From contig NZ_JARXYJ010000001.1 in NCBI RefSeq assembly GCF_029894425.1, positions 4,278,001 through 4,342,000 on the forward strand: DNA of 64,000 nt, given 5' to 3'. The number at the start of each line of letters is the position of its first letter. Positions within the stretch are counted from its first letter, which is position 1. The translations under genes and the position numbers were made by a program. Below are positions 1 to 64,000 of this stretch, piece by piece. The notes under the pieces are model-generated. The model did not search any database. It was not told the DNA's origin and was given only the letters and a program-made list of their open reading frames with translations. Source of the stretch: Streptomyces sp. SAI-127 (GTDB lineage Bacteria > Actinomycetota > Actinomycetes > Streptomycetales > Streptomycetaceae).

Positions 1-1553
1 TACCCGGGCCGGGGCCCGAGCCGACACCGGGATCGGTCCCAGAGCCGATCCCCGGGGCGACCCCAAGGCCCGTCCCAGGGGAGGCCCCGGGGGAGGCCCC
101 AGGGGCTGTCCCAAGGCCGGTCCCAGGGCCGGGGCCGAGACTGCCCCCGGGGGCTGTCCCAAGGCCGGTACCCGGGCCGGGGCCGAGACTGGCGCCGGGG
201 GCGGTCCCAGCCGCGCCCGTCGCCTCGCGACGCGAGGGCCTGGGCACCGACGGCACCCACTGCCGCGGCCCGCCTCGCGAGCGGCCCCGCCAGGCCCGTA
301 CCGCCAGCGCCACCGGAAGTCCCACCCCCGCGATCCAGCCCACCACCGCTCCACCCACCTGCCACCACACCGGCCCGAACCGGGCCAGCGCCCCCACCCC
401 CAGCGGCCCGCCGGCCAGCCCGGCCAGCACGGCGACCGCCCCGGCGCACAGCACCGCCGCCCAGCACACCGCACCCGCCGTCCGCCCCCGTGACCACCCC
501 GTGGCCGCGGCCCGCCCCACGAACCACCCCACCACCGCCCCGGCCACCACCGGCACCACCCCCGCCGCCCAGTGCGCCGGCCCCCCGGGCCCCGCCTCCG
601 GCACCCCGGCCAGCAGCGGAAACTGCGGCAGCATCGGTGCGGGATCCGAGGACAGCGGCCCCACCACATGCCCCGTGCCGAGGACGAACCCGGGTCCGAC
701 GGCGTATCCCGCCGCCCACACCGCGGCGTTCGGCACCAACGTCACACACAGCAGCAGGACGGCGAACCGTCCCGACCAGCCCTCCGTCAGCTGCAGAAAG
801 GAGACCCGCGTCGCCGCGCCGTGCGCCACCAGCGACACCCCCAGCAGCACCGCCCCGCCCCCGACGAGCACGGAGATCCCGGCCGCCGCGGCTCGTGCCG
901 CCACAGAGAACCGGGCCCGGGCGTCCGCTCCGGGAACGAGCCGTCGCATCCCGCGGGGCAGCACCACCCAGTACGCCGTCCACGGCGTCGGAGGGACGGC
1001 CGTACGCCGTCCACACCCCCACGCCGGCCGCGCCCATGACGAGCACCGGCAGGCACACGCAGGTCCACACCCAGGAAGGCCGCAGTGCCCCGCCGGACGC
1101 GTAGAGCGCGGCGGCCGCGGCGACCGGAAGGTACCCGAGCACGACCCCCGCCCACGCGGTCCGCCCGGAAGCCGTCGGCGAGTCCTCGTCCTCCGAGGCC
1201 GCGTCCCGCGCCGCCCGGTGCACCAGCCACAACGGCAGCGCCAGCAACAGCAACGGGGTGACGCCCACGGGCGCCGGAACCCCGGAGAGCGTGTCCGTCC
1301 GGACCAGCTCGACCCCGTGCGCGAGCAGCCACAGCGCCGCGGCCACGTGCAGCGCGCCACCCGGACCGCTGTCGGGATACGGCGAGCTGATCCACAGCAT
1401 GATCACGAGCACGGCGAACGAACCGAGCCCCAGCCCGGCGGCCACCGCGCCACCCAGGAGGCCGGCGGCCAAGCCGGGCCTCCGGTCGCGCAGGCGGGCG
1501 CGCAGGGGGGACAACGGGGTGCGGCGAGCGGTCATCTGGATCACGACCGCCAT
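1..1553 (-). pseudogene. DUF6350 family integral membrane protein gene, frame broken, 3' end outside window
   Basis: Read from ATG at 1553, the first frame gives a hydrophobic multi-helix N-terminus ([19 protein letters not shown], then [18 protein letters not shown]). This resembles the DUF6350 (PerM-like) family that often lies near sucCD in Streptomyces. After [13 protein letters not shown] the frame turns into low-complexity Gly/Arg text, while the membrane-protein reading ([11 protein letters not shown], then [20 protein letters not shown]) continues in another frame to the left edge. The shift lies near 961-1014. Dropping one C from the CCC at 967-969 would restore [14 protein letters not shown] chance or real 13-bp direct repeat also flanks 31 bp here. 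The C-terminus is Gly/Pro-rich repeat. Start is uncertain (1553 or 1535). It may be a pseudogene or a sequencing error. Confidence 0.7.
102..197. repeat. Two tandem 48-bp copies inside the DUF6350 3' region
   Basis: Copies at about 102-149 and 150-197 share ggggctgtcccaaggccggt and ggggccgaga with a few substitutions. Forty-eight bases is sixteen codons, so the repeat keeps frame and encodes a Gly/Thr/Pro-rich unit (GTGLGTAPG) on the minus strand. Degenerate further copies continue on both sides. Confidence 0.7.
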
Positions 1554-1604
1554 GCTCCCAACGACACGCGCTTTCCCGTCGTAACAGGCGAAGCTCCGAT
1601 GTGT

Positions 1605-1640
1605 CGCTCAATATACATCTATGTACTTTTTCGTACGAAG
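1605..1640. promoter_or_regulatory. AT-rich divergent control region with two palindromes
   Basis: This short stretch is strikingly AT-rich for the window. It carries tacat-ct-atgta (1614-1625) and the perfect palindrome ttcgtacgaa (1630-1639), between the divergent DUF6350 and sigma-like genes. TATATT on the minus strand (1610-1615) could be a -10 for the leftward gene. Which regulator binds is unknown. Confidence 0.45.
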
Positions 1641-1649
1641 GGGCGCCTT

Positions 1650-2489
1650 GTGACGGTTCCTCAGCAGGAGCACGAGGAGCTCCCGGCCACCCCCCTGACA
1701 CCCGCTCAGGCCTTCGACGCGCTGTACGCGTTCTGCGCCCCCGCGCTCGTCCGGCAGGCCTACCTGCTCACCGGCCGCCGCGAGCTCGCCCGCGAGTCGG
1801 TCGAGCGGGCCTTCCAACTCGCCTGGCAGCGCTGGCCCGAGGTGGCGGTGGACCGGGACCCGGCGGGCTGGGTACGGGTCATGACGTACGAGTACGCCCT
1901 CTCCCCCTGGCACCGTTTCCGGCCCCGCTACCGCAGCCCCGAGGCACCCGTCGCCGACCCGTCCGACCGCGCGCTGATGGCCGTGCTCCTGGAACTCCCG
2001 CCGTCACAGCGGCGCACACTCCTGCTGTACGACGGCGTAGGGCTCGATCTTCCGGAGATGGCGGCGGAGACGGAGGCGAGCACCCGGGCGACGGCGAACC
2101 GGCTGATGAACGCGCGCTCGGCGATCGCGGCACGGCTTCCCGACCTGGCCGACCCCTCCGCCCTGCACGAGCGCCTGGTCTCGCTGGCCTCCAGGGAGCG
2201 GTTGCGTGCCGCGCAGCCGCCCGCGGTGCGGGCGGACAGTGAGCGCCGGGCCCGCCTCTGGACCAGGGCCGCGATCGCGTTCACGGTCGCGCTGATCGGC
2301 ACGACGGCGCTCACGATCCGAACGGCTCCGACGCACTACGAGCCGCCGATCGCGCCCGGGGCGGAGGTGCAGGGGGTGCCGGCGCGGGTGGCGCCGGGGT
2401 CGCTGTCGGGGGCGGAGACGAAACTGCGCGAGAAGCTGCGGGAGGAGACGACGAGCGGTCCGCAGAGGCTGGTACCGGTCGGTCGTTGA
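1650..2489 (+). CDS. Sigma-70-like protein with C-terminal membrane anchor
   Basis: 279 residues from GTG at 1650, preceded by AAGGGG (about 1639-1644). Residues 20-90 resemble ECF sigma region 2 (FDALYAFCAPALVRQAYLLT, then AFQLAWQRWPEV). Residues 105-160 resemble region 4 (LLELPPSQRRTLLLYDGVGL, then NRLMNARSAIAARL). A hydrophobic segment at about 205-224 (TRAAIAFTVALIGTTALTI) follows, so it is either a membrane-tethered regulator or a sigma-derived protein no longer acting in transcription. No anti-sigma gene is adjacent. It converges on sucD across a strong stem-loop. Family placement is fairly secure; function is not known. Confidence 0.75.
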   Translation: MTVPQQEHEELPATPLTPAQAFDALYAFCAPALVRQAYLLTGRRELARESVERAFQLAWQRWPEVAVDRDPAGWVRVMTYEYALSPWHRFRPRYRSPEAPVADPSDRALMAVLLELPPSQRRTLLLYDGVGLDLPEMAAETEASTRATANRLMNARSAIAARLPDLADPSALHERLVSLASRERLRAAQPPAVRADSERRARLWTRAAIAFTVALIGTTALTIRTAPTHYEPPIAPGAEVQGVPARVAPGSLSGAETKLREKLREETTSGPQRLVPVGR

Positions 2490-2553
2490 CCGCGCGACCG
2501 GCCACGACGCACCCGCACCCGTCCGACAACCGGACCGGCACCCCGGGACGCGC

Positions 2554-2590
2554 CGATGGGCCCGCTCCAACCCACGGAGCGAGCCCATCG
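2554..2590. terminator. Bidirectional stem-loop between the sigma-like gene and sucD
   Basis: A 15-base arm at 2554-2568 (cgatgggcccgctcc) pairs with 2576-2590 with one mismatch around a 7-base loop. It lies between two convergent stop codons and has no clear T tract, as is common in Streptomyces. Confidence 0.75.
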
Positions 2591-2611
2591 ACGTACAGCC
2601 GGCTGGGTGAT

Positions 2612-3496
2612 TCAGCCGGCCAGGATCTCCCGCGCCAGCTTCGCCGTCTCGGTCGGCGTCTTGCCGACCTTGACACCGGCGGCCTCGAGGGCCTCCTTCT
2701 TCGCGGCGGCCGTGCCGGAGGAACCGGAGACGATGGCGCCGGCGTGGCCCATCGTCTTGCCCTCGGGCGCGGTGAAGCCCGCGACGTAGCCGACGACCGG
2801 CTTCTTCACGTTCTCCGCGATGAACGCGGCCGCACGCTCCTCGGCGTCGCCGCCGATCTCACCGATCATCACGATCAGGTCGGTGTCGGGGTCGGCCTCG
2901 AACGCGGCGAGCGCGTCGATGTGCGTCGTACCGATGATCGGGTCGCCACCGATGCCGACGGCGGACGAGAAGCCGATGTCCCGCAGCTCGTACATCATCT
3001 GGTACGTCAGCGTGCCGGACTTCGAGACCAGGCCGATGCGGCCCGGCTTGGTGATGTCGCCCGGGATGATGCCGGCGTTGGACTGGCCCGGCGTGATGAG
3101 ACCGGGGCAGTTCGGGCCGATGATCCGGGTCTTGTTGCCCTGCGACACGGCGTACGCGTAGAACGCGGCCGAGTCGTGGACCGCGATGCCCTCGGTGATG
3201 ACGACCGCGAGCGGGATCTCGGCGTCGATGGCCTCGACGACGGCGGCCTTGGCGAAGGCCGGCGGCACGAAGAGGACGGACACGTTGGCGCCCGTCTTCT
3301 CGATCGCCTCGGCGACCGTGCCGAAGACCGGGATCTCGTTGCCGTCGATGTCGACGGACGTGCCGGCCTTACGGGGGTTCACGCCACCGACGATGTTGGT
3401 GCCGTCGGCCAGCATGAGCTTGGTGTGCTTCATGCCCGTGGCACCGGTCATGCCCTGGACGATGACCTTGCTGTCCTTGTTGAGGAAGATAGCCAT
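2612..3496 (-). CDS. sucD: Succinyl-CoA synthetase (ADP-forming) alpha subunit
   Basis: 294 residues, the usual SucD length. It catalyses the TCA step succinyl-CoA to succinate with nucleotide triphosphate formation, together with SucC. The CoA-binding Rossmann region is at the N-terminus ([18 protein letters not shown]). The phosphohistidine motif GHAGAIVSG lies near the C-terminus. ATG at 3496 follows sucC by 21 bp, so the two form an operon with sucC first. A stem-loop follows the stop. Confidence 0.97.
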
Positions 3497-3517
3497 GGCT
3501 GTATCTGTCCCTCTTCC

Positions 3518-4696
3518 TTACTTCGCAGCCGCGAGCTCGGCGGCCTTGTCGGCCGCGCCGTCCATGGTGTCCACGCGCTGCACCAGCGGGTGGTTGGCGT
3601 CGGAGAGGATCTTGCGACCCAGCTCGGCGTTGTTGCCGTCGAGGCGGACGACGAGGGGCTTGGTGACGTCCTCGCCCTTGTCCTTGAGCAGCTGCAGCGC
3701 CTGCACGATGCCGTTGGCGACCTCGTCGCACGCGGTGATGCCGCCGAAGACGTTGACGAAGACCGACTTGACGTCGGGGTCGCCCAGGATGATCTCCAGG
3801 CCGTTCGCCATCACGGCCGCGGACGCGCCGCCGCCGATGTCGAGGAAGTTGGCGGGCTTGACGCCACCGTGCGCCTCACCGGCGTACGCGACGACGTCCA
3901 GGGTGCTCATGACGAGACCCGCGCCGTTGCCGATGATGCCGACCTCGCCGTCGAGCTTGACGTAGTTGAGGTTCTTCTCCTTGGCGGCGGCCTCGAGCGG
4001 GTTGGCCGCGTCCTTGTCCTGGAGGGCCTCGTGTCCCGGCTGACGGAACTCGGCGTTCTCGTCGAGGGAGACCTTGCCGTCCAGGGCGATGACGTCACCG
4101 GAGGCGACCTTCGCCAGCGGGTTGACCTCGACGAGGAGGGCGTCCTCCTTGATGAAGGTGTCCCACAGCTTGACGAGGACGTTCTCGACCTTGTCGGCGA
4201 CCTCGGCCGGGAAGTTCGCGGCCTGGACGATCTGGCGGGCGACCTCGGGGGTCACACCCACGTTGGCGTCGATCGGCGTCTTGGCGACGGCCTCGGGGCG
4301 GGTCTCCGCCACCTCCTCGATCTCCATGCCGCCCTCGACGGACGCGATGGAGAGGAAGGTGCGGTTGGCGCGGTCCAGGAGGAAGGAGACGTAGTACTCC
4401 TCCACGATCTCCGGAGCCGTCTCGGCCATCATCACCTTGTGGACCGTGTGGCCCTTGATGTCCATGCCGAGGATGTTGGTCGCGTGCTCGACCGCCTCGT
4501 CGGGGGTCGCCGCCAGCTTCACGCCGCCGGCCTTGCCGCGGCCACCGACCTTCACCTGAGCCTTGACGACGGACTTGCCACCGAGGCGCTCGGTGGCTGC
4601 GCGGGCCGCCTCAGGCGTGTCGATGACTTCACCGGCCAGCACCGGTACATCGTGCTTGGCGAAGAGGTCCCTCGCCTGGTACTCGAACAGGTCCAC
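3518..4696 (-). CDS. sucC: Succinyl-CoA synthetase (ADP-forming) beta subunit
   Basis: 392 residues beginning [20 protein letters not shown] from a GTG at 4696 with GGACGGAAG upstream. It has an N-terminal ATP-grasp domain ([19 protein letters not shown]) and a C-terminal CoA-ligase domain ([19 protein letters not shown]). It is the nucleotide-specificity subunit partnering SucD, encoded just downstream. A Crp-like palindrome lies about 185 bp upstream of the start. Confidence 0.97.
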
Positions 4697-4881
4697 GCGC
4701 TTCCGTCCCTATCAGTGATCTCGCGGTTCGTTGTCTGCGTGGGCGTGCCGCGAGGGCAACGTGACGTCCGACCGTGTCTGTCACAAGGGAGGCGCACACG
4801 GTGTCCGAGCGCGCGGCATGTCCGTCTCGCAGGTTATCGCTGCTTGCGGGAGGCCCCTAAATCGAGGGTCACACCTGAGCG

Positions 4882-4895
4882 GTGATACCTGTCAC
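4882..4895. promoter_or_regulatory. Candidate Crp-type binding site
   Basis: GTGA-TACCTG-TCAC is a perfect match to the GTGA-N6-TCAC palindrome of Crp/Fnr regulators, lying upstream of sucC. Streptomyces Crp is known to bind such sites near metabolic genes. Binding here is inferred. Confidence 0.4.
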
Positions 4896-4968
4896 ATGAT
4901 GCCGCGCTCACTGGCACGGCGTGCCGTGTGTGAGGGCGCCGGGACGCTTCGACGGGGCATGGGGAAGA

Positions 4969-5000
4969 GCCTCACCGGGTTGGGGTCGACCCGGTGAGGC
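4969..5000 (-). terminator. Strong stem-loop downstream of the repetitive secreted protein gene
   Basis: A perfect 12-bp stem, gcctcaccgggt (4969-4980) with acccggtgaggc (4989-5000), and an 8-base loop. On the minus strand it is followed by TCTTCCCC. It lies about 155 bp past the stop at 5155. Confidence 0.75.
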
Positions 5001-5154
5001 CCCTTGTGCGGCCTCTTCTTCAAGGGGCCCGGGCGGTCGATCCCCACCCCAATGGGGACCTCTTCGCCCCGTCCGTGAGGTTCCGGCAGGACAGACCGAC
5101 GGCTTTCGGCCGTCCGGGGCCCGTCACCTCACGGAGTCGTTCGGCGGGTGACGC

Positions 5155-7062
5155 TCAGGCGCGGTACTGGATGTCCTGCGCGTAACCCGGCGTGAGGGAC
5201 TCGGCCACGCCCTGGACACCGGTGACGGCGTGCCCGGCGAGCGGTCCGGCGGTGTCCTGGACGGTCCCGGTCAGATCCCCGGCGAAGGGGCCGACCTGCC
5301 CGACGACGGGAGCGGCCTCGCCGACGACGCCGTACGCGAAGGGCGTGACGTCGCCCGTGACGCCGTACGCCAGCGTCGTGGCACTGCCGGCGACCGGCTC
5401 GACCGTCCGGGTCACGGTGTCGACGACAGGCTGGACAGCCTCGGTGACACCGTGCGCGAAGGCCGGGACCTCACCCGCGACGCCGTACGCCAGGTCGGTG
5501 GTGTGTCCGGCGACGCCGTAGGCGAGCGGCGTCACGTCGCCGACGACTCCGTACGCGAAGGGGTGGACGTCCCCCGTGACGCCGTACGCCAGGGTGGTCG
5601 CGTCCGCGACGGCCTGCCCGGCGACCGGCACCACGCCGTGCACGGCGGTGTTCACGACCGGGGGCAGCACGGCGTCGGTGGTGTCCTGGGCGACCTGCCC
5701 GACGAGACCGGTGGCGTAGGGCGGCACGCCGGCGACGACACCGTCGACGACCGGGAGCACGCCGGCGACCGTGCCGGTGGCGTACGCGGCCACGCCGTGC
5801 TGGATCCCCCCGACTCCGGCGACCGCGCCATCGGCGACGGGCCGCACGCCCTGGACGGTGCCGCCCACGACCGGGGACACGTCCCCGACGACTCCGTACG
5901 CCAGCGCGGTCGCGGCACCCACGGCGTGTCCGGCGATCTGCGCGACCCCGCCCACGGCCCCTTCGGCGACGGGCGTCACGCCGCCCACCGCGCCGGTGGC
6001 GACCGGGGTCACTCCGCCCACGGTCCGCCCGACGGCGGGTACCACCCCTTCGGCGACCGGCGCGACACCGTCCACCGCCTGCGCGGCGACCGGCACCACT
6101 CCGTCCACGGTGGCGGTCACGACGGGCGGCACGACCGCGGCGACCGTCTGGTCGACGACGGGGGTGACGGTCCCGGGGACGCCCGCGACGGTGCCGAGAG
6201 CCTGTCCATGGACACCGCTCACCGTGCCCGTGATGTGGCTCGGGACGGAGGAGACCGTGGCCCCGGCGGCGGCCGTGACGGCGGTGGCCTCGGCCCCGGC
6301 CGCGTCGGAGACGCCGGCGATCCGGCTCTGCGCTCCGGCGAACGTGGCGTGCGCGGCGCCGGTCGCGCCCGCGACGGTGTGCTGCTTCTTCGTCCGTACG
6401 ACACCGTCGACGCCCTGCGCCTGCGAACGGGCCGCCGACTGGGCGCCCTGCAGCTTCGTCTGGGCGCCGGCCAGGGCCCGCTCCACCTCGGGGGCGAAGG
6501 CCGCGAGGGGGCCGAAGAGGTAGTCGACGCCGTGCTCGGGAGCGGTGGGTGTGCTCGGTGCGGTGGGCGCGGCGACGTCGGAGGCCTTGACGGCCGCGGC
6601 CTGCGCGGCGTTGGCCTTCGCCTCGGCCTGCGCGGCCCGGGCCGCCTTCGCGCCCTGGATGGCCGCGGCGCCCTTCACCTTGGACGCCTTGGCCTCGGCG
6701 GCCTGGGACACCCGCGGGACCGTGGCCTTCGTGTCCGCGTGACGGTGGGCCTCCTCGGTGGTGTCGGCGGTCGCCTTCTGCGCGGTGCCGGTGGTGTCGG
6801 CGACGGTGGTGGTGAGGTCGGAGACGACGCCGTCGACCGTGCCGTCGAGTGTGTCGGTGACCGTGCCGAGAGTGTCGGTGACCGTGGTGTTCGTGTCGGT
6901 CACGGTGTCGGACGCGGTGTCCGTCGCCGTGTCGGTCGCCGTGTCGGTCGCGGAGAGGGAGGTGGCCGGGAGCTCGTCCGCGCTGGCCACGGCGGAACCG
7001 AGTGCCCACGCACCGGTGACACCGGCGGCTATGACGATGGAACGGCGGATGTTCTTGTTCAT
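5155..7062 (-). CDS. Secreted low-complexity repeat protein, unknown function
   Basis: 635 residues from ATG at 7062, chosen because MNKNIRRSIVIAAGVTGAWALG then ASADE is a standard Sec signal peptide. After it come acidic Thr/Asp repeats (TDTATDTATDTASDT), an Ala/Lys-rich helical stretch, and from about residue 230 many degenerate repeats of the type GVTPVAxGAVGG, AYGVTGDVTPFAYGVVG and LAYGVVGDVSP. There is no LPXTG or LAXTG motif and no C-terminal anchor. The next upstream gene is also a secreted repeat protein, so both may contribute to the cell surface. I do not recognise the family. A structural or matrix role is a guess from composition. Confidence 0.75.
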   Translation of the reverse strand: MNKNIRRSIVIAAGVTGAWALGSAVASADELPATSLSATDTATDTATDTASDTVTDTNTTVTDTLGTVTDTLDGTVDGVVSDLTTTVADTTGTAQKATADTTEEAHRHADTKATVPRVSQAAEAKASKVKGAAAIQGAKAARAAQAEAKANAAQAAAVKASDVAAPTAPSTPTAPEHGVDYLFGPLAAFAPEVERALAGAQTKLQGAQSAARSQAQGVDGVVRTKKQHTVAGATGAAHATFAGAQSRIAGVSDAAGAEATAVTAAAGATVSSVPSHITGTVSGVHGQALGTVAGVPGTVTPVVDQTVAAVVPPVVTATVDGVVPVAAQAVDGVAPVAEGVVPAVGRTVGGVTPVATGAVGGVTPVAEGAVGGVAQIAGHAVGAATALAYGVVGDVSPVVGGTVQGVRPVADGAVAGVGGIQHGVAAYATGTVAGVLPVVDGVVAGVPPYATGLVGQVAQDTTDAVLPPVVNTAVHGVVPVAGQAVADATTLAYGVTGDVHPFAYGVVGDVTPLAYGVAGHTTDLAYGVAGEVPAFAHGVTEAVQPVVDTVTRTVEPVAGSATTLAYGVTGDVTPFAYGVVGEAAPVVGQVGPFAGDLTGTVQDTAGPLAGHAVTGVQGVAESLTPGYAQDIQYRA

Positions 7063-7190
7063 GAGTGCGTCAGATCCCTGGATCTTGGGGTGCCTGGAGA
7101 GGCATGGGGACATCTGGAGCCACGAGGCTCCTGGGGGCAGGGGGATCCGTCCGGAGATCTGAAGAGATCTGGGGGGTGTCCGAACGGCCG

Positions 7191-7245
7191 GGGCAGACCT
7201 GTTCCGCCCCCGCGCGGCAGGTCAGCTGCGGGGGAAGGTCTGCCC
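7191..7245 (-). terminator. Stem-loop immediately after the 7245 gene
   Basis: gggcagacct (7191-7200) pairs perfectly with aggtctgccc (7236-7245). A second inner helix uses ccccgc with gcgggg. The outer arm abuts the TAG stop of the upstream minus-strand gene. Confidence 0.65.
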
Positions 7246-8249
7246 TAGCCGGGGAAGACGGGGATGTCCCGGTGCCTGTCCCGGGTCCCGGCCGCGTCGA
7301 CGCTCGCGGCAGCACCGGGCACGAGCCGCAGCGGCGCCCGGTTCTCGAGGGTGACGGCGTGCGCGTCGCCGTGTCGCGGCGAGCCGTTGTCCACTGCCGA
7401 CTTGCCGCCCAGGGCTCCGCCCTGGTTGTCGGAGGGCGCCTGGTGCGCGGGCGCGTGGGCGGTGGAGGTCGTGGTGCGGTGGGCGGAGTCGTGCGCGGCG
7501 GCCCCGGTCACGGTGCCGTGACCGGCGAACCGCGGCCCGTAGACGGCGCCGTCGCCCGCGGAGCCCTCGTCGTCGGTCGGCTTCGTCGCCGCGTGATCAC
7601 CCGGCTGGGGCTGCGGCGCCGAGGTGACCGGCGCGGGCGCGGGCAGAGTCCCGACCGGGATCCCGGGCAGGCCCGGCACCGTAGGGGGACCCGGCACCGT
7701 GGGCAGGGTCGGCCACGACGGGGCCTCCGGGAACGACGGCAGCGTCGGCCACCCCGGCAGGGTGGAACCCGCCGGTATTCCGACCGTCTCGGTCAACCCC
7801 GTGGTCACCGTCTCGACCAGATCACCGACCGGCCGCACGACACCGCCGGCCACGGCCCCGACGACGTCCTCGGTCACCGGGCGGAGAACCTTGTCGTCGG
7901 CCGGGTGGGTGAGGGCGTCGGCGCCGGGCTTGGGGGCAACCGGCGCGGGAGAGCTGCCCTTTGCCGTGGCCGTGGCCGTGTCCGTGAACGTGGGTGTGGC
8001 GGTTGCGGTGGCGGTGGGTGTGGCGGTGGTCGTGTGCTTCGCCATCGGCTCGGCCGACGGTTTCACCAGTTGCCCAGCCGCCTGGCCCGGCAACGCCCCG
8101 ATGCCGTCGGCCGCCTGTGCCTGCTCCCCGCAGAGGAAACCGAGCACGAACAACCCACCCACCAGCAGCCCCACTTGCAGCGCACGCCGCCCAACCGCCG
8201 CGCGCAGCACGCGCACCGCGGCACCGGGAAAGGCTGCTGACCAGGTCAA
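7245..8249 (-). CDS. Secreted Pro/Thr-rich protein, unknown function
   Basis: 334 residues if read from TTG at 8249, which has GGAAGGA about 11 bases upstream. An internal GTG (RVLRAAVGRRALQ) is an alternative start. The N-terminus has an Arg-rich head and a hydrophobic segment LQVGLLVGGLFVLGFL followed by CGEQAQAADG, either a signal peptide or a lipoprotein-like signal. The mature part is low complexity: TPTATATATPTFTDTATATA, then a PxxPxxP stretch (WPTLPSFPEAPSWPTLPTVP) and a His/Ala/Thr-rich C-terminal third. It is co-oriented with the 5155-7062 gene but separated by a strong stem-loop. No family recognised. Confidence 0.65.
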   Translation of the reverse strand: MTWSAAFPGAAVRVLRAAVGRRALQVGLLVGGLFVLGFLCGEQAQAADGIGALPGQAAGQLVKPSAEPMAKHTTTATPTATATATPTFTDTATATAKGSSPAPVAPKPGADALTHPADDKVLRPVTEDVVGAVAGGVVRPVGDLVETVTTGLTETVGIPAGSTLPGWPTLPSFPEAPSWPTLPTVPGPPTVPGLPGIPVGTLPAPAPVTSAPQPQPGDHAATKPTDDEGSAGDGAVYGPRFAGHGTVTGAAAHDSAHRTTTSTAHAPAHQAPSDNQGGALGGKSAVDNGSPRHGDAHAVTLENRAPLRLVPGAAASVDAAGTRDRHRDIPVFPG

Positions 8250-8272
8250 GAGGGGGCGGGTCCTTCCGTGCG

Positions 8273-8360
8273 ACGGAACAAAGCGAAGCGAAACGGAATG
8301 GAACGGAATGGAGGGGAACGGAGGGGAACGGAGGCGAAAGGGAAACGGTGGGGAAGGGTG
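8273..8360. repeat. Polypurine tract with short tandem repeats
   Basis: The plus strand is almost entirely purine with spaced c/t: units of the form ggaatggaac and ggggaacgga occur repeatedly (ggaacggaatggagggg). It lies in the leader of the secreted-protein gene at 7245-8249. Such mirror-like tracts can adopt unusual structure, or may simply be slippage products. Confidence 0.6.
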
Positions 8361-8498
8361 AAGACTGTGGAGACGCCGATCCTTGCACGGGGTGCCCGAG
8401 GTCGCGCAAGTCCCCTGTTACCGATGCGTAGGCATGTCCGTTTTGCTGGGCGAAGCCGCAGGTCACCGGGTCGACAAATCACCACGAGCGACCGGGGT

Positions 8499-9875
8499 TC
8501 ACACCGGGTCGGGTATCGGAAGCGGCCGCTTCTCGATGGCCGCCGCCATCACCTCCGGGAACAGGTCGGGAGTGCAGGCGAAGGCCGGTGCGCCCAGCGC
8601 GGCGAGCGCGGCCGCGTGCTCCCGGTCGTAGGCGGGCGCCCCCTCGTCCGACAGCGCGAGCAACGTGACGAACTGCACCCCGGACGCCTTCATCGCCGCG
8701 ACCCGCTTCAGCATCTCGTTGCGTATGCCGCCCTCGTAGAGGTCGCTGATCAGCACCATCACCGTCTCCGCGGGCCGGGTGATCTGCGACTGGCAGTACG
8801 CCAGCGCCCGGTTGATGTCCGTGCCGCCGCCGAGCTGGGTACCGAACAGCACGTCCACCGGGTCGTCGAGTTGATCGGTGAGATCGACGACCGCCGTGTC
8901 GAAGACGACGAGCCGCGTGTCGATCGACCGCATGGAGGCCAGGACCGCACCGAACACGGATGCGTAGACGACGGACGCCGCCATGGACCCCGACTGGTCG
9001 ATGCAGAGAACGACCTCCTTCTTCACCGACCGGGAGGCCCGGCCGTATCCGATCAGCCGCTCCGGCACGATCGTCCGGTACTCCGGGAGGTAGTGCTTGA
9101 GATTGGCCGAGATCGTGCGGTTCCAGTCGATGTCGTGGTGGCGCGGCCGGCTGATCCGGGCGCTGCGGTCGAGGGCACCGGTGAGCGTGGCGCGGGTGCG
9201 AGTGGCGAGCCGCTTCTCCAGGTCCTCGACGACCTTGCGCACGACGGCCCGTGCCGTCTCCTTCGTCGTCTCCGGCATCGCCTTGTTGAGCGACAGCAGC
9301 GTGCCGACCAGGTGCACGTCGGCCTCCACCGCCTCCAGCATCTCCGGCTCGAGGAGCAAGGTGGACAACCCGAGCCGGTCGATGGCGTCCCGCTGCATGA
9401 CCTGGACGACGGAGGAGGGGAAGTACGTCCGGATGTCCCCGAGCCACCGCGCCACGGACGGCGCCGAGGCCCCGAGTCCCGCCGAACGGTCCTTCCCCGC
9501 CTGTCCCTTCCCGTCCCCCCTGCCGTAGAGCGCGGTCAACGCCCCGTCCATCGCGGCATCCTGCCCATTGAGCGTGCACCCGGTCCCATCGGCCGCCTCC
9601 CCACCCAGCACAAGCCGCCAACGCCGCAACCGCTCGTCCGCGGGGGCTGTGGTGGAAGAGGCGGGGGCGGAGGAGGCCGGCGAGGAAGAGGCGGAGGAGG
9701 CAGGGGCGGAGGAGGAGGCAGTGAAGGAGGTGGCGGTGAGGGCGTTGACCGGAACCAGCGCCGGGGCCGACGCCGGGCCCTTGCTCGGATGCCGCGCTGG
9801 ATTCATCCGCGGGCGCGGGCTCCTGGCCGGATCCGTCGTCTCCGGCGTCGTCAGGTCGTTCGGCTCGGTCGTCAT
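8499..9875 (-). CDS. vWA-domain protein of a MoxR-associated system
   Basis: 458 residues from ATG at 9875. Residues 1-80 are Ser/Ala/Pro-rich linker. Residues about 85-280 are a helical region (WLGDIRTYFPSSVVQVMQRD). The C-terminal third is a von Willebrand A domain with a MIDAS motif DQSGS (293-297), a Thr loop (GGGTDINRAL) and Asp in LISDLYEGG. Proteins of this CoxE-like type partner MoxR AAA ATPases in metal-dependent assembly or remodelling. It is the last gene of the minus-strand arm, joined by an ATGA overlap to a tiny ORF. Domain assignment is secure; substrate unknown. Confidence 0.88.
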   Translation of the reverse strand: MTTEPNDLTTPETTDPARSPRPRMNPARHPSKGPASAPALVPVNALTATSFTASSSAPASSASSSPASSAPASSTTAPADERLRRWRLVLGGEAADGTGCTLNGQDAAMDGALTALYGRGDGKGQAGKDRSAGLGASAPSVARWLGDIRTYFPSSVVQVMQRDAIDRLGLSTLLLEPEMLEAVEADVHLVGTLLSLNKAMPETTKETARAVVRKVVEDLEKRLATRTRATLTGALDRSARISRPRHHDIDWNRTISANLKHYLPEYRTIVPERLIGYGRASRSVKKEVVLCIDQSGSMAASVVYASVFGAVLASMRSIDTRLVVFDTAVVDLTDQLDDPVDVLFGTQLGGGTDINRALAYCQSQITRPAETVMVLISDLYEGGIRNEMLKRVAAMKASGVQFVTLLALSDEGAPAYDREHAAALAALGAPAFACTPDLFPEVMAAAIEKRPLPIPDPV

Positions 9876-10051
9876 CCCCGTGCTCCCGTCCGGAACCGGT
9901 CCCAGAGCGGGACCACGGCCACGCCGGTCACCGGGCCGTGTTTCGCCCGGGACCCGGCCCTGTGCCCGGACGACTCTCCGCGCCCGCCCTCGACAGCGGT
10001 GGCTGTCCTGTCGCCCCCGCCTCCCGGAGTCCGCGATACCTCGGTCATCAT
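9872..10051 (-). CDS. Possible 59-residue coupled small ORF between DUF5682 and vWA genes
   Basis: It starts MMTEVSRTPGGGDRTA with an ATG that overlaps the DUF5682 stop (GGATGATG). It ends in a TGA overlapping the vWA start (GGATGACG). Both junctions are stop/start overlaps typical of translational coupling. The product is basic and Gly/Arg-rich, ending VVPLWDRFRTGARG. Third-position G+C is somewhat lower than in neighbours. It could be a real small component or just a bridging frame that keeps ribosomes moving. No homologue recognised. Confidence 0.4.
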   Translation of the reverse strand: MMTEVSRTPGGGGDRTATAVEGGRGESSGHRAGSRAKHGPVTGVAVVPLWDRFRTGARG

Positions 10052-12870
10052 CCCGCCACCCCCGCAAGGTCGTTGTCGTCGGCGTTCGCCACATCGTCGT
10101 CGTGGTCGTCGTCCAGGCCGAGCAGCAGCCGCAGCACCGGCAGCACTGCGTCCGCCCGGTCAACGTCGAGGTCGGCCCCGAAACCCGGTATACCGGCCCC
10201 CGCCCCGGCCGCAGTCCCCCGCTGCCCCGGCCCTCGCCGGACCAGTTCGCCCAGGGTCCGGCGTACTCCCGGCTCGTACGCCGAGAACGTGCGCCGCAGC
10301 AGCGGCAGCACATCGGTGAACGCCTCCGCCGGAACCCCGGTCAGCCAGGCGTCGACCAGTCCGAGCAGCCGCTCGTCGTGCACGAGAAGCATCCCGCCGC
10401 CGGACCCACCACCGACGAAACCCTCGATCCACGCGGCCGCGTCCCCCGGCGCCGTCCCCGGCGAGAGCACGAGACCCATGAGCCGCGCCGCCTCGTCCTG
10501 CGCCAGCTCCCCGTCGTCCAGCAGCAGCCGCACAGCCCGCCCCCGAATGACACCGGGCACGGTGTCCCGCAGGGACAGCACCTTGAGCACGGCCTGCCAA
10601 CGGCCACGGAGGCCGCGGTGAGCCGGAGCCGGGGCATCTCCCGTGTCGTCCGGCCCGGCCACGGCGGTGGCAGCCGGAAGATCCTGTCCCGGTACGGCCG
10701 TTGCCGGGCCCGGGCCGTCCTTCCCCCTTACGGTCGCGGACGGGCCACTCGCATCGCCGCCACCCTGCCCCGAACCCCCGGGCGGGTCCTGTCCCGGGGG
10801 CGCCACCTCGCCCAGCAGTCCCACCGCCCCATGGACGGCGTCCACATGACGCCGCATCTCCTCCGCCGCCTCCGCGTCCAGCGCGGCACAGGCCGGGGGC
10901 AGGCCGACGAAGACCCGCTCGGCGAGGCCCGCGGCGACCTCCGTCAGCGCACCGGTGTCGGTGCCGCGCACATCGCCGTAGCGCAGGGAACGGACGAGGG
11001 CCGGCAGTGCCTGGGCGAGATGGCCGACGTCCGCGTCCAGCGCGGCGCGGTCGGCGAGGATCTGCATCACCGTGGGCAGGGCGTCCGGGAGTTCGGCCAG
11101 CAGACAGCGCTCGGCGAGAGCGGTGACGTCGGCGAGTCCCGACGCGGAGACGGCGTCCGCCTCCGCCTTGGCCGTCGCGGCGGCGAGCACGGTCGTGCCC
11201 CACACCCCCGCCTCGGCGACCCGCACAGACAGCTCCGGCTCCCACCGCAGCCGCCATGTCTCCCGGAACGTGCCCGTGCTCCCCCGCGAGGCCGCCGGTT
11301 CACCCCACGCCACGCCCAGCAGCCGCAGCCGGTGCAGCAGCCTGCTGCGCTCGGCGTCGTTCTCCTTGCGCAGGTCGAGCTCCAACTCCCGCTCCAGCGC
11401 CTCCGGTTTGAGCCGAAGCCGCCGCTGGATCCGGTCGAGGTCACGCTGCAACGGCACCGCGGGCGCCGCCCGCGGCACCTCCCCCAGGACGTCCCCCACC
11501 ACCAGCCGGTCGTGCACCAGCGCCAACGGCACGTCCGAGCCCTCGCACATCACCGCCCGCACCGCGTCGGTCGTCTCGCTCAGGCCGGGCAGGGGACGGC
11601 CGCGCATCGCCGCCAGCGTCTCGGCCAGCCGTACGGCCTCGATGACGTGTGCCGAGGACACGATCCGGTCCTCGTCCCGCAGCAGCCCCGCCACCTTGGT
11701 CAGCCACCGCTCGACGGGCCGGTCCGGCGCGCCGAACAGATGCCCGTACCAGCCGGGCGAGTCGATCCCCGCGCCGTAGCCGCTGTGCCGCGAGAGCCTG
11801 CGGTACGTCCACGGCACCCACGTCATGTCCGCCTTGACCTTGGGGAGCCCCTTCAGCAGCGCCTTGTCGCCGGCGACCGTGCTCTTCCGCCGCAGCGCGG
11901 GCACGTGCCAGGCCCCGCACACCACGGCCACGTCGTCCCCGAACTCCCGCTGCGCCGCCCGCACCTGGAGCCGCATGTACGCCTCCCGCACGAGGTCCCG
12001 GTCATGTCCGCCGGTTCCGTACGTCTCCCGCAGCACCCCCATCGCTTCTTCCAGCACGGTGAACGGCTCGAAGACGTCCCCCTGCCCCGTCCCCCGGTGC
12101 TCCACGACGTCCTCCCACCACCGCTCGGGATCGTCGTATCCGGCGGCCTCGGCGAGCACACCGAGCGGATCGACACGGACGGCGGCATGAGCGGCGGGCC
12201 CGTCCTCCGCAGCGTCCTCGCCGGACGGGCCGGTGCCCTGAGCGTCCTGGGGCGCCTCGGACCGACTCGCCTCCGGCATCTCGCCGGCGGGGTCGTCCGG
12301 TCGGCCCGCCGGGCCTTCGTCCCCCTCGTCCCTCCGCCACGCCAAGGTGTGCGTCGCCGGCAGGTCGATGAAACGGGCCGGGACGTCGTGGTCCAGCGCC
12401 CAGCGGATCGCCACCCATTCCGGGGAGAACTCGGCAAGCGGCCAGAACGCCGAACGGCCGGGCTCGTCCACGGCGTGGGCGAGGAGGGCCACGGGCGGTC
12501 GCATGTCCTCCTCGGCGGCCAGCGGGATCAACGCGTCGGCCTCGGGCGGCCCCTCGATCAGTACGACCCGGGGCCGGGCCGCGTCCAACGCCGCCCGCAC
12601 GGACCGCGCCGACCCGGGCCCGTGATGCCGCACCCCGAGCAGCAACGGCCCCGCACCGGCCCCCCGGCTCCCGTGAACACCGACGCCGGTCACTCCCCCG
12701 CTCCTGGACACACCGCCTCCGTCCATTCCCTCTGCAGCCGACGCGCGGGAGTCCCTCCCTCCGTCGCGCGCACCCCCGCTTCCCGGGCCGCCGGCACCAG
12801 ACGTCCCCGCACTCCCGAACCCCCCGGAGCCGCCAGTCCTCCCGCTCCCGACCTCACCTACGCCCGTCAC
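10048..12870 (-). CDS. DUF5682 family protein of the MoxR/vWA island
   Basis: About 940 residues. I chose GTG at 12870 because GGAGGGGAGGGGG lies just upstream. The first ~70 residues are Gly/Ser-rich. The conserved domain begins at PLLLGVRHHGPGSARSVRAA, followed by VLIEGPPEADALIPLA, AHAVDEPGRSAFWPLAEFSPEW and VVCGAWHVPALR, matching the DUF5682 pattern found beside MoxR and vWA genes. The C-terminal half is helical, with an acidic tail (LDDDHDDDVANADDNDL). It has no transmembrane segment. The long stretch around residues 150-220 is low complexity. Its biochemical role is unknown. Confidence 0.85.
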   Translation of the reverse strand: MTGVGEVGSGRTGGSGGFGSAGTSGAGGPGSGGARDGGRDSRASAAEGMDGGGVSRSGGVTGVGVHGSRGAGAGPLLLGVRHHGPGSARSVRAALDAARPRVVLIEGPPEADALIPLAAEEDMRPPVALLAHAVDEPGRSAFWPLAEFSPEWVAIRWALDHDVPARFIDLPATHTLAWRRDEGDEGPAGRPDDPAGEMPEASRSEAPQDAQGTGPSGEDAAEDGPAAHAAVRVDPLGVLAEAAGYDDPERWWEDVVEHRGTGQGDVFEPFTVLEEAMGVLRETYGTGGHDRDLVREAYMRLQVRAAQREFGDDVAVVCGAWHVPALRRKSTVAGDKALLKGLPKVKADMTWVPWTYRRLSRHSGYGAGIDSPGWYGHLFGAPDRPVERWLTKVAGLLRDEDRIVSSAHVIEAVRLAETLAAMRGRPLPGLSETTDAVRAVMCEGSDVPLALVHDRLVVGDVLGEVPRAAPAVPLQRDLDRIQRRLRLKPEALERELELDLRKENDAERSRLLHRLRLLGVAWGEPAASRGSTGTFRETWRLRWEPELSVRVAEAGVWGTTVLAAATAKAEADAVSASGLADVTALAERCLLAELPDALPTVMQILADRAALDADVGHLAQALPALVRSLRYGDVRGTDTGALTEVAAGLAERVFVGLPPACAALDAEAAEEMRRHVDAVHGAVGLLGEVAPPGQDPPGGSGQGGGDASGPSATVRGKDGPGPATAVPGQDLPAATAVAGPDDTGDAPAPAHRGLRGRWQAVLKVLSLRDTVPGVIRGRAVRLLLDDGELAQDEAARLMGLVLSPGTAPGDAAAWIEGFVGGGSGGGMLLVHDERLLGLVDAWLTGVPAEAFTDVLPLLRRTFSAYEPGVRRTLGELVRRGPGQRGTAAGAGAGIPGFGADLDVDRADAVLPVLRLLLGLDDDHDDDVANADDNDLAGVAG

Positions 12871-13192
12871 ACCGTCCCCCTCCCCTCCGGGGCCACTTGG
12901 AGTCGTCCTCGACGACCGTCCCGATCCCGCCCTTGCCGCCGTCCCGCTCAAGCCCTGCCACACCCGTCCCCCTTGCCTCCGCGACCCCGGCCATCCGAAT
13001 CGAAGCCCTCGCGGCCCTCCCCGCAGTCCGAACCGAGCCCCTGCGACCGTCCCCGGCCCTCCGCATCAAAGCCCCGCCCCCGTCCCCGCCACCCCGTACG
13101 CCCACGACCGACGAGTCACCCCCCGCCCACATGCCCCCGCGCCACCCGCCTGGATTCCCGCCCGTGCGGCCCATCCCCAGGTCTTCGTTCAC
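12854..13192 (-). CDS. Possible Gly/Arg-rich 112-residue ORF between MoxR and DUF5682
   Basis: GTG at 13192 overlaps the MoxR stop (GCGTGA), and the stop at 12854 overlaps the DUF5682 start region. The product starts VNEDLGMGRTGGNPGGW and is almost wholly Gly, Arg, Ala and Asp. The arrangement suggests coupling, but composition gives no family signal. It may be noncoding spacer or an N-terminal extension misread. Confidence 0.3.
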   Translation of the reverse strand: MNEDLGMGRTGGNPGGWRGGMWAGGDSSVVGVRGGGDGGGALMRRAGDGRRGSVRTAGRAARASIRMAGVAEARGTGVAGLERDGGKGGIGTVVEDDSKWPRRGGGRCDGRR

Positions 13193-14319
13193 GCGCTCAC
13201 CTCCCGGCAAGCCCGGTAGAAGTCCTTCCAGCCGTCCCGCTCGCGGACGACCGCCTCCAGGTACTCCTGCCAGATGACCCGGTCGGCCGCCGGATCGCGG
13301 ACGACGGCGCCGAGGATGCCCGCGGCGACGTCCCCGGCCCGCAGGACGCCGTCGCCGAAGTGGGCGGCGAGGGCGAGGCCGTTGGTGACGACGGAGATGA
13401 CCTCGGCCGTCGACAGCGTGCCGCTGGGCGACTTGAGCTTCGTACGGCCGTCGGACGTCATCCCGTCGCGCAGCTCGCGGAAGACCGTCACGACACGACG
13501 GATCTCCGCGACGCCGTCGGGCGCGGCCGGCAGATCGAGCGAGCGGCCGATCTGGTCGACGCGGCGCGAGACGATGTCGACCTCGGCCTCGACGCTCTCC
13601 GGCAGCGGCAGCACGACCGTGTTGAAACGGCGGCGCAGAGCGCTGGAGAGGTCGTTGACCCCACGGTCGCGGTCGTTGGCCGTGGCGATGAGGTTGAAGC
13701 CGCGGACCGCCTGCACCTCCTGGCCCAGCTCCGGTATCGGCAGCGTCTTCTCGGACAGGATGGTGATCAGCGAGTCCTGCACGTCGGCCGGGATACGGGT
13801 CAGCTCCTCGACCCGGGCCGTCATCCCCTCCGCCATGGCCCGCATCACGGGGCTGGACACGAGGGCGTCGCGGCTCGGGCCGTTGGCGAGCAGCTGGGCG
13901 TAGTTCCAGCCGTAGCGGATCGCCTCCTCCGGGGTGCCCGCGGTGCCCTGCACGAGCAGCGTCGAGTCGCCGCTGACCGCCGCGGCCAGGTGCTCGGAGA
14001 CCCAGGTCTTCGCGGTGCCGGGCACGCCCAGCAGGAGCAGGGCGCGGTCGGTGGCGAGGGTGGTGACGGCGACCTCGACGAGCCGGCGCGGCCCCACGTA
14101 CTTCGGAGTGATCACCGTGCCGTCCGGCAGGGTGCCGCCGAGCAGGTACGTCGCCACCGCCCACGGCGACAGCTTCCAGCGGACCGGGCGCGGGCGGTCG
14201 TCCTGAGCGGCCAGCGCGGCGAGTTCACCGGCGAAGGCGTCCTCGGCATGCGGCCGCAACGCCTCGTCCGGCTCCCCCTGCTTCGGTTCCACGGACGTCG
14301 GTTCAACAGACACAGTCAT
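13189..14319 (-). CDS. MoxR-family AAA+ ATPase
   Basis: 376 residues from ATG at 14319 (GGAGGGGGCC upstream). The Walker A motif GVPGTAKT is at residues 98-105. A MoxR-like insert (GTAGTPEEAIRYGWNYAQLL) and sensor-type segment FNLIATANDRDRGVNDL follow, then an arginine-finger region ALRRRFN. MoxR ATPases act as chaperones that remodel or insert cofactors in partner complexes with vWA proteins. It heads the minus-strand arm (MoxR, DUF5682, vWA) and is divergent from the SWIM gene. A PafBC-like promoter motif at 14363-14385 would give a leader of about 37 bases. Confidence 0.93.
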   Translation of the reverse strand: MTVSVEPTSVEPKQGEPDEALRPHAEDAFAGELAALAAQDDRPRPVRWKLSPWAVATYLLGGTLPDGTVITPKYVGPRRLVEVAVTTLATDRALLLLGVPGTAKTWVSEHLAAAVSGDSTLLVQGTAGTPEEAIRYGWNYAQLLANGPSRDALVSSPVMRAMAEGMTARVEELTRIPADVQDSLITILSEKTLPIPELGQEVQAVRGFNLIATANDRDRGVNDLSSALRRRFNTVVLPLPESVEAEVDIVSRRVDQIGRSLDLPAAPDGVAEIRRVVTVFRELRDGMTSDGRTKLKSPSGTLSTAEVISVVTNGLALAAHFGDGVLRAGDVAAGILGAVVRDPAADRVIWQEYLEAVVRERDGWKDFYRACREVSA

Positions 14320-14362
14320 GGCTGAGGCCCCCTCCAGCTCGGCCGGTTCGGATCTGTCACCA

Positions 14363-14385
14363 ACCGTGCACCACGCCACTGACAA
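14363..14385 (-). promoter_or_regulatory. RecA-NDp/PafBC-type promoter for the MoxR arm
   Basis: On the minus strand TTGTCAGTG (14385-14377), eight bases, then CACGGT (14368-14363). The consensus for PafBC-dependent DNA-damage promoters is TTGTCRGTG-N8-TANNNT. The upstream element is perfect and the -10 has one mismatch. Confidence 0.55.
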
Positions 14386-14444
14386 TGCGATCCGACCTGC
14401 GGAAACGTGCTCACGAGGGTCGGCTCGGGGCCGATTGTCAGTGG
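14376..14444. repeat. 11-bp inverted repeat spanning the divergent promoters
   Basis: ccactgacaat (14376-14386) and attgtcagtgg (14434-14444) are perfect inverted copies separated by 47 bp. Each arm contains the TTGTCAGTG element, so the repeat reflects two divergent promoters of the same class. Confidence 0.8.
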
Positions 14445-14457
14445 GGGGATCTACCTT
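14435..14457 (+). promoter_or_regulatory. RecA-NDp/PafBC-type promoter for the SWIM arm
   Basis: TTGTCAGTG (14435-14443), eight bases, TACCTT (14452-14457): a full match to TTGTCRGTG-N8-TANNNT. Initiation about 7 bases later would fall on or next to the ATG at 14465, predicting a leaderless transcript. Confidence 0.68.
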
Positions 14458-14464
14458 CGATGTC

Positions 14465-15820
14465 ATGACTCAGCAGGGGGTGCGCTGGACGGCGGATCAG
14501 GTGCTGGCACTGGCGCCTGACGCCTCGTCACGCAAAGCGGGAAGCAAACTCGGCGCGGCCGGGCCATGGTCCGAGGCGGGGAGTTCCGACGAGGGGACGG
14601 TGTGGGGACTGTGCAAGGGCAGTGGCAGCAAGCCGTATCAGACGGTCATCGACATCGCGGACGCGGCAGGGCCCGCGTACAAGTGCAGTTGCCCGAGCCG
14701 CAAGTTCCCGTGCAAGCACGCGCTCGGGCTGCTGCTGCTCTGGGCGGGCGGGGAGGGAGCGGTGCCGCCGGGGCCGACGCCGGACTGGGCGGACCAGTGG
14801 ATAGAGGGGAGAAGGCAGCGCGCGCAGGAGAAGCGGGAGGCGGGCGCCGGAGGCGCAGCCGCCGGGTCCGGTGATCCGGAGGCGGCGCGGCGCAGGGCGG
14901 AGCGCCGGGCCGTGCGGATCACGGCGGGTGCGACGGAGCTGGAGCAGCGGCTGGCGGACCTGCTGCGCGGCGGCCTGGCGGGGGCGGAGCAGGCGGGGTA
15001 CGGCATGTGGGAGGAGACGGCGGCCCGCATGGTCGACGCGCAGGCACCGGGACTCGCCGCCCGGGTGCGGGAGTTGGGCGCTATCCCCTCGTCCGGTCCG
15101 GGCTGGCCGGTGCGGCTGCTGGAGGAGTGCGCCCTCATCCACCTCCTCGACCAGGGCTGGCTGCGCCGCGAGCGGCTGCCGGACGGTCTCGCGTCGACGG
15201 TGCGTTCCCGGATCGGCCTGCCCGCCTCGGCGGACGGCCCCGCGATACGGGACCGCTGGCTGGTCCTCGCCCAGTACGACACGGCGGACGCCCGTCTGAC
15301 GACCCGCCGGATCTGGCTGCACGGCACGGACTCGAGCCGTACGGCACTGCTCCTCTCCTACGGCGCCGCCGGCCGCGCCCCCGAACTGGCGCTGCCGGTG
15401 GGGCTGGAGCTGGAGGCGGAGGTGTCCGCCTATCCCGGTACCGGTCAGTTGCGGGCAGCGCTCGGCGAGCAGTTCGCACCGCCCTCCCCCACGGCGACCC
15501 GCCCACCGGGAGTGACGACCGAGCAGGCGGCCGCCCGCTACGGCGAGGCACTGCGGGACGACCCGTGGCTGGATTCCGTCCCCGTCACCCTGGACCGGGT
15601 GATACCGGCCCCGGACGGTGACTCCTGGCAACTGGCGGACACCGAGGGCGACTCGGCCCTGCCGCTCACCGCCTCCGCCCGTTCCCGCCCGGGCCTGTGG
15701 CGTCTGGTCGCGCTCTCGGGCGGCGCCCCGGTCAAGGTCTTCGGCGAGTGCGGCCACCGCGGCTTCACCCCGCTGACGGCCTGGCCGGAGGGGGCGGGCG
15801 AGGCGGTGCCGCTGTGCTGA
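14465..15820 (+). CDS. SWIM zinc-finger protein of the MoxR/vWA island
   Basis: 451 residues from ATG at 14465 (MTQQGVRWTADQVLALAPDA). The SWIM zinc ligands are C74, C76, C83 and H85 in YKCSCPSRKFPCKHALGLLL. Following the finger is an Arg/Glu-rich helix, then alpha/beta segments with no recognised fold (WLVLAQYDTADARLTTRRIW). SWIM domains bind DNA or protein and occur in recombination and ubiquitin-ligase factors. It is first in the plus-strand arm, 41 bp ahead of the DUF5691 gene. Its promoter resembles PafBC-dependent promoters, and the predicted mRNA is leaderless. Confidence 0.88.
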   Translation: MTQQGVRWTADQVLALAPDASSRKAGSKLGAAGPWSEAGSSDEGTVWGLCKGSGSKPYQTVIDIADAAGPAYKCSCPSRKFPCKHALGLLLLWAGGEGAVPPGPTPDWADQWIEGRRQRAQEKREAGAGGAAAGSGDPEAARRRAERRAVRITAGATELEQRLADLLRGGLAGAEQAGYGMWEETAARMVDAQAPGLAARVRELGAIPSSGPGWPVRLLEECALIHLLDQGWLRRERLPDGLASTVRSRIGLPASADGPAIRDRWLVLAQYDTADARLTTRRIWLHGTDSSRTALLLSYGAAGRAPELALPVGLELEAEVSAYPGTGQLRAALGEQFAPPSPTATRPPGVTTEQAAARYGEALRDDPWLDSVPVTLDRVIPAPDGDSWQLADTEGDSALPLTASARSRPGLWRLVALSGGAPVKVFGECGHRGFTPLTAWPEGAGEAVPLC

Positions 15821-15861
15821 ACGGAACTGACCGAGCCCCCGACCGGACGGAAAGGAACCCC

Positions 15862-17490
15862 GTGGACAAGATCGCCGCTCCCGCCCCGGACGCCTGGGAG
15901 GAGCTCGTCACCTCGGCGCTGCTCGGCACCGCACGCCGTACGCCGCCCGGCGTCGCGCCCGGTCCCGAGGCACCGGTGGCGTTGCTTGACGCGGCGGCCG
16001 TGGAGACCGTACGGCGGCGGGCCGGGCTGCGGCCCACGCGCGCGTCCCAGCGGCCGCAGCCGGCGCCCGAGGACACGCGCCCTCCGCTGCCCGCGGCGGC
16101 GGCCCGCAGACTCGCGATGCTGCTCGCCGACCGGCCGGGCACGGGCGGCGGCGGCCGCAGGGGTACGGCGCCGGACCTGATGGAGCTGCTGCCGCAGTGG
16201 CTCGCGACGGCGAACGCCCGCGGTTACGCGGCGCCTCCGCAGGTGCTGCCCGCCCTGCTGGACGCGGCCCGGGGGCGTACGGATCTGCGGCCGGCGGCGC
16301 TGGCGTTCGCGGGTTCGCGTGCCACCTGGCTCGCCCGGCTGAACCCGGACTGGCGGTTCGCCCTGCGAGCGACACCCGGCGGCGGAGCAGCCCTGCCGTC
16401 GCCGCAGGACACCGCGGGCGTCCGACTGCTGTGGGAGGAAGGGCTGTTCGCCGAGCGGGTGGCCCTCCTTTCCGCGATACGCGCCCGGGAGCCCGCCACG
16501 GCACGCGAGTTGCTCGCGACGACCTGGGCGACCGAGCGGGCCGAGGACCGGCTGATGTTCCTCGACTCGTTGCGGACCGGCCTGGAGGCGGACGACGAGC
16601 CGTTCCTTGAGCAGGCACTGGCCGACCGGAGCCGCAACGTACGGGCCACGGCCGCGGAGTTGCTGTCGGCGCTGCCGGGATCGGCGCTGGCGGCGCGGAT
16701 GGCGGTCAGGGCCGGGGCGTGCGTGGCCGTCGACCACACCCAGGACAGGCCGACGGTCGTCGTCGAGGCGCCGCACGAGTGCGACTCGGGCATGGAGCGC
16801 GACGGCGTCGTAGCGAAGGCGCCCTCGGGGCGGGGGGAGCGTTCGTGGTGGTTCGGGCAGTTGGTGGAGGCGGCGCCGCTGGTGGTGTGGCCGGGGCGGC
16901 TCGGTGGGCGGACGCCCGAGGAGATCGTGGCGCTGCCGGTGGCGGACGACTGGCGGAACGAACTGCATGCGGCATGGTGCCGGGCTGCCGTACGGCAGCG
17001 CGACGCCGGGTGGGCTCGGGCGCTGCTCGGGACACCCGCGGCGCCGGAGGCCGGGGGCCCGGGGGCGGTGTCACTGGCGGAGCGGGCCAGGCTGCTGAGC
17101 ACGTTGGACTCCGCCGAACGGGCCGAGTGGGTCGCGGCGTTCATCGCGACCCACGGATTGTCCGAGGCGTTTCAGCTGCTCGGGGTGTGTGAGGTGCCGT
17201 GGGCCGCGCCGCTCGGGCGGGCGGTGGTCGACGCGCTCAACATCGCACGGGACGCGGGGAGTTATCCGTGGAGTTTCAGCGGGGTGATGGGGCTGGCGGA
17301 GCGGTGTCTCGATCCGGCCGAGGCGGGGCGGCTGGAGGGGCTGATGGCGGTGCCGGACGAGGGCGAGGACGCGAGTCCCGGGGCGGGGGGCTACTGGGCG
17401 GAGGCGTTCCAGCGACTGGTGACGACCTTGCGGCTGCGGGCGACGATGGCGGACGAGCTGGAGGCGGCGGAGGAGCGGGGGATGGCGTAG
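15862..17490 (+). CDS. DUF5691 family protein of the MoxR/vWA island
   Basis: 542 residues from GTG at 15862, chosen for GGAAAGGAAC upstream; an overlapping GTG at 15814 is possible. It begins WEELVTSALLGTARRTPPGV, a signature of DUF5691. A helical repeat-like region (LLPQWLATANARGYAAPPQV, then FLEQALADRSRNVRATAAEL) suggests a HEAT-type scaffold. A C-terminal helical domain ends MADELEAAEERGMA. It is always, to my knowledge, near SWIM and MoxR/vWA genes, which suggests one machine. Enzymatic residues are not evident. Confidence 0.83.
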   Translation: MDKIAAPAPDAWEELVTSALLGTARRTPPGVAPGPEAPVALLDAAAVETVRRRAGLRPTRASQRPQPAPEDTRPPLPAAAARRLAMLLADRPGTGGGGRRGTAPDLMELLPQWLATANARGYAAPPQVLPALLDAARGRTDLRPAALAFAGSRATWLARLNPDWRFALRATPGGGAALPSPQDTAGVRLLWEEGLFAERVALLSAIRAREPATARELLATTWATERAEDRLMFLDSLRTGLEADDEPFLEQALADRSRNVRATAAELLSALPGSALAARMAVRAGACVAVDHTQDRPTVVVEAPHECDSGMERDGVVAKAPSGRGERSWWFGQLVEAAPLVVWPGRLGGRTPEEIVALPVADDWRNELHAAWCRAAVRQRDAGWARALLGTPAAPEAGGPGAVSLAERARLLSTLDSAERAEWVAAFIATHGLSEAFQLLGVCEVPWAAPLGRAVVDALNIARDAGSYPWSFSGVMGLAERCLDPAEAGRLEGLMAVPDEGEDASPGAGGYWAEAFQRLVTTLRLRATMADELEAAEERGMA

Positions 17491-17562
17491 CTCGTGTGCG
17501 GGGGCGGGTTGTCGCCCACCCGCACCGGCGGTCAGCGAGCAGCAGACAGCGGCCGAGACCTA

Positions 17563-17630
17563 CCTAGGGGCGCGGGGCTGTGACATCAGCGGCTCCGCCG
17601 CGGGGCGCGACCAGCCACAACACACCCGCA
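17563..17630. repeat. Interspersed Streptomyces intergenic element
   Basis: The string ctaggggcgcggggctgtg, then gcggctccgccgcgg and cgcgaccagccacaac is a short element I recall as common between genes in many Streptomyces. It contains gcggctccgccgc, able to form a small hairpin. It lies between convergent genes and may help termination. Confidence 0.55.
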
Positions 17631-17689
17631 CCCGCCAACGCACCTCGACCCACTCGACCCACTCGACCCGCTGAGGCCGAGCGCAGCGG

Positions 17690-18106
17690 CTACGCCCCCG
17701 CAGGCTGCCGGACGTTCTCCCGGACCCAGTCCACGATCGAGCGAGTCGTCGCCCCCGGCGTGAAGATCTCGGCGACGCCCTTCTCCTTCAACAAGGGGAT
17801 GTCAGCCTCCGGGATGATCCCGCCGCCGAACACCAGGATGTCCTCGGCCTCCCGCTCCTTGAGCAGGTCGATCACCGCGGCGAACAACGTGTTGTGGGCC
17901 CCGGAGAGGATGGAGAGACCGATCGCGTCGGCGTCCTCCTGGATCGCGGTGTCGACGATCTGCTCGGGGGTCTGGTGGAGGCCGGTGTAGATGACCTCCA
18001 TGCCCGCGTCGCGCAGCGCCCTCGCGATCACCTTGGCTCCGCGATCGTGACCGTCGAGCCCCGGCTTGGCCACCACCACGCGGATCGGACCGGCTGTCAC
18101 ACCCAT
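17690..18106 (-). CDS. icmB: Isobutyryl-CoA mutase small (cobalamin-binding) subunit
   Basis: 138 residues from ATG at 18106 with GGAGGCAGTG upstream. It carries the B12-binding motif DGHDRG (DxHxxG, His as cobalt ligand) in [19 protein letters not shown], plus the SxL segment LSILSGAH and the GGGIIP loop. It matches the stand-alone IcmB of Streptomyces, which pairs with IcmA to interconvert isobutyryl-CoA and butyryl-CoA and feeds polyketide precursors. No icmA is in this window. The other possibility is a generic methylmalonyl-CoA mutase C-terminal subunit. Confidence 0.88.
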
Positions 18107-18644
18107 CACTGCCTCCATGAAGCGACTGCGTCCATTCCTACGCCCATTCCTACCGACTAGTACCGCACGGACCGGAATGTGAACGAACGTTATCGCCACC
18201 TTCACGCACCACGCAGTTTCACGGCGGACGCCGAGGGGGAAATCACACGTGGGACACGTTCGGGAGCCGCAACGAGGTCGCCGCACCGCCGCGCCGCAGG
18301 CCGCGCGCCACGGTGGTGCGGCGCGCCGGCGACGGCACGAAGGGCACGTAGGACAGGTAAGGCACGACAGCGGGGAGCCTCGTCGCCACACCGACGGGGC
18401 TCGTCACGTCACCGGCGCAGCACCAGCACCACTCACATCAGTGGCATCACCAGCACTACCGGTTCCATCCGTTCCACCCGTTCCGTCGGCTTGGCCAGCA
18501 GCCGCAGCCGCCCCGGAACTCCGCGCCGCCGCACCCACATCCCGCGCCCCTCTCGCGCCGCGCCGACGACGACCTCCGCCGCGACTTCCCATGAGCGCAC
18601 ACGGGGGACGGAGCTGTCCTCCGTGTGCCGACAGGAGGTCGGCC
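18107..18644. other. Intergenic region between icmB and lipase-like gene
   Basis: 538 bp with divergent genes at its ends. No credible gene: open frames here have Pro/Arg/Ala-rich shadow composition. It includes gaacgaacgtta near 18182, which only approximates a LexA box. The region right of 18600 carries the ribosome-binding site acaggaggtc for the hydrolase. Confidence 0.55.
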
Positions 18645-19514
18645 ATGAAGGTCACCAAGGCGGCGCTGCCGTTTCTCCCACTCTGTCAGCGTCTGCTTCC
18701 CGGCAGGCTGGCGGGACTCTCCCTGGCCCTTCTGAAGGCGACCGCGCTCGAGCTGGCGATCCTTGCGGGGCATCTCCTCCTCTATCCCTCCGGCATCACC
18801 CAGGAGCGCCGCTCCCCCCTTCCCGCGCTCCCCTCGCCCGAGAACGGCGCAGCACAGCTGCCGACGGAGGCGAAGCCCCCGGTCGTGCTGCTGCACGGCT
18901 TCATCGACAACCGCTCGGTCTTCGTGCTCCTGCGCCGCAGCCTCGCCCAGCACGGCAGGCAGCAGATCGAGTCGCTCAACTACTCCCCCCTGACCTGCGA
19001 CATCCGTGCCGCGGCGGAGCTGCTCGGCCGGCACATAGAGGGGATCTGCGAGCGCACGGGCAGCGAGCGGGTCGACATCGTGGGGCACAGCCTCGGCGGC
19101 CTGATCGCCCGGTACTACGTGCAGCGCCTCGGCGGCGACACCCGGGTCCGCACGCTGGTGACGCTCGGCACCCCGCACTCCGGCACCCGTGTGGTGCCGC
19201 TCGCGAACGCGCACCCGATCGTGCGTCAGATGCGCCCCGGCTCGGATCTGCTCGAGGAGCTCACCCGGCCGGCCCCGGGCTGCCGTACGCACTTCGTCAG
19301 TTTCTGGAGCGACCTCGACCACCTGATGGACCCGCTGGAGACCGCCTGCATCGACCATGCGGACCTGATGGCGCAGAACGTCCGGGTGAGCGGGATCGGA
19401 CATCTCGCCCTGCCCGTGCACCCCGCCGTCGCGAGCGGCATACGGCAGGTGCTCGACACCGCGCGGGCCGGGGAGGAGACGGCCGGCCGGGCCGGGGGAC
19501 TGACTGTGGCGTAA
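18645..19514 (+). CDS. Alpha/beta hydrolase, lipase-like
   Basis: 289 residues from ATG at 18645 (ACAGGAGGTCGGCC upstream). An N-terminal hydrophobic helix (LAGLSLALLKATALELAILA) may be a membrane anchor or signal. The lipase fold is marked by VVLLHGFIDNRSVF, and the nucleophile elbow GHSLGG in IVGHSLGGLIARYYV. The Asp and His are likely in FWSDLDHLMDP and GIGHLALPVHP. It resembles secreted triacylglycerol lipases or esterases of actinomycetes; substrate unknown. It is monocistronic and followed by the M23 peptidase gene. Confidence 0.85.
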   Translation: MKVTKAALPFLPLCQRLLPGRLAGLSLALLKATALELAILAGHLLLYPSGITQERRSPLPALPSPENGAAQLPTEAKPPVVLLHGFIDNRSVFVLLRRSLAQHGRQQIESLNYSPLTCDIRAAAELLGRHIEGICERTGSERVDIVGHSLGGLIARYYVQRLGGDTRVRTLVTLGTPHSGTRVVPLANAHPIVRQMRPGSDLLEELTRPAPGCRTHFVSFWSDLDHLMDPLETACIDHADLMAQNVRVSGIGHLALPVHPAVASGIRQVLDTARAGEETAGRAGGLTVA

Positions 19515-19678
19515 CGGTCGTATCGACCACTGGACACAGGCCGCCAACAGCTCCTCGACAGCCGTCGGACCGCGAACCGACATCGAACAACCATCGAACA
19601 CAGAGCCAAAGTCACGCCCACAGTCCCCCGAATCACGGTCGAATGCCCGTTTCCTGCGCGACCGAAACCAGTTGAAGA

Positions 19679-19708
19679 TTGTCGCGCCCGCATACCGCCG
19701 GGTACAGT
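19679..19708 (+). promoter_or_regulatory. Candidate promoter for the M23 peptidase gene
   Basis: TTGTCG (19679-19684), 18 bp, TACAGT (19703-19708). Initiation near 19715 would leave a leader of about 42 bases before GTG at 19757. Confidence 0.4.
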
Positions 19709-19756
19709 CGCCGCACTGCTCTGGCAGCCCCTGTTGTCGAGGCGAAAGAGAAGTTG

Positions 19757-21337
19757 GTGAACGACCGTCACCCGTCGGGGACCATGACCACCCCGACTCC
19801 GGCTTCCGACGCCGACTCGTCGCACTACGCGTCGTACGGCACCCAGGAAGCCCAGTACGGCGACTTCACCACGTACGGCGCCTATGACGCCACTGGTTTC
19901 GACGCCACAGGCACCACTGGCACCGCCGACGCGCACGCCACCGGCACCTTCGAGACGGACCCGCTCTTCGGCAACATGCCGGGCGACGGCACCGGTTCGT
20001 ACGACGCCTCGACGTGGGCCACGGGCGGTCATCAGACCCTGAACTACGACATGTACGCGGCCCAGCACCACGCCGCCTACGACACCGGCGCGTACGACGC
20101 CACGCAGTGGGGCGGCGCAGAGCACCAGCTGCTCTCCGTGGTCCCTCCGCAGTCGGGCAGCACCGACCACAGCGGCCAGTGGGACGCGAGCACCTGGAGC
20201 CAGCCGGACCACTCCGCCGGCCCGGCCGACCAGACCCAGCAATGGGAATGGGGCACGCAGTCCTTCGACACCGGTACGTACGACGCCACGCAGTGGAACT
20301 CCGACGGCACGGCGGCCGACCCGCAGGCGACGGCCACCTTCGAGCAGGTCGGGTACGGCGAGACCCCCACTTACGACGAGAACCACGCATACGACGAGAA
20401 CCACGCGTACGACGAGGCGAATCCGCACGGCGACGCCTACGCCGAACACGCCCCGCACGACAGCGAGTCGACCGCCACCACGGCCACCGGCGAGATGCCC
20501 GCCGTCCACGAGGCCGACGCCCCGCTCCTCGACGACCAGGAAGAGGCCGGTCCGGCGCCGATCCCCGCCCAGGGCTCCCGCGTGGCCGCGCGCAACGCCA
20601 ACCGCTCCCGCCGCCGTATGCCCGCCAAGCGCTCCGCGCTGCTGACGATCGCCGTCCCCTCGGCGTGCGTCATGGGTGTCGCCGGGATCGCCGCCGCCTC
20701 GGTCGGCACGCTGACCGGCGACGGCCAGGAGACCTCGACGACCCTGGCGGACCCGACCGCCGTCAAGCCGGCCGTCGCGAACAACAAGCTGGACACCCAG
20801 CTCGAGAGCCTCTCGGCCGGTGCCGACGACTTCGCCGACCGGGCCAGCCGCACGCAGGAACGCATCGACCTCAAGGCCCAGCAGGTGGCCGAGAAGAGGA
20901 AGGCGGCGGAGGAGGCGGCCCGCAAGGAGCGGCTGCGCCCGAAGTTCGCGCTTCCGGTCGCACAGCGGGGCCTCAGCGCCTACTTCGGCCAGGCCGGCAT
21001 CAACTGGATGTCCGTCCACACCGGCATCGACTTCCCGGTGTCGTACGGCACGACGGTGATGGCCGCGACCGACGGCACCGTCCGGACGCAGTGGAACAGC
21101 GCGTACGGCAACATGATGGTCGTGACGGCGAAGGACGGCACCGAGACGTGGTACTGCCACCTCTCCAGCTACCGCGTCGCCTCCGGTACGACGGTCAAGG
21201 CCGGCGACCCGATCGCGTACTCCGGCAACTCCGGCAACTCGACCGGCCCCCACCTGCACTTCGAGGTGCACCCGGCGGGCGGTTCGGCCATAGACCCGCT
21301 GCCGTGGCTGCGCAGCCACGGGCTGGACCCGACGTAG
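19757..21337 (+). CDS. M23 family metallopeptidase with large disordered N-terminal region
   Basis: 526 residues from GTG at 19757, with GAAAGAGAAG ahead. Residues 1-270 are Tyr/Asp/Thr/Ala-rich, with repeats such as TGAYDATQW and YDENHAYDENHAYDE. A basic patch (NRSRRRMPAKR) precedes a membrane segment (LLTIAVPSACVMGVAGIAAA), then a coiled linker and a LytM domain. Zinc ligands are seen in HTGIDFP (HxxxD) and HLHFEV (HxH). It is probably a type II membrane endopeptidase that cuts peptidoglycan cross-links, with a long intracellular tail of unknown role. It converges on pcrA with 23 bp between stops. Confidence 0.9.
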   Translation: MNDRHPSGTMTTPTPASDADSSHYASYGTQEAQYGDFTTYGAYDATGFDATGTTGTADAHATGTFETDPLFGNMPGDGTGSYDASTWATGGHQTLNYDMYAAQHHAAYDTGAYDATQWGGAEHQLLSVVPPQSGSTDHSGQWDASTWSQPDHSAGPADQTQQWEWGTQSFDTGTYDATQWNSDGTAADPQATATFEQVGYGETPTYDENHAYDENHAYDEANPHGDAYAEHAPHDSESTATTATGEMPAVHEADAPLLDDQEEAGPAPIPAQGSRVAARNANRSRRRMPAKRSALLTIAVPSACVMGVAGIAAASVGTLTGDGQETSTTLADPTAVKPAVANNKLDTQLESLSAGADDFADRASRTQERIDLKAQQVAEKRKAAEEAARKERLRPKFALPVAQRGLSAYFGQAGINWMSVHTGIDFPVSYGTTVMAATDGTVRTQWNSAYGNMMVVTAKDGTETWYCHLSSYRVASGTTVKAGDPIAYSGNSGNSTGPHLHFEVHPAGGSAIDPLPWLRSHGLDPT

Positions 21338-21360
21338 AACCTCGGGCCCAGCCCCCGCGG

Positions 21361-23865
21361 TTACAGCTTCTCGACCGGCGCGTACCTCAGCAGCAGCCGC
21401 TTCGGCTTCGCTTCCCCGAAGTCGATCGTCGCCTCGGCGTTCGCCCCCGTGCCCTTCACCCCGACCACCGTGCCGAGCCCGAACTGGTCGTGGGTGACAC
21501 GGTCGCCGACGGCCAGTGACACCACCGGCTTCTCCGAGGTCCTGCGCGTCGCGAAGCCGGACGCGCCCGAAGCCGAGGAGCGGGAACGGGAGGACGACAG
21601 CGAGGCGGCGACACCTGAGACCGGTCCCGCGGGAGCGGCTGTCGGACCCGTGCGCTTCCAGTCCACGTGCTGCGCCGGGATTTCCTCCAGGAAGCGGGAG
21701 GGCGGGTTGTACGACGGCTGCCCCCACGCGCTGCGCAGGGCGGACCGGGTCAGATACAGCCGCTCACGCGCACGCGTGATGCCGACGTAGGCCAGCCGCC
21801 GCTCCTCCTCCAGTTCCTTGGTCTGGCCGAGAGCGCGCATGTGCGGGAAGACGCCGTCCTCCATGCCGGTGAGGAAGACGACCGGGAACTCCAGGCCCTT
21901 GGCGGTGTGCAGGGTCATCAGGGTGATGACGCCGGAGCCGTCCTCGTCCTCGTCGGGGATCTGGTCGGAGTCGGCGACCAGGGCGACCCGCTCGAGGAAC
22001 GCCGCGAGCCCGACCGGGGCCGGCGCCTCGCCTTCCGCGGGCTCCCCGGCCGCACCGGACTCCTGCTCGAACTCCAGGGCCACGGCGGCGAGTTCCTGGA
22101 GGTTCTCGATGCGGGTCTCGTCCTGGGGGTCGGTGGAGGCCTGCAACTCGGCGAGATAACCGGTGCGTTCGAGGACCGCCTCCAGGACGGTCGCGGGGCC
22201 CGCGCCGGACTCGACGATGGTCCGGAGCTCCTCCATCAGCACGTTGAACCGCTTCACGGCGTTGGTGGAGCGCGCGGCCATGCCGTACGCCTCGTCGACG
22301 CGCTTGAGGGCCTGCGGGAAGCTGATCTTCTCGCGCTGGGAGAGGGCGTCGATCATCGCCTCGGCACGGTCGCCGATGCCGCGCTTGGGGACGTTGAGGA
22401 TCCGGCGCAGCGGCACGGAGTCCTCCGGGTTGGCGAGGACGCGCAGGTAGGCCAGGACGTCCCGGACCTCCTTGCGCTCGTAGAAGCGGACGCCGCCGAC
22501 GACCTTGTAGGGCAGGCCGACGCGGATGAAGACCTCTTCGAAGACGCGGGACTGGGCGTTCGTACGGTAGAAGACGGCCACGTCGCCGGCCTTCGCGTCG
22601 CCCGCGTCGGTGAGACGGTCTATCTCGTCGGCGACGAACTGCGCCTCGTCGTGCTCGGTGTCGGCGACATAGCCGGTGATGCGCGCGCCCGCGCCCGCGT
22701 TGGTCCACAGGTTCTTGGGGCGGCGGGACTCGTTGCGCTCGATGACGGCGTTGGCGGCGGTGAGGATCGTCTGCGTGGAGCGGTAGTTCTGCTCCAGGAG
22801 GATCGTCGTCGCGTCCGGGTAGTCCTCCTCGAACTGGAGGATGTTGCGGATCGTCGCGCCGCGGAAGGCGTAGATCGACTGGTCGGCGTCGCCCACGACG
22901 CAGAGCTCGGCGGGCGGCAGGTCGTACTCGCCCGGCGGTACGTCGACGGGGTGCTCGCCGGTACCGACCAGCTCGCGCACGAGCGCGTACTGCGCGTGGT
23001 TGGTGTCCTGGTACTCGTCGACGAGGACGTGCCGGAAGCGGCGGCGGTAGTGCTCGGCGACATCGGGGAACGCCCGGAGGAGGTTGACCGTGGTCATGAT
23101 CAGGTCGTCGAAGTCGAGGGCGTTCGCCTCGCGCAGCCGCGACTGGTACATGGCGTAGGCCTGGGCGAGGGTCTTCTCGAAGCCGTCGGCGGCCTGGGCG
23201 GCGAAGTCCTCCTCGTCGATCAGCTCGTTCTTCAGGTTGCTGATCTTGGCGCTGAAGGACTTCGGCGGGAACCGCTTGGGGTCGAGGTCCAGGTCGCGGC
23301 AGACCAGGGCCATCAGCCGCTTGGAGTCGGCGGCGTCGTAGATCGAGAAGGAGGAGGTGAACCCGAGCTTCTTCGACTCCCTCCGCAGGATCCGCACGCA
23401 CGCGCTGTGGAAGGTCATCACCCACATCGCGTTCGCGCGCGGCCCGACGAGGTGCTCGACGCGCTCCTTCATCTCGCCCGCGGCCTTGTTGGTGAAGGTG
23501 ATCGCGAGGATCTGGCCCGGGTGGACGTTGCGCTCGCCGAGGAGATGGGCGATGCGGTGGGTGAGTACCCGGGTCTTGCCGGAGCCGGCGCCGGCCACGA
23601 TGAGCAGCGGGGTGCCGGAGTGCACCACGGCCGCGCGCTGGTTCTCGTTCAGCCCGTCCAGGAGCGCGGCCGGGTCCACCACCGGGCGGGGGGCGCCGTC
23701 GCGGTAGTACGCGTCCCGGTCCGGGGGCACGTCGAACTTCCCACCGAACAGATCGTCCGGAACGGGTTCCGGCACGTGCTCGTCCTCGGGCGGCGGCGGT
23801 TCTTCCCCATGGGCCCGAGGGGCTTGGAGGTCCGCCAGGAAGCTGTCGTCAAAGAGGCTGCTCAT
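21361..23865 (-). CDS. pcrA: UvrD/PcrA-type 3'-5' DNA helicase
   Basis: 834 residues. Superfamily 1A helicase motifs are present: Q motif LNENQRAAV, motif I AGAGSGKT (residues 91-98), motif II DEYQDTN, motif III GDADQSIYAFRGA, motif IV region LEQNYRST, and motif V/VI LMTLHTAKGLEFPVVFLTG and YVGITRARERLYL. The C-terminal tail ends in the RNA-polymerase/repair-binding-like module (VGDRVTHDQFGLGTVVGVKG). It unwinds DNA in nucleotide excision and mismatch-like repair. A PafBC-type promoter lies just upstream, and the predicted transcript begins within a few bases of ATG. Confidence 0.95.
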   Translation of the reverse strand: MSSLFDDSFLADLQAPRAHGEEPPPPEDEHVPEPVPDDLFGGKFDVPPDRDAYYRDGAPRPVVDPAALLDGLNENQRAAVVHSGTPLLIVAGAGSGKTRVLTHRIAHLLGERNVHPGQILAITFTNKAAGEMKERVEHLVGPRANAMWVMTFHSACVRILRRESKKLGFTSSFSIYDAADSKRLMALVCRDLDLDPKRFPPKSFSAKISNLKNELIDEEDFAAQAADGFEKTLAQAYAMYQSRLREANALDFDDLIMTTVNLLRAFPDVAEHYRRRFRHVLVDEYQDTNHAQYALVRELVGTGEHPVDVPPGEYDLPPAELCVVGDADQSIYAFRGATIRNILQFEEDYPDATTILLEQNYRSTQTILTAANAVIERNESRRPKNLWTNAGAGARITGYVADTEHDEAQFVADEIDRLTDAGDAKAGDVAVFYRTNAQSRVFEEVFIRVGLPYKVVGGVRFYERKEVRDVLAYLRVLANPEDSVPLRRILNVPKRGIGDRAEAMIDALSQREKISFPQALKRVDEAYGMAARSTNAVKRFNVLMEELRTIVESGAGPATVLEAVLERTGYLAELQASTDPQDETRIENLQELAAVALEFEQESGAAGEPAEGEAPAPVGLAAFLERVALVADSDQIPDEDEDGSGVITLMTLHTAKGLEFPVVFLTGMEDGVFPHMRALGQTKELEEERRLAYVGITRARERLYLTRSALRSAWGQPSYNPPSRFLEEIPAQHVDWKRTGPTAAPAGPVSGVAASLSSSRSRSSASGASGFATRRTSEKPVVSLAVGDRVTHDQFGLGTVVGVKGTGANAEATIDFGEAKPKRLLLRYAPVEKL

Positions 23866-23874
23866 CGCTCTCCG

Positions 23875-23897
23875 AGTCTAGGGTGCCCCACTGACAC
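23875..23897 (-). promoter_or_regulatory. RecA-NDp/PafBC-like promoter for pcrA
   Basis: On the minus strand GTGTCAGTG (23897-23889), eight bases, TAGACT (23880-23875). It matches TTGTCRGTG-N8-TANNNT except for the first base. Initiation about 7 bases on falls near 23868, just before the ATG at 23865. Confidence 0.6.
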
Positions 23898-23928
23898 ACC
23901 GCCGCCGCCCCGAGAACATCCACTCGGA

Positions 23929-25008
23929 TCAGAAGCCGATGATCTTCCAGACCTGGCCGCCCGGCGTCTTCCTGCCCTCCAGAACCGTCCCGTCACGGTC
24001 CGCGATCGACCAGGCCGAGACGTAGACCTTGCCGTCGTACGAGTCGACGGCGACGCCCGCCGGGAACGGCACCTTCACGTTCGTGCGCTTGCCGTGCGAG
24101 ACCTTGGTCACGACGCCGGCGAAGAGCTGGCTGACGTACATCCCGCCGTCGTCGCTGAAGGCGAGGCCCGTGATCGAGCCGAAGCCGGACTTCCAGCCGA
24201 GGATCTTGCCGGTCCAGGGGTCGACGCGCCACACGCGCGCGGTGGGCTTCGCCGCCTCGCCGTTCAGTTCGCCGACGTAGAGCTTGCCGTCGGGGCCGAG
24301 CGCCAGGGACGTCGGGACGGACTGGTTCCCGTCGTGGTCCGGGAAGACCGTGAAGGGCCGCGCCTTGCCGTGCGGCGAGACGACGACCAGGTCGTTCCCG
24401 GCCGCGTCCGCGACGATCCGGCGGCCGTCGGGGAGGGCGAGGACGGCGTACGGATTGGACTCCACCGACGCCTTGTGCGGGTTGTACTTCAGTTCCACGG
24501 CGGTGATGTCCGCGGCGATCCGCGCCGTGCCGTGGCCGACGCGCAGCAGCTTGCCGAGCGCGTTCCACGGCGGCTTCGTCGGCACCCCGGCCTCCGGCGG
24601 GGCGTAGGTCTCGACGCCCCAGACCTCGCCGTGGAGCGCGGAGACGCCGTCCACGCCGGTCGCGAAGCCGCCGTCGGGGGCGGCGCCCGAGGGAAGCCCC
24701 TGCACCACCCGGCGGTGCTTCCACGCGCCCCCGTCCCAGTAGATCTTGGTGACGGCGGAGCTGAGTCCGACGCAGGTCGGCCCCTCGGGGCCCTCGCCGA
24801 CGCACTTCCTGCCGCCCCGGCCCGCCTCGGCGACGTACAGATGCCCGTCGTCGTAGGAGAGCTGGCGCGGGTTGTCGAGGCCCTTGGCGATCACGCGGAT
24901 CACCGGCTTGCCTCCGCCGTGCCCCGCTGTCGCTGTCGCGGGCGCGATTCCCGCGGCGGCGGCGAGCGCGACCGACGTGGCGACGACGAGTCCTGTGCGC
25001 ATCCTCAT
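23929..25008 (-). CDS. ScyD/ScyE family secreted beta-propeller protein
   Basis: 359 residues from ATG at 25008 with GGAGGGGTACGGCC upstream. Signal peptide: MRMRTGLVVATSVALAAAAG then ATATAGH. The mature part has NHL/propeller-like repeats: GLDNPRQLSYDDGHLYVAEA, SLALGPDGKLYVGELNG and LAFSDDGGMYVSQLFAG. ScyD/ScyE relatives were named from cyanobacterial scytonemin clusters, but most members, including actinobacterial ones, have no known function. A Cys pair (CVGEGPEGPTCVG) may form a disulphide. It is divergent from the riboswitch-led NlpC/P60 gene. Confidence 0.82.
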   Translation of the reverse strand: MRMRTGLVVATSVALAAAAGIAPATATAGHGGGKPVIRVIAKGLDNPRQLSYDDGHLYVAEAGRGGRKCVGEGPEGPTCVGLSSAVTKIYWDGGAWKHRRVVQGLPSGAAPDGGFATGVDGVSALHGEVWGVETYAPPEAGVPTKPPWNALGKLLRVGHGTARIAADITAVELKYNPHKASVESNPYAVLALPDGRRIVADAAGNDLVVVSPHGKARPFTVFPDHDGNQSVPTSLALGPDGKLYVGELNGEAAKPTARVWRVDPWTGKILGWKSGFGSITGLAFSDDGGMYVSQLFAGVVTKVSHGKRTNVKVPFPAGVAVDSYDGKVYVSAWSIADRDGTVLEGRKTPGGQVWKIIGF

Positions 25009-25447
25009 GGCCGTACCCCTCCCACCGGCCGCGGCACCCCACCGCGGTTGGCTGGAAGTTAGACCCACGAAGCGGGCGGACGCCGTCACTCCGGCGAAAA
25101 TACGCACAAGTCGTTGCAGATCACTCCGGATTGACCACGTGGAGCTATGCACGAGGCCAAGGTCACGAAAATGTATCGGGCATATCGAACATCAACCTTC
25201 ACAGGGGCCACACCCGTTGGCTACCGTTCGGGCAGGCCGTACGACCCCCACCGGCGAACGTCGCCGGGCCGCACGGCCTCCGCCGAGTCCGCAGCGCCGC
25301 CGCGCGCCCGGAGCCGGGGACCCACCGATACCTGGGGTGAATCGGCCGACTCCCGCGCAGGGAGCGCCGTAGGGCAAACCTTCCGAAGCATGCCGCCCGA
25401 ACCCGACAGCTAACTCGGCAGGCGGAGCACGGAAGGAGTCGCCTCCC
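25009..25447. other. Divergent control region with c-di-AMP riboswitch
   Basis: 439 bp between the ScyD-like gene and the first NlpC/P60 gene. The right third is a ydaO-type riboswitch. The left part must hold promoters for both genes. Weak AT-rich elements are seen near 25160-25200 (gaaaatgtatcgggcatatc). No coding region. Confidence 0.6.
25279..25427 (+). ncRNA. ydaO/yuaA c-di-AMP riboswitch
   Basis: Conserved blocks occur in order: cgccgagtcc, gccggggacccacc, cctggggtgaatcgg, gtagggcaaac, gcccgaacccgacagctaa and ctcggcaggcgg. These match the ydaO core (GGGGACCC, GGGGUGAAUC, GUAGGGCRAAC, GCCCGAAUCCGUCAGCUAAC). The family senses cyclic di-AMP and generally switches off wall-hydrolase or potassium genes when the ligand is high. 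It ends about 20 bases before the TTG of the hydrolase, whose SD is ggaaggag. Confidence 0.92.
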
Positions 25448-26581
25448 TTGGCGTCGCACCGCAAGTCGCGTCCTGTGGGTACGCGCGTAGCAGGCATACG
25501 GACCCCGGCCCTCGCGACGGCCGCCCTCACCTCCGTGGCCCTGCTGTCCCAGTCGGCGAACGCCGCGCCGGCCGATGACAGGCCGAGTCTCGAAGAGGTG
25601 GAGAAGAAGGTCGACGACCTCTACCGCCAGGCCGAGTCGGCGACCGACAACTACAACGCGGCCAAGGAGAAGACGGCCAAGCAGCGCAAGCAGGTCGACA
25701 CGCTCCTCGACGACGTCGCCCAGCGCACCCAGAAGCTCAACCAGGCGCGGGAGGAGCTCGGTTCCTTCGCCGCCGCCCAGTACCGCACCGGCGCCGGGGC
25801 CTCCGGCACGGCGACCTTCCTGCTCGCCGACACTCCGCAGGACTACTTCGACGAGACGCAGTTGATGGCGCGTCTGACGGACCGCCAGAAGGGCGCGGTC
25901 GACGACTACGTCTCCGAGCAGTCCGCGACGATGAAGAAGCGTCAGGAGGCCTCCCAGAGCCTTCAGACGCTCACCGAGACGCAGAGCGACCTGAAGACGG
26001 CCAAGGCGACCGTCCAGAAGAAGCTCTCCGACGCGCGCGAGATCCTGTCGGAGCTGACGGCCCAGGAGAAGGCGCGCCTCGCGGCGATCGAGAAGCAGAA
26101 GCAGGAGGAGGCGGCCCGCAAGGCGGCGGAGCTGGCGCAGCAGCAGGCAGCGGCGGCGGAGGCCGCGCAGGAGGCCACCGCCCCGCAGGAGAGCACGTCG
26201 ACGCCGACCGACTCCTCGTATGCCACCAAGGCCGCCAAGGCCCTCGCCTTCGCCCGCGCGCAGATCGGCAAGCCGTACGTCTGGGGCGCCACCGGGCCCG
26301 ACTCCTACGACTGCTCAGGCCTCACCCAGGCCGCCTGGAAGGCCGCCGGCGTCGACCTCCCCCGCGTCACCTACGACCAGGTCAACGCCGGCACCACGGT
26401 CTCCCTCGCCGACGCTCAGCCCGGTGACCTGGTCTTCTTCTACGACGACATCAGCCACGTCGGCCTCTACATCGGCAACGGCATGATGATCCACGCCCCC
26501 AAGCCGGGCGCGTACGTCCGCGAGGAGTCGATCTACTACGACGGCGAGTCGGCGATCCACAGCGTGGTGCGCCCGGCCTGA
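25448..26581 (+). CDS. NlpC/P60 peptidoglycan hydrolase with coiled coil
   Basis: 377 residues from TTG at 25448, with GGAAGGAG nine bases upstream. Residues 1-40 are a signal peptide (VAGIRTPALATAALTSVALL then ANAAPADD). Residues 45-240 are coiled coil. Residues 258-377 are the NlpC/P60 domain with catalytic Cys289 (YDCSGL), His337 (SHVGLY) and His349 (MIHAPK). It cleaves D-Glu to diamino-acid bonds in stem peptides and resembles RipA-type hydrolases for septation or spore germination. The c-di-AMP riboswitch in its leader implies control by this nucleotide. A paralogue lies at 28458. Confidence 0.93.
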   Translation: MASHRKSRPVGTRVAGIRTPALATAALTSVALLSQSANAAPADDRPSLEEVEKKVDDLYRQAESATDNYNAAKEKTAKQRKQVDTLLDDVAQRTQKLNQAREELGSFAAAQYRTGAGASGTATFLLADTPQDYFDETQLMARLTDRQKGAVDDYVSEQSATMKKRQEASQSLQTLTETQSDLKTAKATVQKKLSDAREILSELTAQEKARLAAIEKQKQEEAARKAAELAQQQAAAAEAAQEATAPQESTSTPTDSSYATKAAKALAFARAQIGKPYVWGATGPDSYDCSGLTQAAWKAAGVDLPRVTYDQVNAGTTVSLADAQPGDLVFFYDDISHVGLYIGNGMMIHAPKPGAYVREESIYYDGESAIHSVVRPA

Positions 26582-26684
26582 GGCACGCCGGTCACGACAA
26601 GCGCGCGGGCGTATTTCGGCTCTTTCCGCCCGCGCGCGTGCGCGTCCCGCCGGCACGGCACGCTGAGCTTCCTAGCATCGGCAC

Positions 26685-27668
26685 ATGTCCGGCACCTCTC
26701 CGCACTCTCCCCTGCGCGTCCGGTGGACGCAGCGCCCGCCCGCGGCCGGGGCCGCCGTGATGGCGACCGGCATCGTGTCGGTCGGGCTGCATCTGACCGG
26801 CTACGAGACGCTGTCCCGGATCGCCCTGGTGCTCGGTTGCGCGGCCTGGCTGGGGCTGGCCGCCGATTTCGCCCTACGACTGCTGCGGGAGCGCGCGCGA
26901 TGGTTCGCGGACGCCGGGACACCGGGCGCCCTGACGGCCGTGGCGGCGACCACCGTGCTCGGCACCCGTTTCTCCGCGCTCGGCCGGCAGACCCTCGCCG
27001 AGGCACTGCTGGCACTGTCCGCGCTGCTGTGGCCGGTGCTGATCGTGCTCGTCGTCGGGAACTGGAAGCGGCGGATGCCCGGCGGGGTGTTCCTCGGCTG
27101 TGTGGCCACCCAGGGCCTCGCGGTCCTCGGCGCCACGCTCGCCGCTGCCGAGTCGGCGGCATGGCTTGCGCACTCGGCGCTCGTACTGTTCTGGCTCGGC
27201 CTGGTCCTCTACGGCGTCGCGCTCTTCCGCTTCGACCCGCGCCAGGTGCTGGAGGGGCCGGGCGACCAGTGGATCGCGGGCGGCGCGCTCGCCCTCTCGG
27301 CGCTCGCCGGCGCGCAGCTGATCGCCGCCGACAGCGCGCGCCTGTACCTGTGGAACGACGACGACCGCGGCGTCCTGCGTGCGGTGACCGTGGCGCTGCT
27401 GGTGCTCGGCCTGGCCTGGTACGCCGTACTGCTGGTGGCCGAGTTCGTACGCCCGCGCCCGCGCTACGACGCGCGCCGCTGGGCCACCGTGTTCCCCATG
27501 GGCATGACCGCGGTGGCGACCCTGTCGGTCGCCGCCGACGTGGATGTCCCGTGGCTCGGGACTCCGGGTGAGGTGCTGCTGTGGATCTCGGTGGCGGCCT
27601 GGTCGGCCGTCGCCGCGGGGGCGGTCGACGCCGCCCGTGCCGCCGTCAGGTCCACAGCACCGCGATGA
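26685..27668 (+). CDS. TDT-type (tellurite resistance/C4-dicarboxylate) transporter
   Basis: 327 residues, strongly hydrophobic with about ten predicted membrane spans (GAAVMATGIVSVGLHLTGY, LVLGCAAWLGLAADFALRLL, FWLGLVLYGVALFRFDPRQ). The GIVSVGL-type first span and FPMGM near the C-terminus fit the TehA/SLAC1-like TDT family, which includes tellurite exporters and C4-dicarboxylate carriers. Substrate unknown. ATG at 26685 is about 7 bases after TAGCAT, so the mRNA may be leaderless. The 3' end overlaps the next gene on the opposite strand by 23 bp. Confidence 0.75.
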   Translation: MSGTSPHSPLRVRWTQRPPAAGAAVMATGIVSVGLHLTGYETLSRIALVLGCAAWLGLAADFALRLLRERARWFADAGTPGALTAVAATTVLGTRFSALGRQTLAEALLALSALLWPVLIVLVVGNWKRRMPGGVFLGCVATQGLAVLGATLAAAESAAWLAHSALVLFWLGLVLYGVALFRFDPRQVLEGPGDQWIAGGALALSALAGAQLIAADSARLYLWNDDDRGVLRAVTVALLVLGLAWYAVLLVAEFVRPRPRYDARRWATVFPMGMTAVATLSVAADVDVPWLGTPGEVLLWISVAAWSAVAAGAVDAARAAVRSTAPR

Positions 27669-27999
27669 AGATGTTGGCCGTGGTCAGCGCGCCGACCAGG
27701 CCGAACAGGCTTTTGTCCACTTTCTCGTCGTCCCGCTTCACATAGACGAGGCCGAGGATCACGATCAGCAGGGCGAGCTTCACGCCGATCTTGATGTTGT
27801 TGACGTGCTGGTCGTCGGCCTGGTTGAGGCCGACCAGGATCACCCCGGTGACCAGCATCGTCGCGGCACCGTGCAGCATCGCGGGGACGAACCGGGCGGT
27901 GCCCCGGCCCATCGCCTTCATCTGCGTGAGGAAGCCGCCGAGCAGCGCGGCGATGCCGATGATGTGCAGGCCGACGAAGAGATGGATGAGTACGTCCAT
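27646..27999 (-). CDS. Small integral membrane protein
   Basis: 117 residues from ATG at 27999, four predicted spans: LIHLFVGLHIIGIAALLGGF, FVPAMLHGAATMLVTGVILV, IKIGVKLALLIVILGLVYV and LFGLVGALTTANIFIAVLW. The pattern is seen in conserved actinobacterial integral membrane proteins of unknown function. Its tail overlaps the transporter gene convergently, so antisense 3' ends are expected. No clear SD. Confidence 0.75.
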   Translation of the reverse strand: MDVLIHLFVGLHIIGIAALLGGFLTQMKAMGRGTARFVPAMLHGAATMLVTGVILVGLNQADDQHVNNIKIGVKLALLIVILGLVYVKRDDEKVDKSLFGLVGALTTANIFIAVLWT

Positions 28000-28457
28000 G
28001 AGGCCGGAGCCTATGCCGGGCCCCGAGGAGCACCCGCACCGGCCCCTCGAGAGACCTTGCATATATGCGGCCCATAGCACTCGGCACCCGCCACGTGTCC
28101 CGGAATCCCGACTTCGGTCAGCGCACCGCGCGAAGTCGACGGAGCCGGCCCGCGATCACGGTCACCTTCGGTCACCCCGCGGTCCCCTGGCGGCAGTTCC
28201 GCACAACGCGTTACCTCCCCGTCACGGTCAGGTTTAGCGTCCTCCACCAGGTGACCGGCTCCCCACCGCCGCCCGGGCCAGGGGCGGCAGTCGGCCACCA
28301 CCGCCGAGAAGGTCCGGCGGCGGCCCGCTCCCCCTGTGCAGGCCGTCGCCGGACGCGCACACCGCCCCGGGCGGTCGTACGGCCGCTCCCCCTGGCGTTC
28401 GTACGTCCCTGAAGCCCGGGGCGGGCGGGCGGTCGAGGAAAGGACGTGCAAGTCCAC
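28000..28457. other. Intergenic region before the second NlpC/P60 gene
   Basis: 458 bp. Leaders for both flanking divergent genes. It contains two ggtcacc-type repeats (28148-28167) and the AT-richer ggtcaggtttagcgtcc near 28226, a possible promoter. The ydaO blocks found before the paralogue at 25448 are absent here. No convincing gene. Confidence 0.55.
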
Positions 28458-29519
28458 GTGGCAGAGCACCGCAAGTCCCGCAGGCGCTCAACCGGCGGCC
28501 ATACGGTCCGTACGGCGGCGACGATCGCCCTCGCGGGGGCGGCGACGGCGACGGGCTTCGACGGGACCGGACACGCCGAGCCGCAGCTCACACCGACGCA
28601 GGTCAAGGCGAAGGTGGACCAGCTGTACCAGGAGGCCGAGGCCGCCACCGAGAAGTACAACGGCGCGAAGGAGAAGGCGGAGGCGGCCGAGACCCGGCTG
28701 GGCACCCTGCGGGACGAGGCGGCCCGCCGGACGGAGCAGCTCAACGAGGAGCGGGAGGCGCTGGGCACCATCGCCGCGGCGCAGTACCGCGGCGGCGGCC
28801 TCGACCCCGCGATGCAGCTCGCGTTCACCGACGACCCCGACCGGTACCTGGACAGCGCCGAGTTCGTCGAACGGGCAGGTGCCCGCCAGGCCGCCTCCGT
28901 CGCGAACGTACGCCGGCAGCTGCGGGAGATCGAGCGGTTGCGCGGGGCCGCGCACATCGAGCTGGCCTCGCTGCAGTCGCGTCAGGCGGAGCTGAAGCGC
29001 CACAAGAAGACGATCACCGGCAAACTGGGCGCGGCCCGCAGGCTGATGTCCCAGCTGACGGCCGAGGAACAGGCGGGGTTGCCATCAGGCGGGGATCGCG
29101 CCTCCCGGGCCACGGCGGGCGGGCGCGAGGAACTGGCGGCCCCCGGCGCGGCCACCGATGCAGCCCCCAACTCCCGTGCCGCGGCGGCCGTTTCCTACGC
29201 CTACTCCAAACTGGGCAGCCCCTATGTGTGGGGCGCCACCGGCCCGGACGCCTTCGACTGCTCGGGCCTCATCCAGGCCGCCTACCGCTCCGCGGGCATC
29301 TCCCTGCCCCGCACGACCTACGCCCAGATCGATGCGGGACAGCGCGTCTCCCGCTCCGAACTCCTCCCGGGCGACCTGGTGTTCTTCTACTCGGGCATCA
29401 CTCACGTCGGTCTCTACATCGGCGACGGCCGGATGATCCACGCCCCGAACCCGTCGGCGCCGGTGCGGGTGGCACCGATCGACGAGATGCCGTTCGCGGG
29501 CGCCACGCGCGCGGTGTGA
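28458..29519 (+). CDS. NlpC/P60 peptidoglycan hydrolase, paralogue of 25448
   Basis: 353 residues from GTG at 28458, chosen because VAEHRKSRRRS aligns with the start of the first hydrolase (LASHRKSRPVG). GTG at 28446 lies too close to AAAGGAC. There is a short signal region (TAATIALAGAATATGFDG), a coiled coil at about 45-205, and an NlpC/P60 domain with Cys268 (FDCSGL), His316 (THVGLY) and His328 (MIHAPN). The coiled-coil and catalytic domains are clearly homologous to the gene 2 kb upstream, pointing to a local duplication. It lacks the c-di-AMP riboswitch, so the two are probably regulated differently. Confidence 0.92.
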   Translation: MAEHRKSRRRSTGGHTVRTAATIALAGAATATGFDGTGHAEPQLTPTQVKAKVDQLYQEAEAATEKYNGAKEKAEAAETRLGTLRDEAARRTEQLNEEREALGTIAAAQYRGGGLDPAMQLAFTDDPDRYLDSAEFVERAGARQAASVANVRRQLREIERLRGAAHIELASLQSRQAELKRHKKTITGKLGAARRLMSQLTAEEQAGLPSGGDRASRATAGGREELAAPGAATDAAPNSRAAAAVSYAYSKLGSPYVWGATGPDAFDCSGLIQAAYRSAGISLPRTTYAQIDAGQRVSRSELLPGDLVFFYSGITHVGLYIGDGRMIHAPNPSAPVRVAPIDEMPFAGATRAV

Positions 29520-29533
29520 GCGTGGGGCAGACG

Positions 29534-30259
29534 TCAGACCAGCCGCCGTGCCGTCGCCCACCGGGTCAGCTCGTGACGGTTGGACAACTGCAGCTTGCGC
29601 AGCACCGCCGAGACATGGGACTCGACCGTCTTCACCGAGATGAACAGCTGCTTGGCGATCTCCTTGTAGGCGTAACCGCGCGCGATGAGCCTCAGGACCT
29701 CCCGCTCGCGCTGGGTGAGGCGGTCCATGTCCTCGTCGACCGGCGGGGCGTCGGTGGAGGCGAAGGCGTCCAGGACGAACCCGGCCAGGCGCGGCGAGAA
29801 GACGGCGTCGCCCTCCTGGACGCGGAAGACGGAGTCGACGAGGTCCGTGCCGGTGATCGTCTTCGTCACATAGCCGCGCGCACCGCCCCGGATCACTCCG
29901 ATCACGTCCTCGGCCGCGTCCGAGACGGACAGGGCGAGGAAGCGGACGGGCTGTTCGGCGTCGGCCATCAACGGGGCGCAGCGACGCAGCACTTCGACCC
30001 CGCCGCCGCCCGGGAGGTGGACGTCCAGGAGGACGACCTCGGGGCGGGTCGCGGTGATGACGGTGACTGCCTGGTCGACGTCCGCGGCCTCGCCGACCAC
30101 CTCGACGCCGGTCTCCTCGGTCCGGCCGATCTCGGCCTGGACGCCCGTTCGGAACATGCGGTGGTCGTCGACGAGGACCACGCGCACGTGCCGCTCGCCC
30201 GCGACGCCGGCCGGCGTCGGCTCTGCGGGGTCCGTGTTCGCCCCGGTGGGGTCGCTCAT
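29534..30259 (-). CDS. LuxR/NarL-family response regulator
   Basis: 241 residues. The receiver domain is at about 24-150, with acidic DD in VVLVDDHRMF, phospho-Asp in LLDVHLPGG and Lys in GYVTKTI. The GerE/LuxR HTH is at about 178-235 (LTQREREVLRLIARGYAYKE, then VKTVESHVSAVLRKL). ATG at 30259 overlaps the kinase stop as ATGA, so the pair is translationally coupled. It is the cytoplasmic output for the PspC-domain kinase and may control the divergent PspC gene. Confidence 0.93.
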   Translation of the reverse strand: MSDPTGANTDPAEPTPAGVAGERHVRVVLVDDHRMFRTGVQAEIGRTEETGVEVVGEAADVDQAVTVITATRPEVVLLDVHLPGGGGVEVLRRCAPLMADAEQPVRFLALSVSDAAEDVIGVIRGGARGYVTKTITGTDLVDSVFRVQEGDAVFSPRLAGFVLDAFASTDAPPVDEDMDRLTQREREVLRLIARGYAYKEIAKQLFISVKTVESHVSAVLRKLQLSNRHELTRWATARRLV

Positions 30260-31584
30260 GACGTCTTCTCCGCCCTCTCCATCTCCAGCTCGACCTCCGT
30301 GCCGCCGCCCGGCACCGCACGCAGCCGGGCCGTGCCGCCATGGCGCTCCATGCGGCCGATGATCGATTCTCTGACACCCATCCGGTCGGCGGGTATCGAG
30401 TCGAGGTCGAAGCCGGGGCCCCGGTCCCGGACGGACACGAAGACCGTCCGGCCCTCGACTTCGGCGTAGACCTGTACGGCGCCGCCCTCGCCACCGTACT
30501 TGGCGGCGTTGACCATCGCCTCGCGCGCGGCCTGCATCTGCGCGCCGGTTCTCTCGTCGAGCGGGCAGTCACCGACGACCACGACCTCGATGGGGACGCC
30601 GTGCTTGTCCTCGACCTCGGCGGCATTGCGCCGCACGGCGTCGGCGAGGTCGGTGGGTTCGTCGGCCTCGTCCTTGCCGGTGCCCTCGGGTTTGTACAGC
30701 CAGGTGCGCAGGTCGCGCTCCTGGGCGCGGGCGAGGCGGCGCACCTCGTTCGCGTTCTCCGCGTTGCGCTGGATCAGGGTCAGGGTGTGCAGCACCGAGT
30801 CGTGCACGTGGGCCGCGACCTCCGCGCGCTCCTGGGCGCGGATGCGCATCAGGCGCTCCTCGGAGAGGTCCTGGGTCATGCGGACGAGATACGGCCCCGC
30901 GAGGAGTGTTATCCCGACGAGGACGGCGAGGGCCGCCTGCAGGACGGAGCCGAGGTGGGCGGCGGAGCCCTGCAGGACGAAGACCCCGGAGACACCGGCG
31001 GTGACGAGGAGGACACCGCCCGCGGCACGCAGCAGCGTCAGGGTGCGGCGGCGGCGGCCGACCTCCATCCAGCGGGCCCGGCGGGCGTTGTCCGCCTGGC
31101 GCCAGACGAGGGCCACCCCCGCGCCGACGAGGACGACCGGCCAGAGGTAGGCCTTGGCGCCATTGCCCACGTTGACGTTGCCGACGAAGACCATGGCCAC
31201 CACGACCATGAGGAGCAGGGCCACGATCTGGCCCTTGTCGGGGCGGCGGGCGACGAGTCTGCGGCGGCCGTCCGGCGAGGTCTCGGTGGACACCAGGGAC
31301 GGGGGCCGCTGGCCGCCGACGCCGCCCACGCCGAGCGGCACGAAGAACCAGAACGCGGCATACAGCAGCGCACCCAGCCCGTCCGCCATGAACAGGCCCA
31401 CGAAGACGAGCCGCACCCAGATCACGGGCAGCCCGAGATGCCCGGCGAGCCCCCGCGCCACACCACCCAGCCAGCGTCCGTCACTGCTGCGGTAGAGCTT
31501 GCGCGGCGGCCGCGGTTCGACGAGTGGCGCTGTGGCGGCTTCCGGCATGCCATCGATGGTCACACGGCCGGGGTGCGGGGGCAT
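30256..31584 (-). CDS. Histidine kinase with N-terminal PspC domain
   Basis: 442 residues if started at ATG 31584; ATG at 31548 (MPEAATAPLVEPRPPRK) is also possible. A PspC domain at about 28-80 (KLYRSSDGRWLGGVARGLAG, then LVFVGLFMADGLGALLY) is followed by further membrane spans to about residue 230. The HisKA_3 region contains HDSVLHTLTLIQRN. The HATPase domain has NAAKYGG and DRGPGFDLDS. It senses envelope stress or membrane state, by analogy with Psp systems. Divergently paired with the PspC membrane protein at 31728. Confidence 0.92.
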   Translation of the reverse strand: MPPHPGRVTIDGMPEAATAPLVEPRPPRKLYRSSDGRWLGGVARGLAGHLGLPVIWVRLVFVGLFMADGLGALLYAAFWFFVPLGVGGVGGQRPPSLVSTETSPDGRRRLVARRPDKGQIVALLLMVVVAMVFVGNVNVGNGAKAYLWPVVLVGAGVALVWRQADNARRARWMEVGRRRRTLTLLRAAGGVLLVTAGVSGVFVLQGSAAHLGSVLQAALAVLVGITLLAGPYLVRMTQDLSEERLMRIRAQERAEVAAHVHDSVLHTLTLIQRNAENANEVRRLARAQERDLRTWLYKPEGTGKDEADEPTDLADAVRRNAAEVEDKHGVPIEVVVVGDCPLDERTGAQMQAAREAMVNAAKYGGEGGAVQVYAEVEGRTVFVSVRDRGPGFDLDSIPADRMGVRESIIGRMERHGGTARLRAVPGGGTEVELEMERAEKTS

Positions 31585-31727
31585 CAGGGTTGGCCCCCGA
31601 GACTCCCCTGATCTTCGATCGGCGTGCCGCCCGAACGCTTCCCTCCCCCCTTCTCGGGGCCGATATCAGGGTCCGGCCAGGGTCGTTCCGACTCCCGCCA
31701 CGCCCCCGCGACCGTCACCATGGACAC

Positions 31728-33206
31728 ATGACAGATCACCAGCACGCCGCGGGCGCCGGATCCGGCGGAGGTCCGGACCCGGGCACCGGCCCCGGCGCGG
31801 GCATGCGGAAGGAAGAAGAAGGAGGCACACCGGCGGGCAGGCACACCGAGACCCTCGGGGGCCGGACACCGGCAGACGCCCCCGCCCCGCCCACCACCGC
31901 CCAGGACACGGCCCCCGCCGAGGACGCGCCCTCCGCCCCCCTCCGCTTCCGGCGGGACCGACGGCACAAGTTGCTCGCCGGGGTGTGTGCCGGGCTCGGG
32001 CGGCAGTGCGACATGGATCCGGTGATCTTCCGGATCACGCTCGCCGTGCTGTCGGCGACCGGCGGCATCGGCCTCATCTTCTACGGCTTCGCCTGGCTCC
32101 TCGTCCCCTATGACGACGAGGACGAGAACGAGGTGCGCAAGCTGCTCACCGGCCGGGTGGACGGCCAGGCCCTGACCGGCGTGCTGTTCGCCCTGGTCGG
32201 CTGCGGGGTGTTCCTCACCATGCTGAGCAACACCGGCGTGCTGACCTTCGCCGTGGTCCTCTCCCTGCTGCTCGCGGGCGCCGGGTACTGGTCGCGCAAC
32301 CGCGGCACCCCCGACCCCGACCCGCTCTCCGCACAGGCCGTCGCCGACGCTCCGCCGGAGGCCCAGGCCCCGCCGGTGCCCGCCGGCTACCCGTCCTGGT
32401 GGCGCGACCCCATCGTCAAGGACGGCACACACGTCGGCGGCACGGGCTATCTGTGGGGGCCGGGGGACTCCCGGGACCGCGACATCGCGGCGGCCGTCAA
32501 CATCGGCCTGGGCGCCTCCTGGAGCCGACGCGAGGACGTCCGCGCGGCCCACACCCGCGGGCCGAAGCCGCGCGGTCCCCGCTGGATCGGCGGCTGGGTC
32601 TTCCTCCTCGCCCTGCTGGCGGGCGGCCTCGGCACCGGAGCGACCTGGGAGAACCACGCCCTGGGCACCAGCCTGCAGACCGGTCTGTCCTGCGCGCTGA
32701 TCGTCCTGGGCCTGGGCATAGCGATCAGTTCGTTCCTGGGCCGCACAGGAGCGGGCTCGATCTTCCTGGGAATCGTCACGGCCGGCCTGCTGGCCACCGC
32801 GGCCGCTCTCCCGAAGGACATCACCACCCACTGGGTCCGCACGAACTGGACACCGGCAGCCGTGCAGGACATCCGCCCGGAGTACGAACTCGGCACCGGC
32901 GTGGGCACCCTGGACCTGTCCCACCTCGATTTCACGAAGGGCCGGACAGTGACGACCCAGGCCGACGTAGGAGTGGGCCGGCTGGTGGTGATCGTGCCGG
33001 CCGACGTGACCGTGCAGGCGGTCATCGACGTGGGCGTGGGCGACATTCAATTGCCGGGCGACGACCAGGAGGACGTGGACGTGGCACCGGGCAAGCGCAA
33101 GGAGGTCACCCTGACACCGGTCTCGGGCGCCAAGAACAGCGCCACCCTCGACCTCGATCTGCGGGTCGGCATCGGCCAGGCGGAGGTGAGCCGTGCTGCG
33201 TCATGA
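31728..33206 (+). CDS. PspC domain-containing membrane protein
   Basis: 492 residues from ATG at 31728. Residues 1-65 are disordered (Gly/Pro/Thr-rich). A PspC domain follows (FRRDRRHKLLAGVCAGLGRQ, then IFRITLAVLSATGGIGLIFY). Spans are then seen in ALTGVLFALVGCGVFLTML, WVFLLALLAGGLGTG and SCALIVLGLGIAISSFLG. The C-terminal part is a beta-rich, DUF2154-like region (TVTTQADVGVGRLVVIVPAD, then VIDVGVGDIQLPG), as in LiaF-type envelope-stress proteins. Transcribed away from the PspC kinase across 143 bp, and probably in its regulon. The next gene overlaps its end. Confidence 0.88.
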   Translation: MTDHQHAAGAGSGGGPDPGTGPGAGMRKEEEGGTPAGRHTETLGGRTPADAPAPPTTAQDTAPAEDAPSAPLRFRRDRRHKLLAGVCAGLGRQCDMDPVIFRITLAVLSATGGIGLIFYGFAWLLVPYDDEDENEVRKLLTGRVDGQALTGVLFALVGCGVFLTMLSNTGVLTFAVVLSLLLAGAGYWSRNRGTPDPDPLSAQAVADAPPEAQAPPVPAGYPSWWRDPIVKDGTHVGGTGYLWGPGDSRDRDIAAAVNIGLGASWSRREDVRAAHTRGPKPRGPRWIGGWVFLLALLAGGLGTGATWENHALGTSLQTGLSCALIVLGLGIAISSFLGRTGAGSIFLGIVTAGLLATAAALPKDITTHWVRTNWTPAAVQDIRPEYELGTGVGTLDLSHLDFTKGRTVTTQADVGVGRLVVIVPADVTVQAVIDVGVGDIQLPGDDQEDVDVAPGKRKEVTLTPVSGAKNSATLDLDLRVGIGQAEVSRAAS

Positions 33207-33450
33207 GTTCCGGCCGGGAAAGCTGGTCGCCGGGTTCTTCCTGACCATCGCGGGCATCACCTACGCCGGTGACGCGGGCGACGCCTGGGACACTCCGTGG
33301 TTCGCGGTGATCCCCATGGTCGTGGGCGGCCTGTGCCTGGCAGGCGTGGTGGGCCTGCTGACCCGCGCCGTCCGCAACCGACGCGACAGCCGCCGTACGA
33401 GCACGCCACCGGAGGTCGACCAGACGCCCCAGCCGCCCGTACCCCACTGA
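33193..33450 (+). CDS. Small two-span membrane protein
   Basis: 85 residues from GTG at 33193, overlapping the PspC gene by 14 bp. SD GGAGGTGAGCC lies inside the upstream gene. Two hydrophobic stretches: KLVAGFFLTIAGITYAG and FAVIPMVVGGLCLAGVVGLL. The tail is basic then Pro-rich. Coupled expression suggests a companion of the PspC protein. Confidence 0.78.
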   Translation: MLRHEFRPGKLVAGFFLTIAGITYAGDAGDAWDTPWFAVIPMVVGGLCLAGVVGLLTRAVRNRRDSRRTSTPPEVDQTPQPPVPH

Positions 33451-33549
33451 TCACGAGCAGGACGGCTGGTCAGGACGCCTCCCCGGTACGGAGACGACCC
33501 GCACCGGGCCACCGACCCTCCCCGCCACCGGTGGCTCCGCCGACCGGAG

Positions 33550-34080
33550 CTACCGGTAACTTCCCGCCCGCTGCCGTCGTCGGGCGCGCAAGGCGGCGTC
33601 CACGGAGAACACGGAGGCGCCCGCGAGGACGAGGGGCAGCCAGGCCATCAGGTAGGCGAGGTCGTTGCCGTAGTAGTAGGGGTCGGAGGCCCAGCTCACG
33701 GTCAGCCACAGGCTGAGCGAGATCAGCGCGCCGCCCAGAGCGGCCAGGCGGGCGAGGATGCCGAGCAGGGTGCCGATACCGACGGCGAGCTCGCCGAAGG
33801 CGATGGCATAGCCGAAGCCGACGGGGTTCTTCAGGGACAGGTCGACCAGTGCGGGGATGGCCGAGGAGTCCCGGACGCTGCGCATCATGTCGCCGACGGA
33901 GCCCGAGCCGGAGCTCTTCATGAAGGCACTGTCGGTCAGCTTGTCCAGGCCCGCGTAGATGAAGGTGACACCGAGGAAAATGCGCAGTGGCACCAGGGCG
34001 TACTGGCTGATGCTGTCCCGCCAGGACCGTTCTTCGCCGTAGTAGGGGGCGTGCGTGTCCGTACGAAAACTGTGAGTCAT
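33550..34080 (-). CDS. DoxX family membrane protein
   Basis: 176 residues from ATG at 34080. Four spans with the DoxX pattern: LVPLRIFLGVTFIYAGLDKL, VGFGYAIAFGELAVGIGTLL, LAALGGALISLSLWLTVSW and LAYLMAWLPLVLAGASVF. DoxX relatives are linked to thiosulphate:quinone oxidoreductase or to redox-stress complexes in actinobacteria. No partner gene is adjacent, so role is open. Confidence 0.85.
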   Translation of the reverse strand: MTHSFRTDTHAPYYGEERSWRDSISQYALVPLRIFLGVTFIYAGLDKLTDSAFMKSSGSGSVGDMMRSVRDSSAIPALVDLSLKNPVGFGYAIAFGELAVGIGTLLGILARLAALGGALISLSLWLTVSWASDPYYYGNDLAYLMAWLPLVLAGASVFSVDAALRARRRQRAGSYR

Positions 34081-34212
34081 CGCTCCGAGCCGCCTCTCAC
34101 CAGCATGCCGAGACCCCTCACCAGACGATACGCACGAAGGGGCCCCGGTGCTCAATGCGATGTCGAGTTTGTGCGCGCAGTTCTCACCTCGGACGACGCG
34201 AACCCTCGCCGC

Positions 34213-35550
34213 TCAGTCCGTCACATCGATCGCGTACCGGTTCGTCTCCGCCCCCGCGGCCGTCACCACCTGCACCTCCACCCGCCCCGGCTCCACATCC
34301 GCCGGCACCGGCACGGTGAGCACCTCGTCCGTGGGGTTGCTGAAGCCCCCGGCCACCGGCACCAGCGGCACATGCACGTTCACCGGCCCGATCCGTACCA
34401 CCATCCGGGACAGCCGATCCGCCCGCTGCGCCCCCGGCGGCACGAACCCGGCGCCGCGGATCTCGATGTCGTCGCCGGTACGGATCGGCCCGTCCAGATC
34501 TCCGGCCTCACGCGAGCGCACCACGGACAGGATCACCGGCCGCCCGCCCTCCGCGTACTTCCCCGCCACATAGGTGGCCGCGGACACCAGCACCACCACC
34601 GCCAGCCCCCACGGCAGATCCGGCAACTGATCCGGCCGCCGGGCCAGCCGTACACCCGCGAACAGCAGAGCGACCGCGCCGATCACGACGTACTGGATGT
34701 CGGCGAAGGTCCCCCGCCCGGAGTCGTCCGTCAGCAGGTCGGCGGCGCGGGGACGATCCGCCCGCACCTTCTGCAACCGCTGCCCGAGCACCCGCAGCCC
34801 GACCACCCGCCGCACCAGCACGGCGATCCCGCAGACCACGGCCAGCACGGTCACGACGCCCGCGCCGCGGGCCAGTTCGAGCCCGGAGAGCAGCGCGTCC
34901 CGCTCACGACCGTCGGAGGCCGCGGCCAGCCGGCCCACCAGCAGCAGCACCGCGTAGGCGACGAACAGCGTCCACGCCACCGCGACGGCCCGCGAGGTGG
35001 ACAGCCGGTTGTCCTCACCGATGACCGGCGCGAGCACCCCGCCCCGCGCCCGGTGGAACCAGGACGCCGCGGTCAGCGACCCCGCCACCACGAGCGCCGC
35101 GACCAGCCCGGCCGTGCGCGCCGCGGTCCACCCCGCCCCGATGGCCGTCAGCGCCTGGACGAGGAGCAGCACCACGACGGAGGCCCACACCGCATACGCG
35201 GTCCGCCGCCACAGCCGCGCGAGCCAGGCGGCACCCTCCGCCCGCCCCCGCTCGGCCACGGCCTCCGCGGACTGCGTCAGTTCCTCCGAGACCCACTGCC
35301 GGGAGGCCGACGCGGAGTGCGCCACGGCCGCGGGCAGCCCCTGCCCGGCCGCGAACCCGTCCCTCATCAGGAGGAATTCGGCCACCGCGCGCCGATGCCC
35401 GGCCCGTGCCCCGTGCGGACAGTCCCCGCAGGTGCAGCCGCCTTCGTGCGCACCCCGGGGCTCGCCCCCGTCCGCGCCCTGTCTCGCTTCCTGCACCGCC
35501 ACGCCCGACGCCTGCCTTCCCACGACCCTCGTGACCCTCTGACCCCACAT
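34213..35550 (-). CDS. Multi-span membrane protein with C-terminal IPT/TIG-like domain
   Basis: 445 residues from ATG at 35550; GTG at 35592 is an alternative. The Cys pair CTCGDCPHGARAGH is near the N-terminus. Several membrane spans follow (YAVWASVVVLLLVQALTAIG, TAGLVAALVVAGSLTAASWF, VAVAWTLFVAYAVLLLVGRL, VVTVLAVVCGIAVLVRRVV). The last ~100 residues look like an IPT/TIG domain (PVILSVVRSREAGDLDG, then IEIRGAGFVPPGA and VPVPADVEPGRVEVQVVTAA). No recognised family; possibly a surface-sensing or adhesion-like membrane protein. A low-complexity Ala/Arg segment joins the parts. Confidence 0.65.
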   Translation of the reverse strand: MWGQRVTRVVGRQASGVAVQEARQGADGGEPRGAHEGGCTCGDCPHGARAGHRRAVAEFLLMRDGFAAGQGLPAAVAHSASASRQWVSEELTQSAEAVAERGRAEGAAWLARLWRRTAYAVWASVVVLLLVQALTAIGAGWTAARTAGLVAALVVAGSLTAASWFHRARGGVLAPVIGEDNRLSTSRAVAVAWTLFVAYAVLLLVGRLAAASDGRERDALLSGLELARGAGVVTVLAVVCGIAVLVRRVVGLRVLGQRLQKVRADRPRAADLLTDDSGRGTFADIQYVVIGAVALLFAGVRLARRPDQLPDLPWGLAVVVLVSAATYVAGKYAEGGRPVILSVVRSREAGDLDGPIRTGDDIEIRGAGFVPPGAQRADRLSRMVVRIGPVNVHVPLVPVAGGFSNPTDEVLTVPVPADVEPGRVEVQVVTAAGAETNRYAIDVTD

Positions 35551-35720
35551 GACCTCGCGGCCGGACCGACCGCACGATCCACAAACCCTCACGAAGAACC
35601 CCGGACAACTCCCCGGCGACAGCGAATTGTGCCCTACGGCACACCGTCCCCGTCCGGCAGGTCTGGTCAGCGCGGGTGAAGCGGGGCCCGCCGTGTTGAC
35701 CCTGCTGCGAGAATTTCCGT

Positions 35721-36620
35721 ATGGCCGAGATCATCCAGCGTGACGGGACCTGGGCCTTCGACGGCACAACGGTCAGAATCACGCCGGGACTCCACCGCTC
35801 CGTGCCGCTGTTCCGGCAGACGTACGGCGAGGTCGCCGTGCCCCTGGAGGCCATTTCGGGCGTGGCGTTCGAACCGGAACGCAAGCGCGGCCGGTTGCGG
35901 ATGCGGCTGCGCGAGGGCGCGGATCCGCTGCTGCACGCGACCGGCGGACGCCTGCCGGACCCGGCGGATCCCTATCGGCTGATCGTGGACGTCGACCGCG
36001 CCGGGGTCGCCGAGTACGTGGCCGAGGAGATCCGCCGCGCCCTCCTCCTCGACCAGATCCCCAAGGAGCCGACGAAGACGTATCTGCTGCCCGGCCCACC
36101 GGTCCCGGTCTCGGTGCGGTCCTCCGACGGCACGGTCTCCTTCGACGGCACCCAGGTCCGCATCGACTGGGCCGACACCTCCGACCGCGTCAAGCGCGCG
36201 ACCGGCCCGCGGATCATCGACGTCGGGGACCTCGTCCAGGTCGAGTGGCTGCCCAACTCCGGTTACGAGGACGGTTTCATGCGGTTCGTGACCCGCGAGA
36301 CGTCCTTCTCGAAACTGCCGCCGGAGAAGGACCCCTACGCCCTCGACCTGTGGGGCAGCACCCGCCGCGATCTGCTCACCGCCCTCGTCGCGACGGCGGT
36401 CACGGCCCGGCTGCCGCACCCGTCCACCCGCGGCGACCTCGCGTACGACGACGAAGGCGCCCACCGTCCCCGGCTCGCCGCGGCCGCCGTTCCCCCGCAG
36501 GCCGACCATCACGACGTACTCCTGCGCAGACTGCGGGAGTTGGGTGAGCTGCACCGGGACGGGGTGCTCACGGACGAGGAGTTCGCGATGACGAAGGCCG
36601 CCGTGCTGCGAGGCTTCTAG
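35721..36620 (+). CDS. DUF4429 protein with C-terminal SHOCT motif
   Basis: 299 residues. Two related DUF4429 domains: residues 1-105 (IIQRDGTWAFDGTTVRITPG, GEVAVPLEAISGVAFEPE) and 130-215 (SDGTVSFDGTQVRIDW). The C-terminal SHOCT helix pair is VLLRRLRELGELHRDGVLTD then EEFAMTKAAVL. DUF4429 resembles PH-like domains; SHOCT is an oligomerisation module in many actinobacterial proteins. Cytoplasmic; function unknown. The TAG stop overlaps the stop of the convergent aldolase gene by four bases. Confidence 0.88.
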   Translation: MAEIIQRDGTWAFDGTTVRITPGLHRSVPLFRQTYGEVAVPLEAISGVAFEPERKRGRLRMRLREGADPLLHATGGRLPDPADPYRLIVDVDRAGVAEYVAEEIRRALLLDQIPKEPTKTYLLPGPPVPVSVRSSDGTVSFDGTQVRIDWADTSDRVKRATGPRIIDVGDLVQVEWLPNSGYEDGFMRFVTRETSFSKLPPEKDPYALDLWGSTRRDLLTALVATAVTARLPHPSTRGDLAYDDEGAHRPRLAAAAVPPQADHHDVLLRRLRELGELHRDGVLTDEEFAMTKAAVLRGF

Positions 36621-37423
36621 CTCAGCAGGTCCGGCTCGCTGCGACTGATGTCCTGCCACGTCGGCTGATAGTTGATCCACGCCACCAGATCTCCGCCCAG
36701 TTGCTCCCGGGTCGCCACCGCCGCCCGGTGGTCGATGAGCACCGGCCGTCCCGCCGCCCGGGCCAGCAGCTGCACCTGGCTGGACCGTTCCATCGACAGG
36801 AACCACCAGGCCGCCGCGTCCACCGAGTCCCCGACGGTCAGCAGCCCGTGGTTGCGCAGCACCAGCGCCTTCCGGGACCCGAGCGCGGCGGCGATCCGGC
36901 GGCCCTCGTCGGCGTCGACGGCGACCCCGGTGTAGGCCTCGTACAGCGCGTGGTCCTCGTAGAAGGCGCAGCTCTCCTGGGTGAGGGGGTCCAGGAGCTC
37001 ACCGAGCGTGGACAGCGCCCGCCCGTGCACGGAGTGGCAGTGGGCGACGGCGACGACGTCGGGGCGGGCGGCGTGCACCTGGGAGTGCACGGTGAAGGCC
37101 GCCTGGTTGACGTGGTAGCGGCCGTCGAGCACCTGCCCGTCGGAGTTGGCGAGCACGAGGTCGCTCACGGTGACGTGCTTGAACGGCATGCCGAAGGGGT
37201 TGACCCAGAAGCAGTCGGTGAACTCCGGGTCGCGTGCGGTGATGTGCCCGGAGACGCCGTCCTCGAAGCCGAGCCGGCCGAAGATCCGCAGCGCGCCGGC
37301 GAGCCGCTCTTTGCGGTGCCGGCGTTCCTCCTCGAGGGAGTCGTGCATCGGCGGCATCGCGAACTGCAGCTTCTCGGTGGGCAGCGGCATCGGCGGAGTG
37401 GGCCCGAGGGGCGTCTCGTGCAT
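36617..37423 (-). CDS. Class II aldolase/adducin family protein
   Basis: 268 residues from ATG at 37423, chosen because GGAGGAGCAC precedes it. The domain starts near residue 40 (LAGALRIFGRLGFEDGVSGH). Metal-ligand His are seen in VAVAHCHSVHGRAL and LVLRNHGLLTVGD. Fits sugar-phosphate (fuculose-1-phosphate/ribulose-5-phosphate) aldolase-like enzymes. The substrate is uncertain and no pathway genes are adjacent. Confidence 0.87.
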   Translation of the reverse strand: MHETPLGPTPPMPLPTEKLQFAMPPMHDSLEEERRHRKERLAGALRIFGRLGFEDGVSGHITARDPEFTDCFWVNPFGMPFKHVTVSDLVLANSDGQVLDGRYHVNQAAFTVHSQVHAARPDVVAVAHCHSVHGRALSTLGELLDPLTQESCAFYEDHALYEAYTGVAVDADEGRRIAAALGSRKALVLRNHGLLTVGDSVDAAAWWFLSMERSSQVQLLARAAGRPVLIDHRAAVATREQLGGDLVAWINYQPTWQDISRSEPDLLS

Positions 37424-37518
37424 GTGCTCCTCCAGCACTGGGTTGCTTTACGGGGCGGAAGTTACCGTCGGTCAGCGCAAGAGAACAGGGGTGGTTTGTA
37501 AAGATGGCGCACACAGCT

Positions 37519-37545
37519 GATACCTGACAGCAGATGTCGGGTATC
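37519..37545. promoter_or_regulatory. Inverted-repeat operator candidate
   Basis: gatacctgac (37519-37528) and gtcgggtatc (37536-37545) form a 10-bp inverted repeat with one mismatch and a 7-base spacer. It lies just upstream of the flavin-oxidase-like gene, about 18 bp before ATG 37564, and it makes an ATG inside it (37534) an unlikely start. Confidence 0.45.
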
Positions 37546-37563
37546 GACGGAACACTGACCGGT

Positions 37564-38031
37564 ATGAACTGGGCTGCTTTCACTTCCGCGGAACCCGATC
37601 TGGCCGAGACCGTCGAAGAACGCTTCGGTGCGTTCACCCACCATGTCCTCGCCACCCTCCGCAAGGACGGCTCCCCCCGCACCACCGGGCTGGAGGTCCG
37701 CTTCCTGCACGGCGAACTCTGGCTCGGCATGATGCCGGACTCGCTGAAGGCGCGGGACCTGCACCGCGACCCCCGCTTCTGTCTCCAGGCGAACCCCGGC
37801 AAGGGCCAGAGCATGGGCGGCGGTGATGTCCGGATCAGCGGTCACGCGAGAGAGGTCACCGACCCCGGGACCAAGGCCGCATACGGCGAAGAGGTGAAAC
37901 CGCCGGAGCCGTTCCACCTCTTCCGCACCGAGCTGACGGAGGTCGTGCGGACCTACGTCGAGGACGAGAAGTACCTGGTCCTCCAGGTCTGGAAGCCCGG
38001 TCAGCCCTTGCGCACGATCAAGCGCACCTAG
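37564..38031 (+). CDS. Pyridoxamine 5'-phosphate oxidase-like flavin/F420-binding protein
   Basis: 155 residues from ATG at 37564 with GGAAC upstream. Split-barrel sequence: HHVLATLRKDGSPRTTGLEV, ELWLGMMPDSLKARDLHRD, RFCLQANPG and VRISGHAREVTD. Typical of the PNPOx-like family that binds FMN, F420 or haem. No catalytic residues for vitamin B6 synthesis are obvious, so it is probably a general oxidoreductase. Converges on guaA with only 3 bp between stops. Confidence 0.85.
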   Translation: MNWAAFTSAEPDLAETVEERFGAFTHHVLATLRKDGSPRTTGLEVRFLHGELWLGMMPDSLKARDLHRDPRFCLQANPGKGQSMGGGDVRISGHAREVTDPGTKAAYGEEVKPPEPFHLFRTELTEVVRTYVEDEKYLVLQVWKPGQPLRTIKRT

Positions 38032-38034
38032 GGC

Positions 38035-39612
38035 TTACTCCCACTCGATCGTCCCCGGCGGCTTCGACGTCACGTCGAGCACCACACGGTTGACGTCGGC
38101 CACCTCGTTGGTGATCCGCGTCGAGATCTTCGCGAGGACGTCGTACGGCAGCCTCGACCAGTCGGCGGTCATGGCGTCCTCGCTCGACACCGGGCGAAGG
38201 ACGATCGGGTGGCCGTAGGTCCGGCCGTCGCCCTGGACGCCGACGGAGCGGACGTCGGCGAGCAGGACCACCGGGCACTGCCAGATGTCGCGGTCGAGGC
38301 CGGCCGCGGTCAGCTCCTCGCGGGCGATGGCGTCGGCGTCGCGCAGCAGGTCCAGGCGCTCCTTGGTGACCTCGCCGACGATCCGGATGCCGAGGCCGGG
38401 ACCCGGGAACGGCTGGCGCTGGACGATCTCGTCCGGGAGCCCGAGCTCCTGGCCGACCATCCGCACCTCGTCCTTGAACAGCTTGCGCAGCGGCTCGACG
38501 AGCTGGAACTCGAGGTCCTCGGGGAGGCCGCCCACGTTGTGGTGGGACTTGATGTTGGCGGTGCCGGTGCCGCCACCGGACTCGACCACGTCCGGGTAGA
38601 GCGTGCCCTGGACCAGGAAGGCGACCTCGGGACCCGCGTCCGCGATGATCTCGGCCTGGGCCTGCTCGAAGACCCGGATGAACTCCCGGCCGATGATCTT
38701 CCGCTTCTCCTCGGGGTCGGAGACCCCCTTGAGCGCGGTCAGGAAGCGCTCCTCCGCGTCGACGACGACCAGCTTCACGCCGGTCGCGGCCACGAAGTCC
38801 TTCTCGACCTGCTCGGTCTCGCCCTTGCGCATCAGACCGTGGTCGACGTACACACAGGTCAGCTGGTCGCCGATGGCGCGCGCGACCAGGGCCGCGGCCA
38901 CCGCGGAGTCCACACCGCCGGACAGACCGCAGATCGCGCGCTTGTCGCCGACCTGCTCGCGGATCGCGGCGACCTGCTCCTCGATGACGTTGCCGGTGGT
39001 CCAGTCCGGCTTGAGGCCCGCGCCCCGGTACAGGAAGTGCTCGAGGACCTGCTGGCCGTGCGTGGAGTGCATGACCTCGGGGTGGTACTGGACGCCGTAG
39101 AGCTTCTTCTCGTCGTTCTCGAAGGCGGCGACCGGGACGACGTCCGTGGACGCGGTCACGGTGAAGCCCTCGGGGGCGGCGGAGCAGGCGTCGCCGTGGG
39201 ACATCCACACCGACTGCTCGTCCGGGGTGCCCTCGAAGAGGGTCGAGCCGGACTTCGAGACGTGCAGCGGCGTACGGCCGTACTCGCGCGCGCCGGTGTT
39301 GTCGACGGTGCCGCCGAGGGTGGTGGCCATCAGCTGGAAGCCGTAGCACATGCCGAAGACCGGGACGCCGGCCTCGAACAGCTCGCGGTCCAGGCGCGGG
39401 GCGCCCTGCGCGTACACCGACGAGGGACCGCCGGAGAGGATGATCGCCGCCGGGTTCTTGGCGAGCATCTCCGCGACCGGCATGGTGCTCGGCACGATCT
39501 CGCTGTAGACCCGGGCCTCGCGGACACGACGGGCGATGAGCTGGGCGTACTGCGCACCGAAGTCGACGACCAGGACGGTGTCGGGGGCGGCGGCGGGGTT
39601 CGCTGATGACAC
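38035..39612 (-). CDS. guaA: GMP synthase (glutamine-hydrolysing)
   Basis: 525 residues from GTG at 39612 with GGAAGG ahead. Converts XMP, glutamine and ATP to GMP in the purine pathway. The glutamine amidotransferase domain has the nucleophile in [10 protein letters not shown] and His/Glu in QYHPEVMHS. The ATP-pyrophosphatase domain has the PP-loop [11 protein letters not shown], and the C-terminal dimerisation domain ends [12 protein letters not shown]. Divergent from the chorismate mutase leader; probably its own promoter. Confidence 0.97.
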
Positions 39613-39713
39613 GGGTTGCCTTCCGGCGGTGAGCGAGGTGTGTGTGGGGCCGAGTCTACCGGGAGCCGGGGGCCCGGACCGGGGCCGAGCTCCGTCTCAG
39701 GATGCGAACCGGG

Positions 39714-39742
39714 TTGGACGCTCCCGAAGGGCCCGGCATACT
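39714..39742 (+). promoter_or_regulatory. Promoter of the leader peptide/chorismate mutase transcript
   Basis: TTGGAC (39714-39719), 17 bp, CATACT (39737-39742). Transcription about 7 bases later begins at or next to ATG 39749, predicting a leaderless start of the leader peptide. Confidence 0.6.
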
Positions 39743-39748
39743 GCTCCC

Positions 39749-39820
39749 ATGCTCACGCAGACGACCTTCCTGTTTACCTATGGCACCCGGCCCGCCGGCT
39801 GCCATGGTCGTGCTGCTTGA
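39749..39820 (+). CDS. 23-residue Phe/Tyr leader peptide (attenuator)
   Basis: It encodes MLTQTTFLFTYGTRPAGCHG then RAA and a stop. Phe-Leu-Phe-Thr-Tyr sits near the middle, using TTT and TAT codons that are rare in this G+C-rich genome. It is followed after 19 bases by an intrinsic terminator and then chorismate mutase. By analogy with pheL-type systems, slow translation through Phe/Tyr would free downstream transcription. Small size keeps confidence moderate. Confidence 0.72.
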   Translation: MLTQTTFLFTYGTRPAGCHGRAA

Positions 39821-39839
39821 GCAACTGACAAGCGACTTC

Positions 39840-39883
39840 CCAGGCGCCCCGGGCCGACAAGGTCCGGGGCGCCTGGTGTTTTC
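39840..39883 (+). terminator. Attenuator terminator upstream of chorismate mutase
   Basis: ccaggcgccccgg (39840-39852) pairs perfectly with ccggggcgcctgg (39864-39876) around an 11-base loop, followed by tgttttcc, a short T run rare in this genome. It lies between the leader peptide and the chorismate mutase start. Confidence 0.85.
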
Positions 39884-39927
39884 CGGACCTTGCCGCTCCG
39901 GGGCACCCACCCCACCCAGGAGCCCAC

Positions 39928-40182
39928 GTGACCACCACACCGGAAGCGACCATCGCGGACGCCCGTGAGCGCGTCGACGCCCTCGACGACCGGATCATCG
40001 GTCTGATCCAGGAACGGATGGCCGTCTCGTCCGTCGTCCAGCAGACCCGTATCGCCTCCGGCGGCCGACGGGTCCACCTCGCCCGCGAGATGGAGATCCT
40101 CGGCCGCTACCGCGAGGCGCTCGGCAAGCCGGGGACCTCCCTCGCCATGACGCTGCTCGAACTGTGCAGGGGTCGCATCTGA
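39928..40182 (+). CDS. Chorismate mutase, AroQ type
   Basis: 84 residues from GTG at 39928 with CCAGGAG upstream. Three-helix AroQ fold: RERVDALDDRIIGLIQERMA then SSVVQQTRIASGGRRVHLA and MEILGRYREALG, ending LLELCRGRI. It converts chorismate to prephenate, the first step to Phe and Tyr. It has no fused prephenate dehydratase or DAHP synthase domain. The leader peptide and terminator indicate attenuation by Phe/Tyr supply. Confidence 0.93.
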   Translation: MTTTPEATIADARERVDALDDRIIGLIQERMAVSSVVQQTRIASGGRRVHLAREMEILGRYREALGKPGTSLAMTLLELCRGRI

Positions 40183-40711
40183 GTTCGGGTCCGGTCTCAC
40201 CCGTACGGCGCGTGACCGAGCCCCGGGGCGCTTCGTTGGTGGTGGTGTCCGTGCCAGCCAGGGGCGGGCCCGCCAGAACCACGCGTGGCTCGCTGGAGCG
40301 ATGAGACGTACGGATCTTGCCGTGCGTCGTGGGACCTCGCTCCAGGAAGTGACCGGACGGCAGGGGACAGCAGCCCGGTCACCCAAGAGAACGGCCGGCT
40401 CCGGGGACGCCCGGGGCCGACCGGCGGGACAAGTACCGGCACAAGGCTGGGCCAAACGGTTGCGGAGGCCGCGTCCATCCAGCACGATGCCTAGAAAGCC
40501 CCCAAGTCCCTCCGCAGACAACTGCATTCGCATTGCGTCCACGTACTGCCAGAGGTCCAGACCATTCGCGCGCCCCTTGTGCGCCGGGGCGCCGACCGGG
40601 AGCACGGCAGGCGGCAGGGACGCAGCGCACAACAGCATCGTGAGCAAGCGGCGCAACCCCCCGGCGCCGCTCCCAGGCACCGGCGCAGCCCTGACGTCGG
40701 TGCTGACGAAA
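40183..40711. other. Intergenic region without a convincing gene
   Basis: About 530 bp. No frame looks coding by codon bias over its length. The centre (about 40490-40570) is less G+C-rich, and on the minus strand reads LDLWQYVDAMRMQLSAEGLG, which looks protein-like but has no valid context; a decayed remnant is possible. The right end is the terminator at 40712-40746. Confidence 0.5.
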
Positions 40712-40746
40712 GAAGGGCCCCACGGATCCGTCCCGTGGGGCCCTTC
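40712..40746 (-). terminator. Strong stem-loop after the 40759 gene
   Basis: gaagggccccacgg (40712-40725) pairs with ccgtggggcccttc (40733-40746), 14 bp perfect, 7-base loop. It lies just past the stop of the minus-strand gene. Confidence 0.85.
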
Positions 40747-40758
40747 GCCTGCGTGGAC

Positions 40759-41865
40759 TCAGACTCGGGACACCGTTCCGCAGCTTTCGTCACGGTTCGG
40801 GCCGAGGGGTTGGCTGCGGTCGTACGGGTCCTTCGTCGGTCCCGAGGGGGCAGGCCCGGTCGGCTCGGACGACGCGAAGTCCGGGTGCAGGAAGCCGTCG
40901 TAGACCTCGCAGGCGGAGTTGTTGATGTCCTGGTCCCATTTCACGACCGTGAGCTTGCCCGGGGTCACCTGATACCTGGCCGGGTCGGAGATCTCGACGT
41001 CGAGGACACGGCGGATGATCGTGCGGGTGACCTCCGTGGAACCGTTGGTCTGGACGACCGGGTAGACGAAGGTGTAGTCGGCGTGCACGGCGACCGAAGC
41101 GTGGTCACCGGCCTTGAACGTCATCCGGCCGCGCGTCTTCACGACGTCGCCGACCAGCCGGACCTCCTTGGGGTCGAAGCGGCTGAACATCCACAGCGGG
41201 TCGTGTTTCCGGTCCGGCTTGCCCAGGGCGGTCTCCATGAGCCCACGGACCTCCTTCTGCACCGGGTCCAGGACGTCGAGCGCCGCCTTCGGGTGTTCGC
41301 CGCGCAGGGTGCCCGGGTCGAGGTTGGACTCGACCAGGAGCTTCCTGGTCAGCTCCAGTGCCTGCTCGGTCGTCGCCTTGGACCGGCCGCCGACGGCCTT
41401 CGCCTCCGGTACGGCGATCCCCGCGGCACCGTCGGCCCAGCGCTTGGCGGGCGAGCCGGCGAACGGGTCGTCCAGGGTGGGGATCGCGGAGGCCTCCGCG
41501 GAGGGCGCGGCGGTGGGCGCCGCCGTCTCCTCGGGCAGCGGGGAGGACGCGGCCTCAAAGGAGGTTCCCCGGCCGAAGGGGTCGCCCGGCACCAGCGAGG
41601 GCTTCACCGCCACGACGGCCACCACGACCGCGACGGCGACACCGAGGACGCCCCACAGGCCGCGCCGGCTCTTCTTCTGCTGCCCGGCAGGTCCGGTCCG
41701 CCAGCCTTCCGGCAGTTCGCCGCGCGCTTCCTGTCGCCGCAGTCGCTCCGTCACCTCACGGGCCCGCGCGGACGGTTCCTTGGGGGCGGAGTCTCGGATG
41801 TCCCGCTCTGAGTCACGGGCGAACCGTTCCCAGACGTCGTCGGGGATCTTGGGGTCTTCTGACAC
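40759..41865 (-). CDS. Single-span membrane protein, unknown
   Basis: 368 residues from GTG at 41865 (VSEDPKIPDDVWERFARDSE), chosen because this start leaves a compact cytoplasmic domain; GTG at 41901 would add 12 residues. One span near residue 70-88 (LWGVLGVAVAVVVAVVAV). The outer part begins with a Pro/Ala/Thr linker, then a domain with VFxYP-like strands (VHADYTFVYPVVQTNGSTE) and Cys residues in NNSACEVYDGF and ESCGTVS. The Ser/Thr-rich cytoplasmic segment could be a kinase target, but that is a guess. No recognised family name. A strong terminator follows. Confidence 0.7.
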   Translation of the reverse strand: MSEDPKIPDDVWERFARDSERDIRDSAPKEPSARAREVTERLRRQEARGELPEGWRTGPAGQQKKSRRGLWGVLGVAVAVVVAVVAVKPSLVPGDPFGRGTSFEAASSPLPEETAAPTAAPSAEASAIPTLDDPFAGSPAKRWADGAAGIAVPEAKAVGGRSKATTEQALELTRKLLVESNLDPGTLRGEHPKAALDVLDPVQKEVRGLMETALGKPDRKHDPLWMFSRFDPKEVRLVGDVVKTRGRMTFKAGDHASVAVHADYTFVYPVVQTNGSTEVTRTIIRRVLDVEISDPARYQVTPGKLTVVKWDQDINNSACEVYDGFLHPDFASSEPTGPAPSGPTKDPYDRSQPLGPNRDESCGTVSRV

Positions 41866-41938
41866 GTGGGTCAGTTCTAGAGCCTGGGAAAGCCCGTTCA
41901 CAAGAACAACTCATGTGTGACTCAGCCCACATAAGTTT

Positions 41939-41968
41939 CCTGTGAATGCCCGCACAACCATTCACAGG
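41939..41968. promoter_or_regulatory. Inverted repeat in the divergent promoter
   Basis: cctgtgaat (41939-41947) and attcacagg (41960-41968) are perfect 9-bp inverted arms around 12 bases, between the 41865 and 42080 starts. It could be an operator or a hairpin. Confidence 0.4.
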
Positions 41969-42079
41969 TCTCGTGGATCAAACCTCACGAACCACGGGCC
42001 CCACCCGCGCCCCACACGCGGAGGCCTCTCCCTGACGCGTGCTGCGGGAAACGCGGCACACCTGACTTCCGAGGTCTTC

Positions 42080-43111
42080 ATGAAGCTTCGCCGTGCACTG
42101 GCCGCCGCGGCCGCGACCGCCGCGATAGCACCGCTGGCCCTGTTCGCCGCGCCGACCGCGTTCGCGGACGAGTCCGAGTCCCCCGCTCCGACCGCGACGG
42201 AGAGCACGCCCGCCGACGCCACCACGACGGCCCCCGAGAGCACTCCGACGGACCCGGCGACGACCCCGGCGGACCCGGCGAGCACGCCCGCCACCGGCTC
42301 GCCCTCCACGACTGCCTCCAGCTCGGCCACCACCAGCAGCAGCCCTTCGACGAGCCCGTCCGGCTCTGCCTCCGCCAGCGCCAGCCCCTCGCCGAGCGAG
42401 AGCGGCGAGCCCATCGACGAGTGCGAGGTCGACGAGGACGGCGGCCCGGTCATCAACGACAGCGACGCGCTGCACAGCTCGCTGACCGGCCTGCCCGAGA
42501 GCATCGTGGCGGGCAGCGGCTGGACGAACTTCAAGTTCAACGTGAAGAACTCCGGTGACGACACGATCAAGGACATCCAGCCCTTCGTCGGTGTCGGGGC
42601 GGTCGACTGGGACTTCGAGGAGGACTACAGCGACCTGGTCACCGTGCAGGTGAAGCAGGGCGGCTCCTGGGTCGACGTGTCCACGCAGTTCGGCGAGGGC
42701 GGCTCGTTCAACGCCTTCACCCTCGACGGCGGCGACTCCCTCAGCTACCAGCTGCGGGTGAAGGTCGACCGCAAGGTCCCGAGCGCGATCGGCATCGCCA
42801 TCGGTCTCGCCGAGTACTCGGACGAGAAGGGCTGCTGGGTCTCCAGCGACGAGAACTACGGCATCTACTACTTCGAGGTCCTGCCGGCCGGCTCCGACCC
42901 CGGCAAGCCGAACGACGCCAAGCCGCAGACCGGCGGCAAGGGCGCCATCTCCGACGTCAACAACGTCGACGTGGACGGTCAGCTCGCCGAGACCGGTTCC
43001 AGCTCGGCCCTGCCGGTCCTCGGCCTCGTCGGCGGCTTCGCCGTCGTCGCCGGTACCGGTGTGGTCTTCGCGGTGAAGCGGCGCAAGGGTGCGACCGGCG
43101 CCCACGCCTGA
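42080..43111 (+). CDS. Sortase-anchored (LAETG) cell-wall surface protein
   Basis: 343 residues from ATG at 42080 (GAGG upstream). A signal peptide (MKLRRALAAAAATAAIAPLA, then APTAFADE) is followed by a Ser/Thr/Pro/Ala stalk to about residue 110, and a folded domain with ECEVDEDGG and paired strands (FVGVGAVDWDFEEDYSDLVT, then YQLRVKVDRKVPSAIGIAIG). The C-terminus has LAETG, a hydrophobic span (LPVLGLVGGFAVVAGTGVVF) and KRRKGATGAHA, the layout for class E sortases that anchor chaplins. Function of the domain is unknown. Ends in a bidirectional terminator. Confidence 0.9.
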   Translation: MKLRRALAAAAATAAIAPLALFAAPTAFADESESPAPTATESTPADATTTAPESTPTDPATTPADPASTPATGSPSTTASSSATTSSSPSTSPSGSASASASPSPSESGEPIDECEVDEDGGPVINDSDALHSSLTGLPESIVAGSGWTNFKFNVKNSGDDTIKDIQPFVGVGAVDWDFEEDYSDLVTVQVKQGGSWVDVSTQFGEGGSFNAFTLDGGDSLSYQLRVKVDRKVPSAIGIAIGLAEYSDEKGCWVSSDENYGIYYFEVLPAGSDPGKPNDAKPQTGGKGAISDVNNVDVDGQLAETGSSSALPVLGLVGGFAVVAGTGVVFAVKRRKGATGAHA

Positions 43112-43154
43112 GTCGTAGGGCCGTGAAAGCCGTACACACAGCTTGACGCGAGAA

Positions 43155-43200
43155 AAAGAGAAGGACCTGCGCTCGGAGGGGGGTGCAGGTCCTTCTCTTT
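43155..43200. terminator. Bidirectional terminator between surface protein and GMC genes
   Basis: aaagagaaggacctgc (43155-43170) pairs perfectly with gcaggtccttctcttt (43185-43200), 16 bp, 14-base loop, and has A and T runs on the two flanks suitable for both directions. Confidence 0.9.
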
Positions 43201-43214
43201 GGCGTTTTCGGGCT

Positions 43215-44990
43215 CTACGACTTCTTCGGCACCGCCGGCATCCCCAGGAACGGCAGCTTCAGCGCGCCGAAGGCCTCCGCCGGGACCGCCGGTGACGTGG
43301 GCTCGACGGGGTTCAGCCGCTCGTACGCCTCGCCCTGCTCCGGACGCGGGTCCTGCTCGCCGTTGTTGGGCCAGTACGACATCGCCCGCTCCGCCTGCGC
43401 GGTGATCGTCAGCGAGGGATTCACGCCGAGGTTGGCGGAGACCGCGGCGCCGTCCACGACCGAGATCCCGGGGTGCCCGTAGAGCCGGTGGTACGGGTCG
43501 ATGACGCCGGTGTCGCGGGAGGAGCCGATCGGGCAGCCGCCGAGGAAGTGCGCGGTGAGCGGGGCGCCCATCAGCTCGCCGACGTTGGAGCCGGCGAAGC
43601 CGTTGATGTCGGCGGCGATCGCGGAAGCGGCCTCGGAAGCGGCCCTGATCTGCTTGGGGTTGGGGGCGCCGTGGCCCTGCCGGGCGGTGAGCAGGCCCTT
43701 GCCGACGCCGTCCGGTTTCAGGTACGTCGACAGGGAGTTGTCCAGTGACTGCATGACCAGGCCGATGATGGTCTTCTCCGACCAGCGGCGGTTGGAGAGG
43801 GAGCGCAGGACGAGGAGCGGGTGCCTCGCGGCGTTCGCCAGCCAGGCCATGACCCTCGACGAGCCCTCGGCGTACGGCACCTGGAGGATCGACAGGCCGC
43901 CCATCGAGTTGGAGCCCTTGCCGTAGCGGACCGGCTCGATGTGGGTGTTGTCGTCCGGGTGGATGGACGAGGTGATGGCGACACCCTGGGTGAAGTCGAC
44001 CTTGGGCGCACCCGTGGCCCTGCGGTAGCGGCGGTTGTCTGTCTGGGCGCCGACCAGGGCCTCGGAGTTGGTGCGGGTGAGCTCGCCCAACCGGTCCGAG
44101 ATGTACGGCAGTTGGCCGCCCGCCTTCATACGGTGCAGGAGGGTCTGGGTGCCGTAGGTGCCGGCGGCGATGACGACATGGCGGGCCTTGAAGGTGCGGC
44201 CCTTCGCGCGGCGCTCGTCGGTGGGGAGGGTCGCGACCGCGTAGCCGCCCTGGGAGTCGTCGGTGACCGACACGACGGAGGTGAGGGGGTGCACGACCGC
44301 GCCCGCCTTCTCGGCGAGGTAGAGGTAGTTCTCGTTCAGGGTGTTCTTGGCGCCGTGCCGGCAGCCGGTCATGCACTCGCCGCACTCGGTGCAGGCCCTG
44401 CGGGCGGGGCCCGCGCCGCCGAAGTAGGGGTCGTCCACCTGCTCACCGGGTTCGGCCTTGGCGGCGCCGTCCGCGTCCTCGCCGTCGCCGAAGAACACGC
44501 CGACCGGGGCCATGTGGAAGGTGTCGCCGACGCCCATCCGCTCCGCGGCCGCCTTGAGGTGCACGTCGGAGGGGGTCATCGTCGGGTTGAGCCGTACCCC
44601 GAGCATGCGGCGGGCCTGGTCGTAGAACGGCTTCAGCTCCTCCTGCCAGTCCGTGATGTCACGCCACTGGGGGTCCTCGAAGAACGGCTTCGGGGGGACG
44701 TAGAGGGTGTTGGCGTAGTTGAGCGAGCCGCCGCCGACACCCGCCCCCGCGAGGACCATGACGTTGCCCAGGAGATGGATGCGCTGGATGCCGAACATGC
44801 CGAGTTTCGGCGCCCAGAGGTAGTTCTTCAGGTCCCAGGAGTTCCTGGGGAGGGTCTCGCGGGTGAAACGGCGGCCGGCTTCCAGGACACCTACGCGGTA
44901 GCCCTTCTCGGTGAGGCGAAGGGCGGTGACGCTGCCGCCGAAGCCTGATCCGACGACGATGACGTCGTAGTCGTAGGTGTCCTGTGGCAC
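43215..44990 (-). CDS. GMC-family FAD oxidoreductase (cholesterol-oxidase-like)
   Basis: 591 residues from GTG at 44990 with GAGGAGAGCAC ahead. FAD motif GSGFGG at about residues 14-19 (DVIVVGSGFGGSVTALRL), and MVLAGAGVGGGSLNYANTLY. The C-terminal domain has GGCPIGSSRDTGV and HPGISVVDGAAVSANLGV. A Cys cluster CTECGECMTGC with CRHGAKNTL resembles that of this subgroup. Probably oxidises an alcohol or sterol-like substrate. 40 bp downstream of the aldehyde dehydrogenase start-to-stop, so both are likely co-transcribed; alcohol then aldehyde oxidation is plausible. Confidence 0.88.
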   Translation of the reverse strand: MPQDTYDYDVIVVGSGFGGSVTALRLTEKGYRVGVLEAGRRFTRETLPRNSWDLKNYLWAPKLGMFGIQRIHLLGNVMVLAGAGVGGGSLNYANTLYVPPKPFFEDPQWRDITDWQEELKPFYDQARRMLGVRLNPTMTPSDVHLKAAAERMGVGDTFHMAPVGVFFGDGEDADGAAKAEPGEQVDDPYFGGAGPARRACTECGECMTGCRHGAKNTLNENYLYLAEKAGAVVHPLTSVVSVTDDSQGGYAVATLPTDERRAKGRTFKARHVVIAAGTYGTQTLLHRMKAGGQLPYISDRLGELTRTNSEALVGAQTDNRRYRRATGAPKVDFTQGVAITSSIHPDDNTHIEPVRYGKGSNSMGGLSILQVPYAEGSSRVMAWLANAARHPLLVLRSLSNRRWSEKTIIGLVMQSLDNSLSTYLKPDGVGKGLLTARQGHGAPNPKQIRAASEAASAIAADINGFAGSNVGELMGAPLTAHFLGGCPIGSSRDTGVIDPYHRLYGHPGISVVDGAAVSANLGVNPSLTITAQAERAMSYWPNNGEQDPRPEQGEAYERLNPVEPTSPAVPAEAFGALKLPFLGMPAVPKKS

Positions 44991-45030
44991 GTGCTCTCCT
45001 CGTTGAGAACGTCGTTGAGAACGGGTGTTT

Positions 45031-46644
45031 CTACTTGAAGCGGAAGGCCTTCATCAGCCTCAGGCTCCGGCTCATGAACTGCGCGTACTTCTCGTCGTCC
45101 ATCCCCAGCGAGGGCGCCATCGGCAGCAGCCGCTGCTGGGCGACCGTCTGGGCCTCGGTGTACTTGAGGATGCCCTCGGAGCCATGGCGGCGGCCGAGGC
45201 CGGAGTCCTTCATGCCGCCCATCGGGGACTGGACGCTGCCGTAGGCGGAGGCGTACCCCTCGTTGACGTTGACCGTGCCGGCCCGGACCCGTGAGGCGAT
45301 CTCGCGGCCGCGCCTGCCGTCCTTCGTCCACACCGAGGAATTCAGGCCGTACGGCGTGGAGTTGGCGAGCTCGACCGCCTCGTCCTCGGTCTTGAAACGG
45401 TAGAGGGAGACGACCGGGCCGAAGGTCTCCTCGGTGCACACGGCCATCGGTTCGGTGACGCCGTCGAGGATGGTCGGCTCGAAGAAGTAGGGGCCGATGT
45501 CCGGGCGGGCGACGCCACCGGCGACGACCTTGGCCCCCTTCGACACGGCCTCCTCGACATGGCGGGTGACCGTCTCCAGCTGCCGCTCCCCCACCAGCGA
45601 GCCCATGTCGGCACCGTAGGCGAGGGACTTGCCGAGCCGCATGGCCTTGGTGCGGGCGGCGAAGCGCTCGAGGAAGACGTCCGCGATCGACTCGTGGACG
45701 TACAACCGCTCGATGGAGATGCAGAGTTGGCCGGCCGAGGAGAAGCAGGCGCGGACGGCACCGGCGGCGGCCTTCTCGATGTCGGCGTCCTCCAGGACCA
45801 GCATGGCGTTCTTGCCGCCGAGCTCGAGGGAGACGCCGATCAGCCGGGCGGCGGCGCCCTGGGCGACCTCGCGGCCGGTGCGGGTGGAGCCGGTGAAGGA
45901 GACGTAGTCGGCGTGCCGGACGACCTCGGGGCCGACGACGGGACCGTCGCCGAGCACGACCTGGAAGACCTCGGCGGGCAGGCCGGCCTCGACGAGCAGG
46001 TCGCGGGCCCACAGGGCGGTCAGGCAGGTCTCGGTGTCCGGCTTCATGACGACGGCGTTGCCCGCGACGAAGGCGGGGAGCGCGTCGCCGACGGACAGCT
46101 CCAGCGGGTAGTTCCAGGGGGCGATCTGGCCGACGACCCCGCGCGGGTGGCGCAGCTCGGTGACCTTGGTGAGGGTCGGCACGGCGCCGGTGTGCCGCTT
46201 CGGCTTGAGGTAGGCGGGCGCTTTACGGCCGTAGTGCCGCGCCGCCACGGCGACCGCCTGCACCTCCTCGTGGGCGTGCAGACGGGCCTTGCCGGTCTCC
46301 AGCTGGATGAGGTCGAGGACCTCGGCCTGGCGTTCGAGGATCAGATCGTGGAAGCGGAGCAGGACGGCGGCGCGCTGCCGTACCGGGGTCCGCTCCCACA
46401 CGGCCTGCGCCTTGCGGGCCGCCTCGAAGGCCTTCTCCACGTCCTCGGGCGTCGACTCGGGCAGGTCGGCCAGCTTCTCGCCGGTGAACGGCGTGTGGTT
46501 GGCGGTACGACCGGACCCGGTCACGCCCTTGGTGAGCTGGGCGACCAGCTCCGGGGTGACCACGTCGGCCGCGGTACGGGCGCCCTCCGGGGCGGGGGCG
46601 AGGGGGTTCGTGCCGGTCTTGGCCTGGGCCTGCGCGTCCGTCAT
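45031..46644 (-). CDS. Succinate-semialdehyde dehydrogenase (GabD2-like)
   Basis: 537 residues from ATG at 46644. Aldehyde dehydrogenase signatures: APWNYPLELSVGDALPAFVA, SFTGSTRTGREVAQG, catalytic Glu in LELGGKNAMLV and Cys in SSAGQLCIS. The sequence resembles actinobacterial GabD2-type proteins that oxidise succinate semialdehyde with NAD(P)+. Lies just ahead of the GMC oxidoreductase. Start has no clear SD. Exact substrate not proven. Confidence 0.88.
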   Translation of the reverse strand: MTDAQAQAKTGTNPLAPAPEGARTAADVVTPELVAQLTKGVTGSGRTANHTPFTGEKLADLPESTPEDVEKAFEAARKAQAVWERTPVRQRAAVLLRFHDLILERQAEVLDLIQLETGKARLHAHEEVQAVAVAARHYGRKAPAYLKPKRHTGAVPTLTKVTELRHPRGVVGQIAPWNYPLELSVGDALPAFVAGNAVVMKPDTETCLTALWARDLLVEAGLPAEVFQVVLGDGPVVGPEVVRHADYVSFTGSTRTGREVAQGAAARLIGVSLELGGKNAMLVLEDADIEKAAAGAVRACFSSAGQLCISIERLYVHESIADVFLERFAARTKAMRLGKSLAYGADMGSLVGERQLETVTRHVEEAVSKGAKVVAGGVARPDIGPYFFEPTILDGVTEPMAVCTEETFGPVVSLYRFKTEDEAVELANSTPYGLNSSVWTKDGRRGREIASRVRAGTVNVNEGYASAYGSVQSPMGGMKDSGLGRRHGSEGILKYTEAQTVAQQRLLPMAPSLGMDDEKYAQFMSRSLRLMKAFRFK

Positions 46645-46769
46645 GGCCGCAGGGTATTCGGGAGCGGGGGCTTTGGGTACCCGTCGGTAACGGGCGTTCA
46701 CGGAGTACACACACCTTGCCAGTGATGACTGGCGGTGAATGTGCTGATCAGGGCGTTGGACGAGGATGA

Positions 46770-47708
46770 TCAGCCGCGTTCGGGTTTTTTCTGGAGCAGG
46801 AGGCCCAGCGCGGAGAGGGCCGTGAGACGGCGGGGCTCGTGGGTCGCGGTGGTCGGCTCGGTGGCGTCGGCCGGGGGCCGCACGGGGGTGGGTGCCGGGG
46901 CTTCCACGGCCGGAGGGGAAGCGAGTGCTTCCGCGGCCCACTTCGGCAGGCTCGTACCGGCAACCTCGGCCAGTACCTCGGCGGCCTCCGCCGCCGCCGG
47001 CCGCGACTCCGGTTCGGCGGCGAGGAGCCGCTCCAGCAGCCGGCCGAGGGAACCGCTCTCCGCGACCTCGCCGCCCGCCACGGCCGAGCGGAGCAGGGCG
47101 CCCAGCGACCACAGGTCGGAGGCGGGACCCGCGCCCCGCCCCGAGACGCACTCCGGGGCGACGAAACCGACGGCGGCCTCCTCGGCATTGCCCTGCCCGG
47201 CGGCTCCGATGCCGAAGTCGGTGACGACGACACGGTCGCCGGCGGCTTCGAGGAGGACGTTGGACGGTTTCAGGTCGCGGTGGACGATGCCGACGCGGTG
47301 GGCGGCGTGCAGCGCGCCGAGGACGGCGAGCCCGATCCGGGCGGCCTCGGCGTCCGCCAGTGGCCCCCGTCCGGCCAGGGCGGCGTCCAGCGACTCCCCT
47401 TCCACCCACTCCATGACGATCCAGGGAAGTTCGTCCTCGAGGAGTACGTCGTGGATGGCGACGGCCGCCGGGTGGTCGACCCGCGCGGCGGCACGGGCCT
47501 CGTGCGGCAGCCGGTGCGCGGCCCGCTGCCGCTCCTCGTCCTCCGGATCCCCGGTCAGAAGGGGTTCCTTGACGGCGACATAGCGCTCGTCCTGCTCGTC
47601 GCGAGCCCGCCACACCGTGCCGTTCGGCCCGGAGCCGACCCGTTCGACCAGTCGGTAACGCCCACCGATCAGACGCCCGTCGGACGAGTGTTCGCCGTCT
47701 TCGCTCAT
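46770..47708 (-). CDS. Short cytoplasmic Ser/Thr protein kinase
   Basis: 312 residues. Kinase motifs are intact: P-loop GSGPNGTVW, Lys in YVAVKEP, HRDLKPSNVLL, DFGIG and APECVSG. A short Pro/Ala tail follows, with no membrane span or extracytoplasmic domain, unlike its neighbours. Probably cytoplasmic. It may act with the DUF3710 gene 75 bp upstream. The first of a run of minus-strand kinase genes read from the right. Confidence 0.85.
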   Translation of the reverse strand: MSEDGEHSSDGRLIGGRYRLVERVGSGPNGTVWRARDEQDERYVAVKEPLLTGDPEDEERQRAAHRLPHEARAAARVDHPAAVAIHDVLLEDELPWIVMEWVEGESLDAALAGRGPLADAEAARIGLAVLGALHAAHRVGIVHRDLKPSNVLLEAAGDRVVVTDFGIGAAGQGNAEEAAVGFVAPECVSGRGAGPASDLWSLGALLRSAVAGGEVAESGSLGRLLERLLAAEPESRPAAAEAAEVLAEVAGTSLPKWAAEALASPPAVEAPAPTPVRPPADATEPTTATHEPRRLTALSALGLLLQKKPERG

Positions 47709-47783
47709 GGCACATGAGTACCGTGCGCATCGTGCCGTTGTCGAAGTGACGGGGTCAGAGGCCCGTCAGCCCATGACCCGGGC

Positions 47784-48275
47784 TCAGGCGTCCAGTTGTG
47801 GCGGCCTCAGGACGATCAGCGTGTCGGTGCGCCGGGGAGCGGAGGACATGCGTACGACGGTCCCCTGGAAGGTGTCGTAGGGCCACTCCTCCTCGCTGTC
47901 GGGCGCTGCCCCGACTCCCGACACGAAACCGCGGAGAAGCCAGCCCGGGCCGTCGGAGCCGAGGGCCCGCACGGTCTGCCGGTCCTTGCCGGGAGGGCCC
48001 TGGATCCGCACGACGGCCTGGAGTTCGGTTCCCGCGCGGCCGACGCGTTCCTCGACGGAACCGCCGTACCTGCGTATCGACCGGGCCAGCTGCTCACGGA
48101 CGGTCGCCCAGGAGGTGTCCGGGAGCATGCGGAATGCCTGGAGCTGGATCGCCGTCCGGCCACGGAGGACGGTGACGGCCACGAGGGAGCCGTCGCCACG
48201 GGATGTCATCAACTCCATCCTCACTCCGGGCCCGGTCGGCACCAACAGACCCCCGAGGTCAACCAAAGACACCAT
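47784..48275 (-). CDS. DUF3710 domain protein
   Basis: 163 residues from ATG at 48275 with GGGGGGACTG ahead. Segments VDLGGLLVPTGPGVRMELMT, IQLQAFRMLPDTSWATVREQ and GPGWLLRGFVSGVGAAPDSE fit DUF3710. Usual family members are longer at the N-terminus, so this may be a short form. Lies between two kinase genes, 21 bp after the next kinase stop, suggesting co-expression. Function unknown. Confidence 0.78.
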   Translation of the reverse strand: MVSLVDLGGLLVPTGPGVRMELMTSRGDGSLVAVTVLRGRTAIQLQAFRMLPDTSWATVREQLARSIRRYGGSVEERVGRAGTELQAVVRIQGPPGKDRQTVRALGSDGPGWLLRGFVSGVGAAPDSEEEWPYDTFQGTVVRMSSAPRRTDTLIVLRPPQLDA

Positions 48276-48296
48276 CAGTCCCCCCAGCCGATCCCG

Positions 48297-49868
48297 TCAG
48301 AGCCTGTCCACGCCCAGATTCGCGAGCGCCGTCCGCGCCACCTCCCGCCCCCGCCCGGTGAAGTCCCCCTTGCCGGGATAGCTGACGGTGAGTTTGTACA
48401 TGTCGCCGGTGGAGGTCCGGTAGTAGAAGATCTGGAGTTCGCGCGGGCGGGAATTCTGCGTGTCCGTGGTCTTGTACGTGACGGTGTTCTTGGCGGCCTT
48501 GCGGCCCTGGTAGGTCTGGTCCTCCGGCCGGGTCTTCGCGGTGTCCGGCATGCTGAGGTCGTACTCGCCGCTCTCCTTGAACCGACTGTCGTCGTCGTAC
48601 ATCTCGGCGGCCGCGGACCCCGCGATGTTGTTCGCGGTGTCCTCGGCCTTCCGGTCCAGGGTCAGTTCGATCCAGATGCTGCCGCTGTAGTCGGCGTACG
48701 TGATCCAGTGGGTCTTGTCCGTCTTCCGGTCGGGCGTGGTGGGCTGGTAGTCCGCGGGCACGGCAAGCGTCGCGGCGACGTCCTTGGTGTGCTTCTTGGT
48801 CCAGCCGTCCGGCAGCGGTCCCGCGAACGGGTCCGCGATCACCAGATACGCCGCCACCGCGGCCGCGACGACCGCCGCGCCGAGCCCGAGCCACGCCTTG
48901 CGGCCCAGCCGGAGGCCGCCGCCCGCGGGGACCTCCACGGTCCGCACGATCTGCGTGGGCTCGGGGACGGGCGGGTGGGCGGTGGCCTCCAGGAGCGCCC
49001 TGACCTGCGCGGCGTTCGGGCGGCGCGCCGGGTCCTTCTGGAGGAGGCCGTTGATGGCCTCGGCGAGCGGGCCGTGCGCGGCGGCGGGCGGCGCGGGCGT
49101 GGCGTTGAGGACGGACTGGAGGGTCGCGGGGGTGTTGCTGCGGCGGAACGGCGAGACGCCCTCCGTCGCCGCGTACAGGACCACGCCGAGGGACCAGAGG
49201 TCGGAGGCGGGGCCGGGTCGCTGGCCCAGCACCCGCTCGGGGGCGATGAACTCCGGCGAGCCGACGAAGCCGCCGGTGTCGGTCAGGTTGGTCTCGCCCT
49301 CGATCTGGGCGATGCCGAAGTCGGTGAGGACGACCCGGTCGTACCGGCCGAGCAGGACGTTGTCCGGTTTCACATCCCTGTGCAGGATGCCCCCCGCGTG
49401 CGCCGCCTCCAGCGCGCCGAGCACCTCGAGGCCGATTCTCGCCGCTTCCCGCGCCCCGAGGGTGCCCTCCTGCAACGCGTCGCCCAGCGAACGGCCCTGC
49501 ACCAGCTCCATCACGATCCACGGCCGGCCGTCCACGACCGCCACGTCATGCACGTTCACGACGGAGGGATGGTCCAGCCGGGCGGCTGCGCGTGCCTCAC
49601 GACGCATCCGCTCGAAGGCGTTTGCTCGTTCGCGTTCGGGAAGATGGTCCGGGACGCGGGGTTCCTTGACGGCCACCTCGCGGTCCACCGTCTCGTCCTT
49701 GGCCCGCCACACCGTGCCCATGCCACCGTGCCCGAGCTTGGCGAGCAGCCGGTATCGGCCCCCGATGAGCCGGCCGACGCCCGGCTCCGGCTGAGGGGCC
49801 CTGGGAGGTTGCAGTACATAACTCGTCGTCTCGTCGGACTCGTGGCCGACTCCCCCGCTGCTGCTCAT
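48297..49868 (-). CDS. Membrane Ser/Thr kinase A with extracytoplasmic domain
   Basis: 523 residues from ATG at 49868; ATG at 49880 is in frame. Kinase domain about residues 36-290, with GHGGMGTVW, VAVKEP, LHRDVKPDNVLL, DFGIAQ and APERV intact. A span at about 325-345 (AWLGLGAAVVAAAVAAYLVI) leads to an extracellular domain of about 175 residues (VPADYQPTTPDRKTDKTHWI, then ELQIFYYRTSTGDMYKLTV). One of the kinases that in S. coelicolor form a five-gene group implicated in spore-wall control. Confidence 0.9.
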   Translation of the reverse strand: MSSSGGVGHESDETTSYVLQPPRAPQPEPGVGRLIGGRYRLLAKLGHGGMGTVWRAKDETVDREVAVKEPRVPDHLPERERANAFERMRREARAAARLDHPSVVNVHDVAVVDGRPWIVMELVQGRSLGDALQEGTLGAREAARIGLEVLGALEAAHAGGILHRDVKPDNVLLGRYDRVVLTDFGIAQIEGETNLTDTGGFVGSPEFIAPERVLGQRPGPASDLWSLGVVLYAATEGVSPFRRSNTPATLQSVLNATPAPPAAAHGPLAEAINGLLQKDPARRPNAAQVRALLEATAHPPVPEPTQIVRTVEVPAGGGLRLGRKAWLGLGAAVVAAAVAAYLVIADPFAGPLPDGWTKKHTKDVAATLAVPADYQPTTPDRKTDKTHWITYADYSGSIWIELTLDRKAEDTANNIAGSAAAEMYDDDSRFKESGEYDLSMPDTAKTRPEDQTYQGRKAAKNTVTYKTTDTQNSRPRELQIFYYRTSTGDMYKLTVSYPGKGDFTGRGREVARTALANLGVDRL

Positions 49869-49943
49869 GGGTTCATCCATATCGCGCCAGACCCACAGGC
49901 ATCCAGAGGTGACGCGTTCCGGTCACACACCCGTGACGTATCT

Positions 49944-51527
49944 CTACGGCAGAGTGAACGTGTCGACCGCCACGTCGAAGTACTCCTTGGCCTCCCGCAC
50001 CTTCCCGGCCGGCGCCGACACCCAGACGTCGTACAGCCGGCCGTCCTCCTCCCAGCACACGTCGTAGGTGTGCCGGGCGCCCTCGGCCGCGCTGAAGCCG
50101 TCCCAGGTGAACTCCCAGAACGCGGCGGGCTGTCCGCGGTGCGTGACCGAGGTGACCCGGCCGTCACGGTAACCGGGGTTGGTCTCCGGGCCCTTGGCGG
50201 CCGCGCGCCGCATCACGCCCATGGGGCCACCGGGTTGGGGATCGGTCACCTTGATGCCCAGCCGGAAGGTCTCCCCGGCCGACAGGTAGAAGACCCGCTC
50301 CCCCTGCGGCTCACGGATGAACCCGTCGGGCACGGCGAGCGCGAACCCGGCGGGGTCCTGAGCGACGCGGTAACCGGAGGGGGCGGAGGGGAGGCTCACG
50401 GTGGGTGCCGGCTTCGCCGTTCCGGTCCGGCTGCCGGTGGGTGTCCCGGGCACCGGACTACCGGCGGTCGTACGGCCGTCATCCCCGCCCCGGTCCATCA
50501 GCAGCACCGCCGCCGACACCCCCGCTCCCGCCGTCACGGCGACCAGCAGCACCGCCACGAGCACGCCCCGCCGCCACCGCACCGGTGCCATGAGCCCACC
50601 GCGCCCGGCCCGCTCCGGCGCCGGGGACCGCCGTAGCGGAAGATCCCGCTGGGTCGGCGTGTACGCCCGCTCGGGTGCCCGGCGCGGCGGCGTGCGGCCC
50701 GTCTCCCGGAAAGCCCGCAGCATCCGCTCCGCCTCCACCGCGTCCAGCCGCCGCTCGGGGTCCCGCTCCAGCAGTCCCCGTACGACGGGAAGGAGCGGCT
50801 CGGCCTGCGCGGGCGGCCGGATCTCGTCGATGACGACGGCGTGCAGAATGCCGCCCAACGAGTCCCGCCTGAACGGCGACTCACCGCTCAGGGCCGTGCA
50901 CAGCAACGCTCCCAGGGACCACAGGTCGGCCTCCGGGCCGGTCCTGACCCCCGACATCCGCTCGGGCGCGGTGTACTCGGGCGAGCCGACGAAGGAGCCG
51001 GTCTCGGTGAGGGTGGTGGCGCCCGCGACCTGTGCGATGCCGAAGTCGGTGAGCACGACCCGGCCGGTGCCGGACTCGACGAGCACGTTGGCGGGCTTGA
51101 TGTCCCGGTGCAGCACACCGGCCGTGTGTGCCGCGCGCAACGCGCTCAGCAGGTCGGCGCCGATCCGGGCGGCCTCGGCGGCGTCGACCGGGCCGTGCGC
51201 GGAGATCCGGTCGGCGAGGGAGCCGCCGTCGATCAACTCCATGACGATGTACGGCCGTTCGTCCTGCTCGACGACGTCGTGGACCACGATGATGTGCGGG
51301 TGGGACAGCCTGGCCACCGCGCCGGCCTCGCGCAGGGTCCGGTCGCGCTGGAGCCGGGCGTCCTCGGCGGAGAGTGTCTCGTCGAGGGGGATCTCCTTGA
51401 CGGCCACCTGCCGGCCGAGCAGTTGGTCGGTCGCCCGCCACACCACGCCCATGCCGCCGCGCCCGATCCTCGCCTCCAGGCGATAACGGCCCGCGATCAC
51501 ACGGAAGGTTTCCCCCTCGGTCCCCAT
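49944..51527 (-). CDS. Membrane Ser/Thr kinase B with extracytoplasmic domain
   Basis: 527 residues from ATG at 51527. Kinase motifs intact: GRGGMGVVW, VAVKEI, LHRDIKPANVLV, DFGIAQ, APERM. A span follows the Arg-rich linker (GVLVAVLLVAVTAGAGVSAA). The outer domain reads YRVAQDPAGFALAVPDGFIR and FWEFTWDGFSAAEGARHTYD, the same layout as in C, D and E (GFxxxxPxGW core). Separated from kinase A by about 75 bp. Confidence 0.9.
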   Translation of the reverse strand: MGTEGETFRVIAGRYRLEARIGRGGMGVVWRATDQLLGRQVAVKEIPLDETLSAEDARLQRDRTLREAGAVARLSHPHIIVVHDVVEQDERPYIVMELIDGGSLADRISAHGPVDAAEAARIGADLLSALRAAHTAGVLHRDIKPANVLVESGTGRVVLTDFGIAQVAGATTLTETGSFVGSPEYTAPERMSGVRTGPEADLWSLGALLCTALSGESPFRRDSLGGILHAVVIDEIRPPAQAEPLLPVVRGLLERDPERRLDAVEAERMLRAFRETGRTPPRRAPERAYTPTQRDLPLRRSPAPERAGRGGLMAPVRWRRGVLVAVLLVAVTAGAGVSAAVLLMDRGGDDGRTTAGSPVPGTPTGSRTGTAKPAPTVSLPSAPSGYRVAQDPAGFALAVPDGFIREPQGERVFYLSAGETFRLGIKVTDPQPGGPMGVMRRAAAKGPETNPGYRDGRVTSVTHRGQPAAFWEFTWDGFSAAEGARHTYDVCWEEDGRLYDVWVSAPAGKVREAKEYFDVAVDTFTLP

Positions 51528-51585
51528 GCGCCCCATCATGCCGCAGCGGACGGATGCCCTCCGGGACGGTGACCGGCCAACTCCG

Positions 51586-53328
51586 TCAGCTGTTCGGCTC
51601 TTTCCAGCCCTGGAGCACCTTCGTGAACTGCTTGCTGGTGGTCGGCCAGTCCTTCGCGGGCGCCGACATGTAGATCACGTACTCGACGCCGTCCCGGGAC
51701 ATGTACGTCTCCTCCACGGCCCGGCGCGGCCCGGGGAAGGCGATGTCCTTGGGCAGCGCGGTCCAGGTGTACTCCCACCGGGCGCCCGGCCGGTCACGGT
51801 AGGTGTTTTCGACCATGCCCACGCGGTGGTAGTCCTTGAGCCCGTCGATCTGCAGTTCCAGGTTGCGCTGGTGGGCGAGGGGATCCAAGAAGTCCGGCGA
51901 GGTGTCCACGGCGATCCGGACGAAGTGCTTGCCCTCGTCCGGCGAGTAGTCGATCTGGGTCAGCCCGTCGGCGGGGGTCCCGAAGACCGACCGCTCCCAG
52001 CCCCTGGGCAGATACACGCTGAAGCCCACGGGATCGGGGTACTGCTTCCAGCCGTCCGTGGCGCCTCCCCCGGTCCGCGGGCTCGGTGTGGGACTGGGCG
52101 ACGCACTCGACGTACCGCCCGAGTCCCGCCCCTCGTCCCACTTCTGCAGGCCGAACGCGGTTCCGGCACTCACGAGCGCCGCGAGCGCGACCACGAGCGC
52201 GAAGGACCGCAGGCGGCGCCGCCTGGGCGGGGCGGCGGGAGTCATGGGGCCGGTGCCGGTGTGGGAGGGGTGACCGACGGCCGTGGGTCCGGTCGCCTGG
52301 GGATACGGCGCCCCGGTGCCCGGGGGGTACGTCCCGCCCGAGCCCGAGGCGTACGACGGTCCCGTGGCCGAGACATACGACGTACCGCTGACCGGTGTGC
52401 CCGTCGTCGGTGTGCCGAGCCCACTGTGGGACCCGCTGTGCACCCCCGGCTCATGGCGGGAACGCACATGTTGCGTCGGCACATACGCCTGTGCCGCGCT
52501 CGGCCGCCGTCCCTCAGCCGCCTCGGCGAGCATCTGCTCGGCCTCGGCCGCCTCGGGCCGCACGGCGGGATCCTTGTGCAGCAGGGCGGCGATGACGGGC
52601 CCGAGCGGGCCGGCGTGGCGCGGCTCGGCGGGTTCCTCGTCCACGACGGCCTGCATGGTGGTCAGCGGGGTCGTACGGCGGAACGGCGAGCGTCCCTCGA
52701 CCGCCGTGTACAGCGTGGCGCCCAGCGCCCACAGGTCGGCGGACGGGCCGGGGTCGGCGCCGCGCACCCGCTTGGGGGCGAGGTAGTCGACCGAGCCGAC
52801 GACCTCTCCGGTGCGGGTGATGGTGGTGTCGCCCTCGATCTGGGCGATGCCGAAGTCGGTGAGCAGGACGCGGCCGTCCTGCGCGAGAAGGACGTTGCCG
52901 GGCTTGATGTCCCGGTGCAGCACCCCGGCGGAGTGCGCGGCACGCAGGGCCCGCAGCACCCACAGCCCGATCCGGGCCGCCTCGCGCGCCTCGATACGGC
53001 CGTCCTCCTTGACGGCGTCCGCCAGCGAGCGGCCCTCGACCAGCTCCATCACGATCCAGGGCCGGCCGTCGTGGTCGAGCACGTCGTGCACGGTGACGAC
53101 GGCCGAGTGGTTGATCCGGGCGGCCGCGCGCGCCTCGGCGCGGGTCCGGGCGAGCAGCACGGCCTGGTCGCTCTCGGAAACGTAGAGCGCGGCGGTCAAC
53201 TCCTTGATCGCCACGGCCCGGTGCAGCACCTCGTCATGGGCACGCCAGACGCGGCCCATGCCGCCCTTGCCTATCGGGTCGGCGAGCCGGTAGCGCCCCG
53301 CAAGGAGCAGGCCCTGCATCTGATTCAC
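51586..53328 (-). CDS. Membrane Ser/Thr kinase C with Pro/Gly linker and extracytoplasmic domain
   Basis: 580 residues from GTG at 53328 (VNQMQGLLLAGRYRL) with GGGGAAAC upstream. Kinase motifs: GKGGMGRVW, VAIKEL, LHRDIKPGNVLL, DFGIAQ. The APE motif is APK here (SVDYLAPKRVRG), an unusual change. A Tyr/Gly/Ser linker of about 90 residues and a span (SFALVVALAALVSAGTAFGL) precede an outer domain with YPDPVGFSVYLPRGWERSVF and RWEYTWTALP. Confidence 0.88.
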   Translation of the reverse strand: MNQMQGLLLAGRYRLADPIGKGGMGRVWRAHDEVLHRAVAIKELTAALYVSESDQAVLLARTRAEARAAARINHSAVVTVHDVLDHDGRPWIVMELVEGRSLADAVKEDGRIEAREAARIGLWVLRALRAAHSAGVLHRDIKPGNVLLAQDGRVLLTDFGIAQIEGDTTITRTGEVVGSVDYLAPKRVRGADPGPSADLWALGATLYTAVEGRSPFRRTTPLTTMQAVVDEEPAEPRHAGPLGPVIAALLHKDPAVRPEAAEAEQMLAEAAEGRRPSAAQAYVPTQHVRSRHEPGVHSGSHSGLGTPTTGTPVSGTSYVSATGPSYASGSGGTYPPGTGAPYPQATGPTAVGHPSHTGTGPMTPAAPPRRRRLRSFALVVALAALVSAGTAFGLQKWDEGRDSGGTSSASPSPTPSPRTGGGATDGWKQYPDPVGFSVYLPRGWERSVFGTPADGLTQIDYSPDEGKHFVRIAVDTSPDFLDPLAHQRNLELQIDGLKDYHRVGMVENTYRDRPGARWEYTWTALPKDIAFPGPRRAVEETYMSRDGVEYVIYMSAPAKDWPTTSKQFTKVLQGWKEPNS

Positions 53329-53507
53329 GTTTCCCCGCAATGCTCTTGACGCAGTCAGACTAAGGACCGGCCCGCGCCGAGGGGAACCAGGGGGGCGTCA
53401 AGGAGACCTCACTGTGACGGTTGTCGCTTCCGCGAAGTACGAGTGAACCTGCGCCGCCGGTACGGCGTCCGTCAACGCCGTCCAACCGGGCCTTCGGAGC
53501 GGTCCCT

Positions 53508-56348
53508 TCAGCCGGTCACCTGGTACGTGGCCGACGCCTGCTCGTACAGCCGGGTGACCTCGTCCCGCTCCGCCTCCGGGCCGCGTACCTGCACCACGTG
53601 GTACTTCCCGCCGATCAGGATCGCGAGATTGCGCACGTACAGCTCGCGCCCGTCGTCGCCGGTCCAGGTGAACTGCCCCTCGGCCATGCTCCGCGTGCCC
53701 ACCTGGATCGACTTCAGCCCGGTGGCGGTGGCCCAGCTGGAGTCGCGGTAGGGCTGGAGCTCGGGCTCCTTCTCCCGCTGATAGACCATGGGGTCGCTGC
53801 CGTTCGCGGCCGCGGTGTCCCGCCCGGGGACGACGATCAGCTCGAAGTTGCCCTGGGAGTAGACCACCTGACCGCGGCCGTTCCTCGGGGTGCGGTCCCA
53901 GCCGCCCGCCACCGCGACCTTGAAGCCCTCGGCGTCCGTGCGCAGGGTGAAGCCGTCGGCGACCTCGGGCCCGGCGGTCTGGGTCTCGGCGGCACCGCTG
54001 GACTGCGACGGCTCGGGGGTGGTCGGCTCGGGCCGGGGCTCACTTCCGGCCTCCGGGGACTGCGCCGGACCGGCCTGACTGGTGGAACCCGTCCGCTGGT
54101 CGGCGCCCTCGTCGCCGGGGTCCGCCTTCGGCATGAAGTACATGGCGTACACGATCGCCGCGGCCATCACCAGCAGGATGAGCAGCAGCAGATTGCGGCC
54201 CAGCCGGCGCGGTGAGGGGACGGCCTCCTCCCGGGCCCGCTTGTGCCGTCCGTGCGTCGCCGGCAGCCCGGCGCGCCGCCTGCGCACCAACTCGCCCCGG
54301 CGCCGCACGATCGGCAGCCTGCTCGTGTCCACCGGGGGCGCGGCGACGACATGAGCGCCGGCCTCCGGCTCGGGCGCGGACCGCACCAGCGACCGCAGCC
54401 AGCCGCGCAGTTCCTCGAAGTCCAGCCGCTCGGTCGGGTCCTGCCGCAGCAGCGACTCCACGACCGGCCTGAGCGGACCGCACTCCTCGGCGAAGGCGGG
54501 CGGCTCGGCGCACACCAACTGCACCAGCTCGGCCGTCGACTCCTCGGGATAGGGCGCATGCCCCTGAACGGCCCGGAACAGCAACGCTCCCAGAGCCCAC
54601 AGATCGGTCGCGGGCCCGATGGGCGCGGCGAGCTGCCAGTTCTCATGCACCGGCCCGGCCTGCTCCGGCGCCCAGCGCTCGGTGACGGGTCCCACCACGG
54701 CCATCCGGGCCTGCCGCGCCCGCTCGGCGGCGAGCGCGGTGGCGGGACCACGGCGGGCGGGGGCATCGGCAGGTGGGGCATCGGCAGGGGAGAGGTCCTC
54801 CCAGCGGGTGGACGCGGACACCCGCTCAACGGCAGGCACAGCGTCAAGAGGGGGAACGTCACCCACGGGCGCCGCACCCCCGCCGCGCGGCACGGCACCG
54901 TGCCAGGGGGCCGGGCGCGCTCCGTAGGGATCGGCGATCTGCCCCGGAGCCCCGGCCCCGGGCGCCTGCTCGATGCCGTTCGCAGTCGGCTGCGGGGGCT
55001 GTGCAACGCCGTTGGCCGAGGGATACGGCGGCTGCGGCACGCCATTCCCCGACGGATAGGGCGGCGGCGCCAACCCGTCGGCCGCTACGCCGGGTTCGTC
55101 GCCGTACGTTCGTGCGGCGGGGTCGGCCTCCGGTGCCGGGCGGGCTCCTGGCAGGGCGGCCCTGCTGTTCTGAGCCTCCTGGACCCGGGCCGCGGCCCGT
55201 GCCCCCGCGCGATACGCGGCGATCGCGCCGGCCCGCGCCGCGCGGATGTCCGTACCGCCGTCGGGCTCCCTGCGGACGAGCTCGGCCGAAGCCCCGGTCC
55301 CGTTCGCCGCCTCCACCCCGGCACTGGGCAGCCCACGGGCCTCCCGTGCCTCGATCGCGGCCCGCCTGGCGGCCTCGGGGTCACCGCCACCGAAGGTGAG
55401 CGCACCACCCGGGCCAGGGCCGGCGCTCCGCGCGTCCAGCCCGAAGGCCGCACCGGGGCCACCGTTTCCGAGGGCCGTACGAGCACCACCCGCCGCGCCT
55501 GGTGCCCCGGCACCACCGCTCCTGCCCGCAGCGCCGAACCCACCGGCCGGACCCGTCGACTGCCCGGGAACCCCGTATCCACCAGGTCCCCCACGCCCGT
55601 CGGCGCCACCGATCCCAGCACCCGGGCCCACGGCGGACTCACGCGGTCCCGCACCCGCACGTCCACCGGCCGGACCGTCAGAAGTCCCGGCCCCGGACTC
55701 CCCGTCTCCGGCGCCCCACTCACCCGCCTCGACCGGCACCGGGTCGTACCCGCACAGTGCCTCCTCGGCCGCGCCGACCGCGAGGCCGGTCAGCATGACT
55801 CGGCCGTCGTCGCAGACGAGCACCGTACGGGCGGTGATGTTGCGGTGCACCCAGCCGTGCGCGTGCAGCACCCGCAGCGCCATGAGCACGTCCGAGGCGA
55901 CCTCGGCCGCCCGGTACGGCGTCAGCGGCTTCTCCGCGAGCAGTGCCGCAAGGGGCCGCGCGGGCACCAACTCGCTGACGATCCACAGCGAACCGCCCTC
56001 GGCGAACACGTCGAAGACCTGGTCGAGCCGTGGATGGTCGGGTATCCGGGCGGCGGCCTGCGCCGCCTCGACGGCCCGCCGCACGGCAGGTTCCGTGGGC
56101 CGGCGGGTACCGCCCCGGCCCGAAGTCCGGCGCGCACCCCGGGGATCCCGGGCCGTGAACCCGTCGGGCAGCCCCTCCGCGTCGAGCACCTCCGCCTCGA
56201 CGACCTCGGGCAACGGCACCTGCCTGACCAGGACTTCCTGTCCGCTGTAGGTGTCGAAGGCGCGCGTCTCGGTGAGTTCGTACTCGTCGGACGGAGGCAG
56301 CGGCAGGCGGTAGCGGTCGGCGAGCACCCGACCCGCATAGTCGTCCAC
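53508..56348 (-). CDS. Membrane pseudokinase D with long low-complexity insert
   Basis: 946 residues from GTG at 56348 (GGGGGAGGCAAC ahead). The kinase-like N-lobe lacks the Gly loop. Arg42 stands where the ATP Lys should be (EVLVRQVPL), the catalytic loop is HRN (168-170) instead of HRD, and DFG is replaced by TGL (187-189). A Gly/Pro/Ala/Arg insert of about 370 residues separates N-lobe and APE (WAPEQAGP). The C-lobe continues PIGPATDLWALGALLFRAVQ. Single span about 720-740, then an outer domain with GFKVAVAGGWDRTPRNG. It is probably a scaffold or allosteric partner, not an active kinase. Confidence 0.85.
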   Translation of the reverse strand: MDDYAGRVLADRYRLPLPPSDEYELTETRAFDTYSGQEVLVRQVPLPEVVEAEVLDAEGLPDGFTARDPRGARRTSGRGGTRRPTEPAVRRAVEAAQAAARIPDHPRLDQVFDVFAEGGSLWIVSELVPARPLAALLAEKPLTPYRAAEVASDVLMALRVLHAHGWVHRNITARTVLVCDDGRVMLTGLAVGAAEEALCGYDPVPVEAGEWGAGDGESGAGTSDGPAGGRAGAGPRESAVGPGAGIGGADGRGGPGGYGVPGQSTGPAGGFGAAGRSGGAGAPGAAGGARTALGNGGPGAAFGLDARSAGPGPGGALTFGGGDPEAARRAAIEAREARGLPSAGVEAANGTGASAELVRREPDGGTDIRAARAGAIAAYRAGARAAARVQEAQNSRAALPGARPAPEADPAARTYGDEPGVAADGLAPPPYPSGNGVPQPPYPSANGVAQPPQPTANGIEQAPGAGAPGQIADPYGARPAPWHGAVPRGGGAAPVGDVPPLDAVPAVERVSASTRWEDLSPADAPPADAPARRGPATALAAERARQARMAVVGPVTERWAPEQAGPVHENWQLAAPIGPATDLWALGALLFRAVQGHAPYPEESTAELVQLVCAEPPAFAEECGPLRPVVESLLRQDPTERLDFEELRGWLRSLVRSAPEPEAGAHVVAAPPVDTSRLPIVRRRGELVRRRRAGLPATHGRHKRAREEAVPSPRRLGRNLLLLILLVMAAAIVYAMYFMPKADPGDEGADQRTGSTSQAGPAQSPEAGSEPRPEPTTPEPSQSSGAAETQTAGPEVADGFTLRTDAEGFKVAVAGGWDRTPRNGRGQVVYSQGNFELIVVPGRDTAAANGSDPMVYQREKEPELQPYRDSSWATATGLKSIQVGTRSMAEGQFTWTGDDGRELYVRNLAILIGGKYHVVQVRGPEAERDEVTRLYEQASATYQVTG

Positions 56349-56522
56349 GTTGCCTCCCCCGGCCGCCCGGTTGGTCAATTCCGTTCGCCTTGCGGCTCGT
56401 TCCGTACCCAGACCTGGATGCGGACGGTCCACAAACACTCACGATACGTGCCGGAGGCAACCCGCAAAGAGGGGATTCCAGATCTCAGGGCCCAAACACA
56501 TGACCGTTTACCGCACAGCGCG

Positions 56523-58622
56523 TCACGACTTCGGTTCGAAGGTGCGAGCGAGCGTCTGCCATGTGTCCTTGCGCAGCTCAGTGCCCCAGTTCGCGGCTTT
56601 CGCGGTGTACATCAACGCATATCCGAGATGGTCGTTCACGACGAATCCACGGTCTATCGTCCGGTACTTCGTCCCGCTGTCCACATAGGTGAACTCCCAG
56701 TCGGCCGTGTTCCAGCCCCGGTAGTTCACCTGCTCTATTCGGATCTTGGTGTACTGAGAGCGGCGCATGCTCCGCTCCTGGTTCTCCCAGTCCGCCACCG
56801 GGTCGCCCTTGGGCGTGGTGGTCCAGGCGACGAGCAGCTTCTGCCCGTCGGGCCCGGCGAACCGGTCGCCCGCGGAACTGCTGGTCTGGAACTTCCACCC
56901 CTCGGGCAGCCCGATCGAGTACCCCTGGCTCCCCTTGTGCGTCGAGGCCACCGCGCCGTCGCCGGCGGAACCCCCCGAACCGGAGGACCCTTCCGAACTC
57001 TGGCCGCTCTCCTCGGTACTCGGCGTGTTCCCGGCACCCGCACCGCCCTCGGGCGAGGCGGACCCGGTGGTGGCCCCGTCGGTCCGGGTGCCCCCGCTCT
57101 CGTCCTCCTTGGTGTCGGCACTGGCGCTCGCGCCCGCCGTCACCTTGGAGCCGCCGCCCTTCGCCCCGTCGCTGTCGTCCCCGCCGAGCGTGAGGGCCAG
57201 CACGGTACCGATGACCGCGAGTGCCACGACCACCGCGATGATCACCAGGGTCCGCCGCGGCACCACATCGGTCAGCGGCGCCCTGGGCACCGGCCTCGGC
57301 GCCATGTCCGGCGGTGGCGTCATCACGGGCCACCCCGAACTCCGCCCGTCCGAGACCGCGTTGGCCTGCTGTGTCTTCCCGTCCCGGACCCCCGCCGCCG
57401 CACTCGATGCCGACGTCACAGCCGACTCGGACGGCGCACTCGCCGCGCCCTTCGCGCCCTTCTCCTGCGACGCGGCAGGAGCCGAGGGGGCCGGAGAGGT
57501 CGAGGCAGCGGGAGCCGCCGAGGCAGCCGGAGCCGCCGACGCAGCCTCGGAAGCCTGGGCCGGCACCTTTCCGCCACCCGAACCCGCAGTACCGCTCCCG
57601 GACTTGGTACGCGTCGCGGCCGCGGACGTCGCCGCGGCCCCGGCGGCCTTGCGCACGGAACGCAGTGCTCCGCGCAGCCCCTCCCCGCCCGCACGCTCCT
57701 CCGGCTGCGCCGGCAACGGCACCACCCGGGTCGCGTCCGCCGCGGGCTCCGGCTCGGCCGGCTTCTGCTCGGGCGCGTGGATCACCGCGGTGAGCATGGT
57801 CCGGGCACGGCCGTCGTCGAGCCGCTGGGCGGGGTCCTTGGTGAGCAGGCCGTAGATGACGTCCTTGAGCGGTCCGGCGTTCTTCGGCTCCTCCAGCGGT
57901 TCGGTCATCACCGCCGTGAGCGTCGCGATCGCGGACCCCTTGTCGTACGGCGGGGCGCCCTCGACCGCTGCGTACAGCAGCCCGCCGAGCGACCACAGGT
58001 CGGCCGCGGGCCCCGGCTTGTGCCCACGGGCCCGCTCCGGGGAGATGTAGGAGGGGGCGCCGACGAGCATGCCGGTGGAGGTGATGGACGGGTCGCCCTC
58101 GACCTGGGCGATGCCGAAGTCGGTGAGCACGACCCGGCCGTCCTCGGAGATCAGCACGTTGGACGGCTTCACGTCCCGGTGCAGAATGCCCTCGCGGTGC
58201 GCGGACCTGAGCACGTCGAGTATCGCGAGGCCCACCTCCGCCGCACGCTTCGGCTCCAGCAGGCCGTCCTCCCGGATGACCTCGGCGAGCGACTTGCCCT
58301 CGACGAGCTCCATCACGATCCAGGGCCGGTCGTCCTCGTCGACCACGTCGTACACGGTCACCGCGCTGGTGTTGCGGATCCGCGCGATCGCCTTGGCCTC
58401 ACGCAGCGTGCGCGTGATCAGCCGGCGCTTCTCGTCCTCGTCGATGCTGGACGGGAACCGCAGTTCCTTGACGGCCACCGTCCTGCCCAGGGTCTCGTCC
58501 TCGGCACGCCACACCGTGCCCATGCCTCCGCGGCCGAGAACTCCTCCCAGCCGGTACCGTCCGGCGAGGAGACGGCCGTTCTCGTCCTGCCGGGATGCTC
58601 CCGCCCGCTCCGCGTCCGACAT
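56523..58622 (-). CDS. Membrane Ser/Thr kinase E with extracytoplasmic domain
   Basis: 699 residues from ATG at 58622, chosen for GAGGGGACGC; ATG at 58634 is alternative. Kinase motifs: GRGGMGTVW, VAVKELRF, LHRDVKPSNVLI, DFGIAQ; the subdomain VIII motif is SPERARG. After a long Ser/Ala-rich linker comes a span (TLVIIAVVVALAVIGTVLAL) and an outer domain with HKGSQGYSIGLPEGWKFQTS and NTADWEFTYVDSGTKYRTI. First gene of the array in transcription direction. Confidence 0.9.
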   Translation of the reverse strand: MSDAERAGASRQDENGRLLAGRYRLGGVLGRGGMGTVWRAEDETLGRTVAVKELRFPSSIDEDEKRRLITRTLREAKAIARIRNTSAVTVYDVVDEDDRPWIVMELVEGKSLAEVIREDGLLEPKRAAEVGLAILDVLRSAHREGILHRDVKPSNVLISEDGRVVLTDFGIAQVEGDPSITSTGMLVGAPSYISPERARGHKPGPAADLWSLGGLLYAAVEGAPPYDKGSAIATLTAVMTEPLEEPKNAGPLKDVIYGLLTKDPAQRLDDGRARTMLTAVIHAPEQKPAEPEPAADATRVVPLPAQPEERAGGEGLRGALRSVRKAAGAAATSAAATRTKSGSGTAGSGGGKVPAQASEAASAAPAASAAPAASTSPAPSAPAASQEKGAKGAASAPSESAVTSASSAAAGVRDGKTQQANAVSDGRSSGWPVMTPPPDMAPRPVPRAPLTDVVPRRTLVIIAVVVALAVIGTVLALTLGGDDSDGAKGGGSKVTAGASASADTKEDESGGTRTDGATTGSASPEGGAGAGNTPSTEESGQSSEGSSGSGGSAGDGAVASTHKGSQGYSIGLPEGWKFQTSSSAGDRFAGPDGQKLLVAWTTTPKGDPVADWENQERSMRRSQYTKIRIEQVNYRGWNTADWEFTYVDSGTKYRTIDRGFVVNDHLGYALMYTAKAANWGTELRKDTWQTLARTFEPKS

Positions 58623-58934
58623 GCGTCCCCTCATGAACCCGCCCTGACAGAGCCTCCATTGTCCCTCACCCGACAAGTGCCCGACGCCCAGGGTGCCCCT
58701 GGCTCCACCTCGCCCGCGGCACGGCCCGGCGATGACGGCACAGAGGCCCCGTCGGCCCACGGCACCCCTCGGCCCACAGCTCCTCAGGGCCTCCTCCGCC
58801 GCACCGGCCCCGCACACCGGTCGCACCCGTCGGCGCCCAGCTGCCACCCGGCCTCCGGCACCCCTCCGGCCTGGACCGGGTGCAGCCCCTGTACCGCGAC
58901 CCTGCATGATGGCTCCGACAAGGAAGGACCCGCC
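58623..58934. other. Divergent control region between kinase E and serine hydrolase
   Basis: 312 bp, no convincing gene, high G+C. It must hold promoters for both sides. SD for the hydrolase is aaggaaggac at about 58920-58929. Confidence 0.5.
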
Positions 58935-59978
58935 ATGCCGCCGCTTCGGACACTACTGGTCGTTCCTGTGTCCCTGGCGCTGCTCGCCCTGGCCCCGGCG
59001 GCCTCCTCCGCACCCTCGGCCCCGCCCACGGACGCGACGCTCCCGCTGCTGGTCGCGCGGGGCGGCGCTCCCGCCGCGGCGCTCCTGGCCCGGGAGCAGA
59101 GCGGGAACCGTTACGCCGAGGCGGGCCCGGGAATCGCCCGCTCCGACCACTTCCGCGCCGGCAGCATCACCAAGACCTTCATCGCGACGGTCGTCCTCCA
59201 ACTGGCGGCGGAGCACCGGCTGAAGCTGTCCGACACCGTGGAACGGCACCTGCCCGGCCTGGTGCGCGGAGCGGGCAACGACGGCCGCGCGCTGACCCTG
59301 CGCGCCCTGCTCACCCACACCAGCGGCCTGAACGACTTCACCGCGGACACCCGGGGCCTGATCCCCCTCACTCCTGTCCAAGCCGTCCGTATCGCCCTCA
59401 CCCACCCTCCGGCCGACCCCGGCCGCTACTCCTACTCGAACACCAACTACGTCCTGCTCGGCATGGTGATCCGTCAGGTCACCGGCGACTCCTACGCGGT
59501 CGAGGCCGACCGGCGGATCATCGCCCCGCTGCGCCTGACCGGCACCTCCTTTCCTGGTTCGCGCACGTCTCTCCCCTCTCCGCACGGCCGTGCCTACACC
59601 GCCGACGGGTCCGACATCACCGCGCTCGACCCGCGGGTGGCCGGGGCCGCGGGCGAGCTGGTGAGCACCCTCGCCGATCTGGACCGCTTCTACGCGGCGC
59701 TGCTCGGCGGACGGCTGCTGTCCCCGCACTGGCTGCACGAGATGACGGACACCCGCACCGCACACGGCCTGTACGGCATGGGGCTGTTCCCGGTGAAGCT
59801 GCCGTGCGGCACGACGGTGTGGGGGCACAACGGCCGCATCACCGGCAGCTACGTGCGCACCGCAGCCACGGTCGGCGGCCGTCGCGTCCTCACCTTCCGC
59901 GTGAACACGACGTCGATGGCAGACCCCGACCTCGAACCGGCCCTGCTCGCCGCCGAGTTCTGCCCCCGCACCTCGTAG
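58935..59978 (+). CDS. Secreted serine hydrolase, beta-lactamase/D-Ala-D-Ala peptidase type
   Basis: 347 residues from ATG at 58935. Signal peptide MPPLRTLLVVPVSLALLALA then APAASSAPSA. Active-site motif SxxK in FRAGSITKTFIATVV, Tyr-x-Asn as YSNTNYV, and HGxx-like box in WGHNGRITGSY. Class C-like family (serine hydrolase) acting on D-Ala bonds or esters. It is alone, divergent from the kinase array and convergent to glpD. Confidence 0.9.
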   Translation: MPPLRTLLVVPVSLALLALAPAASSAPSAPPTDATLPLLVARGGAPAAALLAREQSGNRYAEAGPGIARSDHFRAGSITKTFIATVVLQLAAEHRLKLSDTVERHLPGLVRGAGNDGRALTLRALLTHTSGLNDFTADTRGLIPLTPVQAVRIALTHPPADPGRYSYSNTNYVLLGMVIRQVTGDSYAVEADRRIIAPLRLTGTSFPGSRTSLPSPHGRAYTADGSDITALDPRVAGAAGELVSTLADLDRFYAALLGGRLLSPHWLHEMTDTRTAHGLYGMGLFPVKLPCGTTVWGHNGRITGSYVRTAATVGGRRVLTFRVNTTSMADPDLEPALLAAEFCPRTS

Positions 59979-60079
59979 AACGACCGGGTTCCGAACGAAG
60001 ATCCCGGCTCACGACACTCGTTCGAGTGATGCGCGGAGCAGTGACACTCGGTCGAGCCGCAGCCGAACTCACCCGGGCT

Positions 60080-61789
60080 TCAGAGCGGCGCGATGTCCGG
60101 CGCCCCCAACCGCGCCGCGTCCGCGGTCAGGTCGTCCGGCTGCCGCTGCGACTCGCGCTCCGCCTCCACCCGCTTCTCGTAGTGCTCGACCTCGCGCTCG
60201 ATCTGGTCCTTGTCCCAGCCGAGCACCGGCGCCATCAGCTCGGCGGCCTCGCGGGCGGAGCGCACACCCCGGTCGAAGGTCTCGATGGAGATCCGGGTGC
60301 GCCGGGTCAGCACGTCGTCCAGGTGCCGCGCGCCCTCGTGCGAGGCGGCGTAGACGACCTCGGCGCGCAGATAGTCGTCGGCGGCCTGAAGCGGCTCGCC
60401 CAGCGTGGCGTCCGAGGCGATGAGGTCGAGGACCTCCTCGGCAAGGGCGCCGTACCGATTCAGCAGATGCTCCACGCGGACGACATGGAGCCCGGTGCGC
60501 GCCGCGATCCGCGCCCGCGCGTTCCACAGCGCCCGGTAGCCCTCGGCGCCCAGCAGCGGCACGTCCTCCGTGACGCATTCGGCGACCCGGGTGTCGAGTC
60601 CGTGCACCGCCTCGTCGACGGCGTCCTTGGCCATGACCCGGTAGGTCGTGTACTTGCCGCCCGCCACCACGACGAGTCCCGGCACCGGATGCGCCACGGT
60701 GTGCTCGCGCGAGAGTTTGCTGGTGGCGTCCGACTCCCCGGCGAGCAGGGGCCTGAGGCCGGCGTACACGCCCTGGACGTCGTCCCGGGTCAGGGGCACC
60801 GCGAGTACCGAGTTCACGTGCTCCAGCAGGTAGTCGATGTCCGCGCTGGAGGCGGCCGGGTGGGCCTTGTCCAGGTCCCAGTCGGTGTCGGTGGTGCCGA
60901 TGATCCAGTGCCGGCCCCAGGGGATGACGAACAGCACGGACTTCTCGGTGCGCAGGATCAGCCCGGTCGAGGAGTGGATGCGGTCCTTGGGCACGACGAG
61001 GTGGATGCCCTTGGAGGCGCGGACGTGGAACTGTCCCCGCTCGCCGACCATCGCCTGGGTGTCGTCGGTCCACACCCCAGTCGCGTTGACCACCTGCTTG
61101 GCGCGGATCTCGTACTCCCCGCCCGCCTCGACGTCCTGCACCCGGGCCCCCACCACACGCTCGCCCTCGCGCAGGAACCCGGTCACCCGGGCGCGGTTGG
61201 CGGTCTTGGCGCCGTAGGCGGTCGCCGTGCGCACGAGGGTGGCGACGAAGCGGGCGTCGTCCATCTGGGCGTCGTAGTACTGAAGCGCCCCGACCAGCGC
61301 GTCCTTCCTCAAGGCGGGTGCCACGCGCAGGGCGTGACGGTGGCTCAGGTGCCGATGCGCGGGCAGACCCCGGCCGTGCCCGCGGGCCATCGACATGGCG
61401 TCGTAGAGCGCGACGCCCGAGCCGGCGTACAGGCGCTCCCAGCCCTTGTGCTGCAAGGGGTACAGGAAGGCCACGGGCTTCACGAGATGCGGGGCGAGCC
61501 GCTTGAGGAGCAGTCCGCGCTCCTTCAACGCCTCGCGGACGAGGGCGAAGTCGAGCATCTCCAGATAGCGCAGACCGCCGTGGATCAGCTTGCTGGAGCG
61601 GCTGGAGGTGCCCGACGCCCAGTCACGCGCCTCGACCAGCCCCACGGACAGGCCCCGGGTCACCGCGTCGAGCGCGGTACCCGCACCGACCACGCCGGCT
61701 CCCACCACCAGGATGTCCAGTTCGCGCTCGGCCATTGATGCGAGTGACTCGGCACGCTGTGCCGGCCCCAGTGTCGCTGTCCTCACCAC
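60080..61789 (-). CDS. glpD: Glycerol-3-phosphate dehydrogenase, FAD-dependent
   Basis: 569 residues from GTG at 61789 with GGGAGGCA ahead. FAD motif ILVVGAGVVGAGTALDAVTR and the signature GTSSRSSKLIHGGLRYLE. Also WGRHWIIGTTDTDWD and a C-terminal helical domain (AEEVLDLIASDATLGEPLQA). Oxidises sn-glycerol-3-phosphate to dihydroxyacetone phosphate at the membrane, linking glycerol and lipid metabolism to respiration. No glpF or glpK adjacent. Confidence 0.95.
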   Translation of the reverse strand: MVRTATLGPAQRAESLASMAERELDILVVGAGVVGAGTALDAVTRGLSVGLVEARDWASGTSSRSSKLIHGGLRYLEMLDFALVREALKERGLLLKRLAPHLVKPVAFLYPLQHKGWERLYAGSGVALYDAMSMARGHGRGLPAHRHLSHRHALRVAPALRKDALVGALQYYDAQMDDARFVATLVRTATAYGAKTANRARVTGFLREGERVVGARVQDVEAGGEYEIRAKQVVNATGVWTDDTQAMVGERGQFHVRASKGIHLVVPKDRIHSSTGLILRTEKSVLFVIPWGRHWIIGTTDTDWDLDKAHPAASSADIDYLLEHVNSVLAVPLTRDDVQGVYAGLRPLLAGESDATSKLSREHTVAHPVPGLVVVAGGKYTTYRVMAKDAVDEAVHGLDTRVAECVTEDVPLLGAEGYRALWNARARIAARTGLHVVRVEHLLNRYGALAEEVLDLIASDATLGEPLQAADDYLRAEVVYAASHEGARHLDDVLTRRTRISIETFDRGVRSAREAAELMAPVLGWDKDQIEREVEHYEKRVEAERESQRQPDDLTADAARLGAPDIAPL

Positions 61790-62071
61790 TGCCTCCCGCT
61801 GTCGATCGCGCTGGTCTCACACGTACCCGCCCGTGCCCAAAGTCTGACCGGCTTGCCCGACTTCGGCCACCAGTCGCCCTCAGCCTGTGGATAACTTTCA
61901 CCGCCGCGTACCCCGAAGGCCACTCGGGCTCACAACCCTGCAGGAAGACACACGGAATCAATGGCGTATTTCGGTCATATTTACTCCTAGTCTGACATTG
62001 CGCTCGCTCGTCCAGTCCACAGGGCTTGCGCACCTGTCCCGCTTCGGTTACTGGGAAGGACGGCCCACGCC
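61790..62071. other. Divergent intergenic region, partly AT-rich
   Basis: 282 bp between glpD and the nucleotide-sugar dehydrogenase-like gene. The right part (about 61960-61995: gtatttcggtcatatttact) is AT-rich and probably holds a promoter. A single tgtggataa near 61890 is not enough to call an origin. Confidence 0.5.
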
Positions 62072-63289
62072 ATGCCCGCAGATCTCGCCGTGATCGGCCT
62101 CGGCCCCTACGGACTGCCCCTGGCCCAGGCCGCTGTCGCCGCCGGCATCTCCACCCTCGGCTACCGCACCGGCCCCGAGGCCGGCTCCCTCAGCCCCGCA
62201 GAACTGCGCCGGATGCTCTCGGGGGGCTTCCGGACGGCCGCGGGGCCGGCCGAGCTCGGCCGTGTCCGTACGGCGGTCATCTGCGCACCGACCCCACCGG
62301 CCCCGGACGGCGGCCTGGACCTGAGCCAGGTGGAGGGGGCCGCCCGCACGCTGAGCACACACCTGCGCCCGCACACCACCGTCATCCTGGAGTCCCCCGT
62401 GCCCCCGGGCACCACCGAGGAGTTCCTGCGCCCGCTCCTGGAGAAGGGCTCGGGTCTGCGCGCGGGCCGCGACTTCCACCTCGCCTACTCCCCCAGCCGC
62501 GTCGACCCAGGCAACCGCGACTTCACGCCCGCCAACACCCCCAAGGTGATCGGCGGCCTCACGCCCGCGTGCACGGAGTCGGCCGCCGCCTTCTACTCGC
62601 GCCTCACCGACAAGGTGGTACGCGCGCGTGGCCCGCGGGAGGCGGAGACGGTCCAGCTCCTGGAGACCAACTTCCGGCACGTCAACATCGCCCTCGTCAA
62701 CGAGATGGCCGTCCTCTGCCACGACCTCGGCGTCGACCTCTGGGACGTCATCCGCTGCGCGGAGACCAAGCCGTTCGGCTTCCAGGCCTTCCGCCCCGGC
62801 CCGGGCGTCGGCGGTCACGCGGTCCCCCGCGACCTGACCGGCGGCAGCCTCGGCGGCGGCCGCACCCTGCGCATGGTCGAACTCGCCCGGCAGGTCAACG
62901 ACCAGATGCCCCGTTACGTCGTCCAGCGCGCCGCCGCTCTCCTCAACGAGCACGGCAAGTCCGCGCGGGGTGCCCGCGTCCTCCTGCTGGGCGTCACCTA
63001 CAAGCCCGACCTCGCCGACCAGCAGGGCACCCCCGCCCAGGAGGTCGCCGTACGCCTGATGGAACTCGGCGCCGCCGTCAGCTACCACGACCCCCACATC
63101 CCGTCCTGGAGCGTCCTGGACCGCCCGGTCCCGCGCGCGGACTCCCTCTACGAGGCGGCGGCCGACGCGGACCTGACGATCCTGCTCCAGCAGCACCGGA
63201 CGTACGACCTGCAAGGCCTGTCGGTGAAGGCCCAGCTGCTGCTGGACACACGGGGGGCCACGCCTACGGGGGCGGCGCATCGGTTGTGA
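62072..63289 (+). CDS. Nucleotide-sugar dehydrogenase-like protein lacking catalytic Cys
   Basis: 405 residues from ATG at 62072 with GGGAAGGACGG ahead. Three-domain UDP-glucose/GDP-mannose dehydrogenase layout: N-terminal Rossmann (DLAVIGLGPYGLPLAQAAVA), ESPVPPGTTEEFLRP, YSPSRVDPGNRDF, central LETNFRHVNIALVNEMAVLC, and C-terminal GVTYKPDLADQQGTPAQEV. The usual GVGGHCIPVDP is GVGGHAVPRDL, so the thiohemiacetal Cys is Ala. Four-electron oxidation would be impaired; another activity or a structural role is more likely. Confidence 0.85.
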   Translation: MPADLAVIGLGPYGLPLAQAAVAAGISTLGYRTGPEAGSLSPAELRRMLSGGFRTAAGPAELGRVRTAVICAPTPPAPDGGLDLSQVEGAARTLSTHLRPHTTVILESPVPPGTTEEFLRPLLEKGSGLRAGRDFHLAYSPSRVDPGNRDFTPANTPKVIGGLTPACTESAAAFYSRLTDKVVRARGPREAETVQLLETNFRHVNIALVNEMAVLCHDLGVDLWDVIRCAETKPFGFQAFRPGPGVGGHAVPRDLTGGSLGGGRTLRMVELARQVNDQMPRYVVQRAAALLNEHGKSARGARVLLLGVTYKPDLADQQGTPAQEVAVRLMELGAAVSYHDPHIPSWSVLDRPVPRADSLYEAAADADLTILLQQHRTYDLQGLSVKAQLLLDTRGATPTGAAHRL

Positions 63290-63362
63290 AGGGGGGCGCA
63301 CGGGTGGACCCGGCTCCGGAGCCGGTGGCATGCGGGGCGGGGCGCGGGTACCTTACGGAGAC

Positions 63363-63456
63363 AGGTGGGGTCGGCCGTAGAGGCCACTGCGGCAGACTCG
63401 TGGATGGTTCACGGAGTGTCCGCCCCTAGGTTTCGTGGGGGCGGCCGCTCACCATC
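63363..63456. repeat. Structured repeat copy 1
   Basis: Copy 1 shares with copy 2 the blocks cactgcggcag, gatggttcacggagtgtc plus cgccccta, and tgggggcggccgctc. ccgccccta and tgggggcgg can pair with one G-U. Overall identity with copy 2 is about 85% by eye. Confidence 0.75.
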
Positions 63457-63465
63457 ACACCAACA

Positions 63466-63558
63466 AGGTGGAGCCCACCGCAGAGGGCACTGCGGCAGGC
63501 TCCTGATGGTTCACGGAGTGTCCGCCCCTAGTTCTCCTGGGGGCGGCCGCTCGCCATC
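63466..63558. repeat. Structured repeat copy 2
   Basis: Starts 103 bp after copy 1. ccgccccctag-like arm (ccgcccctag) pairs with ctgggggcgg around ttctc, a 10-bp hairpin with one G-U. Could be a pair of small RNAs, terminators or protein-binding sites. Confidence 0.75.
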
Positions 63559-63821
63559 CGAAAATCCGCAAGATCCACCTCCTCCGGCACTTCACCATCC
63601 GGAGACGGAGTCGGTCCCAGCGAGTGGGCTTGCGGTGACGTCCCATGGACGCCCCCTTCCACGACACCGCCCAGTAGCCCGGTGGACGGTCCGTCGGAAA
63701 TCGGGCCGGGCCCCGAGGAGCGGGGTCCGGAACCAAATCCTTGGAAGGGGGCGCTCCAGGAACCTGCGCGCCCCCGCACCACCCCACGCGCCGCCCGCCT
63801 CGCAAAGCCCCGGGCACACGA

Positions 63822-63857
63822 AAGGGGGCCGGTCACCACCAGGTGACCGGCCCCCTT
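63822..63857 (-). terminator. Terminator of guaB3
   Basis: aagggggccggtcacc (63822-63837) pairs perfectly with ggtgaccggccccctt (63842-63857), 16 bp and a 4-base loop. It lies 13 bp past the guaB3 stop on the minus strand. Confidence 0.93.
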
Positions 63858-63870
63858 CCCGCCGTAGGCC

Positions 63871-64000
63871 CTACCGCTTGTGCTGCGAGTCGGCCACCGT
63901 GACCTCGACCCGCTGGAACTCCTTCAGCTCGCTGTACCCGGTCGTGGCCATGGCCCGCCGCAGCGCACCGAAGAAGTTCATCGAGCCGTCCGGGATGTGC
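63871..64000 (-). CDS. guaB3: GuaB3 family IMP dehydrogenase-related protein, C-terminal part
   Basis: Only the last 42 or so codons are in the window, ending in TAG at 63871. The translation reads HIPDGSMNFFGALRRAMATT, then GYSELKEFQRVEVTVADSQH and KR. This matches the C-terminus of the GuaB3-type (IMPDH-related) proteins of actinobacteria rather than GuaB2. It is the 3' end of a minus-strand gene that continues to the right. It ends in a strong terminator. Confidence 0.85.
   Translation of the reverse strand, partial: HIPDGSMNFFGALRRAMATTGYSELKEFQRVEVTVADSQHKR

Follow-up and report, generated by a model that had tools for sequence, protein, structure and literature searches.

The gap between the two divergent arms of a MoxR/SWIM gene island in a Streptomyces genome appears to hold a composite bidirectional DNA-damage promoter, in which activation would depend on the face of the helix and which would derive from a one-operon ancestor; we give this reading a probability of roughly 0.7. 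Co-control of both arms through RecA-NDp/PafBC-type sites is the part of it that is well supported by the sequence. The island lies in a 64-kb stretch of DNA, which was analysed as a whole and is here called the window, and it comprises the following genes:

14465..15820, plus strand: SWIM zinc-finger protein, predicted to be leaderless (PF04434, E 7e-6).
15697..17490, plus strand: DUF5691 protein (PF18944, E 3e-176; true start uncertain, Pfam match from residue 69 onwards).
13189..14319, minus strand: MoxR-type AAA+ ATPase (PF07728, E 1e-36; the MoxR label comes from the earlier note and from a bpMoxR match below the cut-off).
10048..12963, minus strand: DUF5682 protein (PF18934, E 6e-302; start uncertain).
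8499..9899, minus strand: vWA (CoxE-like) protein (PF05762, E 1e-62; start uncertain).

The natural guess, given what is generally known of these domains, is that the island encodes an AAA+/vWA remodeller which, together with a SWIM zinc-finger partner, acts after DNA damage. A tie to the DNA damage response would give the first handle on the function of this uncharacterised AAA+/vWA/SWIM island.

Between the start codons of MoxR (ATG 14319, minus strand) and SWIM (ATG 14465, plus strand) there is a gap of 145 bp with two mirrored RecA-NDp-type sites. The features of the gap are:

14435..14457, plus strand: RecA-NDp/PafBC-type promoter of the SWIM arm, an exact match (-26 element TTGTCAGTG, spacer GGGGGATC, -10 element TACCTT).
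14363..14385, minus strand: RecA-NDp-like promoter of the MoxR arm (-26 element TTGTCAGTG, spacer GCGTGGTG ending in GTGGTG, CA-type -10 element CACGGT).
14376..14386, minus strand: left arm of an 11-bp inverted repeat, ATTGTCAGTGG.
14434..14444, plus strand: right arm of the same repeat, ATTGTCAGTGG.
14394..14402, either strand: accessory element, GACCTGCGG on the plus and CCGCAGGTC on the minus strand, 8 bp upstream of the MoxR-arm TTGTC.

The consensus used in the earlier note is the published one, tTGTCRgtg - 8 nt - TannnT (PMC5656591, in the part of the text available). A pattern scan reproduced what the note had claimed for the gap, namely an exact TTGTCRGTG-N8-TANNNT at 14435-14457, a partner with a single mismatch (C for T at the first -10 base) facing MoxR, and an 11-bp inverted repeat, ATTGTCAGTGG being common to both sites. 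The -26 element TTGTCRGTG is exact in both arms. TANNNT follows 8 nt downstream in the plus arm (TACCTT), whereas the minus arm has CACGGT and misses the published -10, and the MoxR-arm site is therefore named RecA-NDp-like. With up to two mismatches allowed, the window contains five matches on both strands against 1.49 expected from shuffles, and the only exact one is the plus site. The 9-mer TTGTCAGTG occurs once per strand in the window, starting at 14435 and at 14377, where 0.054 occurrences per strand would be expected, and a mirrored pair of it within 120 bp has a probability of about 5e-6 from base composition. For the CA-type form of the motif with at most one mismatch, there are two matches in the window, both of them the paired sites, against 0.05 expected. 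The -10 of the plus site ends 7 nt 5' of the SWIM ATG at 14465, and thus the SWIM transcript would be leaderless, while the MoxR leader would be about 37 nt long with a start near 14356.

The SOS box has the consensus TCGAACNNNNGTTCGA. Between 14320 and 14464 there is no match to it with up to three mismatches; the nearest one (14291-14306, three mismatches) is located inside MoxR, and the window has 37 such matches against 27 by chance. LexA/SOS control was ruled out by this absence of an SOS-box-like site from the intergenic region.

The earlier note had made its proposal depend on conservation of the motif in orthologous intergenic regions, and the motif was found to be retained there. SWIM orthologues were detected in 140 of 150 Streptomyces genomes and in 30 of 225 genomes from elsewhere in the class. 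In the 130 of those 140 Streptomyces genomes whose pieces had a reliable start, the SWIM-arm site was present in every divergence with at most one mismatch (exact in 123), and the MoxR-arm site with at most two mismatches in 119. The 11 divergences without the latter may reflect 700-bp pieces falling short, since 14 relatives have their sites 575-765 bp apart. Among the other 10 genomes, mirrored pairs were found in six more (among them G052, G118, G136 and G073), and G027, G053, G072 and G132 were left out for the plus site. In 80 named Streptomyces loci, picked by MoxR similarity, the minus site upstream of MoxR (at most two mismatches) and the plus site (at most one) were both present in 80/80. 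These counts are not independent, given related genomes and recombination, and the 185 loci used for spacing below correspond to 176 distinct segments.

The motif is also widespread in the genome itself. In its 10.7 Mb there are 144 sites with at most one mismatch, 43 of them exact, against 12 for the reversed pattern. The surroundings were examined for 42 of the 43 exact sites (all except C3:332860), a downstream gene was called in 38 of them, and all 38 genes were scanned with Pfam. Exact sites precede recA, uvrA, uvrB, ruvC, ogt (O6-methylguanine methyltransferase) and mgsA (MgsA/RarA), as well as genes for a UvrD-type helicase, a RecD2-type protein and DEAD-box helicases, and the motif is thus common to DNA repair genes of the same genome. 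For other downstream genes, either no repair role is evident or Pfam gave no match (ABC, MFS, PhoH, FolB, ribosomal S6, SUKH, DUF4253, YjbR and more). Half of the genes (19/38) start 5-10 nt past the -10, which is the leaderless layout seen at SWIM. A candidate regulator is encoded as well: a tandem of WYL genes, followed by frames that resemble tatA and tatC, fits pafB-pafC, and there are 14 WYL matches in the genome. The names PafB, PafC, TatA and TatC are assumed by us from the neighbourhood and the sequence.

Across the genus, exact TTGTCAGTG-N8-TANNNT was found in 101/101 Streptomyces genomes with 3-40 sites each; the reversed pattern was found in none of 96 of these genomes and once in each of the other five. 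Published statements on Streptomyces disagree, and this enrichment is relevant to them. A first search pointed to a lack of conservation of the Mycobacterium smegmatis PafBC motif in S. venezuelae (PMC9380542), whereas RecA-NDp promoters have been reported in Streptomyces (PMC5087735, PMC9411070), all three papers being considered here from partial text.

Two single arrangements were observed among the other sites. In the window, a one-mismatch RecA-NDp site (GTGTCAGTG-N8-TAGACT, 23875-23897, minus strand) lies 9 nt before a PcrA/UvrD helicase gene (21361-23865, minus strand), and similar sites are found at about the matching distance in 15 of 20 named loci, compared by location only. Elsewhere in the genome, uvrB and ogt, each with an exact RecA-NDp site, are about 2 kb apart (G000:C1:7824800-7830000, L250).

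The mismatch of the MoxR arm looks like a conserved CA-type -10 rather than decay. C occupies the first -10 base in 118/119 of the genus loci and in 80/80 of the named ones, so the site is not decaying, and the spacer ends in GTGGTG in 88/119 and 66/80, respectively. By a hand count among the matches listed, with the MoxR-arm site included, TTGTCAGTG sites in which only the first -10 base is off have C in 14 cases, G in two and A in two. Thirteen further CA-type sites of the genome were examined, and eight of them lie 6-7 nt before a start codon; one of the eight precedes NAD DNA ligase. A gene for a DNA polymerase III delta-type subunit follows another CA-type site, with 42 nt between the site and the start codon. 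Of the 10 downstream genes (out of 13) scanned with Pfam, eight are without a repair role. Taken together, the conserved C, the conserved spacer end and the recurrence of CA-type sites make the mismatch look like a variant under selection.

In its conserved form, GCAGGTC-N7/8-TTGTCAGTG, the accessory element is found at a fixed offset, 7-8 bp upstream of one TTGTC. With one mismatch allowed, 154 of 171 close pairs have GCAGGTC on a single arm (MoxR arm 118, SWIM arm 36), 17 have it on neither at the fixed offset and none has it on both; for the 162 distinct close segments the numbers are 110 (MoxR arm), 35 (SWIM arm) and 17 (neither). Eleven of the 36 SWIM-arm cases also show an inverted copy when scored from the MoxR arm, probably a second reading of the one copy. 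Of the 14 pairs more than 330 bp apart, 12 have GCAGGTC on the SWIM arm, 13 have it in the opposite orientation close to the MoxR arm, and 11 have both. A putative co-regulator serving both promoters would fit the presence of a single element in close pairs and of two in split ones, and it would explain why phase matters.

The 9-mer of the accessory element was found within 45 bp of 3/41 other exact sites of the genome with at most one mismatch (15/41 with at most two), and the former count ruled it out as a general part of RecA-NDp promoters. As the mark of a genome-wide regulon, the 15-bp palindrome with up to three mismatches gave 847 matches against 552 for the reversed form and was rejected as too unspecific. 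By eye, one CA-type site elsewhere (L348:106, G000:C1:5625955) has GCAGGTC 7 bp upstream, at the offset of the island, and in one Streptomyces locus a small lipoprotein-like gene pointing towards MoxR is located between the split promoters (L117:1614-2078).

The distance between the two sites, taken between their 5' T, was determined for 185 loci (113 from the genus sample and 72 named). None of these spacings falls in 20-25, 29-36, 41-47, 52-60 or 63-71 bp. With four pairs added, all 175 spacings of 20-71 bp (108 genus, 67 named) fall in 26-28, 37-40, 48-51 or 61-62 bp. Parsimony on a MoxR tree of 70 loci (the 80 named loci minus eight without a close pair by the regular expression used and minus two over 130 bp) gave 28 spacing changes, eight of 1-2 bp and 20 larger ones. 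The larger changes measure 11-13, 23-24, 46, 48 or 60 bp, none 3-10 bp, and none of the 20 deviates by more than 1.8 bp from a multiple of 11.7 bp (p 4e-11 in a binomial comparison with an even spread, with the period fitted to the same spacings as those tested and with events that may not be independent). In periodicity the 22 distinct spacings below 130 bp exceed every one of 5000 random sets, whereas 168/5000 sets do as well when the spacings are reduced to band means. Spacings of 82 and 93 are out of phase, and 14 loci have sites 575-765 bp apart, so close phasing is not essential everywhere. The banded spacing of close sites, in steps of about one helix turn, nevertheless points to cooperation between the two switches. 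No support was obtained for such phasing at mirrored sites in general: among the matches listed, two mirrored TTGTCAGTG pairs elsewhere (G101:C1:8247772-8247818 and G125:C3:64785-64844) have spacings of 30 and 43, outside the bands.

Outside Streptomyces the genes are arranged differently. In a class-wide search with SWIM, 51/246 genomes matched, 30 of them outside the genus; from 16 of the latter, chosen mostly among the better matches, long stretches were compared. The order SWIM-DUF5691-MoxR-DUF5682-vWA is on one strand in 15/16; in the remaining stretch DUF5691 was not detected and the genes are still on one strand. Directly before a leaderless SWIM start, NTGTC-N12-TANNNT is present in 12/16 (eight of the 12 with TTGTC), with a background for this promoter test of about 0.001 per window of the test. 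Of the four that fail, two (L319, L323) have CA-type versions by eye. In 290-bp pieces around the MoxR starts outside the genus TTGTC-N12-TANNNT is absent. With the one-strand order and the promoter before SWIM only, the genes seem to have formed one operon behind a single damage-type promoter, and this ancestral operon seems to have been split later into two arms, each with a promoter. The gene order is observed, and the direction of the change is the one that we infer from it.

A mechanism along the following lines is proposed. PafBC activated by ssDNA would redirect the housekeeping RNA polymerase to TTGTCAGTG of each arm, as the motif and the gene content suggest. On the SWIM arm, the TA-type -10 would give a leaderless transcript; on the MoxR arm, where the CA-type -10 is constrained and the leader has a ribosome site, there would be co-induction, perhaps of different strength. 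Matching helix faces would be occupied by the complexes of both arms, or by each complex and a factor bound to GCAGGTC, which may account for the observed spacing pattern: if matching faces are required, close pairs would tolerate only spacings that differ by about one turn. The SWIM-DUF5691-MoxR-DUF5682-vWA operon would have been split in Streptomyces, and a promoter on each arm would preserve the co-induction of the AAA+/vWA machine and its SWIM partner. A stronger version, tentative and somewhat short of even odds, is that the gap forms one regulatory machine, with two PafBC-adapted polymerases, or one GCAGGTC factor serving both, back to back on a fixed helical face. We know of no earlier DNA-damage promoter with sigma-adapted complexes cooperating across a divergent pair; if this version is true, the present one would be the first, and GCAGGTC would mark a second regulator. 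The recurrent one-turn steps of spacing can be viewed as a natural experiment on the cooperation of adapted polymerases at divergent promoters.

The same gap could also hold two independent RecA-NDp/PafBC promoters back to back, both damage-responsive, with the bands reflecting a few ancestral insertions spread by descent or recombination instead of cooperation. The spacings are indeed common to related genomes, the pairs 575-765 bp apart retain both motifs, the 11.7-bp period was fitted post hoc and the band means alone give a weak signal. We consider this rather unlikely, because the 20 larger changes on the MoxR tree are all of 11-13, 23-24, 46, 48 or 60 bp, with 1-2 bp changes (8) and no 3-10 bp ones besides them, and close pairs have the accessory element on a single arm, with 11/14 split pairs having it by both. 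That only the SWIM arm has a PafBC promoter, the MoxR site being a relic or the site of another regulator with a CA-type -10 non-functional for PafBC, is unlikely. Such a view would agree with the failure of CACGGT to match the published -10 and with a MoxR-arm spacer conserved as if it bore another signal; against it, CA-type sites recur in the genome (14 C against two G and two A among the matches listed), 8/13 of those examined lie 6-7 nt before a start codon, and the C is kept in 118/119 with the site not decaying.

The identity of the regulator is a separate matter. Use of the motif by a regulator other than PafBC, for example ClgR, is very unlikely in our judgement: binding of ClgR to the P1 promoter in mycobacteria is cited in PMC5656591, and the 14 WYL matches mean that other WYL activators may exist, whereas PMC8223512 names PafBC as the RecA-NDp regulator (both papers in partial text) and the WYL tandem of this genome adjoins tatA-tatC-like genes. 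Chance resemblance without function can practically be dismissed, as it is contradicted by the plus site in 130/130 divergences and by the excess of matches in the window (five against 1.49, about 5e-6 for the 9-mer pair and two against 0.05 for the CA-type form).

The mycobacterial PafBC-activated RecA-NDp (P1) promoters are alike in the -26 element, the 8-nt spacer and the -10 of the plus arm (PMC5656591, PMC8223512; partial texts). Further likeness to the mycobacterial setting is seen in the repair genes downstream of the motif and the pafBC-like genes of this genome. Unlike there, the sites form a mirrored pair in one intergenic region with one CA-type -10, banded spacing and an accessory element. 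Closer in origin is the promoter of SCO6735, a RecA-NDp gene of S. coelicolor, which is of the same promoter type and from the same genus and for which 5-fold induction by UV was measured (PMC5087735, PMC9411070, the 5-fold value from the former); it differs in being a single promoter before a macrodomain gene, and no mirrored partner is described in the available parts of these papers. A precedent for face-of-helix-dependent co-activation of divergent promoters is ThnR (PMC4834489, partial text), where PB and PC are likewise two close divergent activated promoters cooperating by helical face. They differ in that a LysR-type activator and a DNA loop are backed by experiment there, whereas the island promoters are assigned to the PafBC type by comparison.

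As for the island itself, a known anti-phage defence system was ruled out, since the PADLOC models matched 0/5 of its proteins, and an NCBIfam search gave matches below the cut-offs only. In the E. coli control genome DUF5682 is present, as in the island, and the yehLMPQ cluster is presumably its homologue; to our knowledge, E. coli is without PafBC. The MoxR-vWA ternary conflict systems have a MoxR-type ATPase gene with a vWA gene in common with the island (PMC7159879, partial text); the island differs from them in adding DUF5682, SWIM and DUF5691 and in having no PADLOC match. A third component of the ternary type (VMAP, iSTAND or FtsH) was sought, and Pfam showed only DUF5682, SWIM and DUF5691, with bpMoxR below the cut-off. 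The main text of PMC7159879 does not contain the terms SWIM, DUF5682 or YehL. In the partial text of open-licence papers there is no statement that the MoxR/DUF5682/SWIM island is damage-induced, and no paper on DUF5682 or DUF5691 was found in the open-licence literature. An open frame of 1585 codons runs antisense to the MoxR arm (9568-14325, plus strand) and is most likely a by-product of the high G+C content.
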